A DNA stretch of 59,549 nt from Natronococcus sp. A-GB7 (GTDB lineage: Archaea > Halobacteriota > Halobacteria > Halobacteriales > Natrialbaceae), in the NCBI RefSeq assembly GCF_029688865.1, contig NZ_JARUKV010000030.1, positions 1 through 59,549 of the forward strand, given 5' to 3'. This document shows positions 1-59,549 of this stretch, piece by piece (positions within the stretch are counted from its first letter, which is position 1; the number at the start of each line of letters is the position of its first letter). Below the pieces are notes generated by a model that was not told where the DNA came from, searched no databases, and was given only the letters and a program-made list of their open reading frames with translations. The translations under genes were made by a program, and so were the position numbers.

Positions 1-217
1 CGGTGGTATACTGAATAAAGTCCGTCGGTCGGGACACTCGGCCGTTCGCCGCCCGAGACCCCCTACACCGGACCCGGTAGAGGAGGGAATCTCGCGGAGA
101 AGCGGCGGGCGGTAGCCGTGGTTCGGCGTTTTCCAGGGCTGGACCACGGCTCGCCTCGGTGTTCAGTGGTTACTGCGGTGCAAAAGGCGTGAGCGAGGGC
201 TATTCTGGGATGGGTTG

Positions 218-1759
218 TCAGTCCTGCTGTTCTTCAGGGCCCGCACGTCGGCGCAGCCACTCGAGGCCGAGCACGCCGCCGGCGATCCCGGCGCCCGTCG
301 TGAATCCGGGCGTTGCCTCGGCGTCGTCCTCCTCGGGCTCGGGATCGGCGTCGTCGGTCACGTCCTCATCGTCGTCGGCTTCGTCCGCGGAAGAGTCGTC
401 GTCGCTCGGGTCGTCCGCCGTTCCCTTCCCTTCGGCTTCCTCCTCGTCGCCGTCCTCGCCTTCTTCCTCTGTTTCTTCCGTCCCGTCGTCACCCTGCGAG
501 TCGTCCGCTTCGCCGCTTTCCGACTCCCCGTCTTCGTCCGCTTCCTCGTCGGCGTCCTCGCGCTCCTCGAGTTCGGCCTCCGAGCGAATCGCGAGCAGTC
601 GATCGCTGCCTCGTCCGTAGACGGTTCCCTTGACGAGGGTCGCGTCTAGTCGGGGTACCCCGTCCTCATCGTCCGGAACGACGGACCACTTCACGGCACC
701 GTCCTCGTCGAACACGAACAGGCCGTGCTCGTCCTCCTCGACGTCCTCCTGACTGCCGTCGATTCCGACGTAGATCCCGTCGGCGGCGACGACCGGCTGC
801 TGGGCTTGTTTGATCGGCTGGTCGGGATCCCACACCTGTTCGCCAGTTTCGCGGTCGAAGCCGGCCGCGTCGTACGTCGGGTTCGTGTAGACGCGATCTT
901 CGGTGATCGTCGCGGGAACGTTGCCGTCGTACCGCTCCCCCTCCTCGCCGGTTTCGGTGTCGTACAGGACGACGTTACTGGGGTACGGCCCCTCACCGTC
1001 GTCCATAGCGACGGCGACGGAGCCCTGGGCTGCGATGATCGGATCGTGACTGACGGTCCGTTCCATCTCGTCGGGAATCTCGGACGTCCAGCGCTCGGAG
1101 CCGTCCTCGAGTTCGCGTGCGAAGACGTACGACTCGCTGCACGCGAACACCGCCCCGTCGGCGACGGGCGGAGCACCGTTCGTGTAAAACTCCTCTTCGG
1201 CCTCGAAGCTCCAGCGCTCGGAGCCGTCCGAATCGAACGCGTACAGCGCCGTCTCGGAGAGGGTGTACACGCCACCGTCGTAGACGTTCGGGGGCGTGAG
1301 CTCCCCCTCGTCCTCGAGGTCGGCTTGCCAGCGAACGCTTCCGTCGTCGGCGTCCAGCGCGGTCAGCGAATCGCCGCCGACGTAGAGGGTTCCGGAGTCG
1401 ATCGCCGGCGTTCCGGACGCGCCGACGGCGTCGCTCTCCCAGCGTACCGACCCGTCCTCGGCATCTAGCGCGTGAACTTCCTCGTCGGTCGTCTGGTACA
1501 CTGTTCCGTTCCGAACCGCGATCGGACCGCCGCGGTCGCGTTCCCAGTCGATCGCGACGGGCGCCTCCGGGCCGGACCGATCGGGGAAGTAGGCGTTGTT
1601 GCCGGGGGTTCCTCTGGTCGACGTCCAGCCGTCTTCGGACTCGACGTTCGATTCGTGGCTCTCGCCCGTGGCGGCCGTTCCGACCGACCCGAGAATCCCG
1701 CTGACTGCGAGCGCTCCGCCGCTCGCTGCGAGGAGCTTCCGGCGCGTTGACAACAACAT
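218..1759 (-). CDS. Exported PQQ-like beta-propeller protein with acidic linker and PGF-CTERM-like tail
   Basis: 513 aa. The N-terminus (STRRKLLAASGG, residues 4-15, then a hydrophobic run) is a twin-arginine export signal. Residues about 40-395 carry repeated blades of the type ALDAxDGSxRW, characteristic of PQQ-like (BamB-like) beta-propellers. Residues about 396-480 are an almost purely Asp/Glu/Ser linker. The tail begins PGFTTGAGIAGG at residue 484, continues hydrophobic and ends in RRR. That layout resembles the PGF-CTERM signal processed by archaeosortase A, so the protein is probably anchored to the cell surface through a lipid. The start is the ATG before the RR motif. Ligand and function are unknown; such propellers often act as scaffolds without binding PQQ. 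It is unrelated in operon terms to its neighbours. The family call is confident; the sorting signal is a variant of the consensus. Confidence 0.88.
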   Translation of the reverse strand: MLLSTRRKLLAASGGALAVSGILGSVGTAATGESHESNVESEDGWTSTRGTPGNNAYFPDRSGPEAPVAIDWERDRGGPIAVRNGTVYQTTDEEVHALDAEDGSVRWESDAVGASGTPAIDSGTLYVGGDSLTALDADDGSVRWQADLEDEGELTPPNVYDGGVYTLSETALYAFDSDGSERWSFEAEEEFYTNGAPPVADGAVFACSESYVFARELEDGSERWTSEIPDEMERTVSHDPIIAAQGSVAVAMDDGEGPYPSNVVLYDTETGEEGERYDGNVPATITEDRVYTNPTYDAAGFDRETGEQVWDPDQPIKQAQQPVVAADGIYVGIDGSQEDVEEDEHGLFVFDEDGAVKWSVVPDDEDGVPRLDATLVKGTVYGRGSDRLLAIRSEAELEEREDADEEADEDGESESGEADDSQGDDGTEETEEEGEDGDEEEAEGKGTADDPSDDDSSADEADDDEDVTDDADPEPEEDDAEATPGFTTGAGIAGGVLGLEWLRRRAGPEEQQD

Positions 1760-2053
1760 ACGTTAGGAGTCTGGCAGGCCCCATCATAATTACCGACGAC
1801 GTAGAAACTTTCGACCCGAAAACAGTCGGGCCGAACGGTTGTGCCGGAGTTCGAACGAGGTACGAGCGCCCGCTACGGCGAATCGATCCCTCAAGGCCAA
1901 ACGAATCGGGCGACGGAGATCACGCTTTCGCCGCTAGCAGCGCGCTCGAGGGAGGAGACTCTGCAACGGTACTGTCTTTGCGGGGTGGCGTGACGACGGT
2001 CACTCTGCCGGCGGAACGGACGTGAAACAGTTGCCACGAGCCGAACCGTCCGT

Positions 2054-2488
2054 TCACCGGACGATCGTCACCGGTACCGGCGATCGTCGGGCGACTGTCT
2101 CGGCGATACTGCCCAGCAGGATTCGACTCGCACCGGTTCGGCCGTGGCTGCCGAGCACGACGTGATCCACGCCGCGGTCCTCGGCGTAGTCGACGATCGT
2201 CTCCGAGACGTCGCCGATCACGTACTCGGTCTCGAGTTCGACGTCGGCGTCTGCGGCCCGTCTGCGTGCGGTTTCGAGCAGGTTTTCGGCCTCCGTTTCG
2301 TGCTCGTCGCGGATCCGTTCGTAGTTCGACAGCGATCCGGTCTCGAGCCCGGTCGCCGCGTAGATCTCGCTGGGATCGATCACGTGAAGGGCGGTGAGCC
2401 GAGCCGACGGGTACTCCTCGAGCGCGAACTCGAGGGCGTCCATCGATCGATCGGAGTCGTCGAAGGGAACCAGAACGCGGGAAACCAT
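2054..2488 (-). CDS. Universal stress protein (UspA family)
   Basis: 144 aa, the usual single-domain length. It begins VSRVLVPFDDSDRSMDALEFAL and ends with GSHGRTG followed by LLGS, which matches the ATP-binding G-2x-G-9x-G(S/T) signature of nucleotide-binding Usp proteins. The protein is cytoplasmic and probably dimeric; its precise role is unknown. A TATA-like box about 25 bp before the ATG suggests a leaderless, monocistronic transcript. A second UspA lies at 18772-19209. Confidence 0.93.
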   Translation of the reverse strand: MVSRVLVPFDDSDRSMDALEFALEEYPSARLTALHVIDPSEIYAATGLETGSLSNYERIRDEHETEAENLLETARRRAADADVELETEYVIGDVSETIVDYAEDRGVDHVVLGSHGRTGASRILLGSIAETVARRSPVPVTIVR

Positions 2489-2510
2489 AGCTCCGGGTTC
2501 GGTCGGTTCG

Positions 2511-2520
2511 ATTATAAAGC
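2511..2520 (-). promoter_or_regulatory. TATA box of the uspA gene
   Basis: On the minus strand the bases read GCTTTATAAT, 23-32 bp upstream of the uspA ATG at 2488. This is the usual distance for a leaderless haloarchaeal promoter. Confidence 0.6.
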
Positions 2521-2633
2521 TCCGCCGTCGGCCGGATCCGAAACGTCGATCTCGACTACGAAACGCTCACGGGGACAGTCACGCTCGGCTCAAAATGTGC
2601 TAAGTACTCTCGAGCGGTACGTCCAGACATACC

Positions 2634-2939
2634 ATGGACACCATCATCATCGCAGTGGTGGTCATCCTGCTCGGGGCGTGGTGGGCCAGACTGCTGGTCC
2701 GCCAGCGCGACGCCGACAACGACGACACCGCTCCGGAATCCGGTGACGGCGAGGACTCTCTCGACGGGTTCGCATCTGGCGGATACCAGCCCGCAGGCGT
2801 GGAGTACTGGAGCCAGACTCACGAGCGGACGGTCGACCCCCACCCGCCCGCTCCGGGGGTCTGCCCGACCTGCGAGACCGAGAACGACCCCACCTACACG
2901 TACTGTCGGAACTGCGTCGGGCGTCTTCGACCCGCGTAG
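2634..2939 (+). CDS. Small membrane-anchored zinc-ribbon protein
   Basis: 101 aa. Residues about 2-19 (DTIIIAVVVILLGAWWARLL) form one transmembrane helix. A polar, acidic middle follows. The C-terminus has two CxxC knuckles (CPTC and CRNC about 15 residues apart), a zinc ribbon. This is the layout of small haloarchaeal proteins with no assigned function. The ATG at 2634 places the hydrophobic segment right at the N-terminus, as expected for a signal anchor. It is a single gene; the transcript may end at the T-rich tract near 3014. Confidence 0.8.
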   Translation: MDTIIIAVVVILLGAWWARLLVRQRDADNDDTAPESGDGEDSLDGFASGGYQPAGVEYWSQTHERTVDPHPPAPGVCPTCETENDPTYTYCRNCVGRLRPA

Positions 2940-3243
2940 CCGACGTCCTTTTCCCAGGGTTGTCCTTGGTTAGATCATCTCTTGGGTTGGTATAGAGAGA
3001 TTGTTCAGGGTTGTTTTTATTTCCCTACCCTGTCATCCAATTAGTGTGTTGAGCAGGCGATATTTATGTGACGAGTCGGGCTCACCGTTCCGCTGTCGAC
3101 CTCGTCAGTCCCGAAGTACGGTTTCGCCCGTGTCCCGTCCCGCGAGCGGTCGGGTATAGTATTCTTTCTTGGTTGTGCGTTATCACACACGACCGCGCAG
3201 GATCTTCACTATTCTTCTCCTTACTGTGGATCGCAGACCTATC
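2940..3243. other. Intergenic spacer, no gene seen
   Basis: 304 bp, AT-richer than its surroundings. It holds the T-rich tract near 3014 and two copies of CAGGGTTGT (about 2952 and 3006). No ORF with haloarchaeal codon bias is visible. The in-frame extension upstream of 3244 lacks a signal peptide and is read as 5' leader. Confidence 0.5.
3014..3022 (+). terminator. T-rich tract, possible terminator
   Basis: A run TTTTTATTT lies about 75 nt after the stop of the 2634-2939 gene, in an otherwise GC-rich genome. Archaeal termination often uses such U-rich tracts. No hairpin is needed and none is evident. Confidence 0.35.
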
Positions 3244-4074
3244 ATGAACGACGACACCCCAGAACGCGACACCGAATCGCCTCGCTTCTCACCCGTCACA
3301 CGCCGGACGGCTCTCGGCGTCCTCGGTACCAGTGCGGTCGGCATCGGCGCGGCCGGCTCCGCCAGCGCGGACGGCCACGAGGACGAGTTCCACATCGAGG
3401 CTGCCGGGCCGAACGTGGACGCGATGGTCACCGCGGACGGCGAGGGCCTGCCAGATGAGCCGGACCCGGAGACCGAACTCTTCGACGCGGAGCCGGAGTT
3501 TCCGCCGTTCGTGAACTTCGAGCAGATGCGGGAGGAACACAACTCGGGTGCCGTCAACCGCTATCTGCAGGAACACGGCGTTCCGAACCTCCTGTCGTCC
3601 CGGCGACTGGTCGTTCAGCCGGACGCCGAGGCCGACGGCGCGGCGACCTGGGAGGAGTTCAGCGGCGCGAGCGCGACCGCCACCGTCGAACCCGCCAGCG
3701 CGAGTCAGGGTGGACGAAACTGCTCGCACGTTACCGTCGAGTTCGACGGGCTCTATCCCGATGGCATCTACACCGTCTGGGTCGTCCACGAACCCGGGAA
3801 CCACCGACCGCTCGGCGGTAACGACGGCGGCGAGAACGCCTTCACCGCGGACGGCGATGGCCACTACACCCTCGAGGCCGTCGACCACCCCGACGAGCTG
3901 ACCCTGCCGCCGGCCGAGAGCGGCGACGACTTCCCGATCACACAGCAGCCGCTCCACGAGATTCCGGGCGAGTTCTTCTTCGTCGTCGCCTACCACTACG
4001 ACAACCGGACCTGGGGGCCCCAGCCGGGGCCGTTCTGGGTTCCGCAGCTGGTCATCAACCAGTTCGACCACTGA
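3244..4074 (+). CDS. Tat-exported protein of unknown function
   Basis: 276 aa from the ATG at 3244. An upstream in-frame start at 3169 would bury the signal peptide and is rejected. Residues about 17-42 (TRRTALGVLGTSAVGIGAA then ASA-D) form a Tat signal with a signal peptidase I-type site, so the mature protein is soluble outside the cell. The mature part is acidic. A second half beginning near GRNCSHVTVEFDGLYPDG looks like an Ig-like beta-sandwich, with the aromatic-rich end WGPQPGPFWVPQ. I do not recognise the family by name. It is followed 115 bp later by an exported rhodanese on the same strand; a functional link is only a guess. Confidence 0.75.
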   Translation: MNDDTPERDTESPRFSPVTRRTALGVLGTSAVGIGAAGSASADGHEDEFHIEAAGPNVDAMVTADGEGLPDEPDPETELFDAEPEFPPFVNFEQMREEHNSGAVNRYLQEHGVPNLLSSRRLVVQPDAEADGAATWEEFSGASATATVEPASASQGGRNCSHVTVEFDGLYPDGIYTVWVVHEPGNHRPLGGNDGGENAFTADGDGHYTLEAVDHPDELTLPPAESGDDFPITQQPLHEIPGEFFFVVAYHYDNRTWGPQPGPFWVPQLVINQFDH

Positions 4075-4188
4075 TCGCTTCGTTCGCTCAACGAGCCGTC
4101 GTGGGTCCCGTGGCGATCGAGCTCGATCGTTCGAACGGCGGGAACGACCGCGAAACCGCGTTGTACACACAGCGCGAAGGAAACGACG

Positions 4189-5190
4189 ATGAACACCGGG
4201 TCAACGACGCGGCGAGCGGTTCTCCGTACCGCAAGCGTAGCCGCTACCGCGGCGATAGCCGGCTGTCTCGGCACGCTCCGCGAGGACGATCCGGAGAACT
4301 ACACGACGCCGGCAGCCGCCGAGTTCGACGATGTCGTCGACAGCAGCTGGCTCGAGGACAATCTCGAGTCGGTGAAGCTGCTCGACGTGCGAGACGAGTC
4401 CGAGTTTACCGAGGGTCACGTCGCGGGCGCCCACCGGCTCCCCGACACCGAGCTGATGCGGAATCACTACGAGGAGACCGACGACGGCTACGAGGCCTCA
4501 CCGGAGGTGATCGCAGAGATCGCGGCCGACGCCGGAATCGAGCCCGACGACGACGTCGTCGTCTACGGCGAGGGGTCGAATCTCTGGGAGACGTACGCGA
4601 TCTACACGCTCCGGGCGATCGGCCACGACGGCACCGTCGCCCTGCTTGACGGCGGGTACACCGTCTGGGAGGCCGCCGACGGGGCGATCGAGACCGGAAC
4701 CCCAGACGCCGAGAGCGCGCGGTACGAGCCCGAACTCGACACGAACGTCGTCGCGACGCGTGCTCGCGTCGCCGAGCGCGTCCACGAGGACGGCGCCGAC
4801 GTCCAGCTCGTCGATAACAGAACTCCCGAGGAGTACCGCGGGGAGGACGACGACGACCGCGTGACCCGCCACGGTCATATCACCGGTGCGATCAACGTCG
4901 ACTTCCCGCAGAACCTCGTCGACGACGGCGCGAGGCTGCGTTCGCCCGAGGAACTCGAGCGGTTGTGGCTCGAGGACGCCGGTCTCGACCCCGGTGAAGA
5001 GACGATCTCCTACTGTACGACCGCCGTCCGCGGGTCGGTCGGCTGGTTCGTAATGGAACAGCTCGGCTGGGAGGAGTGTCGGAACTACGAGGGCAGCTGG
5101 CTCGACTGGGGGCTACTCACCGAGGACGACGGCTACTACTACAGCTCCTGTGCGGATTCCGGCACCGTGGTCGACACGTTCGCCGACTGA
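4189..5190 (+). CDS. Exported double-rhodanese sulfurtransferase (lipoprotein)
   Basis: 333 aa. Residues 8-26 (RRAVLRTASV ... AIAGC) are a Tat signal ending in a lipobox with Cys26, so the enzyme should be lipid-anchored on the outer face. Two rhodanese modules follow. The first (about 45-165) contains LLDVRDESEFTEGHVAGAHRL but no catalytic Cys. The second (about 185-320) has VDNRTPEEYRG and the active-site loop CTTAVR at Cys276-Arg281. This is the thiosulfate/3-mercaptopyruvate sulfurtransferase layout, with catalysis in the C-terminal half. Export suggests a role in extracellular thiosulfate or cyanide chemistry. The exact sulfur donor cannot be read from sequence. Confidence 0.9.
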   Translation: MNTGSTTRRAVLRTASVAATAAIAGCLGTLREDDPENYTTPAAAEFDDVVDSSWLEDNLESVKLLDVRDESEFTEGHVAGAHRLPDTELMRNHYEETDDGYEASPEVIAEIAADAGIEPDDDVVVYGEGSNLWETYAIYTLRAIGHDGTVALLDGGYTVWEAADGAIETGTPDAESARYEPELDTNVVATRARVAERVHEDGADVQLVDNRTPEEYRGEDDDDRVTRHGHITGAINVDFPQNLVDDGARLRSPEELERLWLEDAGLDPGEETISYCTTAVRGSVGWFVMEQLGWEECRNYEGSWLDWGLLTEDDGYYYSSCADSGTVVDTFAD

Positions 5191-5286
5191 GCCGGCCTCG
5201 GTTCGAAACGAACGGGTAGCCACGCGGCCCGCGAACGACGAACGCGGGTCCGCTGCACTCGTGAGGGCCGAACCGGCGGAGCCCGT

Positions 5287-6633
5287 TTAGACCAACTGAA
5301 TGATGTTCCCGTTGTGGGTCACGTGGAGATCCCGCCCCATCTTGTATCCCTGGTTGGATGCGAGGTCGACGTACCCCGAGAAGCCGCTCATGTTCTGGTG
5401 AGCGGGGATGAGATGCTGGGGCTGGAGCGCGTCGAGCATCTCGTAGTGGCCCTCTCGACAGAGGTGGCCCGAGACGTGGACGTCGTCGTAGACGCGGGCG
5501 CCCTGCATGCCGAGGAGCTTCTCGGCCTGGTAGCGCTGACCCTCGTTCGTGGGCTCGGGGATGACACGGGCCGAGAAGACAACCTTGTCGCCCTCCTCGA
5601 GATCGTACGGGGTCTCGCCGCGGGCCATCCGGGTGAGCAGCGCTCGCGGCTCGCCCTGGTGGCCCGTCACGACGGGCAGGAAGTTGCCCTTGCCGTCGTT
5701 CATGATTCGCTCTAAGGTCTGGTCGATGGATCGGCGGTAGCCGACCATTTCGACGTCCGACGGGAAGTCGATACCGACCTGCTTTGCGGTACCGGAGTAC
5801 TGCTCCATCGATCGGCCGAGCAGGATCGGCTGGCGGCCGATCTCCCGCGCGAACTCGATGATCGACTTGACTCGAGCGATGTGACTCGAGAACGTCGAGG
5901 CGACGATCCCGCCGTTGTAGTCCTCCATGCTGTAGAGGACGTCCCGCAGGTGTTCGCGAGCGACGTTCTCGCTGGGGGTCCGTCCCTTCTTGTTCGCGTT
6001 CGTACAGTCCTCGATGTAACACAGCACGCCGTCGCCCTCGCGGCCGATCTCGCGGAACCGCTCCATGTCGATCGGGTCGCCGATGACCGGCGTGTGGTCC
6101 ATGCGCTTGTCCAGCCCGTAGACGACCGCACCCTCGGGGGTGTGAAGCACGGGGTTGATCGCCTGGACGATCGAGTGGGTGACGTTGACGAACTCGAGGT
6201 CGACCGCTCCGGAGTCGCCGATCGACATCGTCTCGCCGGCCTCCATCTCGACGATATCGTTGTCGAAGCCGAACTTCTGCTCGTCGTCGACCTCCTCGCG
6301 GACCAGTTCACAGGTAAACGGCGTCGCCACGACCGGCGCGTCGTACCGGTGGGCCAGTTTGGAGATGGCACCGATGTGATCTAAGTGGCCGTGGCTCGGG
6401 ACGATCGCCTGAACGTCGCCCTCGAGGTCGCTCATGATCCGGTCGTCCGGGATCGCGCCCATGTCGATCAGATCCAGACTGTGCATCCCTTCCGTCCGGA
6501 GGTTGTCGTGTATGAGGACCTTCGACAGGTTCAGCCCCATGTCGAAGATCACGATGTCGTCGCCGGCGCGAACCGCGGTCATCTGTCGGCCGACTTCCTC
6601 GTAACCGCCAATCGTTGCAATTTCGATTTCCAT
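5287..6633 (-). CDS. rnj: Archaeal ribonuclease J (beta-CASP metallo-beta-lactamase)
   Basis: 448 aa, the expected length for euryarchaeal RNase J. The metallo-beta-lactamase motif SHGHLDH occupies residues 80-86, with further metal-binding and beta-CASP motifs ([31 protein letters not shown]). It is a 5'-to-3' exoribonuclease involved in mRNA turnover and RNA maturation in the cytoplasm. The start ATG gives [15 protein letters not shown], matching the family N-terminus. Two inverted repeats lie 80-130 bp upstream and may form structures in a 5' leader. It stands alone on the minus strand. Confidence 0.95.
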
Positions 6634-6712
6634 TGGTAGACCCGATCATAGCAGTCCTAGCGAACAGTCCCGGAGCCCGAACGGCTGCGGTCGAAGGAAC
6701 GAAACGGCCGGT

Positions 6713-6765
6713 GACGTGAGAATTCACGTCCTTGGCGTTACACTGTTCCCGACTGTGCCAAGGAC
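6713..6765 (-). promoter_or_regulatory. Two adjacent inverted repeats upstream of RNase J
   Basis: The first is GACGTGA-GAAT-TCACGTC at 6713-6730 (7-bp arms). The second has 9-bp perfect arms GTCCTTGGC (6728-6736) and GCCAAGGAC (6757-6765) around a 20-nt loop. They lie between the start of RNase J (6633) and the stop of the next gene (6850). They could be a 5' leader structure, an operator, or the terminator of the upstream gene. Confidence 0.45.
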
Positions 6766-6849
6766 AGCGCCTCTTTCGGTTACTCGGACGGTGACGCCCC
6801 AGACGTAAGTACTCCCGGGGTCTCGCCGCGGAACCGCGCGACGGCCGGA

Positions 6850-8322
6850 TCACTCGAGCCAGTCGACGAACGCCTCGCCGGCCGTCGCCCGCCGGATGTA
6901 CGTCCGCTGCATCCCCGCTACTGCGCTCTCGAACGTCGCTCCGTCATCGAGTCGGCGTCGAACCTCGCGGCGTTTCCACGTGCTCGGGGACGTCCGGGCG
7001 TCCCACCGCGCCTCGATCGGCTCGAGCAGGGCGTCGATGCGGGCGGACTCGAGGCCCCGGTCGTCGAGTCCGAGCCGAGCCAGTTCGAACAGTTCCTCGT
7101 AGATCTCCGCCGGTTCGCCGGTTCGGGTTCCGTCGCGGGTAACCCACTCGAGATCGGCCTCGAGACCGTTCTCGACGGCCGCGTAGAACGACTCGCGGGC
7201 GGCCGTCCAGGGGAGCGCCGCCAGGGGGTGGTCGGTCGCGACGATACCGTGGACGAGGCCGACGACCAGCGCCTGGAAGCCGATCACGTCCGCGACGGCG
7301 GGCTGAGCCGCGAGCGGGCGGTACTCGAGGCGCGGCCCCTCGGGACCGAGGATCGGCCGGATCCACCGCCAGCAGGTGCCTTGCTTGTGCAACAGCTCCC
7401 AGTAGTCGTCGGCAAAGCCCTCGCGAGAGTCCGCTCGGAGCCACTCGCGCAGCGCGGGGACACACGGGCGGTCCGCGACGATTCGATCGATCGCGTCGAC
7501 CGGCGCCTCGAGGTCCCGGGGGAACCTGACCTTCCCCGGGTCGCAGACGTTCATGGACTCGAACACCGGGACGCGGAGCTCGACCGGTCCCTCGAGGGCG
7601 GCTTCGGGATCGTCGTACAGCTCCGGCGGCAGGAACGGCGCGTTCGCCGCCAGGGCGAGTACGGGACCTGCCGTGCGCAACGCGACGTTGAAGGCGTCGG
7701 GAAAGCTCGGAGTCGGCACCTGGAGGTGGACCTGCATCGAGGCGGCGAGTGACTCGATGAGGATCGTCGGGAACGACCGCCGACAGCCCGTGACGTCGAG
7801 TTCGACCGGGCCGTGAGCGGTGATATCCGCGTCGAGCGCGTAGTAGCGCGGCCTGGGTGCGACGTTCGTCGGAACGCGGGTCCCGTCCTGGTCGCTGTCG
7901 ACCGCATCCAGGTAGGCTCGAGCCCCCTCCGGCGGCGGAGTCGTCCACAGTCCGTCGGTGACGAACCGCACGTCCTCGCGTTTGCAGACTTGGCTCACTG
8001 CGTCGACGCGGTCGGCGAGTTCGTCCGCTTGAGCGTCGATTCCCGCCGGATCGAACCGCGAGACGGGCGTGTTTACCTCCGCGTTGTGTCGGCCGAGTTC
8101 CCGCTCGCAAACGCCGTCGAACGCCGGCTCGGGAACGGCCGCGAGCCGCCCCTCGGAATCGGCGGCGTACCCCTCGAGCTCGAGGCCGAGGCGGAATCCG
8201 CCCTCGAACGCGCCCGCGGCGAACGCCTCGCGAAGCGCGTCGGCCTGCTCGTCCACTCGTCGAGCGAACTCGGCACGGGTGCGGTCCCGCCGCGTCTCGC
8301 GGACGAACTCCACAGGATCCAT
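6850..8322 (-). CDS. Glutamate-cysteine ligase-like (GCS2 superfamily) protein
   Basis: 490 aa. Residues about 45-50 (GLELEGY) and the following strand resemble the GxExE nucleotide/metal-binding start of GCS2-type carboxylate-amine ligases. Later blocks ([46 protein letters not shown]) match the ATP-grasp-like glutamine-synthetase fold of that superfamily. Haloarchaea use gamma-glutamylcysteine as their main thiol, but this protein is longer than typical haloarchaeal GshA and diverged, so the amine substrate is uncertain. It could be a paralogue (YbdK/COG2170-like). A TATA-like box precedes the ATG by about 30 bp. It is cytoplasmic and monocistronic. Confidence 0.72.
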
Positions 8323-8347
8323 TTGCCATATATGGGGTGTGTTAGCA

Positions 8348-8356
8348 CATTAATCT
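8348..8356 (-). promoter_or_regulatory. TATA box of the GCS2-like gene
   Basis: The minus strand reads AGATTAATG 26-34 bp before the start codon at 8322, consistent with a leaderless promoter. Confidence 0.5.
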
Positions 8357-8577
8357 ACTCCGTCGGCAGAGCCGACGGCCATTTCGAGCTCGCCGGCGGG
8401 GAGTAACCGTTCGAGACCGACTTCCGGCGCGACGCTCGAGGATCGAGGCGTCGCTACGGGAGTCGAGAACGAGAGGCGACGTTCGACCGAAGATCGGGTC
8501 CGAACTCGCCGAAAACGGCAGGAAAGAGCAGAGAGACGCGACCGTCGCCGTTCTCAGCCGTGAACGGCCGGCGCGTC

Positions 8578-8727
8578 TCAGTAGCCGAAGTAGACGTCGA
8601 GCGCGAGACCGGTCGAGACGAGGAGGGCAAACGCGATGACGAAGGCGAGCAGCGCGGTCTGACGCTGGAGAAGCGGTTCGTACGATTCTACATCAGGAGT
8701 GCCTGGAAGATAGGGCTTTGTCCTCAT
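8578..8727 (-). CDS. Tiny single-helix membrane protein
   Basis: 49 aa from the ATG at 8727. It reads MRTKPYLPGTPDVESYEPLL, then one hydrophobic helix of about 22 residues, then VYFGY. The short polar head with a single helix is typical of haloarchaeal small membrane proteins of unknown role. A longer reading from 8787 is possible, but its extra N-terminus is AT-rich and unlike the local coding bias. A TATA-like CTTTATAC lies only a few bases before the chosen ATG, which is awkward for leaderless initiation, so the start is uncertain. Confidence 0.5.
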   Translation of the reverse strand: MRTKPYLPGTPDVESYEPLLQRQTALLAFVIAFALLVSTGLALDVYFGY

Positions 8728-8839
8728 GGATGTATAAAGGAACTGCAGGCATAAAGTGTTGTTTCGAGCTGCGTCACCACTACTCACTTGCGAAACCGTG
8801 TTTCGAGAACCGTCAACACATCTCGAATGGGGCCGGCGA

Positions 8840-10036
8840 TCAGTACTCGATCGAGACGAACACGATCAGAAAGATCACACCGGCGAGGGCGCCGATACCG
8901 AGAAACGCCTCGTCGAAGTAGCCGCGGTCGGCGATCGCACCGAAGACGACCGGGCTCGCCGCACCGATCGCGAGGTAGACGGTTCGGAGCGCCCCCAGAT
9001 TCGTCCCCTGGGTCCCGTCCGGCAGTCGCTGCGTGAGATCAGAGATCACGACCGTCTCGAATCCGAGGAGGCTGCTCGCGAGCACGGTCACGAGGGCGAA
9101 CGCCCAGACGGTCTCGACGAAGGGGAGCACCACGAGGGCCAGCCCGGCCGAACTCACGACCGTCAGCAGCGGGACTCGGACGCCTAGACCGTCGTAGGCA
9201 CGGCCGGCGATCGGCTTCAACACGATTCCGAGCGCGAAGAAGAACCCGAACAGGACGGCCGCCGTCTGCGCCGAGAACCCCCGCTCGTCGATCAGGAACG
9301 TCGGGTAGAACCCCATGAACGCCTGGATGATCACCCCCCACAGCACGAGCAACAGGGTACCCCGGAGCACGACCGGCTGCGAGAGCGTCGGGACGACGTC
9401 CTCGAGTGCGAACTGCTCGCGCAGCGGTGCCGCCGCGGTCGACTGACTCGGAAGCGTCCACCAGAGCCCGACCGCGGCGACGAGAAAGAGGGGAACGGCG
9501 AACCCGAACCCGTACTGCCAGCCGACCGTAACGGCGAGGACCCCGGCGAGCGGTGGCATCACCGCGTTGCCGACGTCTCCGGCGGCCATCGTCGCACCCG
9601 TCGCCGTGCCGAGCTGGTCGGGGTAGATCTTGTCGAGGATCGTAAACCGGGAGACGCCGTACAGGGCGGTCCCGGCGCCGAACAGGGCCGTGGCAGCGAA
9701 GAGGACGACCGCCGAGTTCGCGAGGACGACGAGCGCGAGCATCGTCGCCGCGAGCAGGGAACTGACGATCAGGAGGATACGTTCGCCGGCCCAGTCGGCG
9801 AGGATACCGCCGGGAAGCTGCCCGAACGCGTACGCGATCCACAGTACCGTTAGGAGGAAGCCGGCGGTCGTGAGCGTGAGTCCGTACGAATCGCGGATGT
9901 GGGGCAACAGCGTGGGGTAGATCATCCGGACGCTGATCGACAGGAACCAGCCGAAGGCGACGGCGAGCAGGATCCTCCCGCGCCCATCGCTCCGGAGGTC
10001 GGTGATCGCGTCTCTCACCGTCGCGCGATAGTTCAC
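8840..10036 (-). CDS. MFS transporter
   Basis: 398 aa with about 12 predicted transmembrane helices in two halves joined by a polar loop near residue 200. The loop after helix 2 reads GGILADWAGERI, matching the MFS GxLaDrxGrrr motif, and a related motif (KPIAGRAYDGLGVRVP) opens the second half. The start is GTG (VNYRATVRDAITDL). It is an inner-membrane secondary carrier; the substrate cannot be deduced. The neighbouring polysaccharide deacetylase is on the same strand 79 bp upstream, so co-transcription is possible. Confidence 0.88.
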   Translation of the reverse strand: MNYRATVRDAITDLRSDGRGRILLAVAFGWFLSISVRMIYPTLLPHIRDSYGLTLTTAGFLLTVLWIAYAFGQLPGGILADWAGERILLIVSSLLAATMLALVVLANSAVVLFAATALFGAGTALYGVSRFTILDKIYPDQLGTATGATMAAGDVGNAVMPPLAGVLAVTVGWQYGFGFAVPLFLVAAVGLWWTLPSQSTAAAPLREQFALEDVVPTLSQPVVLRGTLLLVLWGVIIQAFMGFYPTFLIDERGFSAQTAAVLFGFFFALGIVLKPIAGRAYDGLGVRVPLLTVVSSAGLALVVLPFVETVWAFALVTVLASSLLGFETVVISDLTQRLPDGTQGTNLGALRTVYLAIGAASPVVFGAIADRGYFDEAFLGIGALAGVIFLIVFVSIEY

Positions 10037-10115
10037 GAGGGGTGAACGCTCGGTTGCGGTCTTGAGTCTTGCGACCTCCGTCGGACGCCGGCGGACGAGC
10101 CGACGCCGCGCTCGC

Positions 10116-11465
10116 TCAGTGTCCGCTCCGGCGCATCGCCCAGAGGTCGTCGAAGTCGATGACCTCGACGTCGTCGCCCTTCCCGTCGATGTACTCGAGC
10201 AGTTCCTCGTACTCCGATTCGGACACCGTATTGTGCTGATCGAAGGCGTGGAAGTTCAGGATCGTACACTGTCGGTGGGCCGCGGCGCGGTCGACACACC
10301 GCTTGGCGATCCCCAGGTCGTGGCCGATCGTCCGGGGCATCGCCAGCGGGTCGAAGCCGGCGACGCCGGTGAGGTTGACGTCGCCGGCCTGGTTGAACCC
10401 GCCCGCATAGTAGTAGTTCGAGACGATATCGAGCACCCGGTCGTCGAAGTCGTTGTGCGGGAAGACGAGGTAGTGGCCTCCCTCGAGTTCGGCGTTGACG
10501 GCCCAGTTCTTGTCCGTTCGCAGTGCGTCGTCGAGGTCCCCGTCGCTGAGATCCGAGAACTCGGTGTGCGTGCCGTGGGCGACGATCTGGTCGCCGGCCT
10601 CCTGGCGCTCCTTGAGTTGGCCGATCGTCATAATTCCGTCGCGCTGGCCTCTCGTCCACTGACGAACGGCGGCCTGAACCGCGTTGACGCCGTACTCGTC
10701 GTGCATCGGACTCGCCGTCTCGTAGAAGTCCTCGAACCCGTCGTCCCAGCACAGTACCACGTACCCCTTCTCGGGTTTCGGGTGGGTGCGCAGGTCGTCG
10801 ACCCAGACCTCCGCGTCGCCGGTGTTGTGAACGGTGATCCGGACCGTATCGATGGCGTCACGCTCGAGCGGGGTCGAACTCTGTTCGAAAAGGCCGGGAC
10901 AGGTCCGGAACCAGCCGACGTCCGACGTGCGGTACGTGACCGACCGGAGCTGGTGACTCGCGTACCCGCCGTAGAGATCCAGAAGCTGGATGTCGATCGC
11001 GATGTTGCCCGGCGTCGACGTTCGAACGGCCATCGAAACGTCGAGATCGGTCATATCTGTCGTCTCGATCTCGGTTTCGACGACGGCGTTACCACCGTCT
11101 TCGGCCGTCAGCCGGAGACTCTGGGAGCCGTCGAAGTAGGTCCCCTCGTCCGGCTCGGCCGTCCCGTCGACGACGTCCCAGTCGTCGGAATCCTCGAAAT
11201 TCTCGAGCTGTTCGCCCGGTTGGCGGAACTCCTCGCGACTGTCGTACTCCGTTTCGACCGCGAGTTCGGGCGATTCGACGCCATCGTCGGTTGTCGGCTC
11301 CGCACTGCTCGTCTCCTCACCGGTACCGTCGTCGTTGTCGCCGTTGCCGTCCCCGCCGTTCGGAAGCGCGGAGTTCATCTGATCCATGCACCCAGCCACG
11401 GCCGCGAACGCCGTTGCACTGGAGGCAGCGAGGAACCGTCGTCGGCCGTTGGATTTCTCGGTCAT
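10116..11465 (-). CDS. Exported polysaccharide deacetylase (NodB-like) lipoprotein
   Basis: 449 aa. The N-terminus (NGRRRFLAASSATAFAAVAGC) is a Tat signal with a lipobox, followed by an Asp/Gly/Thr-rich tether. Residues about 90-225 look like a carbohydrate-binding beta-sandwich (YFDGSQSLRL; VWVDDLRTHP). The NodB domain follows: motif 1 is CWDDG near residue 239 (the usual TFDDG) and motif 2 is HGTH near 296, giving the Asp-His-His metal site. It probably removes N-acetyl groups from an extracellular polysaccharide. A TATA-like box lies about 30 bp before the ATG. Confidence 0.88.
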   Translation of the reverse strand: MTEKSNGRRRFLAASSATAFAAVAGCMDQMNSALPNGGDGNGDNDDGTGEETSSAEPTTDDGVESPELAVETEYDSREEFRQPGEQLENFEDSDDWDVVDGTAEPDEGTYFDGSQSLRLTAEDGGNAVVETEIETTDMTDLDVSMAVRTSTPGNIAIDIQLLDLYGGYASHQLRSVTYRTSDVGWFRTCPGLFEQSSTPLERDAIDTVRITVHNTGDAEVWVDDLRTHPKPEKGYVVLCWDDGFEDFYETASPMHDEYGVNAVQAAVRQWTRGQRDGIMTIGQLKERQEAGDQIVAHGTHTEFSDLSDGDLDDALRTDKNWAVNAELEGGHYLVFPHNDFDDRVLDIVSNYYYAGGFNQAGDVNLTGVAGFDPLAMPRTIGHDLGIAKRCVDRAAAHRQCTILNFHAFDQHNTVSESEYEELLEYIDGKGDDVEVIDFDDLWAMRRSGH

Positions 11466-11494
11466 CGATACTAGTTAGATATCAGAACAGTTTC

Positions 11495-11504
11495 TTTGTT
11501 ATAC
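11495..11504 (-). promoter_or_regulatory. TATA box of the polysaccharide deacetylase gene
   Basis: The minus strand reads GTATAACAAA, 30-39 bp before the ATG at 11465, within an AT-rich stretch of about 190 bp that separates two minus-strand genes. Confidence 0.5.
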
Positions 11505-11662
11505 AGTGATTAGTCACCGATAACACGTACATTAGATATCATCATTTAAAATCTGGAAAGATAGGTTCGTGAAACATCTCGCGGCATATATCAGTAATAG
11601 TGAGCTCGGCCCCAATTGGTAATAATGGAGTTAATTCTTCTCTAGGTATGTGTATCGCCGGC

Positions 11663-12895
11663 TCATCGAGGCCGTGGAAGTGGGTACGTCCTCGCCCCGA
11701 ACATCACTCGACCAGTGACCACGAGCGTATGCCGTATCGTGGCAAACCCGCCGAAACGCCTCTCCGAGGGGACGTTGCCACACCGGTCGTCGTCTCGGAC
11801 GTCGACGAGCAGGAACGCTCGAGACACGTCCCCCGTTTCCGGCTCGAGTTCGGTGTAGACGCCGCGCTGGTCGAGGGCGCCGACGGCGTCGGTTCCCGCC
11901 TCGAGTGCGGCGATCCGTGCGGGGCCGTCGTACTGCCAGCGTTCGGATCCGTCGGCGTCGTACGCGGTCACGCGGCCGTCCAGGTCGCCGACGTACAACG
12001 CCTCATCGGAACCCCGCATCGCCCGGACGAAGCCGTCGGTCTCGGTCTCGCGTTCGTCGTCACCCCGGTCGCTGGCGAGGCGATCGCGGATCGTTCCCGA
12101 CGCCGGATCGAACCCGACTACCGTTCCGTCCTCCCGGGGGATCCACCCGCTCCCGGCGAACGAGACCGGGCTGCCGGTCCAGTCGACGCTTCCCTCGAGG
12201 TCTCCCTCCCACCGTCGATCACCCGTCTCGGGGTCGACACCCACCAGCGTTCCCGCTCGCGTGGCGACGACGACCGTCTCCTCGAGCAGCCCGAGCCCGT
12301 TCGAGACCGGCGCGTCGAGTTCGGTCGCCCACCGGAGCTCCCCCTCGCTCGCCGAGACGCCGACGACGACGTTCGACCCCTCGAGCTCGTCGTGATCCGG
12401 ATCGTTGACCGAGGCGACGACGGTGTCGTCGTGGACGAGCGTCGCGACGCCCATGTGTCCCTCGACGTTACCGCCCGCGTCGAACTCCCACTCGAGCCCG
12501 CCGGTCTCGCGGTCGAACGCGAGCAGTGTGTTCTCGCCGGTCGAGGCGAACACGCGGTCGTCGGTCGGTCGGGGGCGTCCGATCCCGCCCGCGAGTTCAC
12601 GCCTGGCGACCCACTTCGGCTCTCCGCTCGGCTCGAGCGCGAGCAGCCGGAACATCCGGGATCCGGAGCTCATCTGTACGATTCCCGCTCCGCCACCGAC
12701 GAAGACCGTCGTGCTGTCGACGACCGGTTCCGACCAGGCGTCGAACGTCGACTCCCAGAACTCCCGGTCCGGCTCGAGGAACTCCGGACAGTCCACTGTG
12801 TCGGAGCCGCGGACGTACCAGTAGCCACCCCCGGCGAGCCCCGCAGCGCTGGCGCCCAGCACGCCGAGCAGTTGTCGTCTGCTGAGCGACTCCAT
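11663..12895 (-). CDS. Exported PQQ-like beta-propeller protein
   Basis: 410 aa from the ATG at 12895; the open frame runs 22 codons further upstream but that part lacks a signal. SLSRRQLLGVLGASAAGLAGGGYW at residues 3-26 is a Tat signal. The rest consists of repeated propeller blades (LLAFDRETGGLEWEFDAGG; LVGVDPETGDRRWEG; VTAYDADGSERWQYDG). Unlike the propeller at 218-1759 it has no acidic linker or PGF-type tail, so it may be held by its uncleaved Tat helix or secreted. Function unknown. Confidence 0.85.
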   Translation of the reverse strand: MESLSRRQLLGVLGASAAGLAGGGYWYVRGSDTVDCPEFLEPDREFWESTFDAWSEPVVDSTTVFVGGGAGIVQMSSGSRMFRLLALEPSGEPKWVARRELAGGIGRPRPTDDRVFASTGENTLLAFDRETGGLEWEFDAGGNVEGHMGVATLVHDDTVVASVNDPDHDELEGSNVVVGVSASEGELRWATELDAPVSNGLGLLEETVVVATRAGTLVGVDPETGDRRWEGDLEGSVDWTGSPVSFAGSGWIPREDGTVVGFDPASGTIRDRLASDRGDDERETETDGFVRAMRGSDEALYVGDLDGRVTAYDADGSERWQYDGPARIAALEAGTDAVGALDQRGVYTELEPETGDVSRAFLLVDVRDDDRCGNVPSERRFGGFATIRHTLVVTGRVMFGARTYPLPRPR

Positions 12896-13008
12896 ACTCT
12901 CAGAGCCCTCCACCACCACGAAAGTCTTTTGAAGGAATGTATGTGGGGAACCGTTCCACAACGGAACGCCGGCGAACGCTTAAGCCTCTCATTCGTGATT
13001 GATCGTTC

Positions 13009-14724
13009 ATGCTCCGCGCGAAAGGGCCACTGCTGACCGTCGACGTCGGCGAGCGAACCGCGACCGAGACGACCATCGACGACCATCTCGAGGCGTGCGT
13101 CGGCGGTCGGGCCGTCGCGACGGCGCTGGCCCACGACCGCATCCCGTTCGAGGCGGACCCGTTCGGACCGGAGAACCGGCTCTACCTCTCGACCGGACCC
13201 TTACAGCAGTCGAAGATGTCGTTTACCGGTCGGATGAACATGACAGGGCTGTCGCCGCTGACCGACGGCCTCGTCTCGACGAACGCCGGCGGCTACCTCT
13301 CGCGGAACTTCGTCGACACGGGGATCAGCGCCCTCGAGGTCGTCGGCGAGAGCGACGAACTGCTGGCCGTCCACGTGACCGACGGCGCCGACGAGTCGCA
13401 CTCGTCGGGCGGCGAGACGGCGTCTCGCCCGCGCGTCGAGTTCGAGGCGGTTCCCGAACTCGAGGGGGCGACGGTTCCCGAAACTTCCGATTACATCGAA
13501 GAGCACCACGACCTCGGCCCCGAGCACTGCGTCGTCGTCGGGCCCGCCGGCGAGAATCAGGTTCGGTTCGCCTCCGTGATGACGTACGACCACCGGGCGT
13601 TCGGCCGCGGCGGACTGGGCGCGGTGCTGGGCTCGAAGAACGTCAAGTGCGTCACGTTCGAGGGTGAGTCAGCACCGTCGGTCGAGATTCCGGACCCGCC
13701 GGAGATGGACATCCACGGCGAGGCGGCCCAGTCCGAGGACCTGATGCGCCGACAGGGGACGACCGGCAACACCGAGATGATCAACGAGGCGTTCTCGTTG
13801 CCGACCCGGTACTTTGCGGAGTATGAGTTCGAACACGCCGACGCGATCGGCGGCGACGCCGTCGAGGAGAAAAAGTACAAGAAAGGCGCCTGTTCGGCCT
13901 GCGCGTACGCCTGCAAGCTGCCGACTCGAGACGAGGAGAGCGGGCTCGAGACGGAGGGGCCGGAGTTCGAGACGGTCTACGCCTTTGGCTCCCTACAGGG
14001 CGTCGGCGACATCGTCGACGTCATGAAGAGCAACGACCTCTGTGACACCCTCGGGATGGACACCATCTCCGCGGGCGTCACCGTCGCGGCCTACCTCGCG
14101 AGCGAGGACGAGTTCGGCAACGCCGAACTCGCCCACGACGTGACCGAGCGGATCGCCCACCGGGAGGGGATCGGCGACCTGCTCGCCGAGGGCGTCGAGC
14201 GCTGTCACGACGAGCTGGGCGTCGACAGCTACGCCGTCAAGGGCCTCGAGCTGGCCGCACACGACGGGCGCGTCCTCAACGGACAGGGGCTCTCCTACGC
14301 CGTCGCGAACCGCGGCGGCGATCACATGTACGAGTCGCGGGTGATGTCCGCCGAGTACGGCGGTCGCATCGACCCCGAGGGAACGCTCGGCAAGGCCGAG
14401 GCCCTCGTCGAGGGGGAGAACGAGGCCGCGTTCCGCGACACGGGGATCGTCTGTGCGTTCGGCAGCGGCTACGTCACCGACGAGCGCCTCGAGGCGCTGT
14501 TCGACGCCGACCACGAGGACCTCCTCGAGATCGGCGCGCGGACGGTCGAACTCGAGCGTCACTTCAACAATCAGCGCGGCTTCGACCGGGAGGACGACCG
14601 ACTGCCGTACGAGCTTCCCGACCTCGAGGCGGCCATCTCGGAGTACTACGAGGCCCGCGGGTGGAACGACGACGGGACGGTACCGTCTTCGGCGATCGAA
14701 TCGGTGGCGTCAGCCGACGACTGA
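13009..14724 (+). CDS. aor: Tungsten-dependent aldehyde ferredoxin oxidoreductase family enzyme
   Basis: 571 aa, slightly shorter than characterised AORs (about 605). The N-terminal domain contains GRMNMTGLSP and the family signature RGGLGAVLGSKNVKCV. Three [4Fe-4S] ligands are in CSACAYAC (Cys295, Cys298, Cys302) and the fourth is probably Cys482 (IVCAFGSG). The pterin motif DTLGMDTIS follows Cys345. The family oxidises aldehydes to carboxylic acids, passing electrons to ferredoxin, with a W-bispterin cofactor in the cytoplasm. The substrate is unknown. It precedes the acid-sugar operon by 428 bp on the same strand. It could supply an acid from an aldehyde, but the gap and separate promoter argue against a single operon. 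Confidence 0.93.
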   Translation: MLRAKGPLLTVDVGERTATETTIDDHLEACVGGRAVATALAHDRIPFEADPFGPENRLYLSTGPLQQSKMSFTGRMNMTGLSPLTDGLVSTNAGGYLSRNFVDTGISALEVVGESDELLAVHVTDGADESHSSGGETASRPRVEFEAVPELEGATVPETSDYIEEHHDLGPEHCVVVGPAGENQVRFASVMTYDHRAFGRGGLGAVLGSKNVKCVTFEGESAPSVEIPDPPEMDIHGEAAQSEDLMRRQGTTGNTEMINEAFSLPTRYFAEYEFEHADAIGGDAVEEKKYKKGACSACAYACKLPTRDEESGLETEGPEFETVYAFGSLQGVGDIVDVMKSNDLCDTLGMDTISAGVTVAAYLASEDEFGNAELAHDVTERIAHREGIGDLLAEGVERCHDELGVDSYAVKGLELAAHDGRVLNGQGLSYAVANRGGDHMYESRVMSAEYGGRIDPEGTLGKAEALVEGENEAAFRDTGIVCAFGSGYVTDERLEALFDADHEDLLEIGARTVELERHFNNQRGFDREDDRLPYELPDLEAAISEYYEARGWNDDGTVPSSAIESVASADD

Positions 14725-15028
14725 CGAACGAGTCTCGATTCTCCGCCGAAATACCAACGAAGCTATACTACTTGTTGCTATAGTATTGTGGGAGGCTCGA
14801 AAGCTCCCGTGAGTTCGAAAGCGAATCGACCGGTCGACCGGTCACAGGAAATTCGGTTCTTCTGGTGTTCTATCCCCTCGAGCCGCGGGTCATGGCATCG
14901 GTCGACCCGAACGGGGATCGATCCCTCTTCTCGGCGGAGATACGGTACAGACAGCCGATTGTCGCGGATTAGAGGCGATGAACGGCCGATCAGACGCGAC
15001 TCACTTCGATTCAACTATCGTGCTTTGT

Positions 15029-15046
15029 GTTCAGCTATTTATGAAC
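15029..15046 (+). promoter_or_regulatory. Candidate operator over the TATA box of the acid-sugar operon
   Basis: GTTCA-N8-TGAAC dyad enclosing the promoter-like CTATTTATG. Its left half GTTCAGCTA recurs exactly at 15077. The site lies 107-124 bp before the kinase start at 15153. A repressor bound here would block TBP binding; the IclR protein at 20718-21497 is the obvious candidate. Confidence 0.5.
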
Positions 15047-15076
15047 AACCATTTTGGAAAGGAATGTAGATCGATG

Positions 15077-15099
15077 GTTCAGCTACCGAACCACTGAAC
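15077..15099 (+). promoter_or_regulatory. Second candidate operator of the acid-sugar operon
   Basis: GTTCAG-N11-CTGAAC, starting with the same nine bases GTTCAGCTA as the dyad at 15029 and containing an inner GGTTC-N7-GAACC. It lies just after the predicted transcription start, in a 5' leader of about 80 nt. Confidence 0.5.
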
Positions 15100-15152
15100 G
15101 TCCGTAGGCCGAGAGGTGAACCGTTTTGTACGCGGGGTCGAGAGACGTCGCC

Positions 15153-16415
15153 ATGAGCAGCGTACTCGTCCTCGCCGACGACTTCACGGGCGCGATGGAT
15201 ACCGGACACGGGTTCGCCGCCCGGGGCTGTGCCGTTCGGGTCGTCGTCACGGAGCCGAACGCCGACGACACAGACCGACCGTCCTCGGGTGAGTCGGACG
15301 TCCTCGCGGTCGATCTCGACACCCGCGACCTCGAGCCCACCGCCGCCTCCACGGCCGTCGCTTCGTTCCTCGAGCGTGGCCCCGTTCCAGAGGTCGTCTA
15401 CAAGAAGATCGACTCGACGCTACGTGGAAACGTCGTCAGGGAGGTCGACGCCGCCCTCGAGGCGACCGGGGCGGAGCTGGCGGTCGTCGCGCCTGCCTTC
15501 CCCGGAACCGGCCGCGTGACGGTAAACGGGCGCCACCTCGTCGACGGACGGCCGCTCGAGGACGCCGGCTACGGGACCGACTCCGATCTTCCAGCGCTGT
15601 TCGAGAGTTCCGAGTACGACGTCGCGACCCTCTCCCTGGAGAGGGTTCTCGAGGGGGCCGACGCCGTCGCGGCCGCGCTCGCCAATCGCGGACGTGACGG
15701 CCCGGAGATCGTCGTCTGCGACGCGGTCCACGATCGCCACCTCGAGGCGATCGCGGCGGGCGCCCGGCGCTGTGATCGCGAGGTCCTCTACGTCGGCAGC
15801 GGTGGGCTGGCGAGTGCAGTGTCGGTACCGGATGCGTCGCGGTCGCCCCCGGAAGCGACCCCCGAGGGCGAGAGCGCCCTCGGGATCGTCGGCAGCGTCA
15901 ACGAGCGCACGCTCGAGCAGCTCGAGGCCGTCCCCGACGACTGGCTCGTCGAACTCGATCCCGCTACGGCCGTCGCGAATCCCAGCGAAGCGGGCCGGGA
16001 CGCCGCAGCGGAACTCGAGTCGGTCCGCCGAGCGCACGGACGGGCTGTTCTCGCGGGGGCGACTACGCGAGGCGACGTGGACCGCGCGAGCGAGGTCGCA
16101 GCCGAGCGCGGCGTCGACGCGGGCCCGAGGATCGCGCGGGCGCTTGGCGTCGCGACCGCGGAGGCGACCGAGACCGATCCGCCGGCGGGACTGCTGCTGA
16201 CGGGCGGGGCGATCGCCCGAGCCGCACTCGAGGAGCTCTCTGCGAGCGCGATCGATCTCACCGGCGAGGCGGTCGTCGACGGCATTCCGGAGGGCGTGAT
16301 CGGAGACGGCCCGGCGGCGGGAACCCCGATCGTGACGAAAGCGGGCGGGTTCGGCGACCGGAGGAGTATCGTTAACTGTCTGAGTTTCCTTGCTTCGAGC
16401 GATGAGCCAGAGTGA
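15153..16415 (+). CDS. Four-carbon acid sugar kinase (DUF1537/OtnK-DtnK family)
   Basis: 420 aa from ATG 15153. The N-terminal domain opens LVLADDFTGAMDTG and contains YKKIDSTLRGNV and APAFPGTGRVTVNGRHLVDG, all hallmarks of the DUF1537 substrate-binding domain. The C-terminal nucleotide-binding domain carries LLLTGGAIARA and GTPIVTKAGGFGD. These enzymes phosphorylate D-threonate, D-erythronate or related acids at C4 with ATP. The 3' end overlaps the pdxA-like gene by 14 bp, so the two are translationally coupled. Partnership with PdxA points to D-threonate or D-erythronate; that is inference from the bacterial DtnK-PdxA2 pair. Confidence 0.92.
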   Translation: MSSVLVLADDFTGAMDTGHGFAARGCAVRVVVTEPNADDTDRPSSGESDVLAVDLDTRDLEPTAASTAVASFLERGPVPEVVYKKIDSTLRGNVVREVDAALEATGAELAVVAPAFPGTGRVTVNGRHLVDGRPLEDAGYGTDSDLPALFESSEYDVATLSLERVLEGADAVAAALANRGRDGPEIVVCDAVHDRHLEAIAAGARRCDREVLYVGSGGLASAVSVPDASRSPPEATPEGESALGIVGSVNERTLEQLEAVPDDWLVELDPATAVANPSEAGRDAAAELESVRRAHGRAVLAGATTRGDVDRASEVAAERGVDAGPRIARALGVATAEATETDPPAGLLLTGGAIARAALEELSASAIDLTGEAVVDGIPEGVIGDGPAAGTPIVTKAGGFGDRRSIVNCLSFLASSDEPE

Positions 16416-17442
16416 GCGACCAGTCGTCGCTGTAACGATGGGCGACCCCGCCGGCATCGGGAGCGAGATCGTTGCCGCCGCCTACCCGGCGTTGCTCGAG
16501 TACGCGAACCCGATCGTCGTCGGCGACGCGAGCGTGGTCCGTGCCGGCGTCGACGTCTCGGGTGCCGACCTCGAGATCGAGGCCGTCGACGCGGTCGCGG
16601 ACGCGACGTTCGCCGAGGACGCGATCCCCGTCCTCGACCTCGACGCCGTCGCCGACCTCGAGTACGGCGTCGTCCGCGAGGAGTACGGCGAGGCGAGTCT
16701 CGCGTACATCGAACGCGCGATCGAACTCGCGGTCGACGGCGAGATCGACGCGATCGCGACGGCACCGATCAACAAGCAGTCGACGCGCCTGGCCGGCAGC
16801 GAGTACGCCGGCCACACCGGGATGTTGGCCGACTACACCGACACCGAGAACTACTCGATGATGCTCGTCGAGGACGACCTCGTCGTCACCCACGTCAGCA
16901 CCCACGTCCCGCTGCGGGAGGCCTGCGAGCTGGTGACGACCGAGAACGTCCTCGAGACGATCCGGGTCACCGACGAGGGGCTGCGCGACCTCGGTATCGA
17001 GGAGCCGACGATCGCCGTTGCGGGTCTCAATCCCCACGCCAGCGACGGCGGCCTGCTGGGCGAGGAGGACGACGCCGAGATCCGCCCCGCCGTCGAGCGC
17101 GCCGCCGAGGAGGGGATCGACGTCCACGGTCCCGAGTCGCCCGACACCGTCTACGTCCAGGCCGCCCGCGGGGAGTACGACTGTGTCGTCTCGATGTATC
17201 ACGACCAGGGCCACATCCCCATCAAGACGCTGGGCTTCTCGAGCGACGACGCCGTCTCCGGGGTCAACGTCACGATCGGCCTTCCGATCGTCCGTACGAG
17301 CGTCGACCACGGTACGGCCTTCGACATCGCCGGCGAGGGGATCGCCAGCGAGGCGAGCCTGATCGACGCGGTCGAGGTCGCCGCGGAGATGGCCGAGCGT
17401 CGACGCGAACGGGACAAAGTGCCGCCGAGGGGTGAGGGATGA
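16402..17442 (+). CDS. pdxA2: PdxA-family 4-phospho-acid-sugar dehydrogenase (PdxA2-like)
   Basis: 346 aa from ATG 16402; the open frame can extend to a TTG at 16390. Motifs run in PdxA order: TMGDPAGIGSEI, TAPINKQS, GHTGMLADYT, HVSTHVPL, GLNPHASDGGLLG, SMYHDQGHIPIKTLGF, GLPIVRTSVDHGTAFDIAG. The His residues of these blocks bind the divalent metal. Haloarchaea generally make pyridoxal phosphate by the PdxS/PdxT route, so this is more likely PdxA2, which oxidises D-threonate 4-phosphate with NAD and decarboxylates it to dihydroxyacetone phosphate. It overlaps the kinase upstream and shares ATGA with the LarA homologue downstream. Confidence 0.9.
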   Translation: MSQSERPVVAVTMGDPAGIGSEIVAAAYPALLEYANPIVVGDASVVRAGVDVSGADLEIEAVDAVADATFAEDAIPVLDLDAVADLEYGVVREEYGEASLAYIERAIELAVDGEIDAIATAPINKQSTRLAGSEYAGHTGMLADYTDTENYSMMLVEDDLVVTHVSTHVPLREACELVTTENVLETIRVTDEGLRDLGIEEPTIAVAGLNPHASDGGLLGEEDDAEIRPAVERAAEEGIDVHGPESPDTVYVQAARGEYDCVVSMYHDQGHIPIKTLGFSSDDAVSGVNVTIGLPIVRTSVDHGTAFDIAGEGIASEASLIDAVEVAAEMAERRRERDKVPPRGEG

Positions 17443-18758
17443 ACCTCGAGTTCCCCGACGCCGACGTCCTGCGGGCGACCAACGACCACACCGTCGCGGA
17501 CCTCCCGCGGTTCGCCGTCGCCCGCCGCAAGCGGGAGCTCGAGTCGGTCGACGACGTCGAGGCCGCGGCCAGGGCCGCAGTGGACGAGATCGACGCCTTC
17601 GACTCGCTCCCGGCGGGTGCGGAGGTCGCCGTCACGGCCGGTAGCCGCGGGATCCACGACATGCCCGCGACGCTTGCGGCCGCCGTCGACGAACTCCAAG
17701 AGCGGGGATTCGAACCGTACATCATCCCCGCGATGGGGAGTCACGGCGGGGCGACCGCCGAGGGCCAGCGCGAGACTCTCGAGGCGCTGGGCGTCACGCC
17801 CGAGCGGATGGGCTGTGAGATCCGTTCGTCGATGGCCGTCGAGGCCGTCGGCGAGGACGCGCTCGGCCGTCCCGTCTACGCCGCGAAGGACGCCCTCGAG
17901 GCGGACGCCGTCCTCCTCGCGAACCGTGTGAAGGTCCACACAGACTTCAACGGCGCCGTCGAGAGCGGACTCTCGAAGATCGCGGTTATCGGCCTCGGAA
18001 AACATCGCGGCGCCGAATCGCTGCACAACGCCGCTATCGCCACCGAGTTCGCCGACGTGATTCAGGACCGGGCGGGGATCCTCCTCGAGGAGACGCCGAT
18101 CGTCGGCGGCATCGCCCTGCTCGAGAACGCCGCCGACCGCGCGGCCCACATCGAGGGCGTACCCGCCGCCGAAATCCCCGAGCGCGAGCCCGAACTGCTC
18201 GAGAAGGCGCGGGGCTACTTCGCGCAGCTCCCCGTCGACGACCTCGATCTGCTCGTCGTCGACGAGGCCGGGAAGGAGAAATCGGGGACCGGGATGGACA
18301 CGAACGTCCTCGGGCGGTACTCCTTCCACGGCGAGGACGAACCCGAGTCGCCGTCGATCACGCGGGTGTACGTCCGCTCGCTGACCGAGCCCTCCCACGG
18401 CAACGCCCTCGGGGTGGGCCTCGCGGACTTCGTCCACCGCGACTACGTCGCCGACATCGACTTCGAGGACACGTACGTCAACATCGTCACGAGCGGCGAG
18501 ACCGATCGGGCGAAGATACCCTTCGTCGTCCCCGACGACGCGACCGCGTTCGTCGTCGCCTGTTCGACGACCGGGATCGCGGGACCGGAGGAGCTTCGGG
18601 CCGCCAGAATCCCGAGCACGATGGAGCCCGACTCGCTGGTCGTCTCCGAACCCGTTGCCGAGGAGTTGGCCGAGCGCGAGGACGTTGAGGTCGGCCCGCT
18701 CGAGCCGCTGTCGTTCGCGGACGAACGGCTGCCGCCGGATCCGTACGGACTCGAGTAG
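17439..18758 (+). CDS. LarA homologue (DUF2088), putative nickel-pincer hydroxyacid racemase/epimerase
   Basis: 439 aa, close to LarA (about 425). It is a diverged member, but the key residues can be matched in order: Arg70 (GSRGIHD), His102 (GSHGG), His167 (VKVHTDF), Lys180 (SGLSK) and His196 (SLHN). In Lactobacillus plantarum LarA the counterparts are Arg75, His108, His174, Lys184 (covalent pincer lysine) and His200; the Lys-to-His spacing of 16 is identical. LarA relatives racemise lactate, malate or phenyllactate, or epimerise gluconate at C2. The start overlaps pdxA2 by ATGA, so it belongs to the acid-sugar operon. I infer C2 epimerisation of a four-carbon sugar acid. No larBCE cofactor genes are in the window. 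Confidence 0.8.
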   Translation: MNLEFPDADVLRATNDHTVADLPRFAVARRKRELESVDDVEAAARAAVDEIDAFDSLPAGAEVAVTAGSRGIHDMPATLAAAVDELQERGFEPYIIPAMGSHGGATAEGQRETLEALGVTPERMGCEIRSSMAVEAVGEDALGRPVYAAKDALEADAVLLANRVKVHTDFNGAVESGLSKIAVIGLGKHRGAESLHNAAIATEFADVIQDRAGILLEETPIVGGIALLENAADRAAHIEGVPAAEIPEREPELLEKARGYFAQLPVDDLDLLVVDEAGKEKSGTGMDTNVLGRYSFHGEDEPESPSITRVYVRSLTEPSHGNALGVGLADFVHRDYVADIDFEDTYVNIVTSGETDRAKIPFVVPDDATAFVVACSTTGIAGPEELRAARIPSTMEPDSLVVSEPVAEELAEREDVEVGPLEPLSFADERLPPDPYGLE

Positions 18759-18771
18759 CTCCGGTAGCGGG

Positions 18772-19209
18772 TCAGCGCTCTTTTGGCTCTTCGGGGACGA
18801 CGACCACCGGGCGGTCGGCCTCGAGGAGCACCGACTGCGTGACGCTGCCGAACAGCGCCTTCCCGACCCGGGAGCGCTGTCGGCCGCCGATAACGACGTA
18901 CTCGGCGTCGACGTCGCTCGCGTACTCGAGAATCTCCGCTGCGGGATTGCCGCGGCGGCCGACGGTCTCGAACTCTCGGGTGAGGTCGGCCGCGGCGTTT
19001 TCGGCGGCCGTGGTGGCGACCCTCGATCGCTCCTCCTCCGAGAGCGACTCTCCCGCATCGAGGGCCTGATTGAGGAGGTGTTCGTGTTCCGAGTGCTCGT
19101 AGACCGAGAGTAGGTGCAGGGCTGTGTCGGACTGATCGGCCAGCGTTGCAGCCGCCTCTGCGACCGTCTTCGCTCCCGTCCCGCTGTCGACTGCGGCGAC
19201 AACTGTCAT
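18772..19209 (-). CDS. Universal stress protein (UspA family)
   Basis: 145 aa. It begins VVAAVDSGTGAKTVAEAA (after TM) and ends with GGRQRSRVGKALFGSVTQSVLL, an ATP-binding type loop in which the usual GSHG reads GGRQ. It lies convergent to the LarA homologue (13 bp apart) and divergent from the GntP permease, inside the acid-sugar locus. Usp genes are common beside transporters and may modulate them; no direct evidence here. Confidence 0.9.
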   Translation of the reverse strand: MTVVAAVDSGTGAKTVAEAAATLADQSDTALHLLSVYEHSEHEHLLNQALDAGESLSEEERSRVATTAAENAAADLTREFETVGRRGNPAAEILEYASDVDAEYVVIGGRQRSRVGKALFGSVTQSVLLEADRPVVVVPEEPKER

Positions 19210-19250
19210 GAGTCAACGGACAACACATTACTGCAAGTAAATTACGATTC

Positions 19251-19270
19251 GAACGCAAGACGTTGCGTTC
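19251..19270. promoter_or_regulatory. Perfect 8-bp inverted repeat in the uspA/gntP divergent promoter
   Basis: GAACGCAA-GACG-TTGCGTTC, perfect arms with a 4-bp centre. It sits 42 bp from the uspA start and 65 bp from the gntP start. Its position and symmetry suggest an operator, possibly of the IclR regulator encoded just downstream, although the half-site differs from the GTTCAGCTA dyads at 15 kb. Confidence 0.55.
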
Positions 19271-19334
19271 TCCGATCACGTGTACCGTCTATTATGTTAA
19301 TCAATAAGTACCCGTGATATGATGTTCCTCGTGC

Positions 19335-20702
19335 ATGGTACTCTCAAACCCGCTTATACCGTTCGTTATCGGGTTGGTCATCGCGGTGGTACTGTTAGTA
19401 TGGGTGAAGCTCCCGGCGTTCGTCGGGTTGATCATCGCGGCGATGGCGATCGGGGTGGTGACGCCACAGATCGCGTTCGACGCGGTTCCCGCGCAGGTCG
19501 CCGAGTCGTTCGGCGATGTGATGGTCTCGATCGGGATTCCGATCCTGATGGCCGCGATCATCGGCAAGACCCTAATGGACAGCGGGGCGGCCGAACGGAT
19601 CGTCCGCGCGTTCCGGTCGCTCACGGGCGAGGACCAGTCCGAGTGGGCGCTGATGGGCAGTAGCTACGTGCTGTCGATTCCGGTCTTCTTCGACAACGTG
19701 TTCTTCCTCCTCGCACCGCTCGGACGGTCGATGAAGGCGCGGACGGGCGTGAAGTTCTCGCTGTACATCTCCGTGTTGTGTGCCGGGGCGCTGGCGACGC
19801 ACATGCTCGTCCCGCCGACGCCAGGTCCGCTCGCGATGTCTGCCGAACTCGACGTCGACGTCGGGCTCGCGCTCCTGGTGGGGGTCGGGCTCGCGCTTCC
19901 GACGTCGCTGCTGGGCGGGATCGTCTACGGCCGATTCCTCCACAGCCGCGAGGACTTCCCGCTCCGTGAGGCGATGGGGTCGTCCCCGGAGAGCCTCAAG
20001 GAGAAAGCGGAGACGCCGGTCGACCAGCTTCCGGGGCTGTTCGAATCCTCGCTCCCGATCGCCGTCCCGGTCGTCTTCATCGCGTCCGCGACGATCACCG
20101 ACGCTCTCTTGGGAGACGGATCGTTCGTCGCCGACCTCGCGGCGTTCCTCGGCGATCCGAACTTCGCGCTGACTGCGGCGGCGATGCTCTCCGCGTTCAC
20201 GTTCTTCCGGATGGAGATGGACGGGGACCGCTCGCTGTTCAGCGACGAACTGACCGAGTCGATCAAGTCCGGGGGGAACATCATCGCGATCACCGCGGCC
20301 GGCGGGACCTTCGGCGCGATGCTCGAGATCGCCGGCGTCGGCCAGTACATTGCCGACGGACTCGTCGACTTCGGCCTGCCGCTACTGTTCGCCGGCTGGC
20401 TCGTAGCCGCCGTGATCCGCGTCGCCCAGGGGTCGGGCACCGTGGCAATCCTCACCGGCGCCGCCATGATGGCACCGCTGACCGGCGATCTCACGGCACA
20501 CCCCGTCTACATGATGATGGCCGTCGGCTTCGGCGGGATGATCGCGCCGTGGTACAACGACAGCGGGTTCTGGACCGTCAGCAAGATCGCGGGCATCACG
20601 CAGGCCGAGACGTTCAAGACGTACTCCGTCGTCGCGACGATTATGTCCGTCTCCGGGCTGATTCTCGTGCTTGCGGCTTCGGTCGTCATGCCGCTCACCT
20701 AG
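19335..20702 (+). CDS. gntP: GntP-family acid-sugar permease
   Basis: 455 aa with about 12 hydrophobic helices. Family blocks include IPILMAAIIGKTLMDSGAAERI, SIPVFFDNVFFLLAPL, HMLVPPTPGPLAMSAEL, AAVIRVAQGSGTVA and PWYNDSGFWTVSKIAG. GntP transporters are proton symporters for gluconate and related hydroxyacids. Its place between the kinase-dehydrogenase-epimerase operon and an IclR regulator suggests that it imports the four-carbon acid used by that operon. The start is ATG 19335. Confidence 0.93.
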   Translation: MVLSNPLIPFVIGLVIAVVLLVWVKLPAFVGLIIAAMAIGVVTPQIAFDAVPAQVAESFGDVMVSIGIPILMAAIIGKTLMDSGAAERIVRAFRSLTGEDQSEWALMGSSYVLSIPVFFDNVFFLLAPLGRSMKARTGVKFSLYISVLCAGALATHMLVPPTPGPLAMSAELDVDVGLALLVGVGLALPTSLLGGIVYGRFLHSREDFPLREAMGSSPESLKEKAETPVDQLPGLFESSLPIAVPVVFIASATITDALLGDGSFVADLAAFLGDPNFALTAAAMLSAFTFFRMEMDGDRSLFSDELTESIKSGGNIIAITAAGGTFGAMLEIAGVGQYIADGLVDFGLPLLFAGWLVAAVIRVAQGSGTVAILTGAAMMAPLTGDLTAHPVYMMMAVGFGGMIAPWYNDSGFWTVSKIAGITQAETFKTYSVVATIMSVSGLILVLAASVVMPLT

Positions 20703-20717
20703 GGAACGTCGTTTCGC

Positions 20718-21497
20718 TCACCCGGAGAACTTCGTTCCAACTTCGCTTCGAAGCCGTAGTTGGACCTCGTTTGCGGTCCCCGCTGCCAGATCTGGTAGCG
20801 TCTCCGTAAAGTACTCGCCGCTCAGTCGGTTCTCCGGGCCGGCGACCGCGATCGCACCGTACAGATCCTCCTCCTCGAGGACGACCGGGCTGGCAACGGC
20901 GCGCCAGCCGTCGATGTTCTCGCCGTCGTTGAGCGCGTACCCCCGTTCTGCGATTCGTTCCCGAGCGTCCTCGAGCTCGCCGCGGGTCGTGATCGTTCGC
21001 TCGGTGTGACGCTCGAGGCCGTGCTCGGCGACGATCTCGTCGACCCGATCGTCCGGTAGCGCCGCGAGGATCGCCTTTCCGCCCGCGATGGTGTGGAGGG
21101 CGCTTCGCGTGCCGATCGAGGCGTAGGGCTGGAGCGCGTCGCGTCCGAGCCCTCTCCCGGCGTAGACGCCCCGGCCGCGCTCCTCCACGATGTACCAGAC
21201 GATCTCGCCCGTCTCGTCGGCGAGTCGCTCGAGGGCGGGCTCGACGCGATCCGCGTAGGCGACGCCGTCTCTCGCGTAGGTGCCGTGCGTGAGAAACGCG
21301 AGGCTGAGATCGTACTCCCCGCCGTCGTTCGTCAGGTACCCCAGCCGGGTGAGCGTCGTCACGTAGTCGTGGACCGTACTTTTGGGGAGTTCGAGCGCGT
21401 CGGTCAGCTCGCTCACGCTGGCCCCGCCCTCCTCGCGAATGTGCTCGAGTATTTCGAACGCCCTGGCGACGGTGGTCAGCGGCACGTCGGCTGTCAT
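20718..21497 (-). CDS. IclR-family transcriptional regulator
   Basis: 259 aa from ATG 21497; the frame extends to 21563, but the extra residues are not family-like. Residues about 10-60 form a winged helix (AFEILEHIREEGGASVSELTDALELPKSTVHDYVTTL). The C-terminal effector domain contains GRDALQPYASIGTRSALHTIAGGKAILA and GYALNDGENIDGWRAVASPV. IclR proteins bind a small carboxylic acid and repress or activate neighbouring catabolic genes. It is convergent with gntP with a 15-bp gap. Likely targets are the promoters at about 15.03 and 19.25 kb. Confidence 0.93.
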   Translation of the reverse strand: MTADVPLTTVARAFEILEHIREEGGASVSELTDALELPKSTVHDYVTTLTRLGYLTNDGGEYDLSLAFLTHGTYARDGVAYADRVEPALERLADETGEIVWYIVEERGRGVYAGRGLGRDALQPYASIGTRSALHTIAGGKAILAALPDDRVDEIVAEHGLERHTERTITTRGELEDARERIAERGYALNDGENIDGWRAVASPVVLEEEDLYGAIAVAGPENRLSGEYFTETLPDLAAGTANEVQLRLRSEVGTKFSG

Positions 21498-22169
21498 TGG
21501 GCAGTTCTGGCCCGCTCGAGTCAATAAGCGTTCCGTCTTTGTAGAGCGGTGTCGTCCGCACATTTCGGACGTCTCTTTGCTACGTCTGGCTCACCGGAGA
21601 GTGCGACTGGAGTATCGGTCTCGAACGGGCGGTAGGGCGACGGTCCGAAACGCGCGTACTCCAAGCGGCCGGAACGCTTCGGGCGCACTACGGAGGGTCC
21701 GAAATAACCGGATAAGACGGCACAAAACCGTTTGAACGGGGAGGCTCCCTGTCCACCGTAGTGCCCGTTTCCGCGAGGGAAGAACGCATGGAGGAGTCGG
21801 TCAGCGAAACAGGAGCCATCGCTTACATCCATATGGCCGTAAATCTACGTTACGGTCCGGAACTGACGGACGTGTTCACTCTCAGAGATTCCGTCCTGCG
21901 ACGGATTTTTGATCCGCAGATTCGGTCGGAAACCGCAGATGGCACCATCTGGACGGACACGTTGTCGGAGTTCTGCGAATCGGTCGAGGTATCGTCCGGC
22001 CATTCCGGACGGGCTTCGCGAGGGAGATTTGCCACAAGACGCACACGACCGTTCACGCTGCGGCGGGGGGAGAAAACACGTCGTTTCTCTTCCGGCGACC
22101 GATCGCCCGGTCGGAGCCGTCGCATCGCCCGAATCGGTCGAATCGAACGTCACGGATCCGTTGTGACTC
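21498..22169. other. Intergenic region without a recognisable gene
   Basis: 672 bp between the start of iclR and the stop of the malic enzyme. Several open frames exist on both strands (for example 21761-22228 plus and 21845-22153 minus), but none has haloarchaeal acidic composition, a familiar motif or a clear start. It may hold a decayed gene. Confidence 0.4.
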
Positions 22170-24425
<2,256 letters not shown>

Positions 24426-24960
24426 GGGCAGTCATTTCCCGTAGGCCTACAAAAACGTACGGTTGACCGCATCGCTGTCCGACAGGCGTCACCCAATACT
24501 GTTCGCAGGTGTGCATTTCGCACGCTTTTGTAGTAGCAGCGAAAGGGGGTGATCGGTCCGATCCACCCTCGCCCTGTTCCGTATTGACGGCCGTCCTAAA
24601 TGGGTATAGAACACAGTATTGTACATTTCCGAATGCGAATATCGGGGGAGGGACGCTCGTTCGAAGTTCCGGTTCCGTACGAGTTCGACGCTCACTCACC
24701 GCTCACCGGTATAAAAGGGATCGAATCGATTCCACAGAAGGATCGAGATATCGGCGGTTTTCAGCTCGACAGGATACCGATCCCGAAGGAGGCCCAATAT
24801 TGTGTGATAGACACATACCTCTGGCTCAGAGTGCGAGGTTCCAGTTCGGTACGCTACTGATTTTGAATGCCCCGCCGCCGACACCTCCGAGCGAGACGCA
24901 TCGAACGGATTCTGACTCGAGCGCACCGCGCCCGAGCGCCCGTCCTCGGGACCCACCGAG
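24426..24960. other. Intergenic region, possible malic enzyme promoter, no gene seen
   Basis: 535 bp, AT-richer than its surroundings. It contains a 10-bp palindrome GTAGGCCTAC (24440-24449), inverted copies of CAATACTGT (24494-24502 plus, 24613-24621 minus) and a related CAATATTGTG at 24795. Open frames such as 24600-24860 (plus) or 24696-24956 (minus) have no recognisable motif and poor codon bias. Confidence 0.4.
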
Positions 24961-26010
24961 CTACTCCTCGCTCTCGTAGGGCTCGCCGACCGACGACGGC
25001 ATCCGCGTCTTCCCCCAGACGGTCAGGACGACGATCACGCCGACGTACGGCAACAGACCCATCAGCCGGCCAGAGACCGCGATGTCGACGGTCTGGAACT
25101 GGACCTGCAGTCCCTCGAGCCCGCCGAACAGCAGGGCGGCCAGGGCGGCCCCGATCGGGTTGTAGTTTCCGAACAGGTAGGCGACGATCGCGATCCAGCC
25201 GCGGCCGTCGACCATCGTGTCGCCGGTGCCGATGAACGTCCCGGCGTGGGCGAGCAACACCGCGCCGCCGAGGCCGGCCATCGCTCCCGAGAACAGTACG
25301 GTGGCGTACCGAACCCGGTTGACGTCGATCCCGGCGGTGTCGAGCGCGGTCGGGTTCTCGCCGGCGGCCTGGATCCAGTACCCGTACCGGGTGCGGTAGA
25401 GCACGACCCAGGCGGCGACGACGACGACGAGCGTCAGGACTACGAGCGGCGACTGGTTGAACAGGATCGACCCGACGACGGGGACCTCTGCGAGGTAGGG
25501 AACCGAGTAGCGGTTCATACTCGCCAGTCCCGGACTCCGGACGGTCCCCCACAGCAGCGAGGCGAGGAAGGGCGCGAACCCGAGACCGATGAACCACACC
25601 GCCAGGCCGGCGACGATCTGGTCGGCCTTGTACCGGATCAACAGCACGGCGTAGCCCGCCGTCAGCGCCAGCGAGACGCCGACCGCGGCGACGATGGCGA
25701 GCCAGACGTGGAGCTGGCTCGAGGCGCCGACCAGCGACAGCGTCGCCGCGGCGGTGATCGCCCCGAAGATCATGAACCCCTCGAGACCGATGTTGAAGAC
25801 GCCGCTCTTCTCGGCGTACAGTCCGCCGACAGCCGCTAGCGCGATCGGCGACGCCAGCATCAGCGTCCGGTTGAGAAAGCCGACCGTAAAAATGCGCTCG
25901 AGGGGGACGTCGAACCGGACGACGAGCACCGCGGCGAGCGCGACGGCCGCGAGCAACGCGAGCCCGCCGAGTCGCAGCCGTCGCCGACTCGTACCTGTAG
26001 CCAGGCTCAT
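24961..26010 (-). CDS. ABC importer permease (NupQ/BmpA-system type)
   Basis: 349 aa with 8-10 hydrophobic helices. It has the BPD_transp_2 pattern, including SPIALAAVGGLYAEKSGVFNIGLEGFMIFGAI and the cytoplasmic GENPTALDTAGIDVNRVRY loop that contacts the ATPase. It pairs with the permease encoded just upstream (ATGA overlap at 26007-26010). Systems of this type take up nucleosides or simple sugars. It is the last gene of a four-gene operon (BmpA, ATPase, two permeases). Confidence 0.92.
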   Translation of the reverse strand: MSLATGTSRRRLRLGGLALLAAVALAAVLVVRFDVPLERIFTVGFLNRTLMLASPIALAAVGGLYAEKSGVFNIGLEGFMIFGAITAAATLSLVGASSQLHVWLAIVAAVGVSLALTAGYAVLLIRYKADQIVAGLAVWFIGLGFAPFLASLLWGTVRSPGLASMNRYSVPYLAEVPVVGSILFNQSPLVVLTLVVVVAAWVVLYRTRYGYWIQAAGENPTALDTAGIDVNRVRYATVLFSGAMAGLGGAVLLAHAGTFIGTGDTMVDGRGWIAIVAYLFGNYNPIGAALAALLFGGLEGLQVQFQTVDIAVSGRLMGLLPYVGVIVVLTVWGKTRMPSSVGEPYESEE

Positions 26011-27137
26011 CCCTTCTCACCTCCAAGACCCGTCCGCTTGGCGAGCATCCGGAACAGCTCCGGGGCGGCGACGAACAGGACGACGATCCCAACGATGCCG
26101 TCGATCAGCTGGACGGGAACGTCGCTGTGGATCTGGACGTGCGAGCCCGAGGACTCGAGCGCGCCGAACAGCAGCGACGCGGGAACGACGCCCACGGGAT
26201 TGTTCGCCGCCAGCAGGCTGACGGCGATCGCGTCGAACCCGTAGGTGCCGATCCCGGAGGGATCGATGAAGTAGCCCTGAACCATGATCGCGAAGACGGC
26301 GCCGACGAGGCCGGCGACCATCCCCGACAGCGTCATCGTCGCGACGATCGTCCGCTGGGGATCGACCCCGGAGAACGTCGCCGCGCTGGCCTGGTAGCCG
26401 CTGGTGACCATGTCGTAACCGAAGCTCGTCCGGGTCATCCCGACGGCGACGACGCCGACGACGCCCAGCGCCAGCCCCAGCCCGAGAATCGAGAAGTTCG
26501 GGTCCGAGAACACGACCGATGGGAGGCCGACGCCCTCCGGGAGGTACTCGGTGCGAACCGAGCGGGCGTCCTCGGGGCGGAGGGGGCCGTCGACGGCCCA
26601 GCCGACGATCCCGATCGCGATGAAGTTGAGCATGATCGTCGTGATGATCTCGTTGGCGCCGTAGTAGGCCTTCAACACGCCCGGCAGCGCCGCGTACAGC
26701 CCGCCGGCGACGACCGCCGCGAGCAGCCCGACGAGCGTCAGCCCGACGCCGCCGAGCGTTCCGTTCGGGACGAACGGCGCCAGCCAGAGGATCGAGAGCA
26801 CGCAGGCGATCCCCCCGACGATCAGCTGACCCTGGACGCCGATGTTGAAGACGCCCGCCCGAAAGGCGATGGCGACGGCGACGCCCGCCAGGATGAACAG
26901 CGTCGTAAAGCGCAGCGTCCGGGTGAACGCACCCGTGCTCCCGACCGAGCCGACGACCAGCTGCTGGGCAAACAGTAGCGGGTTGTGCCCGGCCGCCGCC
27001 ACGACCACGAGGCCGATCAGCAGCGCCAGTCCGGTCGATCCGACCGCGATCCCGACCCGCTCGTACACCGATGCGTCGAGCAGTCGGGCCGCAACGCGGT
27101 CCAGCGCTCCCCGAACTCGACCCGGATCGTCGCTCAT
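26007..27137 (-). CDS. ABC importer permease (NupP/BmpA-system type)
   Basis: 376 aa with about 10 helices. A hydrophilic N-terminus of about 28 residues precedes the first helix. Conserved blocks are AFRAGVFNIGVQGQLIVGGI, YYGANEIITTIMLNFIAIGIVGW and GYQASAATFSGVDPQRTIV (coupling helix). It overlaps the ATPase gene upstream and the second permease downstream by ATGA, so the three are translationally coupled and probably form a heterodimeric channel. Confidence 0.92.
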   Translation of the reverse strand: MSDDPGRVRGALDRVAARLLDASVYERVGIAVGSTGLALLIGLVVVAAAGHNPLLFAQQLVVGSVGSTGAFTRTLRFTTLFILAGVAVAIAFRAGVFNIGVQGQLIVGGIACVLSILWLAPFVPNGTLGGVGLTLVGLLAAVVAGGLYAALPGVLKAYYGANEIITTIMLNFIAIGIVGWAVDGPLRPEDARSVRTEYLPEGVGLPSVVFSDPNFSILGLGLALGVVGVVAVGMTRTSFGYDMVTSGYQASAATFSGVDPQRTIVATMTLSGMVAGLVGAVFAIMVQGYFIDPSGIGTYGFDAIAVSLLAANNPVGVVPASLLFGALESSGSHVQIHSDVPVQLIDGIVGIVVLFVAAPELFRMLAKRTGLGGEKG

Positions 27138-28771
27138 CGCTCGCCGTCACCTCCGGTCCGTCGGTCGACCGTCGCCTCCGCGTCGGACTCCGACTGCGTC
27201 CCCTCGAGGTTCGACCGACCGTTCGTCTCGCGTTCGGCCCCCTCGTCGAGGCGCTGTCCGGCCATCAGGAGCCCGAGTTCGGCGTCGCTCGTCCCGGTGG
27301 GGTCGACCTCGTCGATGAACGTCCCCTCGTACATGACGACGATTCGATCCGCGAGCGCGCGGAGCTCGTCGAGCTTCGAGGAGATCAGGACGATCGCCAG
27401 CCCCTCCTCGCGGAGCTCGAGCAGGCGGTCGTGGATGAACTCGAGCGAGCCGACGTCGACCCCGCGAGTGGGATGGGCGGCGATCAGGGCGTCCGGGTCG
27501 TGACCGATCTCCCGGCCGACGACGAACTTCTGCTGGTTCCCGCCCGACAGCGAGCCCGCCGTCGCCGACGGATCCGGCGGGTGGACGTCGAACTCCTCGA
27601 TGATCTCCTCGGCGTGAGCCTCGACCGCCGACCAGTCGAGCCAGCCGTCGTTCGCGTACGGTGGGACCGTCTGGTTCCCGAGCAGGGCGTTCTTCACGAG
27701 GTCGTACTCCTGGACCAGCCCCTCGGCGTTGCGATCCTCGGGGATGGCGGCGATGCCGGCCTCGAGTCGTCGGCGCCGACCGACGTCCGTAACGTCGTCG
27801 CCGCGGAGACGAACCCGACCCGCGTCCGGGACGCGGTGGCCGGTCAGCGCCTCGATCAGCTCCGTCTGGCCGTTACCCTGGACGCCGGCGATCCCCAGGA
27901 TCTCGTGTTCCCGAACCGTGAGATCGATCTCGCTGACCCGCTCGAGGCCGCGATCGCCCGCGACCGACAGCTCCTCGGCCTCGAGGACCGGCTCGCCGGG
28001 TATCGCCTCGCGAGCCGGGCGGTCGAACGACACCTCGCGACCGACCATCATGCGGGCCAGTTCCTGACGGGAGGTGTCGGCCGCGGCGACGGTGTCGACG
28101 GCGCGGCCGTCCCGGAGGACGGTGATCCGGTCTGCCGCCGCGAGTACCTCTTCGAGCTTGTGGGAGATGAAGATCAGCGAGCGCCCGCTCGCCCGCAGCT
28201 CCTCGAGGAGGTCGAGCAGCCCGTCGACTTCCTGCGGGGTCAACACCGCGGTCGGCTCGTCGAGGATCAGGGTGTCGGCGCCCCGGTAGAGGCTCTTGAC
28301 GATCTCGACGCGCTGGCGGGTGCCCAGGTCGAGCTCCTCGACGGGCGTCTCGAGGTGGTCGTCGACGTCGAACCCGTAGCGGTCACACAGCGCCTCGATC
28401 TCCTCGCGGGCGGCGTCCTCGTCGACGAGCCCGCCGTCGACCGGTTCGTGACCGAGCACGACGTTCTGCAGGACCGTCATCGGCTCGACGAGCTGGAAGT
28501 GCTGGTGGATCATGCCGATCCCGGCGGCCATCGCGTCCTGGGGCGAGTCGAACGATCGCGGTTCGCCGTCGACGCGGATCGTCCCCGCGTCCTGGTCGTA
28601 CAGCCCGTAGAGGACGTTCATCAGCGTCGTCTTCCCCGAGCCGTTCTCGCCGAGCAGCGCGTGGATCGACTCCCGCTCGAGCCTGAAATCGACGCCGTCG
28701 TTCGCGACGACGTCGCCGAACGTCTTGGTGATCCCCTCGAGTCGAACCGCGGGCGGTGCATCAGCCGTCAT
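27134..28771 (-). CDS. ABC importer ATPase with two nucleotide-binding domains (NupO type)
   Basis: 545 aa. The first domain has Walker A GENGSGKTT, Q-loop MIHQHFQLVEPMTVLQN, a weak signature (LDLGTRQRVEIVK) and Walker B LILDEPTAVLTPQE. The second domain has GVQGNGQTE in place of Walker A, signature LSGGNQQKFVVGRE and a Walker B-like DALIAAHPTRGVD. This unequal pair is the normal pattern for sugar/nucleoside (RbsA/NupO) ATPases. The first domain is probably the active one, powering uptake with the two permeases downstream. It starts 47 bp after the BmpA gene. Confidence 0.93.
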   Translation of the reverse strand: MTADAPPAVRLEGITKTFGDVVANDGVDFRLERESIHALLGENGSGKTTLMNVLYGLYDQDAGTIRVDGEPRSFDSPQDAMAAGIGMIHQHFQLVEPMTVLQNVVLGHEPVDGGLVDEDAAREEIEALCDRYGFDVDDHLETPVEELDLGTRQRVEIVKSLYRGADTLILDEPTAVLTPQEVDGLLDLLEELRASGRSLIFISHKLEEVLAAADRITVLRDGRAVDTVAAADTSRQELARMMVGREVSFDRPAREAIPGEPVLEAEELSVAGDRGLERVSEIDLTVREHEILGIAGVQGNGQTELIEALTGHRVPDAGRVRLRGDDVTDVGRRRRLEAGIAAIPEDRNAEGLVQEYDLVKNALLGNQTVPPYANDGWLDWSAVEAHAEEIIEEFDVHPPDPSATAGSLSGGNQQKFVVGREIGHDPDALIAAHPTRGVDVGSLEFIHDRLLELREEGLAIVLISSKLDELRALADRIVVMYEGTFIDEVDPTGTSDAELGLLMAGQRLDEGAERETNGRSNLEGTQSESDAEATVDRRTGGDGER

Positions 28772-28818
28772 GCTGTCGCTGTGGATCTGTAATCATGGAG
28801 TGGCTCCCGAGCGGGGCC

Positions 28819-29937
28819 TCAGCAACCCGTCGGCCCGCAGGTGAGGTCGACCTCGCCGGCGACGTACGCCTCTTTGGCCGCCTCGATGTTTTCCTCGAGC
28901 GAGTCGGGCAACTCGCCCTCGAACTCCTGGCCAACGACGAAGTCGATCCCCTCCTCCTCGATGCTGAGGTTCTGCTCGCCCGAGACGCTGTCCCAGTCGT
29001 CCTCGACGACGGCCTCGGTGACCTGGTAGGTCGCCTCGTCGAGCGCCTTGATCGCCGAGCCGAGGATAACGTCGGCGTACTGGTCGTCGGCGACCGACTG
29101 GTCGCTGTCGACGCCCATCGCGAACCGGTCGTTGTCCTGGGCGGCGGCGAACGCACCCGCGCCCGCGGCTGCGGCGGCGTGCCAGACGATGTCGGCACCG
29201 TCGTCGAACTGAGAGGTGGCGACGTCGTTCAGCGCCTCACTGTCGGAGAAGCTCCCGCCGTACCCCGTGAGCACGTCGACGCCGTCGTCGACCCACTCGA
29301 CGCCCTCGATGTACGACTGCTCGAAGGCGTTGATCAGATCGATGTCCTCGCCGCCGACGAAGCCGACGACGGCCTCGTCGGGGTCGGTCGCGCTGTCGCC
29401 GTGTTCGATCTCCTCCTGGGTCAGCGTGGCGGCGGCGACGCCCGCGAGAAACGACATCTCGTTGTTCATCTCGATCCAGCCCGAGACGTTGTCGGCGCCC
29501 TCGACGTGGTCGTTGATCAGCATCCAGTACTGGTCGGGGTAGGCCTCGGAGTGTTCGACCAGCCCCTCGTAGTGCTGGTAGCCGACCATCACGATGAGGT
29601 CGTAGCTCCCGTCAGCCGCCAGATCCTCCTGTCGGGCCGCGAACTCCGCGGTCTCGGTCTCCTCGACCTGCGTCACCTCGAGGTCGAACTCGTCGGCCGC
29701 CTCCTCGAGCCCCTCGAGGGCGTTGTCGTTGAACGCGTTGTCGCCGAAGCCGGCGTCGCTCGAGATGATCGCGACCTGGTCGCCACCGCCGCCGTCCCCG
29801 TTCTCGTCGCCGAGACACCCCGCGACTATCGTGCCGCCGAGGACGACGCTCGAGGCCAGCACCGACCGACGGCTCGTCCCGAGCGTCGACGACGTTCGCC
29901 CCCCGCTTCCACCCGTATCAGTCTCGTTACCAACCAT
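28819..29937 (-). CDS. BmpA/Med-type substrate-binding lipoprotein
   Basis: 372 aa from ATG 29937; a GTG lies one codon upstream. The N-terminus has SRRSVLASSVVLGGTIVAGC, a Tat-type signal with lipobox. The mature part begins with a Gly/Asp tether, then QVAIISSDAGFGDNAFNDNALEGLEEA, typical of the BMP family, and further on YDLIVMVGYQHYEGL, VGFVGGEDIDLINAFEQSYIEGVEW and ADIVWHAAAAAGAGAFAAA. It captures the ligand outside the membrane for the ATPase and permeases encoded downstream. BMP proteins mostly bind purine nucleosides. The divergent Gfo/Idh dehydrogenases raise the alternative of a sugar or cyclitol. Confidence 0.93.
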   Translation of the reverse strand: MVGNETDTGGSGGRTSSTLGTSRRSVLASSVVLGGTIVAGCLGDENGDGGGGDQVAIISSDAGFGDNAFNDNALEGLEEAADEFDLEVTQVEETETAEFAARQEDLAADGSYDLIVMVGYQHYEGLVEHSEAYPDQYWMLINDHVEGADNVSGWIEMNNEMSFLAGVAAATLTQEEIEHGDSATDPDEAVVGFVGGEDIDLINAFEQSYIEGVEWVDDGVDVLTGYGGSFSDSEALNDVATSQFDDGADIVWHAAAAAGAGAFAAAQDNDRFAMGVDSDQSVADDQYADVILGSAIKALDEATYQVTEAVVEDDWDSVSGEQNLSIEEEGIDFVVGQEFEGELPDSLEENIEAAKEAYVAGEVDLTCGPTGC

Positions 29938-29963
29938 CACGACCTGTAGTGTTACAAGACGTA

Positions 29964-29973
29964 CATTAAATCT
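29964..29973 (-). promoter_or_regulatory. TATA box of the bmpA operon
   Basis: The minus strand reads AGATTTAATG 27-36 bp before the ATG at 29937, in the 214-bp divergent region shared with the Gfo/Idh operon. Confidence 0.6.
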
Positions 29974-30120
29974 TTCTTACAGAATGGGAGAACCTGCTAG
30001 TTTCTGACTGTCTTTCGTGTGATACTTTCTCGGCAGTGGACCGAAACTCGATCCGAACAGGAACACGTGCGGACCGCTCGGCCGGACGAAAGCGAGCGAC
30101 CGTCGGTGAACGCGGGAATC

Positions 30121-30128
30121 GTTTAAGT
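30121..30128 (+). promoter_or_regulatory. TATA box of the Gfo/Idh operon
   Basis: GTTTAAGT lies 24-31 bp before the ATG at 30152, consistent with a leaderless transcript. Confidence 0.5.
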
Positions 30129-30151
30129 CGAATGGTGTGTTCTGCCCTGTC

Positions 30152-31114
30152 ATGAAGGTAGGGATCGCGGGTGCGGGGTTCATGGCCCGCACTCACGCGA
30201 GCGCGTACGACGGGATGGACGTGGAGGTAGTCGCCGTCGCCTCCCCGAGCGGGCCCGAGCCGTTCCTCGAGGAGGCCGGGCTCGAAGCCGACGCCTACAC
30301 GGACCCGAAAGAACTCTGTGAACGCGCCGATATCGACTTCCTCGACGTCTGTACGCCGACGGACACCCACCGCGCTCTCGTCGAAATCGCCGCCGAGACC
30401 GGAACCGACGTCTTCCTCGAGAAGCCGATCGCGCCGACCCTCGAGGCGGCCCGCGAGATCGAGTCACTGGTCGACGAGGCCGACCTGACCTGCGGGGTCG
30501 GCCACGTCGTTCGGTTCGATCCCGCCTACCAGCGAGCCCGCGACTGCGAGATCGGGACTCCGGGCGTCGCCCGCGCTCGACGACTGTCGCCGTTTCCCGA
30601 CTGGGGGACCGAGGACTGGTTCGCCGACCCCGACCGCAGCGGTGGCCTGTTCGTCGATCTGGCGATCCACGACCTCGACTACCTGCGGTGGTGTTGGGGC
30701 CCAGTCGATCGGGTGTTCGCCAGACGGACTCGCGACGAACGGGCCGCCCACGGCACCGCCACGCTCCGGTTCGCCAGCGGCGCGATCGGCTACGTCGAGG
30801 CGTCGTGGGCCCAGCCCGCGTCGCGCCCGTTCGCGACGGAACTCGAGCTGGCGGGCGACGACGGGCTGGTCGAACACGAGAGCGCGGACCCCCGGGCCTA
30901 CCGCGCCTGGACTGCCGAGGACGCCATCCGCGATCCGGCTCCGGCGAAGACGCCCTACCAGCGCGAACTCGAGCAGTTCGTCGCCGCGCTCGAGACGGGC
31001 GGCGAGCCCGCCGTGGGGCCCGCCGAAGCGATAGCGTCGCTTCGGCTCGCGCTGGCGGCCGAGCGGTCGGCCGAGCGGGGGACGCCCGTCTCCCCCGCGG
31101 AGGTGGAGGGATGA
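30152..31114 (+). CDS. Gfo/Idh/MocA family NAD(P)-dependent dehydrogenase 1
   Basis: 320 aa from ATG 30152. The N-terminal Rossmann fold opens KVGIAGAGFMARTHASAY. The family Lys is in FLEKPIAPTL (EKP motif) and the C-terminal domain has GGLFVDLAIHDLDYLRW, with the catalytic Asp-x3-His of the family (DLAIHD). These enzymes oxidise hydroxyls of sugars, cyclitols or their acids. The stop overlaps the next ATG by ATGA. Being divergent from the BmpA importer suggests it acts on the imported compound. Confidence 0.9.
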   Translation: MKVGIAGAGFMARTHASAYDGMDVEVVAVASPSGPEPFLEEAGLEADAYTDPKELCERADIDFLDVCTPTDTHRALVEIAAETGTDVFLEKPIAPTLEAAREIESLVDEADLTCGVGHVVRFDPAYQRARDCEIGTPGVARARRLSPFPDWGTEDWFADPDRSGGLFVDLAIHDLDYLRWCWGPVDRVFARRTRDERAAHGTATLRFASGAIGYVEASWAQPASRPFATELELAGDDGLVEHESADPRAYRAWTAEDAIRDPAPAKTPYQRELEQFVAALETGGEPAVGPAEAIASLRLALAAERSAERGTPVSPAEVEG

Positions 31115-32130
31115 CGGTCCGTGTCGGCCTGCTGTCGGCCGCCCACGTCCACGCCGACGCCTACGTCGCCGCACTGGCCGAGCGCGAGGACGCCACCCTC
31201 GTCGGCGTCGCCGACCCCGACGCCGACCGGGGCCGGGAGACGGCCACCCGCCACGACCTCGAGTACGTCTCGGACCCCGAGGATCTGCTCGAGCGGATCG
31301 ACGCGGGCGTGGTCTGTGCGCCCAACGTCGCCCACCGCGAGTGGATCGAGCGGGCGGCCGAGGCGGGCGTCGACGTCCTCTGTGAGAAACCGCTCGCGGC
31401 GACCCTCGAGGACGCTCGCGCGATCGTCGAGACCTGGCGGGACGCCGACGTCGCGGTCGGCGTGGCGATGCCCTTGCGGTTCGCCGAATCCGCGCGTCGA
31501 GCCCGACGGACGCTCGAGGCCGGCGACCTCGGCTCGTTGCGGGCGATCTCCGGGACGAACCGCGGGCACATCCCCGGCGGCTGGTTCGTGGACCCCGAAC
31601 TGGCCGGCGGCGGCGCCGTGATGGACCACACCGTTCACCTCGTGGATCTCGTCGCGGCGCTCACCGGGGAGCGCGTCGCCGAGGTGTACGCCGAGGTCGA
31701 CACGCGCTTTCACGACGGTGAGGTCGACGACGTGAACGTCCTCCCGATGGAGCTGACCGACGGGACGGGGTTCCTGCTGGACGGCTCCTGGAGCAAGCCC
31801 GACGCGTGGCACACCTGGGGCGACGCGACACTCGAGTTCGTCGGCACCGACGGGACGCTCGCGATCGACTGTACGGGCGAGTCGCTCACCCACACCGTCG
31901 CTTCGGGCGAGGAGGCGGGCGTTCACACGGTTCCATACGGTGCCGACCCGACGGCGAACCTGGTCGCGGACTTCGTCGCGGCCGTTCGGGAGGGGCGGGA
32001 GCCGCTGGTGACGCCCGACGACGGACTCGAGGCCGTCGCCGTCGTCGAGGCCGCCTACGAGTCGGCGGCGAGCGCCGAATCGGTCGCGGTCGAGACCCGA
32101 CGCGGAGCGAGTGAGCCCTCGGACGGGTGA
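31111..32130 (+). CDS. Gfo/Idh/MocA family NAD(P)-dependent dehydrogenase 2
   Basis: 339 aa from the ATG that overlaps the stop of dehydrogenase 1; the same frame stays open far upstream but only as a shadow. Here the nucleotide-binding loop is atypical: it begins VRVGLLSAAHVHADAY, lacking the normal GxGxxG and resembling the glycine-poor start seen in some family members. The EKP motif (CEKPLAATL) and the GGAVMDHTVHLVDL block with Asp-x3-His are intact. It is about 20 residues longer than its partner. The tandem pair may catalyse consecutive oxidation or epimerisation steps. Confidence 0.88.
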   Translation: MTVRVGLLSAAHVHADAYVAALAEREDATLVGVADPDADRGRETATRHDLEYVSDPEDLLERIDAGVVCAPNVAHREWIERAAEAGVDVLCEKPLAATLEDARAIVETWRDADVAVGVAMPLRFAESARRARRTLEAGDLGSLRAISGTNRGHIPGGWFVDPELAGGGAVMDHTVHLVDLVAALTGERVAEVYAEVDTRFHDGEVDDVNVLPMELTDGTGFLLDGSWSKPDAWHTWGDATLEFVGTDGTLAIDCTGESLTHTVASGEEAGVHTVPYGADPTANLVADFVAAVREGREPLVTPDDGLEAVAVVEAAYESAASAESVAVETRRGASEPSDG

Positions 32131-32312
32131 GTCCGGGGTCGGCGTCCGCGATAGCGTCGAGTCGGTCCGTCTGCACACGCCTCGAGATCGGCCAGCGCCT
32201 CGCCGTCGCGGGCCGTTGCGTCGACCGTCCAGCCGTCGGCGAGAAGCGCGCGGACGGCCGAACGGCCGATACCGGAGCAACCGGTGGCGAGGACCGCGTT
32301 CGTCGTGTCGAA
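32130..32312 (-). pseudogene. Remnant of a short-chain dehydrogenase (SDR) gene
   Basis: On the minus strand from 32312, one frame reads NAVLATGCSGIGRSAVRALL and then DGWTVDATARDGEALADLEA. This is the N-terminal Rossmann segment of a classical SDR (TGxxxGIG with one residue missing: TGCSGIG instead of TGCSSGIG). It has no start codon. After about 45 codons the likeness continues in another frame (DRLDAIADADP) and then stops. It lies between convergent genes. I read it as a decayed fragment left by a deletion. Confidence 0.65.
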
Positions 32313-32364
32313 CGGACGGCGGGACGGGAGAGATCTCGGGTCGACTGCCGCGACCGCCCGCGGT

Positions 32365-33333
32365 CTACCCGAACTCGAGGGTGTCGCGGATCCCGGCCTC
32401 GATGCGGTCGGCGTCGGGCAGGTAGTCGTCCTCGCGGGCGAACATGGGCATCGGGACGTCGTACCCCGTCACCCGCTCGATCGGCGCCTCGAGGTAGAGA
32501 AACGCCTCCTCGTTGAGCCGGGCGATGATCTCGCCGGCCATCCCCGCGGTCTTGGGGGCCTCGTGGACGATCGCACAGCGTCCGGTTTTCTTCACGGAGT
32601 CGACGATCGTCTCGGTGTCGAGCGGGTACAGCGTCCGCGGGTCGATCACCCCGACGCTCGCGTCGATATCGTCGACGGCGTCGAGGGTCTCCCGTAGCAT
32701 CGACCCCCAGGCGACGACGGTGATGTCCTCGCCGGGCTCGACCACCCGGGCCTCGCCGAGCGGGATCTCGTGGTCGTCGGGGACTTCCTCGCGGAACGAG
32801 CGGTAGAGCCGCGTCGGCTCCATGAAGACGACGGGATCGGAACTCCGGATCGACGCGGTGAGCAGCCCCTTCGTCTCGGCGGGCGAGGAGGGGAAGACGA
32901 CCTTCAGGCCGGGGATGTGGGCGAACCCCGCCTCGAAGCTCTCGGAGTGAAGCTCCAGGGCGTGGATCCCGCCCCCGTACGGCGTCCGGATCGTCATCGG
33001 GCAGGTGATCGTCCCGCGGGTTCGACTCCGCATGCGCGCGACGTGCTGGGCCAGCTGGTGGAACCCCTGGTAGAGGAAGCTCTGGAACTGGATCTCCGCG
33101 ACGGGACGCATCCCGGTCGCCGCCAGACCGACGCCCGCTCCGACGATGCCCGCTTCCGCGACGGGCGTGTCGAACACCCGGTCGGGATAGTCGTCGATCA
33201 GTCCCTGGGTCGCTCGGAACACGCCGCCGGCCTCGCCGACGTCCTCGCCGTAGACGACGACGTCGTCGTCGCGTGCCAGTTCCGCACCCAGCGTGTCGCG
33301 GACGGCCTCGACCATCCGGAGTCGCTCGCTCAT
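32365..33333 (-). CDS. 2-oxoacid dehydrogenase E1 component, beta subunit
   Basis: 322 aa, normal length. It begins RMVEAVRDTLGAELARDDDVVVYGEDVG, with the ThDP-binding Glu region (FDTPVAEAGIVGAGVGLAATGMRPVAEIQF), then HSESFEAGFAHIPGLKVVFPSSPAETKGLL and FMEPTRLYR. It forms an alpha2beta2 E1 with the upstream alpha subunit (ATGA overlap at 33330-33333). Substrate could be pyruvate, branched 2-oxoacids or acetoin. No E2 lipoyl acyltransferase or E3 gene follows within the window. Haloarchaea also use ferredoxin-dependent oxidoreductases for pyruvate, so the physiological role of such E1 pairs is uncertain. Confidence 0.93.
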   Translation of the reverse strand: MSERLRMVEAVRDTLGAELARDDDVVVYGEDVGEAGGVFRATQGLIDDYPDRVFDTPVAEAGIVGAGVGLAATGMRPVAEIQFQSFLYQGFHQLAQHVARMRSRTRGTITCPMTIRTPYGGGIHALELHSESFEAGFAHIPGLKVVFPSSPAETKGLLTASIRSSDPVVFMEPTRLYRSFREEVPDDHEIPLGEARVVEPGEDITVVAWGSMLRETLDAVDDIDASVGVIDPRTLYPLDTETIVDSVKKTGRCAIVHEAPKTAGMAGEIIARLNEEAFLYLEAPIERVTGYDVPMPMFAREDDYLPDADRIEAGIRDTLEFG

Positions 33334-34412
33334 TGGCTCTCACCCCCCTTTTCGGCCTCGAACGCCGCGAGCTGTTCCTCGAGTTCGGGCGGCAGGTCCT
33401 CGTAGACGTGCCGGAACATGTCCGCGGGATCGAGCTCCTCGCGCCGTTCGTTGGCCTCCTCGATCGCCGCCGCGAGCTCCTCCTCGATCCGCTCGGTGAT
33501 CGCCTCCTTCGTTTCCTCGTCGAGAACGCCTCGGTTCTCGAGGTACCGCTGGAACCGGAGGATGGGATCGCGGGCCTCCCACTCGGACTCCTCCTCGCTC
33601 TCGCGGTAGGCGGAGGGATCGTCCGAGGTCGTGTGCATCGATCGGCGGTAAGTCAGGGCCTCGATGAGGACCGGCTCGCCGTTGCGAGCCTTCTCGACGG
33701 CCTCCCGCGCGACGCGGTAGACCCCGAGGACGTCGTTGCCGTCGACCTGCACGCAGTCGATCCCGGCCGCGATCGCCTTCTGGGCGAACGTCTCCGTGTT
33801 AGTTTGCTTCTCGGTCCCCGTCGAGATGGCGTACCGGTTGTTCTGGCAGACGAAGACGGTCTGGGCGTCGTAGACGCCGGCGAAGTTCATCGCCTCGTAG
33901 ACGTCGCCCTCGCTTGTCGCGCCGTCGCCGAAGTAGGTGATCGCGACGTTCTCCCGGTCCTGGAGCGCCTCGCCCCAGCCGATCCCGGTGGCGTGCAGCG
34001 GCTGCGAGCCGACGGGGATCGCCGGCGGAAGCGCGCCGTCGCCGTCCGGAATCTCCGCCCCCTCCTCCATCCCCTTCGCGTACTGGAGGATCGCGTCCGG
34101 TTCCGTGCCGTGGACCAGGAGCGCGGGCTGTTCGCGAAACGACGGGACGAGCCAGTCGTCATCGGCGAGGGCGAACGCGGTGCCGACCTGTGCCGCCTCC
34201 TGCCCGATCGCGGGGGCGTATGTGCCGAGCTCTCCCCGCCGCTGGAGCGCGATGGCGCGCTCGTCGAGGCGACGGGACCGCTTCATCTGTTCGTACACCG
34301 TCAACAGCTCGTCGTCGCTCAGGTCCGGAACCAGTTCGTCGTCGACCGTTTCGTCCTCCGCCAGCACTTGGACCGATCGGATGTGAAACTGAGCGACGGT
34401 CTCTTCGGGCAT
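33330..34412 (-). CDS. 2-oxoacid dehydrogenase E1 component, alpha subunit
   Basis: 360 aa. The ThDP motif starts GDGATSEGDVYEAMNFAGV and ends CQNNRYAIS. The region TYRRSMHTTSDDPSAYR corresponds to the loop carrying the regulated serines of animal E1 enzymes. It decarboxylates the 2-oxoacid on ThDP and passes the acyl group to an E2 lipoyl domain. It is the first gene of a two-gene operon with the beta subunit. A TATA-like box precedes the start. Confidence 0.93.
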   Translation of the reverse strand: MPEETVAQFHIRSVQVLAEDETVDDELVPDLSDDELLTVYEQMKRSRRLDERAIALQRRGELGTYAPAIGQEAAQVGTAFALADDDWLVPSFREQPALLVHGTEPDAILQYAKGMEEGAEIPDGDGALPPAIPVGSQPLHATGIGWGEALQDRENVAITYFGDGATSEGDVYEAMNFAGVYDAQTVFVCQNNRYAISTGTEKQTNTETFAQKAIAAGIDCVQVDGNDVLGVYRVAREAVEKARNGEPVLIEALTYRRSMHTTSDDPSAYRESEEESEWEARDPILRFQRYLENRGVLDEETKEAITERIEEELAAAIEEANERREELDPADMFRHVYEDLPPELEEQLAAFEAEKGGESQ

Positions 34413-34433
34413 AGGGATAGTACGGGTTCGATA

Positions 34434-34444
34434 GTGTTAATCTA
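34434..34444 (-). promoter_or_regulatory. TATA box of the E1 operon
   Basis: The minus strand reads TAGATTAACAC, 22-32 bp before the ATG at 34412. Confidence 0.5.
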
Positions 34445-34750
34445 CTGGTCGGTCCGGAATGGGAACGGGACGAAGCGTGACGCGGCGACCGCGGGTCGTA
34501 GGCCGACCGACGCGTCGGCGGCCGGTGGCGATCCTATCGCCGCCGATCGGTGGTCCCGAAACCGCCCGATCGGGCCGTCCGAACGCTCGCTCGCTCCGCG
34601 TTCGCGACCTTATATTGTCCATATCCGTAGGTATACGTCCGACCTTCTCGACCGACATGGGAAAAGTAACGAATCGTAAACGACTACTGTTTAGTACCCT
34701 CATACGTATCCTACCCGTATGGATTTGTTCGTGGTACGAGCAGGTCAGCT

Positions 34751-34758
34751 CTATTTGA
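34751..34758 (+). promoter_or_regulatory. TATA-like box of nasA
   Basis: CTATTTGA lies about 53-60 bp before the GTG start at 34811, which places transcription start near 34780 with a leader of about 30 nt. Confidence 0.45.
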
Positions 34759-34770
34759 AGTCCGTTTGTA

Positions 34771-34788
34771 AACTCGCAGCTGCGAGTT
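34771..34788. promoter_or_regulatory. 18-bp perfect palindrome at the nasA transcription start
   Basis: AACTCGCAGCTGCGAGTT is a perfect palindrome ending 22 bp before the nasA start codon and overlapping the predicted transcription start. It is suited to binding a dimeric regulator; a nitrogen regulator is the natural guess. Confidence 0.6.
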
Positions 34789-34810
34789 CGAGCGGCGGAG
34801 GGAAGCGGCC

Positions 34811-36919
34811 GTGACCGACCTCGTTCCGACGACCTGTATGCGGTGTGCAGTCGGCTGTGGCCACGTCCAACAGGCCGTCGACCAGGGGTACGGTATCGAG
34901 AGCGTTCGCGGCGACGCCGCCCACCCGGTCTCGAACGGGCTCGCCTGCCAGCGCGGGATCAGCGAGAGCGCCGATCCCGACGGCGAGTGGCTGACCCGCC
35001 CGCTCGTTCGCCGCGACGGCGAGCTGGTGGCGACGACCTGGGAGACCGCCCTCGAGCGGGCCGCGGAGGGACTCGACACGGCCCTCGAGGGCGGTCGCAA
35101 CCGCGTCGCGGTACTCGGAAGCGGCCAGCAGACCAACGAGGCCGCGTACGCGCTGGGCAAGCTCGCTCGCGGCGGGATCGGTACCCGGTATTACGACGCC
35201 AACACGACGCTGTGTATGGCCTCGGCGGTGGCCGCCTACTACGATGCCTTCGGCAGCGACGCCCCGCCGCCGACCTACGACGACGTCCCCGAGGCCGAGA
35301 CCCACCTCGTCTGGGGGGCGAACCCGGCCGCGGCCCACCCCGTGCTGTTCCGGTGGATCAACCAGTCCGCCGACGAGGACGATTCGGAGCTGCTCGTTGT
35401 CGACCCGGTCGAGAGCGAGACCGCCGAGGTCGCGGACCACCGCGTTCCGCTCGAGCCCGGCGGCGACCTCGCGCTAGCGCGTGCGGTCCTGGCTCGGCTC
35501 GTCGAAACCGACCGAGTCGACGAGGGGTTCGTCGCCGACGCGACGACGGGATTCGAGGAGCTCCGCGAGGAGCTGCCGGCCCCCGCTCGAGCGGCCGAGC
35601 GCGCGGGCGTCTCGATGGCCGACGTCGACCGACTCGCCGGAGCGCTCGAGAACCGAACCCTCGTCTACTGGGGGATGGGAATCAACCAGAGCGTCAACGG
35701 AACCGACGCTGCGGGCGCACTGATCGACCTCTGTCTGGCGACGGGCAACCTCCGTCCGGGCTCGGGTCCGTTCTCGCTGACCGGGCAGGCGAACTCGATG
35801 GGGACCAGGGTCTGTTCCTCGAAGGGGACCTGGCCCGGACAGCGATCGTTCGACGATCCCGCGGCCCGCGAGGACGTCGCGGCGACCTGGGGCGTGCCGG
35901 AATCGCGGCTGCCGGCCGATCCCGGGCCCGGACCGGTCGGGATCGTCGACGCCGTCGAGGACGAGGTCGAGGCCGTCTACGCCGTCGCGACGAACCCCGT
36001 CGCGGGGATGCCCGACGCGACGAACGTCCGCGAGCGCCTCGAGGACGCCTTCCTCGTGGTCCAGGACGCCTTCCGCAGCGAGACGGTCGAGTTCGCCGAC
36101 GTCGTCCTGCCCGCCGCGACCTGGGGGGAGTCCGAGGGAACGGCGACCAACATGGAACGGACCGTCTCGCGGGTCCGGGCCGCGACCGAGACGCCCTCGG
36201 GCGTGCGGACCGACCTCGAGCTGATCGGTGCGCTGGCCGATCGGCTCGCGCCGGGGTTGTTCGACGAGTCGCCCGAACCGGAGCCCGTCTTCGAGGAGTT
36301 GGCGGCGATGACCGAGGGGACCCCCGCTGATCTCTCGGGCATCTCCTACGAGCGCCTCGAGGCCGAGCTGGCGGTTCGGTGGCCGGCGCCGGAACCCGAC
36401 GCTGCGGGCGGATACCGCTACTACGAGGACCGGACGGACGCCGACGGCGACGAAACCGAGACGTGGTCGTTCCCGACGCCGTCGGGCCGTGCTCGCTTCT
36501 CGGACGCGCGGGCCGAACCGCTGCCCGAACCGACCGACGACGACTACCCGTTCACGCTGACGACCGCGCGCCGACCCGACGCGTACAACACCGGCGTTCG
36601 CACCCGCGAGGACGGCCCGCCGACCGCGCGGGTCAGCCCCGCGACGGCCGTCGCTATCGCGGACGACCTCGAGCAGGGTACGGACAGGCGGTACGGGCGC
36701 GTCGTCTCGAGGCGGGCGTCGGTCACCGTCCGCGTCGAGGCCGACGAGTCGATCCCCGACGGCGTCGTCTGGCTGCCGATCCACCACCCCGACGTCAACG
36801 ACCTCACCCTCCCCGCGGTCGACCCGCGCTCGAGGGAGCCGAACTTCAAACAGTGTGCGGTTCGGCTCGCTCCGCCCCGCGACCGGGAGCTCGAGGCCGT
36901 CGCCGAGGCGAACGCCTAA
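34811..36919 (+). CDS. nasA: Molybdopterin oxidoreductase, NasA-like assimilatory nitrate reductase
   Basis: 702 aa from a GTG start. The [4Fe-4S] motif is Cys9, Cys12, Cys16 and Cys46 (TTCMRCAVGCGH, then LACQRG). The putative molybdenum ligand Cys135 lies in NTTLCMASAVAAY, matching the NSRLCMSSAV block of periplasmic and assimilatory nitrate reductases. The C-terminal bispterin-binding domain has LTTARRPDAYNTGVRTREDG and WLPIHHPDVNDLT. There is no Tat signal, so the enzyme is cytoplasmic, as expected for assimilation. The nearby NarK-like transporter supports nitrate as substrate; formate dehydrogenase relatives remain possible. No nitrite reductase gene is seen in the window. Confidence 0.88.
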   Translation: MTDLVPTTCMRCAVGCGHVQQAVDQGYGIESVRGDAAHPVSNGLACQRGISESADPDGEWLTRPLVRRDGELVATTWETALERAAEGLDTALEGGRNRVAVLGSGQQTNEAAYALGKLARGGIGTRYYDANTTLCMASAVAAYYDAFGSDAPPPTYDDVPEAETHLVWGANPAAAHPVLFRWINQSADEDDSELLVVDPVESETAEVADHRVPLEPGGDLALARAVLARLVETDRVDEGFVADATTGFEELREELPAPARAAERAGVSMADVDRLAGALENRTLVYWGMGINQSVNGTDAAGALIDLCLATGNLRPGSGPFSLTGQANSMGTRVCSSKGTWPGQRSFDDPAAREDVAATWGVPESRLPADPGPGPVGIVDAVEDEVEAVYAVATNPVAGMPDATNVRERLEDAFLVVQDAFRSETVEFADVVLPAATWGESEGTATNMERTVSRVRAATETPSGVRTDLELIGALADRLAPGLFDESPEPEPVFEELAAMTEGTPADLSGISYERLEAELAVRWPAPEPDAAGGYRYYEDRTDADGDETETWSFPTPSGRARFSDARAEPLPEPTDDDYPFTLTTARRPDAYNTGVRTREDGPPTARVSPATAVAIADDLEQGTDRRYGRVVSRRASVTVRVEADESIPDGVVWLPIHHPDVNDLTLPAVDPRSREPNFKQCAVRLAPPRDRELEAVAEANA

Positions 36920-37056
36920 CACGGATTGCTGTACCGACGTACCGGCGCAACGGCGATCTCGGATGGCAGTTGCGCCGGAACTGACGTACGGCAAACCGTA
37001 CGACCGCCGACGAGCTGAGGGACGTCCTCGCTCGGGTCGGTGAGTCCGGCGATCGA

Positions 37057-37572
37057 TCAGTCCTCGGCCGCTTCGTACCGGGCCTCGGTCCAGATCTCCT
37101 CGCCGGTGCCGTCCTCGAAGTGGATTCGGATCGCGTCGACGAACGAGTTCCGCAGCTCCTGTTGCCACTCCTCGAGGGCCGCCTCGTGATACTCGTCGAC
37201 GACGGCCTCGGTCACGTCGCCCTCGTAGTCCTCGCGGGCGGTCGCTCGAGCCTCCTCCCGCGACGGGGCGGTCAGGTGCGTCTCGTTCGGGTGCACTCCC
37301 GCCTCGTTGCGAACGAACGTCGCGGGGACGAGGTGGAGCGGTTCCGGATCGCGATCGGGCGGATAGCGCTTGGGACCGTCCTGGGCGTACGGTTCCGCGC
37401 GGTGTTCCTCCTCGAAGGGCGGGACGAGCCGGAGTACGTGCGTTCGTCGGAAGTCCTCTTCCACACGGTTTCGCTCGAACGCCTCGACGACGTCGTCGGG
37501 GTCGACGACGACGACCTGAATCTCCGTCGCCGGGTGGTCGGCGAGCGGCCCGTCCGGGTTGGAATTTTGCAT
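37057..37572 (-). CDS. Uncharacterised acidic haloarchaeal protein
   Basis: 171 aa, no signal peptide, no membrane helix and no cysteine. It starts MQNSNPDGPLADHPATEIQVVVVDPDDVVEAF and has a Pro/His-rich middle (RLVPPFEEEHRAEPY; PPDRDPEPLHLVPATF). Codon bias and acidic composition indicate a real gene. I do not recognise the family. It lies between nasA and the NarK-like gene and is transcribed opposite to nasA, towards its 3' end. Confidence 0.7.
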   Translation of the reverse strand: MQNSNPDGPLADHPATEIQVVVVDPDDVVEAFERNRVEEDFRRTHVLRLVPPFEEEHRAEPYAQDGPKRYPPDRDPEPLHLVPATFVRNEAGVHPNETHLTAPSREEARATAREDYEGDVTEAVVDEYHEAALEEWQQELRNSFVDAIRIHFEDGTGEEIWTEARYEAAED

Positions 37573-37703
37573 GCGACGTCCACTGACGGTCCGCGCGGTT
37601 ACGTCGGTTACGGTCGCCGGGTATCGAAACGGGTCCCCGCACGGTCTCGAGAACGCATTTCCGCACCGTCGTCACTGGGGAGCACCTCGAGTTCTCGAGA
37701 AGA

Positions 37704-37928
37704 ACGCCAGGGTTCGTCGAACTGCTCGTCACCGCGCTGATCGTCCTCCAGGTTCCGGCCGCGGTTCTCGTCTCTCTCGACGCGAAGCGCCTGAACGCCA
37801 CGAATCCGATCACCTACTTCTACGGGGTCCTCGTCCCGGCTGCCGGATTCGTGGTCGTTCCGGCCTCCCTCTCGAAACGGGACGAGCTTCCGCGCGACTC
37901 CGACGACCCGGAACCCGCGGATCCCTAA
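37704..37928 (+). CDS. Small two-helix membrane protein with no standard start codon
   Basis: An open stretch of 74 residues beginning at an ACG codon reads xPGFVELLVTALIVLQVPAA, then a polar segment (SLDAKRLNATNPITYFY) with a charged DAKRL, a second helix (GVLVPAAGFVVVPASL), and an acidic tail KRDELPRDSDDPEPADP. Hydrophobicity pattern and codon bias are those of a small haloarchaeal membrane protein. No ATG, GTG or TTG lies in frame at the expected place; ACG at 37704 occupies it. Either ACG is used, the start was lost by a T-to-C mutation, or a sequence error is present. Function unknown. Confidence 0.5.
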   Translation, partial: TPGFVELLVTALIVLQVPAAVLVSLDAKRLNATNPITYFYGVLVPAAGFVVVPASLSKRDELPRDSDDPEPADP

Positions 37929-39247
37929 TCGTCGCTCGAGGCGACCGCTCCGTCCGCGGGCGGCTCGGCGGCGACGAGCCAGCCGTCCTCGGTCGCGCGC
38001 TCGGCGACGGCCGGCTGGAACACCCACGCGGCGAGCGCGACGATCGGAAGCATCGTGACGGCGACGACGAGGTACCCGAGGTGGAGGTTCGGGAGGAACG
38101 GCGCGGCGAACACGAGCGGGTAGACGGTGCCGCCGATCGTGCCGATTCCGCCGACGACGCCGGCGACGCTGCCGGAGCTATCGGGGAACATCGCCGGCAC
38201 CTGCGCGAAGATCGCTCCCTCGGAGAACGCACAGCCGACGCCGACGAGGAAGCCGGCGGCGACTGCGAGGTAGATGTTCCCAGAGAGGCCGGCGACGGTC
38301 ATCCCGACCATCGAGACGACGACGAACACGAGCGTCGCGAACGTCCACTGCTCGCGGTAGCGGCCCTCGAACCACGGCAGAATGTCGCGTTCCCGGCGCG
38401 CGACGACGTCGCTGGTGTAGCCGCCGAGCGGCCGGAGCAGGCCGGCCGCGATCGAGAACGTCGCCGCGAACGTGGCCGCGATGACGATATCACCCTGGCC
38501 GAACCCCTCGCGGTAGTACGTTCCCAGCCAGCCGTTCATCGCGACCTCGAGACCGAAGGTCATCACGTACGCCGCTGCGAGCACGACCGCGCCGTGGCGC
38601 GTCCCGACGTAGAGGAACTGTTTGAAGCTCGCCTTATCTCTGGTCGCCTGTCGCTTGGCCTCGCTCTTTGCGGCGTCGCCGAAGACGTAGTAGACGACCC
38701 CGAGAACGACTGCGAGCACGCCGGTGTAGAAGAAGGCGGCGCGCCAGTTCGTCGCGAAGATCGGGCCCGCGTACCCTTCGCCGAAGATCCGCGGGAGGGT
38801 GAAGTACGCGCCCAGTCCCGCGCCGGCGTTACCGATCCCGGCGAAGATGCCCTCCGCCAGCCCGAGGTTCTCCTCCTCGAACCACTCGGCGACGTGCTGG
38901 ATGCCGATGACGAACGTGATGCCGGCCAGCGAGGCGATCACGCGCGAGGCGGTAAACACCTCGTAGGTCGTCGCGAACGCGCTGACGACCGAGAACACGC
39001 CGACGATCACGAGCGTCACGCTGGCGGTCACGGGCGCGCCGTACTTGTCGGTCAGCGGGCCGATCAGGATCCGGCCGACCGGAACGGCGATCACGGCTGC
39101 ACTCGAGACGAGCCCGAGCTGGGCGATCGAGAGGCCGAACTCGTCGGCGATCCCGCCCGTAAACGGCGCGAAGGAGAACCAGATGACGAATCCCAGGTTG
39201 AACATCGCCGTCGCCAGCAGGAGGTTCTTCCACTTGCCGTGGATCAC
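37925..39247 (-). CDS. narK: NarK-family nitrate/nitrite MFS transporter
   Basis: 440 aa from GTG 39247, with 12 predicted helices. The first helices contain LATAMFNLGFVIWFSFAPF and GRILIGPLTDKYGAPVT (MFS loop 2-3 motif). Nitrate-signature-like glycine-rich stretches occur in helix 5 (AGIGNAGAGLGAYFTL) and helix 11 (SGSVAGVVGGIGTIGGTVYPL), as in NarK/NasA transporters. It should import nitrate for the NasA-like reductase at 34.8 kb. The two genes are convergent, not an operon. The 3' end overlaps the small membrane ORF on the other strand by 4 bp. Confidence 0.9.
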   Translation of the reverse strand: MIHGKWKNLLLATAMFNLGFVIWFSFAPFTGGIADEFGLSIAQLGLVSSAAVIAVPVGRILIGPLTDKYGAPVTASVTLVIVGVFSVVSAFATTYEVFTASRVIASLAGITFVIGIQHVAEWFEEENLGLAEGIFAGIGNAGAGLGAYFTLPRIFGEGYAGPIFATNWRAAFFYTGVLAVVLGVVYYVFGDAAKSEAKRQATRDKASFKQFLYVGTRHGAVVLAAAYVMTFGLEVAMNGWLGTYYREGFGQGDIVIAATFAATFSIAAGLLRPLGGYTSDVVARRERDILPWFEGRYREQWTFATLVFVVVSMVGMTVAGLSGNIYLAVAAGFLVGVGCAFSEGAIFAQVPAMFPDSSGSVAGVVGGIGTIGGTVYPLVFAAPFLPNLHLGYLVVAVTMLPIVALAAWVFQPAVAERATEDGWLVAAEPPADGAVASSDD

Positions 39248-39555
39248 GGACGATCACTTCCGTTCGTACCTACGGACGCGCGTCCACTTTCGCTACAGTA
39301 AAGTTCACGGTTCGGTCCCGAATCGGGCTCGAGGAAGACGTTCAGGCTCACGTGTCTACGCTACCTGGACGCGCGACACCGTATAAGCCTAATTATTACT
39401 CAGACCAAACAATCAAATCGCCACCGGTGACCAGCAATCAGTATATATTCCTCCATGGATTCGACGTTCGATGAAAATACGGTGGGGGTATTTTAATAAC
39501 GGAATCGAGACGGCCGCGATCGGAGCCGATCGGCAGTCCGCGTCGGTCGTCCGGC
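39248..39555. other. Intergenic spacer, no gene seen
   Basis: 308 bp between the narK start and the stop of the RarA-like gene. The middle (about 39380-39500) is AT-rich with TATA-like stretches (for example CAGTATATATTCC near 39437) that may belong to the narK promoter region. No coding frame is convincing. Confidence 0.4.
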
Positions 39556-40356
39556 TCAATCGCCGTCCGTCCCCTCGTCGTCGGTTCCCCACCTGTCGTC
39601 GGGGTCAACGGGCTCGACCGCTCGAGCCAGCTCCGCCTCGGTGTACTCCCGATCCTCGAGGCGCATGCTCTGGAGGCGCCACTGCCGACTCAGTTCGGGC
39701 TCGCCCTCGGGGCCGACGCGGGCGCCGTGGGTCCGGAAGAACCGTCCGTCCCGACCGAGGGCCTTCCCCTCGTAGGTGTGCTGGTCGAACGCGACGTCGT
39801 AGCGTCCGCCGGGCTCGAGCTCGTCGACGGGGTGGTCGTACCGCGGCTCGCGCCCCTCCTCGCGGGCGGCCGCACGCTCGGCCGAGAGCTCGCCGAAGTA
39901 GTCGTCGGCGTGGGAGGCCTCGCGGCTCGAGGGCGCCCGGGCGGCCGCCAGCGCGGCGTGGACCGCACAGAGCCGCCCCTCCCAGGAGCTTTCCGACCAG
40001 CGCTCGCGGGCCAGCTCCTCGTAGCGGGCGATCAGCAGGGCGACCTCGTGGCCGGCCCGGAGGTCCTCGACGACGTAGAGGTTGATCCGATCCCAGAAGT
40101 TCCAGGCAAACCCCGATCGGGCCAGCTCCCAGGCGGCCCACGCCGCGACCTCCTCGTCGGATCGCCTGACCGCCTTCTGGAGCAGGCTCGAGACGTCGTA
40201 GCGGTTCGCGCCCGATCTCGTCTCGTTGTCGCCGCGCTCCTCGCCGAAGTCGTTGTGTTCGGGACCCGTCTCCTCGTCCTCGGTCCGATCCGCGTCGCTG
40301 TCGGTTCGAAGCTCCCCTTCGGAGCCGAACGTGGCCTGTTTCCCGTCGTCGTCCAT
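39556..40356 (-). CDS. Stand-alone RarA/MgsA C-terminal-like domain protein
   Basis: 266 aa from ATG 40356; the frame remains open upstream but the extra part is Arg-rich shadow. After an acidic disordered head (residues 1-55), residues about 60-165 read YDVSSLLQKAVRRSDEEVAA, then a long helical region (WELARSGFAWNFWDRINLYVVEDL). This resembles the tetramerisation/C-terminal domain of the replication-restart ATPase RarA (MgsA), where SALHKAIRGSD and ASEDIG occur. The AAA+ ATPase domain is absent. A C-terminal part with YDHPVDELEPGG, FDQHTYEGKALGR and FFRTHGARVGPEG follows. The likeness is my reading; role unknown, perhaps DNA-related. Confidence 0.55.
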   Translation of the reverse strand: MDDDGKQATFGSEGELRTDSDADRTEDEETGPEHNDFGEERGDNETRSGANRYDVSSLLQKAVRRSDEEVAAWAAWELARSGFAWNFWDRINLYVVEDLRAGHEVALLIARYEELARERWSESSWEGRLCAVHAALAAARAPSSREASHADDYFGELSAERAAAREEGREPRYDHPVDELEPGGRYDVAFDQHTYEGKALGRDGRFFRTHGARVGPEGEPELSRQWRLQSMRLEDREYTEAELARAVEPVDPDDRWGTDDEGTDGD

Positions 40357-40448
40357 ACACCACTCTCGTGACGGTCGAGGGAAATAGCTGACTGCTCGAG
40401 CGGGCCGACGGCCACGCGACGCCGGCTCGGGACCAAGCACGTGAGGCG

Positions 40449-40895
40449 CTAAACGACGAACATGACGCCTTCGAACTCCGTTCCATCGGGCGTCGTACAG
40501 CCGATCTCGTACTTGCCGACGAACGGGAACTCCCACGAGTGGCTCGTTCCGTGGTCGTCTCCCGACCACCCGCAGGGATCGGGCGTGTCGATCGGGTATA
40601 TCTCGTAGCCGATTTCACCCCACGTCCACGTGACCTCCGCCATCTCGTCGACTTCGACGGAATCCGGTTCGAACCGCGCCTCGCCGTCCGGAGCGACGGC
40701 GATTTCGACCGTTTCCTCCCCCGTTCGATCGACGAGCTCGTACTCCTCGCGCTCGTCGAGACGGGTGTCGTACCCCGCCTCGTCGTCGTCCGCCTCGTCG
40801 TCGGACGTGTCCGCTTCGTTCTCGTCGTCTCCGAGACATCCGGCGAGACACGCGGTCGTGCAGACGGTCGCGACGAACGCTCTGCGAGAATTCAT
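40449..40895 (-). CDS. Tat lipoprotein with degenerate cupredoxin-like domain
   Basis: 148 aa from ATG 40895; upstream in-frame sequence lacks a signal. NSRRAFVATVCTTACLAGC at residues 2-20 is a Tat signal with lipobox Cys20, followed by a Glu/Asp tether. The C-terminal 80 residues have the blade pattern of halocyanin (ARFEPDSVEVDEMAEVTWTW; GTSHSWEFPFVGKYEIGC; FEGVMFVV). The His and Cys ligand positions are partly kept, but the C-x2-H segment reads CTTPDG, without the second histidine. It may therefore not bind copper in the usual way. Surface-anchored, function unknown. Confidence 0.7.
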   Translation of the reverse strand: MNSRRAFVATVCTTACLAGCLGDDENEADTSDDEADDDEAGYDTRLDEREEYELVDRTGEETVEIAVAPDGEARFEPDSVEVDEMAEVTWTWGEIGYEIYPIDTPDPCGWSGDDHGTSHSWEFPFVGKYEIGCTTPDGTEFEGVMFVV

Positions 40896-41087
40896 CGGTT
40901 TTCGTACGTCCGGCGGAATAATAACGGTTCGTTCCGATTCCCAGATAGTCGGGAATCCCTCGGCTGTCGGTCGACGACACCCGTAACTCTGGGCGGTTCG
41001 CCGAGCGGGTCGACTGCTCGAGGAACCTGCCCAACCGGCACTCAAGTAGACAGTTTCATTGTAATCGTCTCCGTTCTGTAGAATAGT

Positions 41088-41447
41088 ATGCGAACGACGA
41101 CGCGGTTCGGCGTTATCGGTCTCGTGGCGGTGCTCGCGATCGGGTTGCTCTCGGCGGGTGCAGTCGCTGGCGGCAATAGCGCCACCGACGACGTGACTCA
41201 GGTCGGTAGTATCGACGCCTCGCTCGAGGACGAACACGTCGAGCTCGACGGTCTCGAGCTCTCTTCCGACGGACTCCCGTCCTACGAGATCGACGAACGG
41301 GCGTACGACCTCGAGTCGGCTGGCATCCAGAGCGACGGGGTCACCGTCGACGTCAACGACCGAACCTACGAGATCTGCTCGGTCGACATCTCGCTCGAGA
41401 ACGTTTCGATAACGGTATCGGACATCTCCATCAACGGCGACGAGTAG
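41088..41447 (+). CDS. Small Sec-exported protein of unknown function
   Basis: 119 aa. Residues 1-27 (MRTTTRFGVIGLVAVLAIGL ... GAVAGG) form a Sec signal peptide. The mature part is acidic and beta-strand-like with repeated LEDEHVELDGLEL, LESAGIQSDGVTVDVNDRTYEI and LENVSITVSDISI elements. There is one cysteine. Family not recognised. It is divergent from the cupredoxin-like lipoprotein. Confidence 0.7.
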   Translation: MRTTTRFGVIGLVAVLAIGLLSAGAVAGGNSATDDVTQVGSIDASLEDEHVELDGLELSSDGLPSYEIDERAYDLESAGIQSDGVTVDVNDRTYEICSVDISLENVSITVSDISINGDE

Positions 41448-41563
41448 GCGGCGACCGGCAGCACCGCATCGGTTTTCTGCAGGACTGTACCGCGAGGAGT
41501 CCCTCGTCCCGTCGTTCCATCGTCGAGGAAACAGTTATCCAGACCGGTGTGGTGACACACGAC

Positions 41564-41908
41564 ATGGTCGAGGAGTTCACGGTCAAATCGTTCGGCGCTC
41601 CCGACGAGACGGTCTCGTTCGACAACGGTCGGGCCGAACGCGTCGAGCTGGGAGGGCGAACGTTCTGGCGTTCGACGGTCGAACCCGGGTGGCTGTTCTC
41701 CAGGGACAACGCCTCCGAACTGGGAACGGATCGCTGCCCGAACCCACATCGTCTCTACATGCTCGCCGGGCGCATGACCGTCGAAACCGACGACGGAACC
41801 CGGAAAACCCTCGAGCAGGGAGACGTCGCGCTGATCCCGCCGGGACACGACGCGTGGGTCGACGGGGACGAACGGGCCGTCTTCTTCGAAGAAACGCTCG
41901 GAACGTAA
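41564..41908 (+). CDS. Cupin-fold protein
   Basis: 114 aa from ATG 41564. The single cupin barrel is indicated by PHRLYMLAGRMTVETDDGTR and LEQGDVALIPPGHDAWVDGDERAVFFEE. The usual metal-binding HxH...E...H set is only partly present (one His in CPNPHR and one in PGHDAW), so metal binding is doubtful. A second upstream in-frame GTG at 41549 gives five more residues. Function unknown; possibly small-molecule binding. Confidence 0.75.
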   Translation: MVEEFTVKSFGAPDETVSFDNGRAERVELGGRTFWRSTVEPGWLFSRDNASELGTDRCPNPHRLYMLAGRMTVETDDGTRKTLEQGDVALIPPGHDAWVDGDERAVFFEETLGT

Positions 41909-42043
41909 CCACCCTTCGAGGCGGTGCCTGGTCGTCCGTCCGCGACAATCGGAGACCCGTCTGTCGAACGGGTGGCGATACTGACGGGCGCCGATACTGT
42001 TAAGTCCCACCTTGTGTATTGATAGCACATAACGTGATCTGAG

Positions 42044-42202
42044 ATGCCAACCTGCCACAACTGCGACACCCCGATCTCGGCGAACTTCGTCCGCGTCTTC
42101 GGCGACAACGACGGCTACCTCGAGGGCTGTATCCACTGCCTGAGCTCGGCGGAACTCACCGGGGCCGACGAGGAGCGCGATTCGACGGCGCTGTTCGCCT
42201 GA
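42044..42202 (+). CDS. 52-aa zinc-ribbon microprotein
   Basis: It reads MPTCHNCDTPISANFVRVFG, then DNDGYLEGCIHCL and an acidic tail ending in STALFA. Two CxxC pairs 26 residues apart form a zinc ribbon. Very short proteins with this exact plan are frequent in haloarchaea (DUF7563-like), and many such microproteins influence biofilm, swarming or stress phenotypes. The ATG is preceded by an AT-rich stretch with TGTATTGATAGCACATAA. It is a single gene upstream of the EamA exporter. Confidence 0.75.
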   Translation: MPTCHNCDTPISANFVRVFGDNDGYLEGCIHCLSSAELTGADEERDSTALFA

Positions 42203-42307
42203 CCCTCGGACGGATCGGCCGAGTCGGTTCGGTCGTCGGTCGACATCGAGAGCCGGCGGACCGTGTCTGATAGCAATTTCTATGAAGGTGTCCCGAGACG
42301 GCCCCAT

Positions 42308-43195
42308 ATGGGCACCGTCTACGAGTGGCCGTCGCCGGCCCGCGACCGGCTCGGAATCCTCCTGGTCGTCGTCTCCGCGGTGGGGTTTGGAACCCTCGGA
42401 ATTTTCGGGCTCTACGCCCAGGAGGCCGCGCTGTCGATCCCGACCGTGCTCGCGTTCCGGTTCCTGCTCGCGGCGGTCCTCGTCTGGGCGCTGCTCGCGG
42501 TACAGGGACGGTTGACGCTGCTTCGCGGACGGACGTTAGCGATCGCGCTCGGACTCGGCGCCTTCGGCTACGCGACCCAGAGCGGGCTCTACTTTCTGGG
42601 GCTCGAGTACATGACGGCGGGGCTCGTCGCGATCGTGCTGTACACGTACCCGGCGTTCGTCGTCGTCCTCGCGATCGCGGCCATCGGCGAGCGCGCGACC
42701 CCCGTGATGCTCGTCGCGCTCTGTCTGGCCCTCGGCGGCGTCGTCCTCGTCACGGGGGCCGACCCCGACGGCGCCTCGCTGATCGGCGTCGCCATCGTTC
42801 TGGGCGCCGCGATGGCCTACGCGGTCTACATCACGGTCTCCCGGGCGCTGCTCGACAGGGTCGATCCGCTAGTGCTGACCGCCTACGTGCTTCCCGCGGC
42901 GGGCGGAACGTTCCTCGCGATCGGCACCGCTACCGGCGAGTTCGCGGTTCCGACCGCGCCGTCGGCGTGGCTGATTCTGCTGTGTATCGCCGTGGTCGCG
43001 ACGGCGCTGCCGGTCGTCACCTTCTTCGCCGGGATCAAGTACGTCGGCGCGAGCCGCGCGGGGATCATCAGTACTGTCGAGCCGCCAGTCACGGTCGCGC
43101 TCGGCGCCGCGCTCTTCGCCGAACCCGTCACGGCGGCGACGCTCGCCGGTGGCGCCCTGATACTGATCGGGGTCGTCCTCCTCGAGCGCGAGTAA
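42308..43195 (+). CDS. EamA/DMT-family transporter
   Basis: 295 aa from ATG 42308 (a GTG at 42263 would add 15 residues). Ten helices form two EamA repeats. Repeat 1 has TVLAFRFLLAAVLVWALL and GLVAIVLYTYPAFVVVLA; repeat 2 ends GASRAGIISTVEPPVTVALGAALFAEP, the family signature. Such proteins export amino acids or metabolites; substrate unknown. Confidence 0.9.
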   Translation: MGTVYEWPSPARDRLGILLVVVSAVGFGTLGIFGLYAQEAALSIPTVLAFRFLLAAVLVWALLAVQGRLTLLRGRTLAIALGLGAFGYATQSGLYFLGLEYMTAGLVAIVLYTYPAFVVVLAIAAIGERATPVMLVALCLALGGVVLVTGADPDGASLIGVAIVLGAAMAYAVYITVSRALLDRVDPLVLTAYVLPAAGGTFLAIGTATGEFAVPTAPSAWLILLCIAVVATALPVVTFFAGIKYVGASRAGIISTVEPPVTVALGAALFAEPVTAATLAGGALILIGVVLLERE

Positions 43196-43249
43196 CGCAA
43201 GATGCGCATCGGTCACAACACCAATACGGGATCGTTTCGTAACGGGTGT

Positions 43250-43627
43250 ATGGACACTGAGAGCAGGACACAGGTTCGGGACGTAATGTCGACGCCGCTC
43301 GAGACCGTCTCGAAGGACGCGACGCTGACCGAGGCGGCGTCAGCGATGCGCGAAAACGAGATCAGCGCGCTGGTCGTCCGGACCGACCCGCCCTCGATCG
43401 TGACGAGCACCGATCTGGTCGCGGCCGCCGCGGACGGTCACGATCCGACGACGATCGACGTCGACGCGGTGATGACCGAATCCGTCGAGACCGTGCCGCC
43501 GGACCTCTACCTCGAGGAGATCGCCGCGATGATGACCGGGCTGGGAATCACCCACCTTCCGGTCGTCGACGGCAACGACTACGTCGGCATGATCTCTTCG
43601 ACCGACGTGACCGCGCAGCTCTCCTGA
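43250..43627 (+). CDS. Two-CBS-domain protein
   Basis: 125 aa from ATG 43250; upstream in-frame ATG at 43202 is less likely. It consists of a Bateman pair: VRDVMSTPLETVSKDATLTEAASAM and VDAVMTESVETVPPDLYLEEIAAMM, with GITHLPVVDGNDYVGMISSTDV at the end. CBS pairs bind adenine nucleotides as energy sensors. No attached effector domain; partner unknown. Confidence 0.92.
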   Translation: MDTESRTQVRDVMSTPLETVSKDATLTEAASAMRENEISALVVRTDPPSIVTSTDLVAAAADGHDPTTIDVDAVMTESVETVPPDLYLEEIAAMMTGLGITHLPVVDGNDYVGMISSTDVTAQLS

Positions 43628-43673
43628 TCGACCGAACGATAGCTATTGAGTGCTCGGTATCGAACGGGAACCC

Positions 43674-44078
43674 ATGACCGATCAGTACTCCCTCCTCGGC
43701 GTGTACGTCAGTCGGCCCGTCGCCGACGCGCTCTCCGAGGCCGCCTACGAGTCGGCCGGGGTCGTCGACCTCGAGGACTACTTCGCGGAGACGACGGCAC
43801 CCATCCCGACGGGCGATCCCGGCGCCGAAGCGACCGACGAGATCGTCGCCGACGTCCTCGCCCGCTTCCCCGGGCTGTACGACGCCGCCGAGTTCGACGC
43901 GGTCGAGCGGCTCGAGCCCGACGCCTTCGACCTCGTCCAGCTCGCGGCCGCACCGGACCGAGTCGCGAACGCTCGAGAGCGGTTCCGCGCGGCGGCGACG
44001 GTTCGGGACGCGGATCTCCGCACCGTCCAGACGGCGATCCTCGCGGCCGCGCTCGAGGTCGATCCCGCTCCCTCGTGA
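43674..44078 (+). CDS. Uncharacterised acidic protein
   Basis: 134 aa from ATG 43674. No signal, helix or cysteine. It starts MTDQYSLLGVYVSRPVADAL, is rich in Asp/Glu/Ala and predominantly helical (PDRVANARERFRAAATVRD). It follows the CBS gene by 46 bp on the same strand and may be co-transcribed. Family not recognised. Confidence 0.65.
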   Translation: MTDQYSLLGVYVSRPVADALSEAAYESAGVVDLEDYFAETTAPIPTGDPGAEATDEIVADVLARFPGLYDAAEFDAVERLEPDAFDLVQLAAAPDRVANARERFRAAATVRDADLRTVQTAILAAALEVDPAPS

Positions 44079-44264
44079 CGCGGCGGAAGCGACGGTCGTG
44101 GCTACCGGGCTCGATCTGTCACGTTCGAAATCGGAGAGCGGTGCTGTCGTACCGTCTCGGCGGACATACGGGTAACCGGGTCGTGTAATCAAAAGGGTGG
44201 GGAACGGAGCGGGAATCGCACTGGGAAACGCGATTCCAGCAGACGACAGGGGATTACGCGGCGT

Positions 44265-44396
44265 GGGGTGGGAGTGGGGGTGCCGCGTCGGGGGGTGGGT
44301 GCGAGTGAACGACGGTACTGAGGTCGTTCGGCTGGCAGGGTGGCCATCGGTGGGTGATGGGTGGTGGGTGGGTAGGTGGTGGGTGGTGGGGTGGCG
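44265..44396 (+). repeat. G-rich tract with two G-quadruplex-like clusters and GGGTGGT repeats
   Basis: Cluster 1 (44265-44299) has G-runs of 4, 3, 5, 6 and 3 bases separated by T, AGT, nine bases and T. Cluster 2 (44352-44391) has six GGG runs with loops of 1-8 bases built from the repeat GGGTGGT. Both are on the plus strand, intergenic. The composition (G, T only) differs from any coding bias around it. Confidence 0.7.
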
Positions 44397-44438
44397 TCCT
44401 GCCGATTATGCGTAAGAGTGGGATCGTAAAAACGCTCA

Positions 44439-44456
44439 TTCCAAACTGTGTTGGAA
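44439..44456 (+). promoter_or_regulatory. 18-bp inverted repeat shared with 58696-58713
   Basis: TTCCAA-ACTGTG-TTGGAA. The inner 16 bases are identical to the site at 58697-58712 read on the minus strand, including the non-symmetric centre. It lies 213 bp before the glycerophosphodiesterase start. Confidence 0.6.
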
Positions 44457-44625
44457 CTACGCCGTGACGGGACCACAGGTATCCGATTCCGTTCCCGGGA
44501 GCGGCAGGTCGCGCGTGCTGAGCGCTCCGACGGGTTCTCGCGTCGGGATCCGCTCACGAACAGTCATCCTTGCCGTGGAGTTAGTGTATACGGAAAACAG
44601 TAAACTATCTGGTTTTTGCGATTTA

Positions 44626-44634
44626 TTTATAAAA
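44626..44634 (+). promoter_or_regulatory. TATA box of the glycerophosphodiesterase gene
   Basis: TTTATAAAA in a strongly AT-rich stretch (44610-44650), 36-44 bp before the ATG at 44670, implying a leader of about 10-15 nt. Confidence 0.6.
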
Positions 44635-44669
44635 ATGATTATAATTAATTCTGTTGTACGGGTAACGGC

Positions 44670-45614
44670 ATGCAAGAGAATCCGAGTATGTTGAACAGGC
44701 GGCGGTTTCTGGCCGGAACGGGCGCGGCCGCGGTCGGCGTCGCCGCCGCATCGGGAAGCGCCAGCGCACGAGCGGGAGACGAGGCCGAACACGACGATGG
44801 CCGGAAGGATCGGGCGACGGTGATCGCTCATCGCGGGTTCGCCGACACGTACCCGGAGAACACCGTCGCCGCGTTCGAGCAGTCGGTACAAGGCGGTTCC
44901 GACGACGCGGCCGACCGCCGCGGCGCCGACTGGATCGAACTCGACGTCTTCCCGACCTGTGACGGCGAGATCGCCGTCTTCCACGACACGGAACTCGGCG
45001 AGCTGACCGACACCGACGGCGTGTTGTACGAGACGCCCGCCAGCGAGGTGTTCGCGGCCGAAGTGCTCGAGAGCGGCCAGACCGTCCCCTCGTTGACCGA
45101 GGCGATGGAGGTGATTCCGCCCAACGTCGGCGTGAACATCGACATCAAGGAGGGGTCGCCCGACGTCGAGTTCGGTCGGGTCGACGATCCCGAGGCCGAA
45201 CGCGAGGAGTGGGAGTGGCTCGAGACGGTGATCGACGTCGCGACCGACTACGACAACGAACTTCTCCTGTCGACGTTCTGGGAGGGCGCGCTCGCTGCCG
45301 TTCGCGACATCGACCCCGACGTTCCGGCGGCGTACCTGCTCTACGACTCCATTCAGGAGGGTCTCGACGTCACCGACAAGTACGATACCGAGGGGGTCAA
45401 CCCGCCGCTGGAGATGATCTACGGGACGCCGTTTTTCGACGACGAGACCTACGAGGAGATCGACGTCGTCGCCGAGGCACACGCCCGCGACCTACCGGTC
45501 AACGTCTGGACGATCAACACCTGGTACGAGGTCGAACAGCTGATCGAGGCCGGGGTCGACGGACTGTTCCTCGACTACTCCGAGATCGTCCGATGGGGTG
45601 GACTGCAGAGCTAG
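44670..45614 (+). CDS. glpQ: Tat-exported glycerophosphodiester phosphodiesterase
   Basis: 314 aa (a second ATG at 44688 would give 308). NRRRFLAGTGAAAVGVAAASGSASA is a Tat signal ending in a normal cleavage site. The GDPD domain starts TVIAHRGFADTYPENTVAAF, with the catalytic His-Arg and Glu-Asn, followed by ELDVFPTCDGEIAVFHDTELGE with the second catalytic His, and later VGVNIDIKEG and VNVWTINT. It releases glycerol-3-phosphate from glycerophosphodiesters outside the cell. Facing the PhnD-C-E-E importer, it fits a phosphorus-scavenging role. Confidence 0.93.
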   Translation: MQENPSMLNRRRFLAGTGAAAVGVAAASGSASARAGDEAEHDDGRKDRATVIAHRGFADTYPENTVAAFEQSVQGGSDDAADRRGADWIELDVFPTCDGEIAVFHDTELGELTDTDGVLYETPASEVFAAEVLESGQTVPSLTEAMEVIPPNVGVNIDIKEGSPDVEFGRVDDPEAEREEWEWLETVIDVATDYDNELLLSTFWEGALAAVRDIDPDVPAAYLLYDSIQEGLDVTDKYDTEGVNPPLEMIYGTPFFDDETYEEIDVVAEAHARDLPVNVWTINTWYEVEQLIEAGVDGLFLDYSEIVRWGGLQS

Positions 45615-46078
45615 CTCGGTAGCCGTTCGGTCGACTCGAGTCGGCTTCAGTTCGGAAGGGCCGATCGGAACACGTTTCGAGTATCGAAACTGACGACGCT
45701 TCTATCCGACCAGCTAGACGTTCGGCCGACGTTGACCCTGACGCTCTCGAGCGATCCATCCATCGGTGTTGGAAGCGCTCTCTCGAGGTTATAGCGTCTC
45801 CGTCTTCCGCTCGTTCCGCGATCGTTTCGAACGCGTTCCACGGACGCCCGTGATACCACGAAACGGCGCTCTCGGGACTCGTTCACCCGAGTACTCCTGT
45901 CGTGGGAATACGGGACTGCTCGAGCGATCGCTACCGAGGGCCTCGATCGCGCGGAGTGGTGTCAGAAATAGTGTGTTTATCGTACTCTGTCAAGACGGCA
46001 GTGTCTCGAGGCCGACTTCCGTTCACACGACCGAACGCTCGAGTGTGACTCGAGTCGAGAGAAGCGATGAATTCGGGG
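45615..46078. other. Intergenic region between convergent genes, nothing recognised
   Basis: 464 bp between the 3' ends of the glycerophosphodiesterase and the second phnE. An open frame at 45766-46086 is Arg/Ser-rich without the acidic bias of real genes here and is not annotated. Confidence 0.45.
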
Positions 46079-46876
46079 TTAGCTGACCTTCTTTCGCAGG
46101 TACGCCGAGACGACCTCGCTGATGATCACGATTCCGAGGATCGCGATCAGGATCGTGAGGACGTTCGACCACTGGAAGAAGTTGATCGCCGTGTCGAGGT
46201 AGACGCCGATTCCGCCGGCGCCGACGAAGCCGATCACCGTCGCCTCGCGGACGTTGATGTCCCAGCGGTAGGTCGCGACGCCGACGAACGCCGGTTTGAT
46301 CTGCGGGACGATCCCGTAGACGACGACGTCGAGCGGCGAGCCGCCCATCGCGCGGATGGCTTCGACCTGTCCGGCGTCGATCTCCTCGATCCCCTCCGCG
46401 ATCAGCTTCGAGACGAAGCCGATCGAGCGGAACGCGACGGCCAGCACGCCCGACAGCGCGCCAGTGCCGAAGATCACGACGAAAAACAGCGCCCAGATGA
46501 TCACGTTCACCGAGCGAGTCCCCACGATGAGGAACTTGCCGAGCGCGTAGGTGACGGCGTTCGGCGTCGTGTTCTCGGCGCCGATGTAGGCGATCGGTAG
46601 GGAGATCAGGATCGCCAGCCCGGTCCCCAGGATCGCGATATTGATGGTCTCGACCAGCGGCGGGAGGATCTCCGCGCCGTAGGCGAGGTTCGGCGGGTAC
46701 ATCCGGAGCAGCAGGTCGCCGAGGTTCCGCGGCGCGTCGACGACGAACGTGTACTGGATGTCGAGCGCGCGCCAGGACAGCGCCGTGATCGCGATCGCGA
46801 CGACGATCGCGAGATACCGAAGCGCGCGTGCCCGTCCGTCGTGTTTCCGCCACGTGGTGGATCCTTCGTACGACAT
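46079..46876 (-). CDS. phnE: Phosphonate-type ABC importer permease 2
   Basis: 265 aa with about 6 helices. The EAA loop reads IRAMGGSPLDVVVYGIVPQI, and GTRSVNVIIWALFFVVIFGTGALSGVLAV is typical of PhnE. The start ATG shares one base with the stop of the other permease (TAATG), so translation is coupled. It forms the membrane channel with the first permease and the PhnC ATPase. Confidence 0.92.
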   Translation of the reverse strand: MSYEGSTTWRKHDGRARALRYLAIVVAIAITALSWRALDIQYTFVVDAPRNLGDLLLRMYPPNLAYGAEILPPLVETINIAILGTGLAILISLPIAYIGAENTTPNAVTYALGKFLIVGTRSVNVIIWALFFVVIFGTGALSGVLAVAFRSIGFVSKLIAEGIEEIDAGQVEAIRAMGGSPLDVVVYGIVPQIKPAFVGVATYRWDINVREATVIGFVGAGGIGVYLDTAINFFQWSNVLTILIAILGIVIISEVVSAYLRKKVS

Positions 46877-47709
46877 TACTGGACCCTCCGTCGAGCGACC
46901 GCGCTCAGGATCTCGCCGAACATGACGACGGCGATGATCGCGAGGATGATCGCGAGACTGAAGTCGTACTCGTACCGGTCGAAGGAGTTGAGCAGGGTGA
47001 CGCCGATCCCGCCGGCGCCGACGATGCCGACGATCGTACTCGCCCGGATATTGATGTCCCAGCGGTAGATGATCAGCCCGATCATCCGCGGAATCACCTG
47101 CGGGGCGACGCCGTAGAGCAGGACCTGCACGGGGCTCCCGCCGAGCGCGCGGATCGCGTCGGCCTGTCCCTCGTCGATGTCCTCGAGTTCCTCGGCCATG
47201 AGCTTCGCGAAGAAGCCTGGTGTCGCGATCACGAGGGCGATAACGCCCGCGAGCGGGCCGAGGCCGACGGCGACGACGGCCACGATCGCGAGCACCAGCT
47301 CGTGAAGCGACCGCGAGATCGAGACCAGCGACCGGCCGACGTAGTACACCGGCCGCGGGACGAGGTTCTCGGCGGCCATGACGGCGATCGGGATGCTAAT
47401 CAGGACGCCGATCGCCGTCGCGACGATCGACATCGCGATGCTCTCGATCATCCCGTCCCAGATCCGCCCCCGCGCTTCGGGAGTGAAGTCCGGCGGAAAC
47501 ATCGTCGTCAGCAGGCTCGCCGCGGCGTCCGCACCGCCGATCAAGCGGGCGGGACTGGGGCGTAGCTCCCAGGCGCTCCAGAGCACGAACAGCCCGATCG
47601 CGCCGTAGACGAGGTACTTGACGTTCTTGCTGTAGAACACCGTCGGCCGCTCCCAGCTCGAGGGGTAGCCGCCGGTGCGCTCGGGGTCCGCACTACCCAT
47701 CGATCTCAC
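46876..47709 (-). CDS. phnE: Phosphonate-type ABC importer permease 1
   Basis: 277 aa. After a polar head of about 30 residues and a first helix, a large periplasmic segment (LRPSPARLIGGADAAASL) precedes the permease core. The EAA loop is IRALGGSPVQVLLYGVAPQV, and SIVATAIGVLISIPIAVMAAENL is conserved. It is close to its neighbour in sequence, indicating a tandem duplication that yields a heterodimer. It lies 23 bp after phnC. Confidence 0.92.
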   Translation of the reverse strand: MRSMGSADPERTGGYPSSWERPTVFYSKNVKYLVYGAIGLFVLWSAWELRPSPARLIGGADAAASLLTTMFPPDFTPEARGRIWDGMIESIAMSIVATAIGVLISIPIAVMAAENLVPRPVYYVGRSLVSISRSLHELVLAIVAVVAVGLGPLAGVIALVIATPGFFAKLMAEELEDIDEGQADAIRALGGSPVQVLLYGVAPQVIPRMIGLIIYRWDINIRASTIVGIVGAGGIGVTLLNSFDRYEYDFSLAIILAIIAVVMFGEILSAVARRRVQ

Positions 47710-47732
47710 CGCGGTCGTGCGATCCGTTCATG

Positions 47733-48566
47733 TTAGAACGACTTCTCCTTGCTCGCGTCGGTGATCTCGCTCGAGGACGACTGGCTCTGTGACTGGGACT
47801 GGTCCTCGGTGCCCGTCTCCGCTCGAGATTTGCCCGATCGATAGATCGTGTCCCGTGCGCTCTCGTCGAGTTCCGCGGGAGTGCCATTGAAGACGACCTG
47901 TCCGTCGGTCAGTCCGACGATCCTGTCAGTGTAGTCGAGCGCCAGCTCGACCTCGTGGATGTTGATCAACACCGGGATATCCTCCTCCCTGGCGATCTCG
48001 GTGAGCATCTCCATGACCTCGAACGACGTTTCGGGATCCAGGGCGCTGGTCGGCTCGTCGACGAGCAGGATCTTCGGACGCTGCAGGATCGCTCGAGCGA
48101 TCCCGACGCGCTGGCGCTGGCCGCCGGAGAGCTCGTCGACCCGTTTGTTCTCCATCCCGCCGACGCCGACGCGATCGAGGATCTCGTAGGCGTTCTGGAC
48201 GTCTTCGTCGTCGAAGTTCCGCCGGAACGCGTTCCAGCTGCTCATATATCCCAACCGGCCGGAGAGCACGTTTTCCATGACGGTGAGGCGTTCGATGAGG
48301 TTGAACTCCTGGAAGATCATTCCCATATCGCGTCGGGTCTTTCGGAGCTCCTTCTTCGAGAGCGTCGTAAGCTCCTCGCCGTCGAGAACGATCGAGCCGG
48401 ACGTCGGCTCCGTGAGGCGGTTGACGCACTTGATGAGCGTACTCTTGCCGGCGCCGCTGGGACCGATGATCGAGACGACTTCGTTTCCGTCGACCTCCAT
48501 CGAGACCCCCTGTAACGCCTTGTCGCCGGTCGGATACACCTTTTCGAGGTCAGTTATCGTAAGCAT
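47733..48566 (-). CDS. phnC: Phosphonate-type ABC importer ATPase
   Basis: 277 aa. Walker [11 protein letters not shown]-loop [19 protein letters not shown] (PhnC-like), signature [15 protein letters not shown], Walker [14 protein letters not shown] and H-loop [10 protein letters not shown] are all present. The tail is an unusual Gln/Ser stretch ([14 protein letters not shown]) then DASKEKSF. It energises uptake by the two PhnE permeases. Gap of 36 bp to phnD and 23 bp to the first permease. Confidence 0.95.
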
Positions 48567-48602
48567 GAATTGAAGTAAATTTCGAGAGTAGTCGCCGCGC
48601 TG

Positions 48603-49721
48603 TTAGTCGATGTCGCCCGGATCGGTCAGGTCCACGTCGTTTGCCTCGTGGGTGACCAGGATGTCGTGCCAGTGAGTCGCGTAATCGATCTCGGTGAACT
48701 GGCCGCGTCCGTCGAACTCCTCGGCGAGCTCCGTATCGGAGTAGTCGTACTCGAGGAACGCTCGCTCGATTCCCTCCTGGACGTCCGGGGGAAGGTTGTA
48801 CCGGTAGGAGAACCCGGTGGTGACGATCGGGTCGCTCTGCCAGACGACCTTGATGTCGTCCGGGTCGACGTCGCCGCGGTCGGCGACGCGGGTCACGCAG
48901 TAGCTACAGACGGGTGCGACTTCGTGGTCCTGGTGGTACACCGACAGGATGAGATTCTCGTGACTGCCGATGTGTTCGACGTCGTAATCCTCGTCGGGCT
49001 CGACGCCGAACTGGTCCTCGAAGATCGCCCGCGGCATCAGGTTCCCGGAGTTCGAGGACGGGTCGCCGTGTGCGCCGTTCCGACCCGCGAAGTCCTCGAC
49101 GGAGTTGATGTCGGTGTTGCTCATGTGAGTGATCGCCCAGAGGAAGTAGCCGGCGTCCTCCTCGGAGACCTGGATTGCGAACGGAACTGCTCCCGCGAGG
49201 TTGACCGCGAACGGGAGCGGCCCCGTCGAGAATCCGGCGATGTGAAGCTGTTCGCTGCGCATCGCCTCGACCTGCGCCGCGTAGTTCTCGACCAGGTTGT
49301 TCTCGACGTCCCGGCCGGTCTCCTCCTCGATGTTCTCGATGAGAGGATCGAACATTCCCTCGTAGGCTGCCGGGTCCTCCGTCGGCGTCATCGCGAACAG
49401 CAGCGTGTCCGGATCGATCAGTTCGTCCTCGTCCTCGGGCGTCTCCTGGACCGGGTTACCGTACACCGGTTCGTCGCGCTCCTCGAACCCCTGGATGTCC
49501 TCGACGGTCCCGTTGTCGTAGTCCATCAGCGTCGACATCCGCTGTGGGAACTCGGGACTTTCGGGGTCCCACTCCGGGAAGTCCTCGTCGGCGTCGTCCG
49601 GAATCCCGCCATCGTCGTCCTCGCTTACACAACCAGCCAGTGCACCCGTCGCCGCAACCCCGGCCCCCGCCAGCAGGTCCCGCCGGCAGATACTACAACA
49701 CGGTATGTTCTCTCGAGCCAT
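48603..49721 (-). CDS. phnD: PhnD-type substrate-binding lipoprotein
   Basis: 372 aa. The signal reads CRRDLLAGAGVAATGALAGC with a lipobox; two more Cys (CCSIC) precede the RR, which is unusual. An acidic tether leads to LLFAMTPTEDPAAYEGMFDPLIENIEEETG and the ligand-binding blocks GAHGDPSSNSGNLMPR and VWQSDPIVTTGFSYRYNLP, typical of phosphate/phosphite/phosphonate-binding PhnD proteins. It is the first gene of a four-gene operon. No C-P lyase or phosphonatase gene is present, so the ligand could be phosphonate, phosphite or a phosphate ester. Confidence 0.93.
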   Translation of the reverse strand: MARENIPCCSICRRDLLAGAGVAATGALAGCVSEDDDGGIPDDADEDFPEWDPESPEFPQRMSTLMDYDNGTVEDIQGFEERDEPVYGNPVQETPEDEDELIDPDTLLFAMTPTEDPAAYEGMFDPLIENIEEETGRDVENNLVENYAAQVEAMRSEQLHIAGFSTGPLPFAVNLAGAVPFAIQVSEEDAGYFLWAITHMSNTDINSVEDFAGRNGAHGDPSSNSGNLMPRAIFEDQFGVEPDEDYDVEHIGSHENLILSVYHQDHEVAPVCSYCVTRVADRGDVDPDDIKVVWQSDPIVTTGFSYRYNLPPDVQEGIERAFLEYDYSDTELAEEFDGRGQFTEIDYATHWHDILVTHEANDVDLTDPGDID

Positions 49722-49744
49722 TGCGAAATGGTATTGTAAAACCT

Positions 49745-49755
49745 GATATTTATAG
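49745..49755 (-). promoter_or_regulatory. TATA box of the phnD operon
   Basis: The minus strand reads CTATAAATATC, 24-34 bp before the ATG at 49721: a strong leaderless promoter in an AT-rich pocket. Confidence 0.7.
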
Positions 49756-49831
49756 CTGCCGGTTTAAAAAGAAAAGCGGGTAGAGCCGTACCCTCGAACG
49801 GTATCGGCCAGCCCGGTCGGCGGCTCCGCTG

Positions 49832-50524
49832 CTACGATAGCCGGGACTTGAGCCGGGCACTCAGGGGCTTCATCTGCCGGTACGACCGACCCTCCCAGAC
49901 GAGATCGCCGTCCGGATCGATCGCGTACAGGGGTTTCTTCTCGAGGGACTGGCTCAGGTAGACGAGCCACCCCTCGTCGCTCGAGTAGAGTCGAGCGTGG
50001 CTGGGGCTGGCCCACGTGCTCGTATGGGTCAGTCGAACCGACCCGTCCGGGACGTCGATCAGGTACGTCGTCTCGTCGGGCGATTTCGTCCGAACGACCG
50101 CGATCCGACCGTCTGCGGAGAGGTCGACGTCCGAGACGTTCGCGTCGAACTGCCGGACGAAACGCGAGTTGCCGTCGGCACCGAACACGCGAACGGTGCC
50201 GTCCAGTTGGTCGGCAGCTCCGCCTTCGAGGATCAGTACCGTCCCGTCGTCGGCAACGAGCCCGAGCGTCGGGTGCTCGAGGGGATTCGTCCACTCGAGG
50301 GACCCCTCCCGGAACAGAAAGCCCCGGGACTGACCGTCCCGTCCCGGAGTCCCGTACGCGATCGACCAGTCGCCGTCGGCCGACGTCGTGCGGCGACAGA
50401 CGTACGTTTCGCCCTCGTAATCGACCGTCGTCCGGTCGGACCGCCCGGTGTGGTCCAGCCAGGGACCGTCCCGGTCCCACTCGAGCCCGGGTGTCGGGTC
50501 GTCCTCGTTGCGTCCGAAGAGCAT
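49832..50524 (-). CDS. Uncharacterised beta-propeller-like protein
   Basis: 230 aa, no signal peptide. It has beta-strand repeats with Asp-Gly turns (LVADDGTVLILEGG; VDLSADGRIAVVRTKS; YAIDPDGDLVWEGRSYR), resembling WD40 or PQQ blades. Residues 40-50 contain the only cysteine (TYVCRRTT). Family not recognised. It follows no operon and lies between the phn operon and the MgtC/DUF4010 gene. Confidence 0.7.
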   Translation of the reverse strand: MLFGRNEDDPTPGLEWDRDGPWLDHTGRSDRTTVDYEGETYVCRRTTSADGDWSIAYGTPGRDGQSRGFLFREGSLEWTNPLEHPTLGLVADDGTVLILEGGAADQLDGTVRVFGADGNSRFVRQFDANVSDVDLSADGRIAVVRTKSPDETTYLIDVPDGSVRLTHTSTWASPSHARLYSSDEGWLVYLSQSLEKKPLYAIDPDGDLVWEGRSYRQMKPLSARLKSRLS

Positions 50525-50606
50525 CGATTGCCGATAGGTATCGGGTCTGCCGGCAAAACGCTGCCGATGATCCGGAACCGGGCTCCGGACGGGATCGTCT
50601 CCGCAC

Positions 50607-51851
50607 CTACAGCAGCAACACGGGTGCGCCGAAGACGACGCCGACGCCGATCAGGACGAGGTTCCAGAACAGTACCGGTCGAACGAGCTCCCGGGAGATA
50701 CTCGCGGCGAAGAACGTCTTGACAAGGATGCTGGCCGCGGTTCCGGCGATTACGCCGGCGACGGCCGCGTTCTGCGAGATCTGACCCGTGCTGACGAGCG
50801 TGACGGCCGTCGTCGTCGCGGTTCCGCTCGAGACCAGCCCGGCCAGGAACGTCGTCGCGAGGAAGCCGGTCGTCCCGAACAGCTCCTCGGCGGCGACCGA
50901 GAGCAACAAGACCGCGAGAAACAGCCCACCGAAGGTGAGCGCGTTCCGGAGGCTGAACGGCGAGTTGAGGTCGGCCTCGAACTCCGTCCGCCAGTCACTC
51001 TGCCAGATCGCGATCCCGACGCCCGCGATCGCGATCGCACCCAGGGGAGCACCGACGATGATGGCGGCCTCGGGGACGAACGCGATCACGATCACGGCGT
51101 TTCGGACCGCCATCGCGGCGTTGGCGAGCAGGATCGCGCCGACGGCCAGTCCGAGCAGTTCCGACTGGTTGGTCGCACGCTTGCCCATCTCGGCGACGAC
51201 CGCCGTCGAGTTGACGAGGCCGCCGAAGAAGCCGGTGACGGCGATTCCGCGCCCCTGGTACTTCTTGACCAGCACGTAGTTGACGAACCCGATCGCGCTG
51301 ATCGCGATCACGAGCGACCAGATCAGCCGCGGCTGGACGGCGCCCCAGGGGTCGATCGTCTCGTCGGGCAACAGCGGGTAGATGACGAACGCCAGGATGA
51401 CGAACTCGACGGCACTTCGCATCTCCTCCCGGGAGAGCCCCCACGCGAACTCGTGGAGCTCCCGTTTCAGGACGAGCAACAGCGACGACAGCACCGCTAC
51501 CGTCACCGATTCGATCAGGAACCCGTTAGCAACGAGCGCACCGATACTGTAGGCGACCAGCATCGAGACAGACGTCGTCAGCGAGAGCCCGTCGATCTCT
51601 TCCTCGATGAAACTCTGTACGGCCAGTAGTACGGCGTGTGCGATGATCAGGAGGCCGCCGACGAGCAACAGCCCCTCGTGATCGATGATCGTAAAGACCG
51701 CGGCAAGCAGACTGATCAGCGCGAACGTTCGGATCCCTGCGGACTTCTGGGACCACTCGCGCTCGAGGCCCAGGAACATTCCGAGCAGCGTCGCGATGAC
51801 GATCTTGGCTACGTCCTCCTCGAGGTGGACGAGCAGGTCGAAGTCGATCAT
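50607..51851 (-). CDS. MgtC/SapB and DUF4010 fusion membrane protein
   Basis: 414 aa from ATG 51851; the open frame extends much further upstream but only as shadow of the HAD gene. The N-terminal domain (1-135) has IATLLGMFLGLEREWSQKSAGIRTFALISLLAAVF, the MgtC/SapB signature. The C-terminal part (about 150-414) is DUF4010, with YVLVKKYQGRGIAVTGFFGGLVNSTAVV and GLVSSGTATTTAVTLVSTGQIS. About 12 helices. Possibly involved in Mg2+ or envelope homeostasis. Its start overlaps the stop of the HAD gene (ATGA), so the two are coupled. Confidence 0.9.
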   Translation of the reverse strand: MIDFDLLVHLEEDVAKIVIATLLGMFLGLEREWSQKSAGIRTFALISLLAAVFTIIDHEGLLLVGGLLIIAHAVLLAVQSFIEEEIDGLSLTTSVSMLVAYSIGALVANGFLIESVTVAVLSSLLLVLKRELHEFAWGLSREEMRSAVEFVILAFVIYPLLPDETIDPWGAVQPRLIWSLVIAISAIGFVNYVLVKKYQGRGIAVTGFFGGLVNSTAVVAEMGKRATNQSELLGLAVGAILLANAAMAVRNAVIVIAFVPEAAIIVGAPLGAIAIAGVGIAIWQSDWRTEFEADLNSPFSLRNALTFGGLFLAVLLLSVAAEELFGTTGFLATTFLAGLVSSGTATTTAVTLVSTGQISQNAAVAGVIAGTAASILVKTFFAASISRELVRPVLFWNLVLIGVGVVFGAPVLLL

Positions 51852-52645
51852 GGTCGAAGAACCGATTCGATCTCGCCGAGCGATTCGAGGACGTAGTCCG
51901 GTTCTATCGTTGATGCCGAAACCGCATCCCGGTCGGTAACGCCCGAGAGGACGAGCACCGTCGTCATGCCGGCGGACAGGCCCATCTCCACGTCGGTCTC
52001 GAGTCGGTCCCCGACGACGAGACATCGCTCGGGGGTTACCCCGAGTCGTCGGACGGCGGCCTCGACGGCGAACCGCGAGGGCTTTCCGAGGACACCGTCG
52101 AGTTCGCGACCCGTCGTTCCCTCGATCGCGCCGACCGTCGCCGCCGTATCCGGGATTTCGCCGGTCGCGGTCGGACACGTTCGGTCCGGATTGGTCGCGT
52201 AGAACCGCGGGGCGGACTCGCCCTCGAACGCCTCGAGAGCCGCACGGATGTCGGCGTACTCGAGCGATCGATCCATCGACGCTAGAACGACGGTCGCTCG
52301 GTCGGGATCGTTCGTCACGTCGACTCCTGCACGTCGGAGCTCCTCGACGAGTGCCGGCTCGCCGACGACGAGCGCGGAATCCTCGGGATGGGCCGTCGCG
52401 AGGTAGTCGGCCGCGATCCACGCGGCGGTGACGATTTCCTCGGTCGTCGCGTCGATACCGAGCGTCCGAAGCCGGTCGCGGTAGACCGAGCGATCTTCGA
52501 TCGGGTTGTTGGTCAGAAAGACTAGATCGAGACCCGCCTCGCGGAGCTGCTCGACCCCCTCCCGGGCACCAGCGACGGGCCGATCCCCGAGGTAGACGGT
52601 TCCGTCGAGGTCGATTACCGCTCCCTCGAGTGCGCTACAGCTCAT
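51848..52645 (-). CDS. HAD-superfamily IIA phosphatase (NagD-like)
   Basis: 265 aa from ATG 52645 (a GTG one codon upstream). Motif I is VIDLDGTVYLG, motif II LTNN, the lysine motif GKP (VLGKPSRFAVEAAV), motif III/IV GDRLETDVEMGLSAGMTTVLVLSG. The C2-type cap spans about residues 75-190. It dephosphorylates a small metabolite (nucleotide, sugar phosphate or p-nitrophenyl phosphate in vitro). Coupled to the MgtC/DUF4010 gene downstream. Confidence 0.93.
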   Translation of the reverse strand: MSCSALEGAVIDLDGTVYLGDRPVAGAREGVEQLREAGLDLVFLTNNPIEDRSVYRDRLRTLGIDATTEEIVTAAWIAADYLATAHPEDSALVVGEPALVEELRRAGVDVTNDPDRATVVLASMDRSLEYADIRAALEAFEGESAPRFYATNPDRTCPTATGEIPDTAATVGAIEGTTGRELDGVLGKPSRFAVEAAVRRLGVTPERCLVVGDRLETDVEMGLSAGMTTVLVLSGVTDRDAVSASTIEPDYVLESLGEIESVLRP

Positions 52646-52746
52646 CACGTCCCGTCCGTCGATCGTTCCTTCCGAGATGATTCGTCGTGTGCATACGAAC
52701 GCGAGTTCACGAACTGGTGTATGGCCGACCGTCGTACCTATATCTT

Positions 52747-52766
52747 ACTATATAGCACTACATAGT
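52747..52766. promoter_or_regulatory. 20-bp imperfect dyad, copy 1
   Basis: ACTATATAGCACTACATAGT, 16 of 20 bases symmetric. The ends ACTAT and ATAGT match copy 2 at 53217. Located about 100 bp upstream of the HAD phosphatase start. Confidence 0.4.
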
Positions 52767-53216
52767 TGTCGTCCAGGCGTACGGAAATCTCGGATCCGCT
52801 CGTTCGTTCGATCTCCGCGGGCTGGCGGAGTGCAAACGGGTTCGTCGGCGAATCGGCGCGGTCAACAGTCGGAGTAGCGGACGGGTCCGACGCTCGGTCT
52901 CGAATCTCGCCGCCCAGTTCCCCGTCCCGACTCTGCGAATGCTTCTGTGTGTAGTTTGAATATTCTACCCCGACGGTGTTTGATTGGCCGGATTTCGGAC
53001 GGGTCGTTACTGCTTCGCAACAGTATCCGGATTTGTGTTCTAACACCGCTTCGGGCGGCCGCTCTCCGTCGGTCGTGATAATTTAATATGTAGAGAATTA
53101 CTGAAATAGAACATACTCGCCGAAGCAGAAGCTCCGCTACCAGAAGAACCGACTTATATCGGGGTTCTCGAGCGCTGTACAGCCGATATTACTGCTAAAT
53201 ATCTACAGAAAATAGT

Positions 53217-53236
53217 ACTATATTCGTATATATAGT
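53217..53236. promoter_or_regulatory. 20-bp imperfect dyad, copy 2
   Basis: ACTATATTCGTATATATAGT with 7-bp perfect outer arms (ACTATAT/ATATAGT), followed at once by GGTATATAG. It lies in the AT-rich spacer with no gene within 450 bp on either side. Confidence 0.4.
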
Positions 53237-53725
53237 GGTATATAGCAGCCTGTTTACAAAAGTATGTATGTAAGATCATACCCCGCCGTCGGTTTCCGTC
53301 GCAACCGCGACCGAACGGCGGCAGTATTCCGAAGCGGAGTTCGAAATGTAACGTGTATTTTACTACTCAGTGAAACCGTCCGAGTTAAAGTACCGCTTCA
53401 ATTACTTCTTTGAACGGTGATATCTATATCGGTATATTGTATTTCTTACAAACTACTAATCCGACGACGAAATCGTCCGAGAGCTACTTCCACCGTTCGC
53501 CCGTTCGATTTTTCTCTCGAAAGGATCACCGTATACTGGACGCCATCACTCCGTTAGATGTGTATCATTCGATAATATCTGCATCGAGACGTAATCGAAA
53601 CCATCGAATATCCAATGCTTTTGAAGGTCGTCGCCCCGCGTCTAAATGGCAACCCTCGAATACGTCTACCGGCTCGAGTTCCGTGGAGTGACACACGAAC
53701 CGTCCGGCGCTCGACGGACCGGAAC

Positions 53726-54142
53726 TCAACACGAACTCGCGGTCGTCGTCTCGAGTCCGTGCTCGGAGACGATGATCTCGGTTCGAGCGTCCGCACAGTC
53801 CGTCGGCTGCGTGACCGAGGTCTCGCTCCGTCCGGTCTCGGTCTCGACGATCAGGTCGTAGGTCCCGGTCTCGAGCAGCGTGACCTCGAAGGCGTCCTCG
53901 GACGGGAGCGTCTCGGTCCGCTCGAGGGCCGTCTCGCCGTCGCGGCGGAGTTCGATCTCGACCGTTCGCTCCTCCGGGCCGGCGTTGCGGACGATCACCT
54001 CGGTTCCGTCTTCAGCGTCGCCGTCGCCGACAGTTACGTGCTCGCCCTCGGAGTCCATTACCTCCGAGAGCGCCCCGAGACAGCCGACCAGCGTCGTGAT
54101 TCCGGTTCCCGCCGTTAGTCCGATGAGGGTGCGCCGATCCAT
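53726..54142 (-). CDS. Small Tat lipoprotein of unknown function
   Basis: 138 aa from ATG 54142. DRRTLIGLTAGTGITTLVGC is a Tat signal with lipobox. The mature part is beta-rich (EVIVRNAGPEERTVEIELRRDGET; FEVTLLETGTYDLIVETETGR), resembling one Ig-like domain, ending in a short tail with two Cys (TDCADAR and the final Cys) that could form a disulfide. Family not recognised; many haloarchaea encode similar proteins. Divergent from the DUF389 gene. Confidence 0.75.
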   Translation of the reverse strand: MDRRTLIGLTAGTGITTLVGCLGALSEVMDSEGEHVTVGDGDAEDGTEVIVRNAGPEERTVEIELRRDGETALERTETLPSEDAFEVTLLETGTYDLIVETETGRSETSVTQPTDCADARTEIIVSEHGLETTTASSC

Positions 54143-54449
54143 ACCGGAAACACGCCGTCTTGGGTAATGTTCTCTTTTCACGGAATCCGATCTGTCAACC
54201 CGCCGAATACGGGTGTTCGGTCCGTGGGCAGGACGAGCGACCGGAATCAGTCAGCAACGCGGAACCTCGAGAAGGGGAGCGTTCCGTCGGAACCCGCTCG
54301 AGACGACCGTGGGCGCCACTACCGACGATTCGCCGAGGCTGTATCGACCCTCATCGCGACGGCGACCGGGACCGACGCGCGGAGACGCACGAACCGAACA
54401 CGCAGTTTCCGACCGAGGATCTTTGCTGATCTGTCTCCAGTTCGATACA

Positions 54450-55814
54450 GTGCGACACATTCAGGTCACGGTGCCGGTAGGCAAACGTGGGGCGGTGCTC
54501 GACGTGCTGGACGAGGAGGGGATCGAGTACGTCGTCACGGAGGAACACAGCACCCGGGAGTACGACTCCGTCGTCTCGTTTCCGCTGCCGACGAACGCGG
54601 TCGAACCGATCCTCGACTCCCTCCAGGAGGTCGGTATCGAGAACGACTCCTATACGGTCGTCACGGATGCCGAGACCGTTATCTCGAGGGACTTCGACGA
54701 ACTCCAGCAGGAACACACCACGGAGTCGGTCAAGGACGAGGAGATCTCCAGACAGGAGCTACTGACTCGGGCGGAGGAGCTGACGCCGACCTACAGCGTC
54801 TTTTTCGCGATGACGCTGATCAGTTCGATCGTCGCGACGGTCGGACTGCTGCTCGACTCGCCGGCGGTCGTCGTCGGCTCGATGGTGATCGCGCCGCTGA
54901 TCGGGCCCGCCCTGAGCGCGTCCATCGGGACCGTCGTCAACGATCGCGACCTGTTCTTCAAAGGACTTCGCTACCAGTTCTCGGGCGTTCTCGGCGGGAT
55001 CGTTATCGCGGCGATCGTCGCGTGGCTCTTTCAGTCGATGTTTCTCGTTCCGCCCGGGGCCGAACTCACCGAGATCGACGAGGTGGCAGAGCGGATCGCC
55101 CCGGAACTGTTACTGCTGCCGGTCGCTCTGGGAGCTGGCATCGCGGGCATTCTCAGCCTCGCGACCGGCTTCTCGGTCGCGATCGTCGGCGTGATGATCG
55201 CCGCCGCGCTGGTGCCGCCGATGGCCGCCGCCGGCATCGCGCTGGCCTGGGGGATGCCCGCCGCCGCGCTGGGTTCGACGGTGCTCGTGCTGGTCAACCT
55301 CCTCGGGGTCAACCTCGCCGGCCTCGCGACGCTGTGGTACATCGGCTACCGACCCGATAGCGGGTTCGGGATCTCGATCGCACAGCGCCGCGTCGTCAAA
55401 CAGGCCGCCGTCTTCCTCGCCGTTATCGTCGTCCTCTCGCTGTTTCTGACCGGCGTGACCTACTCCTCCTACCAGATGTCAGCCTTCGAGGAGACGGCGA
55501 CCCAGGAGTCCGAGGCGGTGCTGTCGGAGTACGACGACGCCTACCTGCTCGAAGTCGACGTCCAGGTCCGCGAGGAGGGACTCCCGGTCGATAGCTCGCT
55601 CGACGCGACCCAGCAGATCGACGCCGTCGTCGTCGAAGTCGGCGGTCCGCCGGGAACGTACGACGCGGAGCTGATCGACAGGCTCGACGAACGGATCAAC
55701 AAGCAGACGACGGGCGACACCGCCGTGCAGGTTCGCTTCGTCGCGACCGGCGGCAACGACGCCTACCTCGAGGGCGACGAGCCCGGAATGGACGACGCGG
55801 ACGCCGACACCTGA
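54450..55814 (+). CDS. DUF389 membrane protein
   Basis: 454 aa from GTG 54450 (VRHIQVTVPVGKRGAVLDVL). The frame is open from 54213, but the extra 79 residues are Arg/Ser-rich and unlike the family. Residues 1-75 form a soluble ferredoxin-like domain. From about residue 110 there are six or more helices with DUF389 signatures (SVFFAMTLISSIVATVGLLLDSPAVVVGSMVIAPLIGP; GVMIAAALVPPMAAAGIAL). The C-terminal 100 residues are soluble and hydrophilic. Role unknown, possibly transport or signalling. Confidence 0.9.
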   Translation: MRHIQVTVPVGKRGAVLDVLDEEGIEYVVTEEHSTREYDSVVSFPLPTNAVEPILDSLQEVGIENDSYTVVTDAETVISRDFDELQQEHTTESVKDEEISRQELLTRAEELTPTYSVFFAMTLISSIVATVGLLLDSPAVVVGSMVIAPLIGPALSASIGTVVNDRDLFFKGLRYQFSGVLGGIVIAAIVAWLFQSMFLVPPGAELTEIDEVAERIAPELLLLPVALGAGIAGILSLATGFSVAIVGVMIAAALVPPMAAAGIALAWGMPAAALGSTVLVLVNLLGVNLAGLATLWYIGYRPDSGFGISIAQRRVVKQAAVFLAVIVVLSLFLTGVTYSSYQMSAFEETATQESEAVLSEYDDAYLLEVDVQVREEGLPVDSSLDATQQIDAVVVEVGGPPGTYDAELIDRLDERINKQTTGDTAVQVRFVATGGNDAYLEGDEPGMDDADADT

Positions 55815-55820
55815 CTCGTC

Positions 55821-56000
55821 TCAGACGGGTTCGGCGTCGTCGGACCCACATCGCGGACACCGCTGGACGGCCGAGTCTTCGAAGCTCGTGCCACAGCTGC
55901 GACACGAATCGCGACTCGTCTCGACCCCGCTCGTGCCACAGACGCCACACTGTCGACGGGTCGCTTTGAATTGAGCGCTGCAGGACCCGCACCTGTACGT
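55821..56000 (-). CDS. 59-aa zinc-ribbon protein without a standard start codon
   Basis: The frame reads xYRCGSCSAQFKATRRQCGV, then CGTSGVETSRDSCRSCGTSF and VQRCPRCGSDDAEPV. Eight cysteines in four CxxC knuckles make two zinc ribbons. The reading begins at ACG (56000), exactly where ATG would be expected; two codons upstream an in-frame TGA follows an ATG. Either ACG is used, the start has mutated, or there is a sequence error. Common haloarchaeal microprotein type, function unknown. Confidence 0.6.
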   Translation of the reverse strand, partial: TYRCGSCSAQFKATRRQCGVCGTSGVETSRDSCRSCGTSFEDSAVQRCPRCGSDDAEPV

Positions 56001-56142
56001 GCCTCACATGGAGTACGGACCGTCCCGAACGGCGAAAGGAGTTTTGCCGTCGCGAGCAGCGCTCGAGCCGGCGATCGTTCGCCTCGAGCGCGAGTCCCGT
56101 CCGCTGCTCACACGTCGGGCCGCGGGCGGACCGAAACGGGTC

Positions 56143-56520
56143 CTACACCGGTTCGAACCGGTAGCCGTCCCAGTCCTGACTCTCGGGTTCCCTGATACCC
56201 GCACCGGGTTCGCGCAGCTCCTCGGTGTAGATCGGTTCGACCTCGTCGCCGGTCTCGACGTCGCCGTTTTCGAGTTGGACGAGCGCTCGGACCGACGTCT
56301 CACCGTCCTCGACGACGTCGCCGAGGTCGAACTCGACGATCGCGAGGTGGTTGGGCTCCCGAACGCCCGGCGGCGTCGCGGTGCTGGTCGTCCACGTCAC
56401 GACCTCGGCGGTGTGTTCGCTCAGGTCGATCGTGCCGGCCGGCTCCGCGCCGTTCCGGCTTCGCGGGTGGCCGGGGTAGCTGATCGTGCCGTCGTCGTAG
56501 CGGGTCGCTTCCATCGTCAT
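56143..56520 (-). CDS. OB-fold (DUF35-like) partner of the thiolase
   Basis: 125 aa. The second half has the OB-fold pattern of DUF35 (HLAIVEFDLGDVVEDGETSVRALVQL; VETGDEVEPIYTEE). DUF35 proteins normally carry an N-terminal zinc ribbon, but this one contains no cysteine. Its start overlaps the thiolase stop by ATGA, the standard pairing in archaea, where the two form a complex that handles acyl-CoA. C-terminus ends WDGYRFEPV, typical of the family. Confidence 0.82.
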   Translation of the reverse strand: MTMEATRYDDGTISYPGHPRSRNGAEPAGTIDLSEHTAEVVTWTTSTATPPGVREPNHLAIVEFDLGDVVEDGETSVRALVQLENGDVETGDEVEPIYTEELREPGAGIREPESQDWDGYRFEPV

Positions 56521-57683
56521 CGTGCTGCCTCCATGATGGTCGTGATAACGCAGTTGCCGAAGCCGCCGACGTTACAGCAGAGCCCGACGTCGGCCTCGAC
56601 CTGTCGATCGCCGGCCTCGCCGACGAGCTGTTCGTAGATCTCGACGCCCTGGGCGACGCCGCTGGCGCCCAGCGGATGGCCCTTCGACTTGAGCCCGCCG
56701 GAGGTGTTGACCGGCAGCTCGCCCGTATCCCGTTCGGTGTACCCCTCTTCGACTAACTCCCAGGCCTCCCCCTGCTCGGCGAAGCCCAGGCCCTCCATCT
56801 GCAGGAACTCGAGGATGGTGAACATGTCGTGGAGTTCCGCGACGTCGATATCTTCAGGCCCGTAGCCGCTCATCTCGTAGGCGCCCTGCCCGCTCTCGAC
56901 GACCCCGCCCATCACGGTCGGGTCCTCGCGCTCGTGGACGACGTGGGTGTCGGTCGCGCCGTCGACGCCCGCGGCGATCGCGTACTCGTCGGTGTACTCC
57001 TTGGCAACGGACTCCGGACAGAACAGCATCGCCGCGGAGCCGTCGGTGATCGGACAGAAGTCGTACAGCCGCAGCGGATCCGCGACGATCGGCGACTCGA
57101 GGATCGTCTCGACGTCGACCTCCTTCTGGAACTGCGCGTGGGGGTTGTCCACGCCGTTCCTGTGATTCTTCGCCGCGACCTTTGCCAGACTCTCTCGGGG
57201 CGCGTCGAAGCGCTCGAGGTAGTGACGCGCGGTCATCCCGGCAAAGGAGGGGAGCGTCACGCCCGCCTTGTACTCGACGGGGTGGGCGATCGAGGCGATG
57301 ATATCGGTTGCCTCGCCGGTCGTCCGGTGGGTCATCTTCTCACCGCCGACGAGTAGCGTCATCTCGCTCGCTCCGCTCTGGATCGACTGCCAGGCGGCGT
57401 AGATCCCCGCCCCGCCGCTCGAGCTGGTCTGGTCGACGCGCTGGGTGTACGCCGGGATCGCGCCGATGTCGTGGGCCAGCGCGTTCATCACGCCCGTCAT
57501 CCCCTCGAACTCCCCGCTGGTCATGTTCGAGACGTACAGGTGCTCGACCTCGTCGGCCTCGACACCCGCGTTCGAGAGACAGTCGAGGCCGGCCTCGGAG
57601 AGCAGCTCGAGGATCCACTCCTCGCGTTGCCCGAACTGGGTCATCGAGGCGCCGATCACCGCGACGCGGTCGGTCTCAGTCAT
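56517..57683 (-). CDS. Thiolase-domain protein (archaeal acetyl-CoA acetyltransferase type)
   Basis: 388 aa from ATG 57683; the open frame extends to 57782. Conserved blocks are RVAVIGASMTQFG, SGGAGIYAAWQSI, DDP-type GPEDIDVAELHDMFTI, SGGLKSKGHPLGASGVAQ (catalytic His) and GLCCNVGGFGNCVI. The position of the acylated cysteine, normally C-x-S-G, reads S87-S-S-G here, so ordinary thiolase chemistry is questionable. It is coupled by ATGA overlaps to both neighbours. It probably works on acyl-CoA together with the OB-fold protein. Confidence 0.88.
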   Translation of the reverse strand: MTETDRVAVIGASMTQFGQREEWILELLSEAGLDCLSNAGVEADEVEHLYVSNMTSGEFEGMTGVMNALAHDIGAIPAYTQRVDQTSSSGGAGIYAAWQSIQSGASEMTLLVGGEKMTHRTTGEATDIIASIAHPVEYKAGVTLPSFAGMTARHYLERFDAPRESLAKVAAKNHRNGVDNPHAQFQKEVDVETILESPIVADPLRLYDFCPITDGSAAMLFCPESVAKEYTDEYAIAAGVDGATDTHVVHEREDPTVMGGVVESGQGAYEMSGYGPEDIDVAELHDMFTILEFLQMEGLGFAEQGEAWELVEEGYTERDTGELPVNTSGGLKSKGHPLGASGVAQGVEIYEQLVGEAGDRQVEADVGLCCNVGGFGNCVITTIMEAAR

Positions 57684-58282
57684 CGTTCTCCCTCCAGGAG
57701 CGTCACCTGATCGCGTCCAGCCGTTTCCTTCGTCGACCTCTCGAGGAGGGGACCGGAACTGCGTTCGGCAGCCGAGAGCCACTCCTCGACGGTGTACGTT
57801 CGCTCCGTCCCCGCGGCCGTCCGATCCGTGTGCGGGACGACGCCGCGAACCGTCGCCGATTCGTTACCGTTCGATTCGTCGTCCTCCTCGTACTCGTAAA
57901 GCGCGAGCGCGACGATCGGAACTCGAACCCGCTCGCGCGGGCCGGAACTCGGACAGAGCGGCGACGACGGGAGTTCACGTCGTCGGAACGCCGGCTCGAG
58001 CGAGCACCCCCGCCGTTCGGCCCAGTGCTCGAACTCGGCGACGATCTCGCTGCGCGTCGACTCGCGGCCGTCGCCGTCTACGCGACGCTGTGCCGGCCAC
58101 CGAACGATCCGGTAGTCGTCGATAGCGCCGTCGTCTCGCAGTTCCTCGAGTCGGTCGACGACGCGACCGACCGCGCCGTCGGCGGCAGCCGGAACGGTCG
58201 ATCGCACGTAACAGTCGATCCGAAGACTGCCCTCGGGATCTGCGGTCGCGGTCGGAACCGCCGTTCGCTCACCGGCTGACAT
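57680..58282 (-). CDS. Conserved haloarchaeal protein in a thiolase operon
   Basis: 200 aa from ATG 58282. No signal or helix. It begins with a Thr/Ala-rich head, then LRIDCYVRSTVPAAADGAVG, DYRIVRWPAQ, TRSEIVAEFEHWAERRGCSLEPAFRRREL, VPIVALALYEY and a final TYTVEEWLSAAE. I recall similar haloarchaeal proteins being labelled as HTH-domain proteins, but I cannot confirm a DNA-binding helix here. It overlaps the winged-helix gene upstream by 14 bp and the thiolase downstream by 4 bp. Confidence 0.7.
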   Translation of the reverse strand: MSAGERTAVPTATADPEGSLRIDCYVRSTVPAAADGAVGRVVDRLEELRDDGAIDDYRIVRWPAQRRVDGDGRESTRSEIVAEFEHWAERRGCSLEPAFRRRELPSSPLCPSSGPRERVRVPIVALALYEYEEDDESNGNESATVRGVVPHTDRTAAGTERTYTVEEWLSAAERSSGPLLERSTKETAGRDQVTLLEGER

Positions 58283-58484
58283 ACGTCCCCTTCCTCCGCT
58301 TGGCGTACCCCTCCGCAACCAGCGACGAGAGGATCGGTAACAGTGTCAGTTTCGATAGCCCCAGCAGCTGCTGAAGATCGTTCGCCGTCGCCTCCCCCGT
58401 CTCCAACAGCGCCAGATAGACGAGTTTGGCCTGTGGTGATCCAAGCTCATCTGGAACCGCTAGCTTCTGTTCGCTCGTGGACAT
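58269..58484 (-). CDS. Small winged-helix DNA-binding protein
   Basis: 71 aa from ATG 58484; the frame is open to 58610 but the extra part is not helix-forming and crosses the promoter. AKLVYLALLETGEATANDLQ through LLPILSSLVAEGYAKRRKG is a MarR/TrmB-type winged helix. It heads the four-gene thiolase operon and may autoregulate it. No effector domain. Confidence 0.8.
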   Translation of the reverse strand: MSTSEQKLAVPDELGSPQAKLVYLALLETGEATANDLQQLLGLSKLTLLPILSSLVAEGYAKRRKGTYVSR

Positions 58485-58509
58485 CACAGAGGAGGGCAAC
58501 GGCCTGTGA

Positions 58510-58518
58510 TATAAATAT
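58510..58518 (-). promoter_or_regulatory. TATA box of the winged-helix/thiolase operon
   Basis: The minus strand reads TATTTATAT, 26-34 bp before the ATG at 58484, supporting that start and a leaderless transcript. Confidence 0.65.
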
Positions 58519-58695
58519 TGGCTGAACTGTGTCCACGAACACCACGGCTGTCGGTATCGAACGACGGAGAGAGGATCGGCAAAGAGGTGATGTCCACGAG
58601 TGGCCGTCAAACGACGGCCAGCCGTGTGCGGCGGTTCCAGAGAGCGTCTGGATGGTCCGCATCCTACCGAACGTGAACGAAGGATAAATTCCCCA

Positions 58696-58713
58696 CTCCA
58701 ACACAGTTTGGAG
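58696..58713 (-). promoter_or_regulatory. 18-bp inverted repeat shared with 44439-44456
   Basis: Minus strand: CTCCAA-ACTGTG-TTGGAG. The inner 16 bases equal those of the 44.4-kb site. It lies 211 bp before the winged-helix start and 60 bp after the ABC ATPase stop. Confidence 0.6.
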
Positions 58714-58772
58714 ATCCGATCGGCGGGCGCGTCCTCGGGCGGACGGCCGTCGGCGTTTCGGGCGGCCTTCGC

Positions 58773-59465
58773 CTACTCCTCGAGCAGCCGTCCGTCGCGA
58801 AGCGTCACGGTTCGATCGAACAGCCCCTCGAGCGACGGGTCGTGGCTGATCGTCACGAGCGCAGTACCCACCGACTCCTGGACGTCGACGAGCAGTCCCG
58901 CCACGCGCTCGGTCGTCTCGGGATCGAGCTGCCCGGTCGGCTCGTCGGCCAGGACGACGTCGGGCCGGTTCGCGAGCGCGCGGGCGATCGCGACCCGCTG
59001 TTTCTCGCCGCCGCTGAGCGTCGCCGGATACCGATCCGCCCGATCGGCAACGTCGAGGATCTCGAGCAGTTCGTCGACCCACGCCTCGTCGCGGTCGCCG
59101 CCGTGGTGCTGGGGCAGTACGGCGTTCTCGCGGACGGTCAGGTCCGGCACCAGCTGGAAGTCCTGGAAGACGAATCCGATCGCGTCCCGGCGCAGCCGGG
59201 CGCGCCGACGCTCCGAGAGCCCGCTGGCGTCCGTTCCGTCCACCAGCACTCGCCCGCTGTCGGGCGGCTCGAGCAGCCCGAGTACCGAGAACAGCGTCGA
59301 CTTCCCGGCGCCGCTCGGCCCTCGGACGAGCGTCCGCGAGCCGGCCGGGATCGACAGGGACAGCGCCTCGAGGATCGGCTGGCCCCCGCGACGCATCGAG
59401 ACGTCGGTCGCGGCCAGTACGGGCTCGTCGGAAGTCACGGGGGTCGATTGGAACCCGTCGCTCAA
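58773..59465 (-). CDS. ABC transporter ATPase (LolD/MacB type)
   Basis: 230 aa. Walker [11 protein letters not shown]-loop FVFQDFQLVPDLTVRENAVLP, signature LSGGEKQRVAIARAL, Walker B VVLADEPTGQLDP, H-loop TISHDPSLEGL. The overall pattern matches the LolD/MacB/FtsE group, which partners FtsX-like permeases for export or membrane remodelling. No permease follows downstream. A partner, if adjacent, should lie upstream beyond the right edge of the window. Confidence 0.92.
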   Translation of the reverse strand: MSDGFQSTPVTSDEPVLAATDVSMRRGGQPILEALSLSIPAGSRTLVRGPSGAGKSTLFSVLGLLEPPDSGRVLVDGTDASGLSERRRARLRRDAIGFVFQDFQLVPDLTVRENAVLPQHHGGDRDEAWVDELLEILDVADRADRYPATLSGGEKQRVAIARALANRPDVVLADEPTGQLDPETTERVAGLLVDVQESVGTALVTISHDPSLEGLFDRTVTLRDGRLLEE

Positions 59466-59549
59466 ATAGCTGTACCTCTTCGGCGAACGGCGGCGTCCCG
59501 AGGCGGACTCGAGGCCGAACTCGACGCTACGACGATCCGTCGTACGGAC

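Follow-up and report, generated by a model that had tools for sequence, protein, structure and literature searches.

Three overlapping genes in the haloarchaeon Natronococcus sp. A-GB7 encode a DUF1537 kinase, a PdxA-family protein and, as the third, a distant homolog of the lactate racemase LarA. The locus raises the question of whether this third protein uses the nickel-pincer nucleotide (NPN) and, if so, on which substrate it would act. In late 2024 the LarA superfamily gained fourteen newly reported reactions. A sequence-only reading of the window, by which we mean the whole stretch of 59,549 nucleotides that was analyzed, had ended at cofactor binding and had named neither a family nor a reaction, and the present analysis goes beyond it. 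The family itself is already known, being named by NCBIfam as group 22, with no substrate assigned; what we add is the clade structure, the link to DUF1537/PdxA genes, the operon link between group 22 and larE, larB and larC, the missing Asp72 and apparently missing Lys298 features and a predicted substrate.

Homology, fold and cofactor residues

The open reading frame of the LarA homolog is complete, with an ATG start, 439 codons and a TAG stop. The protein fits the NCBIfam model NF052515 ("nickel pincer cofactor-dependent isomerase, group 22") from end to end at 492.6 bits against a cut-off of 400, and every relative tested also scored over this cut-off. The general likeness to LarA was described as low by the sequence-only reading, and it is: the Pfam Lar_N domain (PF09861) was barely above its cut-off (23.4 versus 23.3 bits), a phmmer search of the PDB returned no LarA match, the family profile did not reach LarA in the PDB with significance, and the identity to LarA-family structures in structural alignments is 12-16%. 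LarA was reached by the fold search and by hhalign alone. The model of lactate racemase proper (group 1, NF033504) was not reported for the protein; among the malate racemase (LarAH5/6) models, NF052593 gave 15.4 bits against a cut-off of 500 and NF052595 was not reported. A DUF362 identity was ruled out, PF04015 scoring 17.9 bits against a gathering score of 24.

The AlphaFold model of the protein (mean pLDDT 86.8, pTM 0.83) has a predicted two-domain LarA fold. When this model was compared with the PDB using Foldseek, ranks 1 to 18 were all members of the LarA family (E 7.7e-11 to 6.2e-8), and the next match, at 4.6e-3, was weaker by some five orders of magnitude. VIA gave LarA-family Z scores of 18.6-20.7 over 302-330 residues, lying within residues 19-413, while the next unrelated structure had a Z score of 7.5. 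Structure prediction had been proposed as a check on the sequence-only reading, and the predicted fold supports it. Based on the NF052515 score, the profile-profile register described below and the fold matches, the protein is a true, though very distant, homolog of LarA.

The five residues that had been singled out as counterparts of LarA cofactor and catalytic residues are present (Table 1). When a profile of 13 relatives was aligned with a profile of canonical LarAs (hhalign, E 1.6e-7), Arg70, His102, His167, Lys180 and His196 were all in register with Arg75, His108, His174, Lys184 and His200 of LarA, at intervals of 32, 65, 13 and 16 residues as compared to 33, 66, 10 and 16 in LarA, whose numbering was checked on the PDB sequence. 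This pattern is beyond chance, since shuffling the protein 20,000 times reproduced the spacing just once at the tolerance given. The same five residues are invariant in all 74 group-22 relatives, which come from haloarchaea, Bacillota, Synergistota and Thermodesulfobacteriota and share about 50 invariant or nearly invariant positions; two Roseobacteraceae relatives and a plasmid-borne Paenibacillus relative have these five residues as well. In the model, Arg70, His102 and His167 come after the N-domain strands 62-67, 92-97 and 157-163, respectively, and Lys180 and His196 lie on one helix. With two catalytic histidines and the cofactor ligands in place, the protein would be an ordinary LarA-superfamily member on the cofactor side.

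Table 1. Positions in the window of the LarA homolog, its key codons and its neighbors
Feature	Position	Strand	Basis
DUF1537 four-carbon acid sugar kinase; 14-base overlap with PdxA start	15153..16415	+	PF07005, PF17042
PdxA-family dehydrogenase, probably catabolic (PdxA2); stop overlaps start of LarA homolog (ATGA)	16402..17442	+	PF04166, 357 bits; TIGR00557, 358 bits
Group-22 NPN-dependent isomerase, LarA homolog, 439 aa; predicted tetronate C2-epimerase	17439..18758	+	NF052515, PF09861, AlphaFold model
Arg70 codon (LarA Arg75: NPN phosphate/substrate carboxylate)	17646..17648	+	hhalign register; 74/74
His102 codon (LarA His108, catalytic base)	17742..17744	+	hhalign; 74/74
His167 codon (LarA His174, second catalytic histidine); invariant motif RxKxHT	17937..17939	+	hhalign; 74/74
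Lys180 codon (LarA Lys184, covalent thioamide tether of NPN)	17976..17978	+	hhalign; 74/74
His196 codon (LarA His200, nickel ligand); predicted helix 178-201 shared with Lys180	18024..18026	+	AlphaFold model; hhalign; 74/74
Conserved C-domain motif GTGMDTNVLGR, residues 283-293, where LarA has its substrate-binding segment	18285..18317	+	hhalign; 74-row conservation
GntP-family permease, candidate sugar-acid importer	19335..20702	+	PF02447, 308.7 bits
IclR-family regulator that may control the cluster	20718..21563	-	PF01614, PF09339; kept in Natronococcus loci

Genes for the cofactor pathway are found elsewhere in the same genome, where LarB, LarC and LarE each scored above their cut-offs. In a survey of 293 genomes of the order, group 22 was found in 120, LarC in 232 and LarB in 226. 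LarB and LarC were each present in 115 of the 120 genomes with group 22 (at least one of the two in 117), as compared to 111 and 117, respectively, of the 173 genomes lacking it (Fisher p ~1e-10, a descriptive value as relatedness was ignored); some of the exceptions are incomplete genomes. LarB, LarC and a group-22 gene were also detected in Haloferax volcanii. Physical linkage was also observed. In one haloarchaeal genome (G135) LarB follows directly on group 22, and a plasmid of Paenibacillus cellulositrophicus carries the row uxaC, group 22, SDR, larE, larB and larC (L101:5446-11990), which suggests a 2-epimerase for a hexuronate or aldonate, encoded along with cofactor genes of its own. 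Plasmids of Pseudosulfitobacter and Sulfitobacter (Roseobacteraceae) carry altronate dehydratase, group 22 and an overlapping LarC (L099:5398-9456 and L100:5279-9345). Family membership was confirmed by profile for the operon-linked group-22 proteins and for one Roseobacteraceae LarC. Matches with near-identical scores recur on many Pseudosulfitobacter plasmids, from diatom-associated strains.

Overall, the invariant residues, the exclusive fold matches to LarA, the LarB, LarC and LarE genes, the co-occurrence and the larE-larB-larC operon of a relative make it very likely that the protein binds NPN, as the sequence-only reading had predicted.

Active-site departures and gene linkage

The likeness to LarA appears to hold on the cofactor side and not for substrate recognition. 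LarA Asp72, an active-site feature in LarA, Mar2 and GntE2, fell in a gap of the hhalign alignment and has no equivalent; the nearest position is Ala, Val, Leu or Gly, with one Met, across the 74 rows. The Tyr294/Gln295/Lys298 segment of LarA appears to be replaced by an invariant GxGxDxNxxG in the 74 proteins, these three residues aligning to Leu, Gly and Ser in a C-domain that was aligned weakly, and Lys279, Arg293 or Arg387 could take the place of Lys298. Further candidates for residues standing in for Asp72 and Lys298 are Asp287, Asn289, Asn322 and Asn348, together with Glu354 and Arg357, which are specific to the clade of the protein described below. The second histidine is followed by Thr168 and Asp169, where lactate racemase has Phe175/Phe176, which suggests a polar substrate. 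Since neither Asp72 nor, in the profile alignment, Tyr294/Gln295/Lys298 is conserved, the substrate-side chemistry proposed below has to be inferred.

LarA of Lactiplantibacillus plantarum (5huq, 6c1w) and of Isosphaera pallida (9eia) shares with the protein the fold and the equivalents of the five residues; however, the identity is 12-14%, and the substrate-side residues of LarA named above are not kept in the alignments. The GntE D-gluconate 2-epimerases (groups 19/20) resemble the protein in the NPN-dependent C2-epimerization of a sugar acid that we predict for it, and 4nar was a structural match (Z 18.6), but they differ in having a six-carbon substrate, loop residues Glu and then Val or Ser, and another gene context. 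The 4nar structure is that of Thermotoga maritima Q9WYS3, which we take to be a GntE-type LarA homolog. Among the closest folds was the one-histidine subfamily of LarA_Sp and LarA_Bw (9q3k, 9q3j; rmsd 3.8 Å, Z 20.5), which has a similar C-domain motif, GxGMxTN, and probable carbohydrate substrates. In these proteins the second catalytic histidine is Asn, whereas His167 is kept in 74 of 74 group-22 proteins, and membership of this subfamily (group 17) was ruled out on that ground.

In the tree of the 74 group-22 proteins, haloarchaeal members formed three clades, and the protein of the window belongs to a clade of 28 rows (support 100/99). A DUF1537 kinase and/or PdxA gene lies within 3 kb in 27 of these 28 members, in several orders and orientations and across many families, and one member has no such neighbors; the other two haloarchaeal clades mostly lack them. 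Conversely, a DUF1537 kinase was found in 54 of the 293 genomes and 49 of those 54 also have group 22, the remaining five being DUF1537 haloarchaea without it. Of the 59 DUF1537 matches, at least 25 have a group-22 gene no more than 5 kb away, where fewer than 0.5 would be expected within 10 kb. Independent annotations of Natronococcus sp. CG52 and Haladaptatus salinisoli concur on this gene context. A plasmid-borne Halarchaeum homolog with 62% identity to the protein of the window, outside the tree, has no kinase/PdxA neighbors. Bacterial group-22 genes lie beside PdxA in Paenibacillus and Synergistaceae, with no DUF1537 kinase detected nearby, and other group-22 clades adjoin MR/MLE dehydratases, altronate dehydratase, uxaC and FGGY kinases. 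NF052515, which the protein fits, is thus broader than the kinase/PdxA clade, and since it spans three haloarchaeal clades and bacterial relatives in differing gene contexts, a single function for the whole model is unlikely. The linkage of the clade to the kinase and PdxA genes is established by computation, as are the fold, the conserved cofactor residues and the cofactor genes.

Within the window, the kinase scored 229 bits with the D-threonate kinase model (cut-off 450) and 107 with the 3-oxo-tetronate kinase model, both below cut-off, and the PdxA protein scored 306 bits with the D-threonate-4-phosphate dehydrogenase model (cut-off 583). Because both miss the equivalog cut-offs for D-threonate, no D-threonate specificity is assigned to them in Natronococcus sp. 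A-GB7. A role of this PdxA in vitamin B6 synthesis was ruled out, since no PdxJ was found in the genome. A GntP permease lies near the cluster, in either orientation, in the scanned Natronococcus-group loci and some others, and is not beside the cluster in Natronococcus sp. CG52. A gene of the aldehyde ferredoxin oxidoreductase family (13009-14724, plus strand) lies upstream of the operon and is retained in some Natronococcus loci only. The GntP, IclR, aldehyde ferredoxin oxidoreductase and UspA genes vary between loci and were rejected as core pathway genes. A malic enzyme gene lies 3.4 kb downstream of the end of the LarA homolog. A promoter/terminator scan, whose scope does not cover archaeal promoters, gave little beyond a single weak site resembling a promoter, on the minus strand.

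Proposed reaction and competing readings

The conserved overlapping pathway genes narrow the candidate substrates to a small set. In 2016, Zhang et al. (cited in PMC10580937 and PMC9997740) reportedly described a DUF1537 kinase and PdxA2 that take D-threonate via its 4-phosphate to dihydroxyacetone phosphate, and the C2 epimer of D-threonate is D-erythronate. The three-gene cluster resembles this pathway in that the genes of the kinase and the PdxA-type dehydrogenase overlap each other and the LarA homolog. To our knowledge, the D-threonate pathway as described has no NPN epimerase, and none was found for it in the literature searched. LarA homologs are known to epimerize 4-deoxy-threonate/4-deoxy-erythronate and gluconate/mannonate at C2 (PMC11770544), and the mechanism described for NPN enzymes is a proton-coupled hydride transfer, served by two histidines, through which 2-hydroxyacids are inverted at C2 (PMC7583248, PMC11851776, PMC12611868, PMC11770544).

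We propose, with a probability of roughly 0.6, that the protein is an NPN-dependent tetronate C2-epimerase feeding the DUF1537/PdxA route. That its substrate pair is specifically D-erythronate and D-threonate has close to an even chance. Somewhat short of even odds, we would place the clade in an as yet unassigned NPN branch dedicated to four-carbon sugar acids, in which a D-erythronate/D-threonate 2-epimerase is joined to DUF1537/PdxA2 in haloarchaea and operates without LarA's Asp72 and Lys298.

From these data we infer the loading of nickel and NPN, the epimerization, the identity of the substrate and the order of the steps, as follows. NPN would be made by LarB, LarE and LarC, whose genes lie elsewhere in the genome, and be tethered as a thioamide by Lys180; His196 would be the fourth nickel ligand, and Arg70 would hold both the substrate carboxylate and the phosphate of NPN. 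The 2-OH would lose its proton to one of the two histidines, His102 and His167, and regain one from the other, in alternation, and with the hydride of C2 passing to the pincer and returning from it, C2 would be inverted. The substrate in this clade would be a four-carbon sugar acid, most likely interconverted as D-erythronate and D-threonate, and the product would be phosphorylated by the overlapping DUF1537 kinase, after which the PdxA-type enzyme would oxidize C3 and decarboxylate to give dihydroxyacetone phosphate. Since the C2 center is lost in this final decarboxylation, the epimerase would let both C2 epimers into one pathway.

Several other readings share part of this evidence. The same operon and residues would fit an NPN-dependent C2-epimerase that acts after the kinase, on 4-phospho-D-erythronate and 4-phospho-D-threonate; from what is generally known of these families, PdxA-type enzymes use the 4-phospho form, and a kinase that accepts either C2 configuration is conceivable. 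However, Arg163 and Lys165, both basic, do not vary anywhere in the group, not even in members beside altronate dehydratase and uxaC whose substrates are likely unphosphorylated, and Arg357 is the sole constant basic residue that the clade adds in its C-domain, so we consider action on the phosphorylated form quite unlikely. It is unlikely, too, that the enzyme is an epimerase or racemase for another 2-hydroxyacid, such as malate, glycerate, gluconate or another aldonate, with the kinase/PdxA link reflecting a related substrate or shared regulation. The nearby malic enzyme, the gluconate-type GntP permease and the dehydratase, uxaC and FGGY kinase neighbors of other group-22 clades would speak for such a role, but the malate racemase model scored 15 bits against its cut-off of 500, and outside the Natronococcus-group loci the malic enzyme adjoins just one locus, in another clade. 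The kinase/PdxA linkage, by contrast, spans many families. Malate racemase itself was ruled out on the model score and on this nearly confined neighbor.

Against the tetronate epimerase reading speak the scores of the kinase and PdxA below the D-threonate cut-offs and the exceptions to the linkage, namely the clade member and the Halarchaeum homolog without kinase/PdxA neighbors and the five DUF1537 haloarchaea without group 22. The reading also has to be weighed against departures from NPN-dependent epimerization as such. With Asp72 missing and no conserved equivalent of Lys298 in the profile alignment, NPN might serve a different hydride-mediated reaction on a sugar acid, e.g., one-way epimerization, redox or elimination, and reactions of this kind are raised in PMC7583248, the 2020 superfamily paper, which also considers that groups missing some catalytic residues (His174 and Lys298 are named) may not invert a stereocenter. 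Such a reaction is improbable here, as the 74 proteins keep the NPN ligands and the pair of catalytic histidines without exception, unlike the one-histidine subfamily (PMC12611868). Least of all do we expect that the fold alone is shared and NPN is not used, the protein being DUF362-like or working with another cofactor: many homologs are publicly labeled DUF362 domain-containing and the overall identity to LarA is low, but the DUF362 model stayed below its cut-off, the five residues are invariant, LarB/LarC co-occur with group 22, and larEBC and larC operons exist.

No group-22 enzyme with a tested activity or substrate was found in the literature searched, nor was a tetronate 2-epimerase or a triplet of kinase, PdxA and group 22, although the supplementary tables of PMC7583248 may list some of this context. 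If the tetronate epimerase reading is true, the nickel-pincer cofactor would gain a new biological role, in tetronate catabolism of halophilic archaea, together with a new reaction, and the active-site variant would test the need for LarA's Asp72 and Lys298. It would also correct the labels "DUF362 domain-containing protein" and "lactate racemase domain-containing protein" on such genes.

Other LarA homologs and group-22 genes

Public records tag many group-22 homologs as "DUF362 domain-containing protein"; the member in the window is below the DUF362 cut-off. The genome of Natronococcus sp. A-GB7 encodes a second group-22 paralog (L058:8529-9851, contig C10; 491.7 bits) with about 46-48% identity to the first, which falls in another clade and adjoins genes for an acyl-CoA dehydrogenase and a metal-transporting ATPase, not kinase/PdxA. 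It also encodes a canonical LarA homolog with a D-x-T-R motif (L001:847-2106, contig C20), which scored best with malate racemase models, far under their cut-off (251 versus 462 bits). In two other genomes (L067 in G166 and L068 in G190), group-22 genes occur as adjacent tandem pairs near homologs of MR/MLE-type dehydratases, which suggests two epimerases for one sugar-acid pathway. A cluster of homologs of a 2-hydroxyacid dehydrogenase, an aldolase and an FGGY kinase lies beside group 22 both in a haloarchaeon (L059:4437-9858) and in a Eubacteriaceae MAG (L052:5556-12444). In Paenibacillus piri (L057:8004-9259), the group-22 gene is seemingly split into two open reading frames, by a frameshift or a sequencing error.
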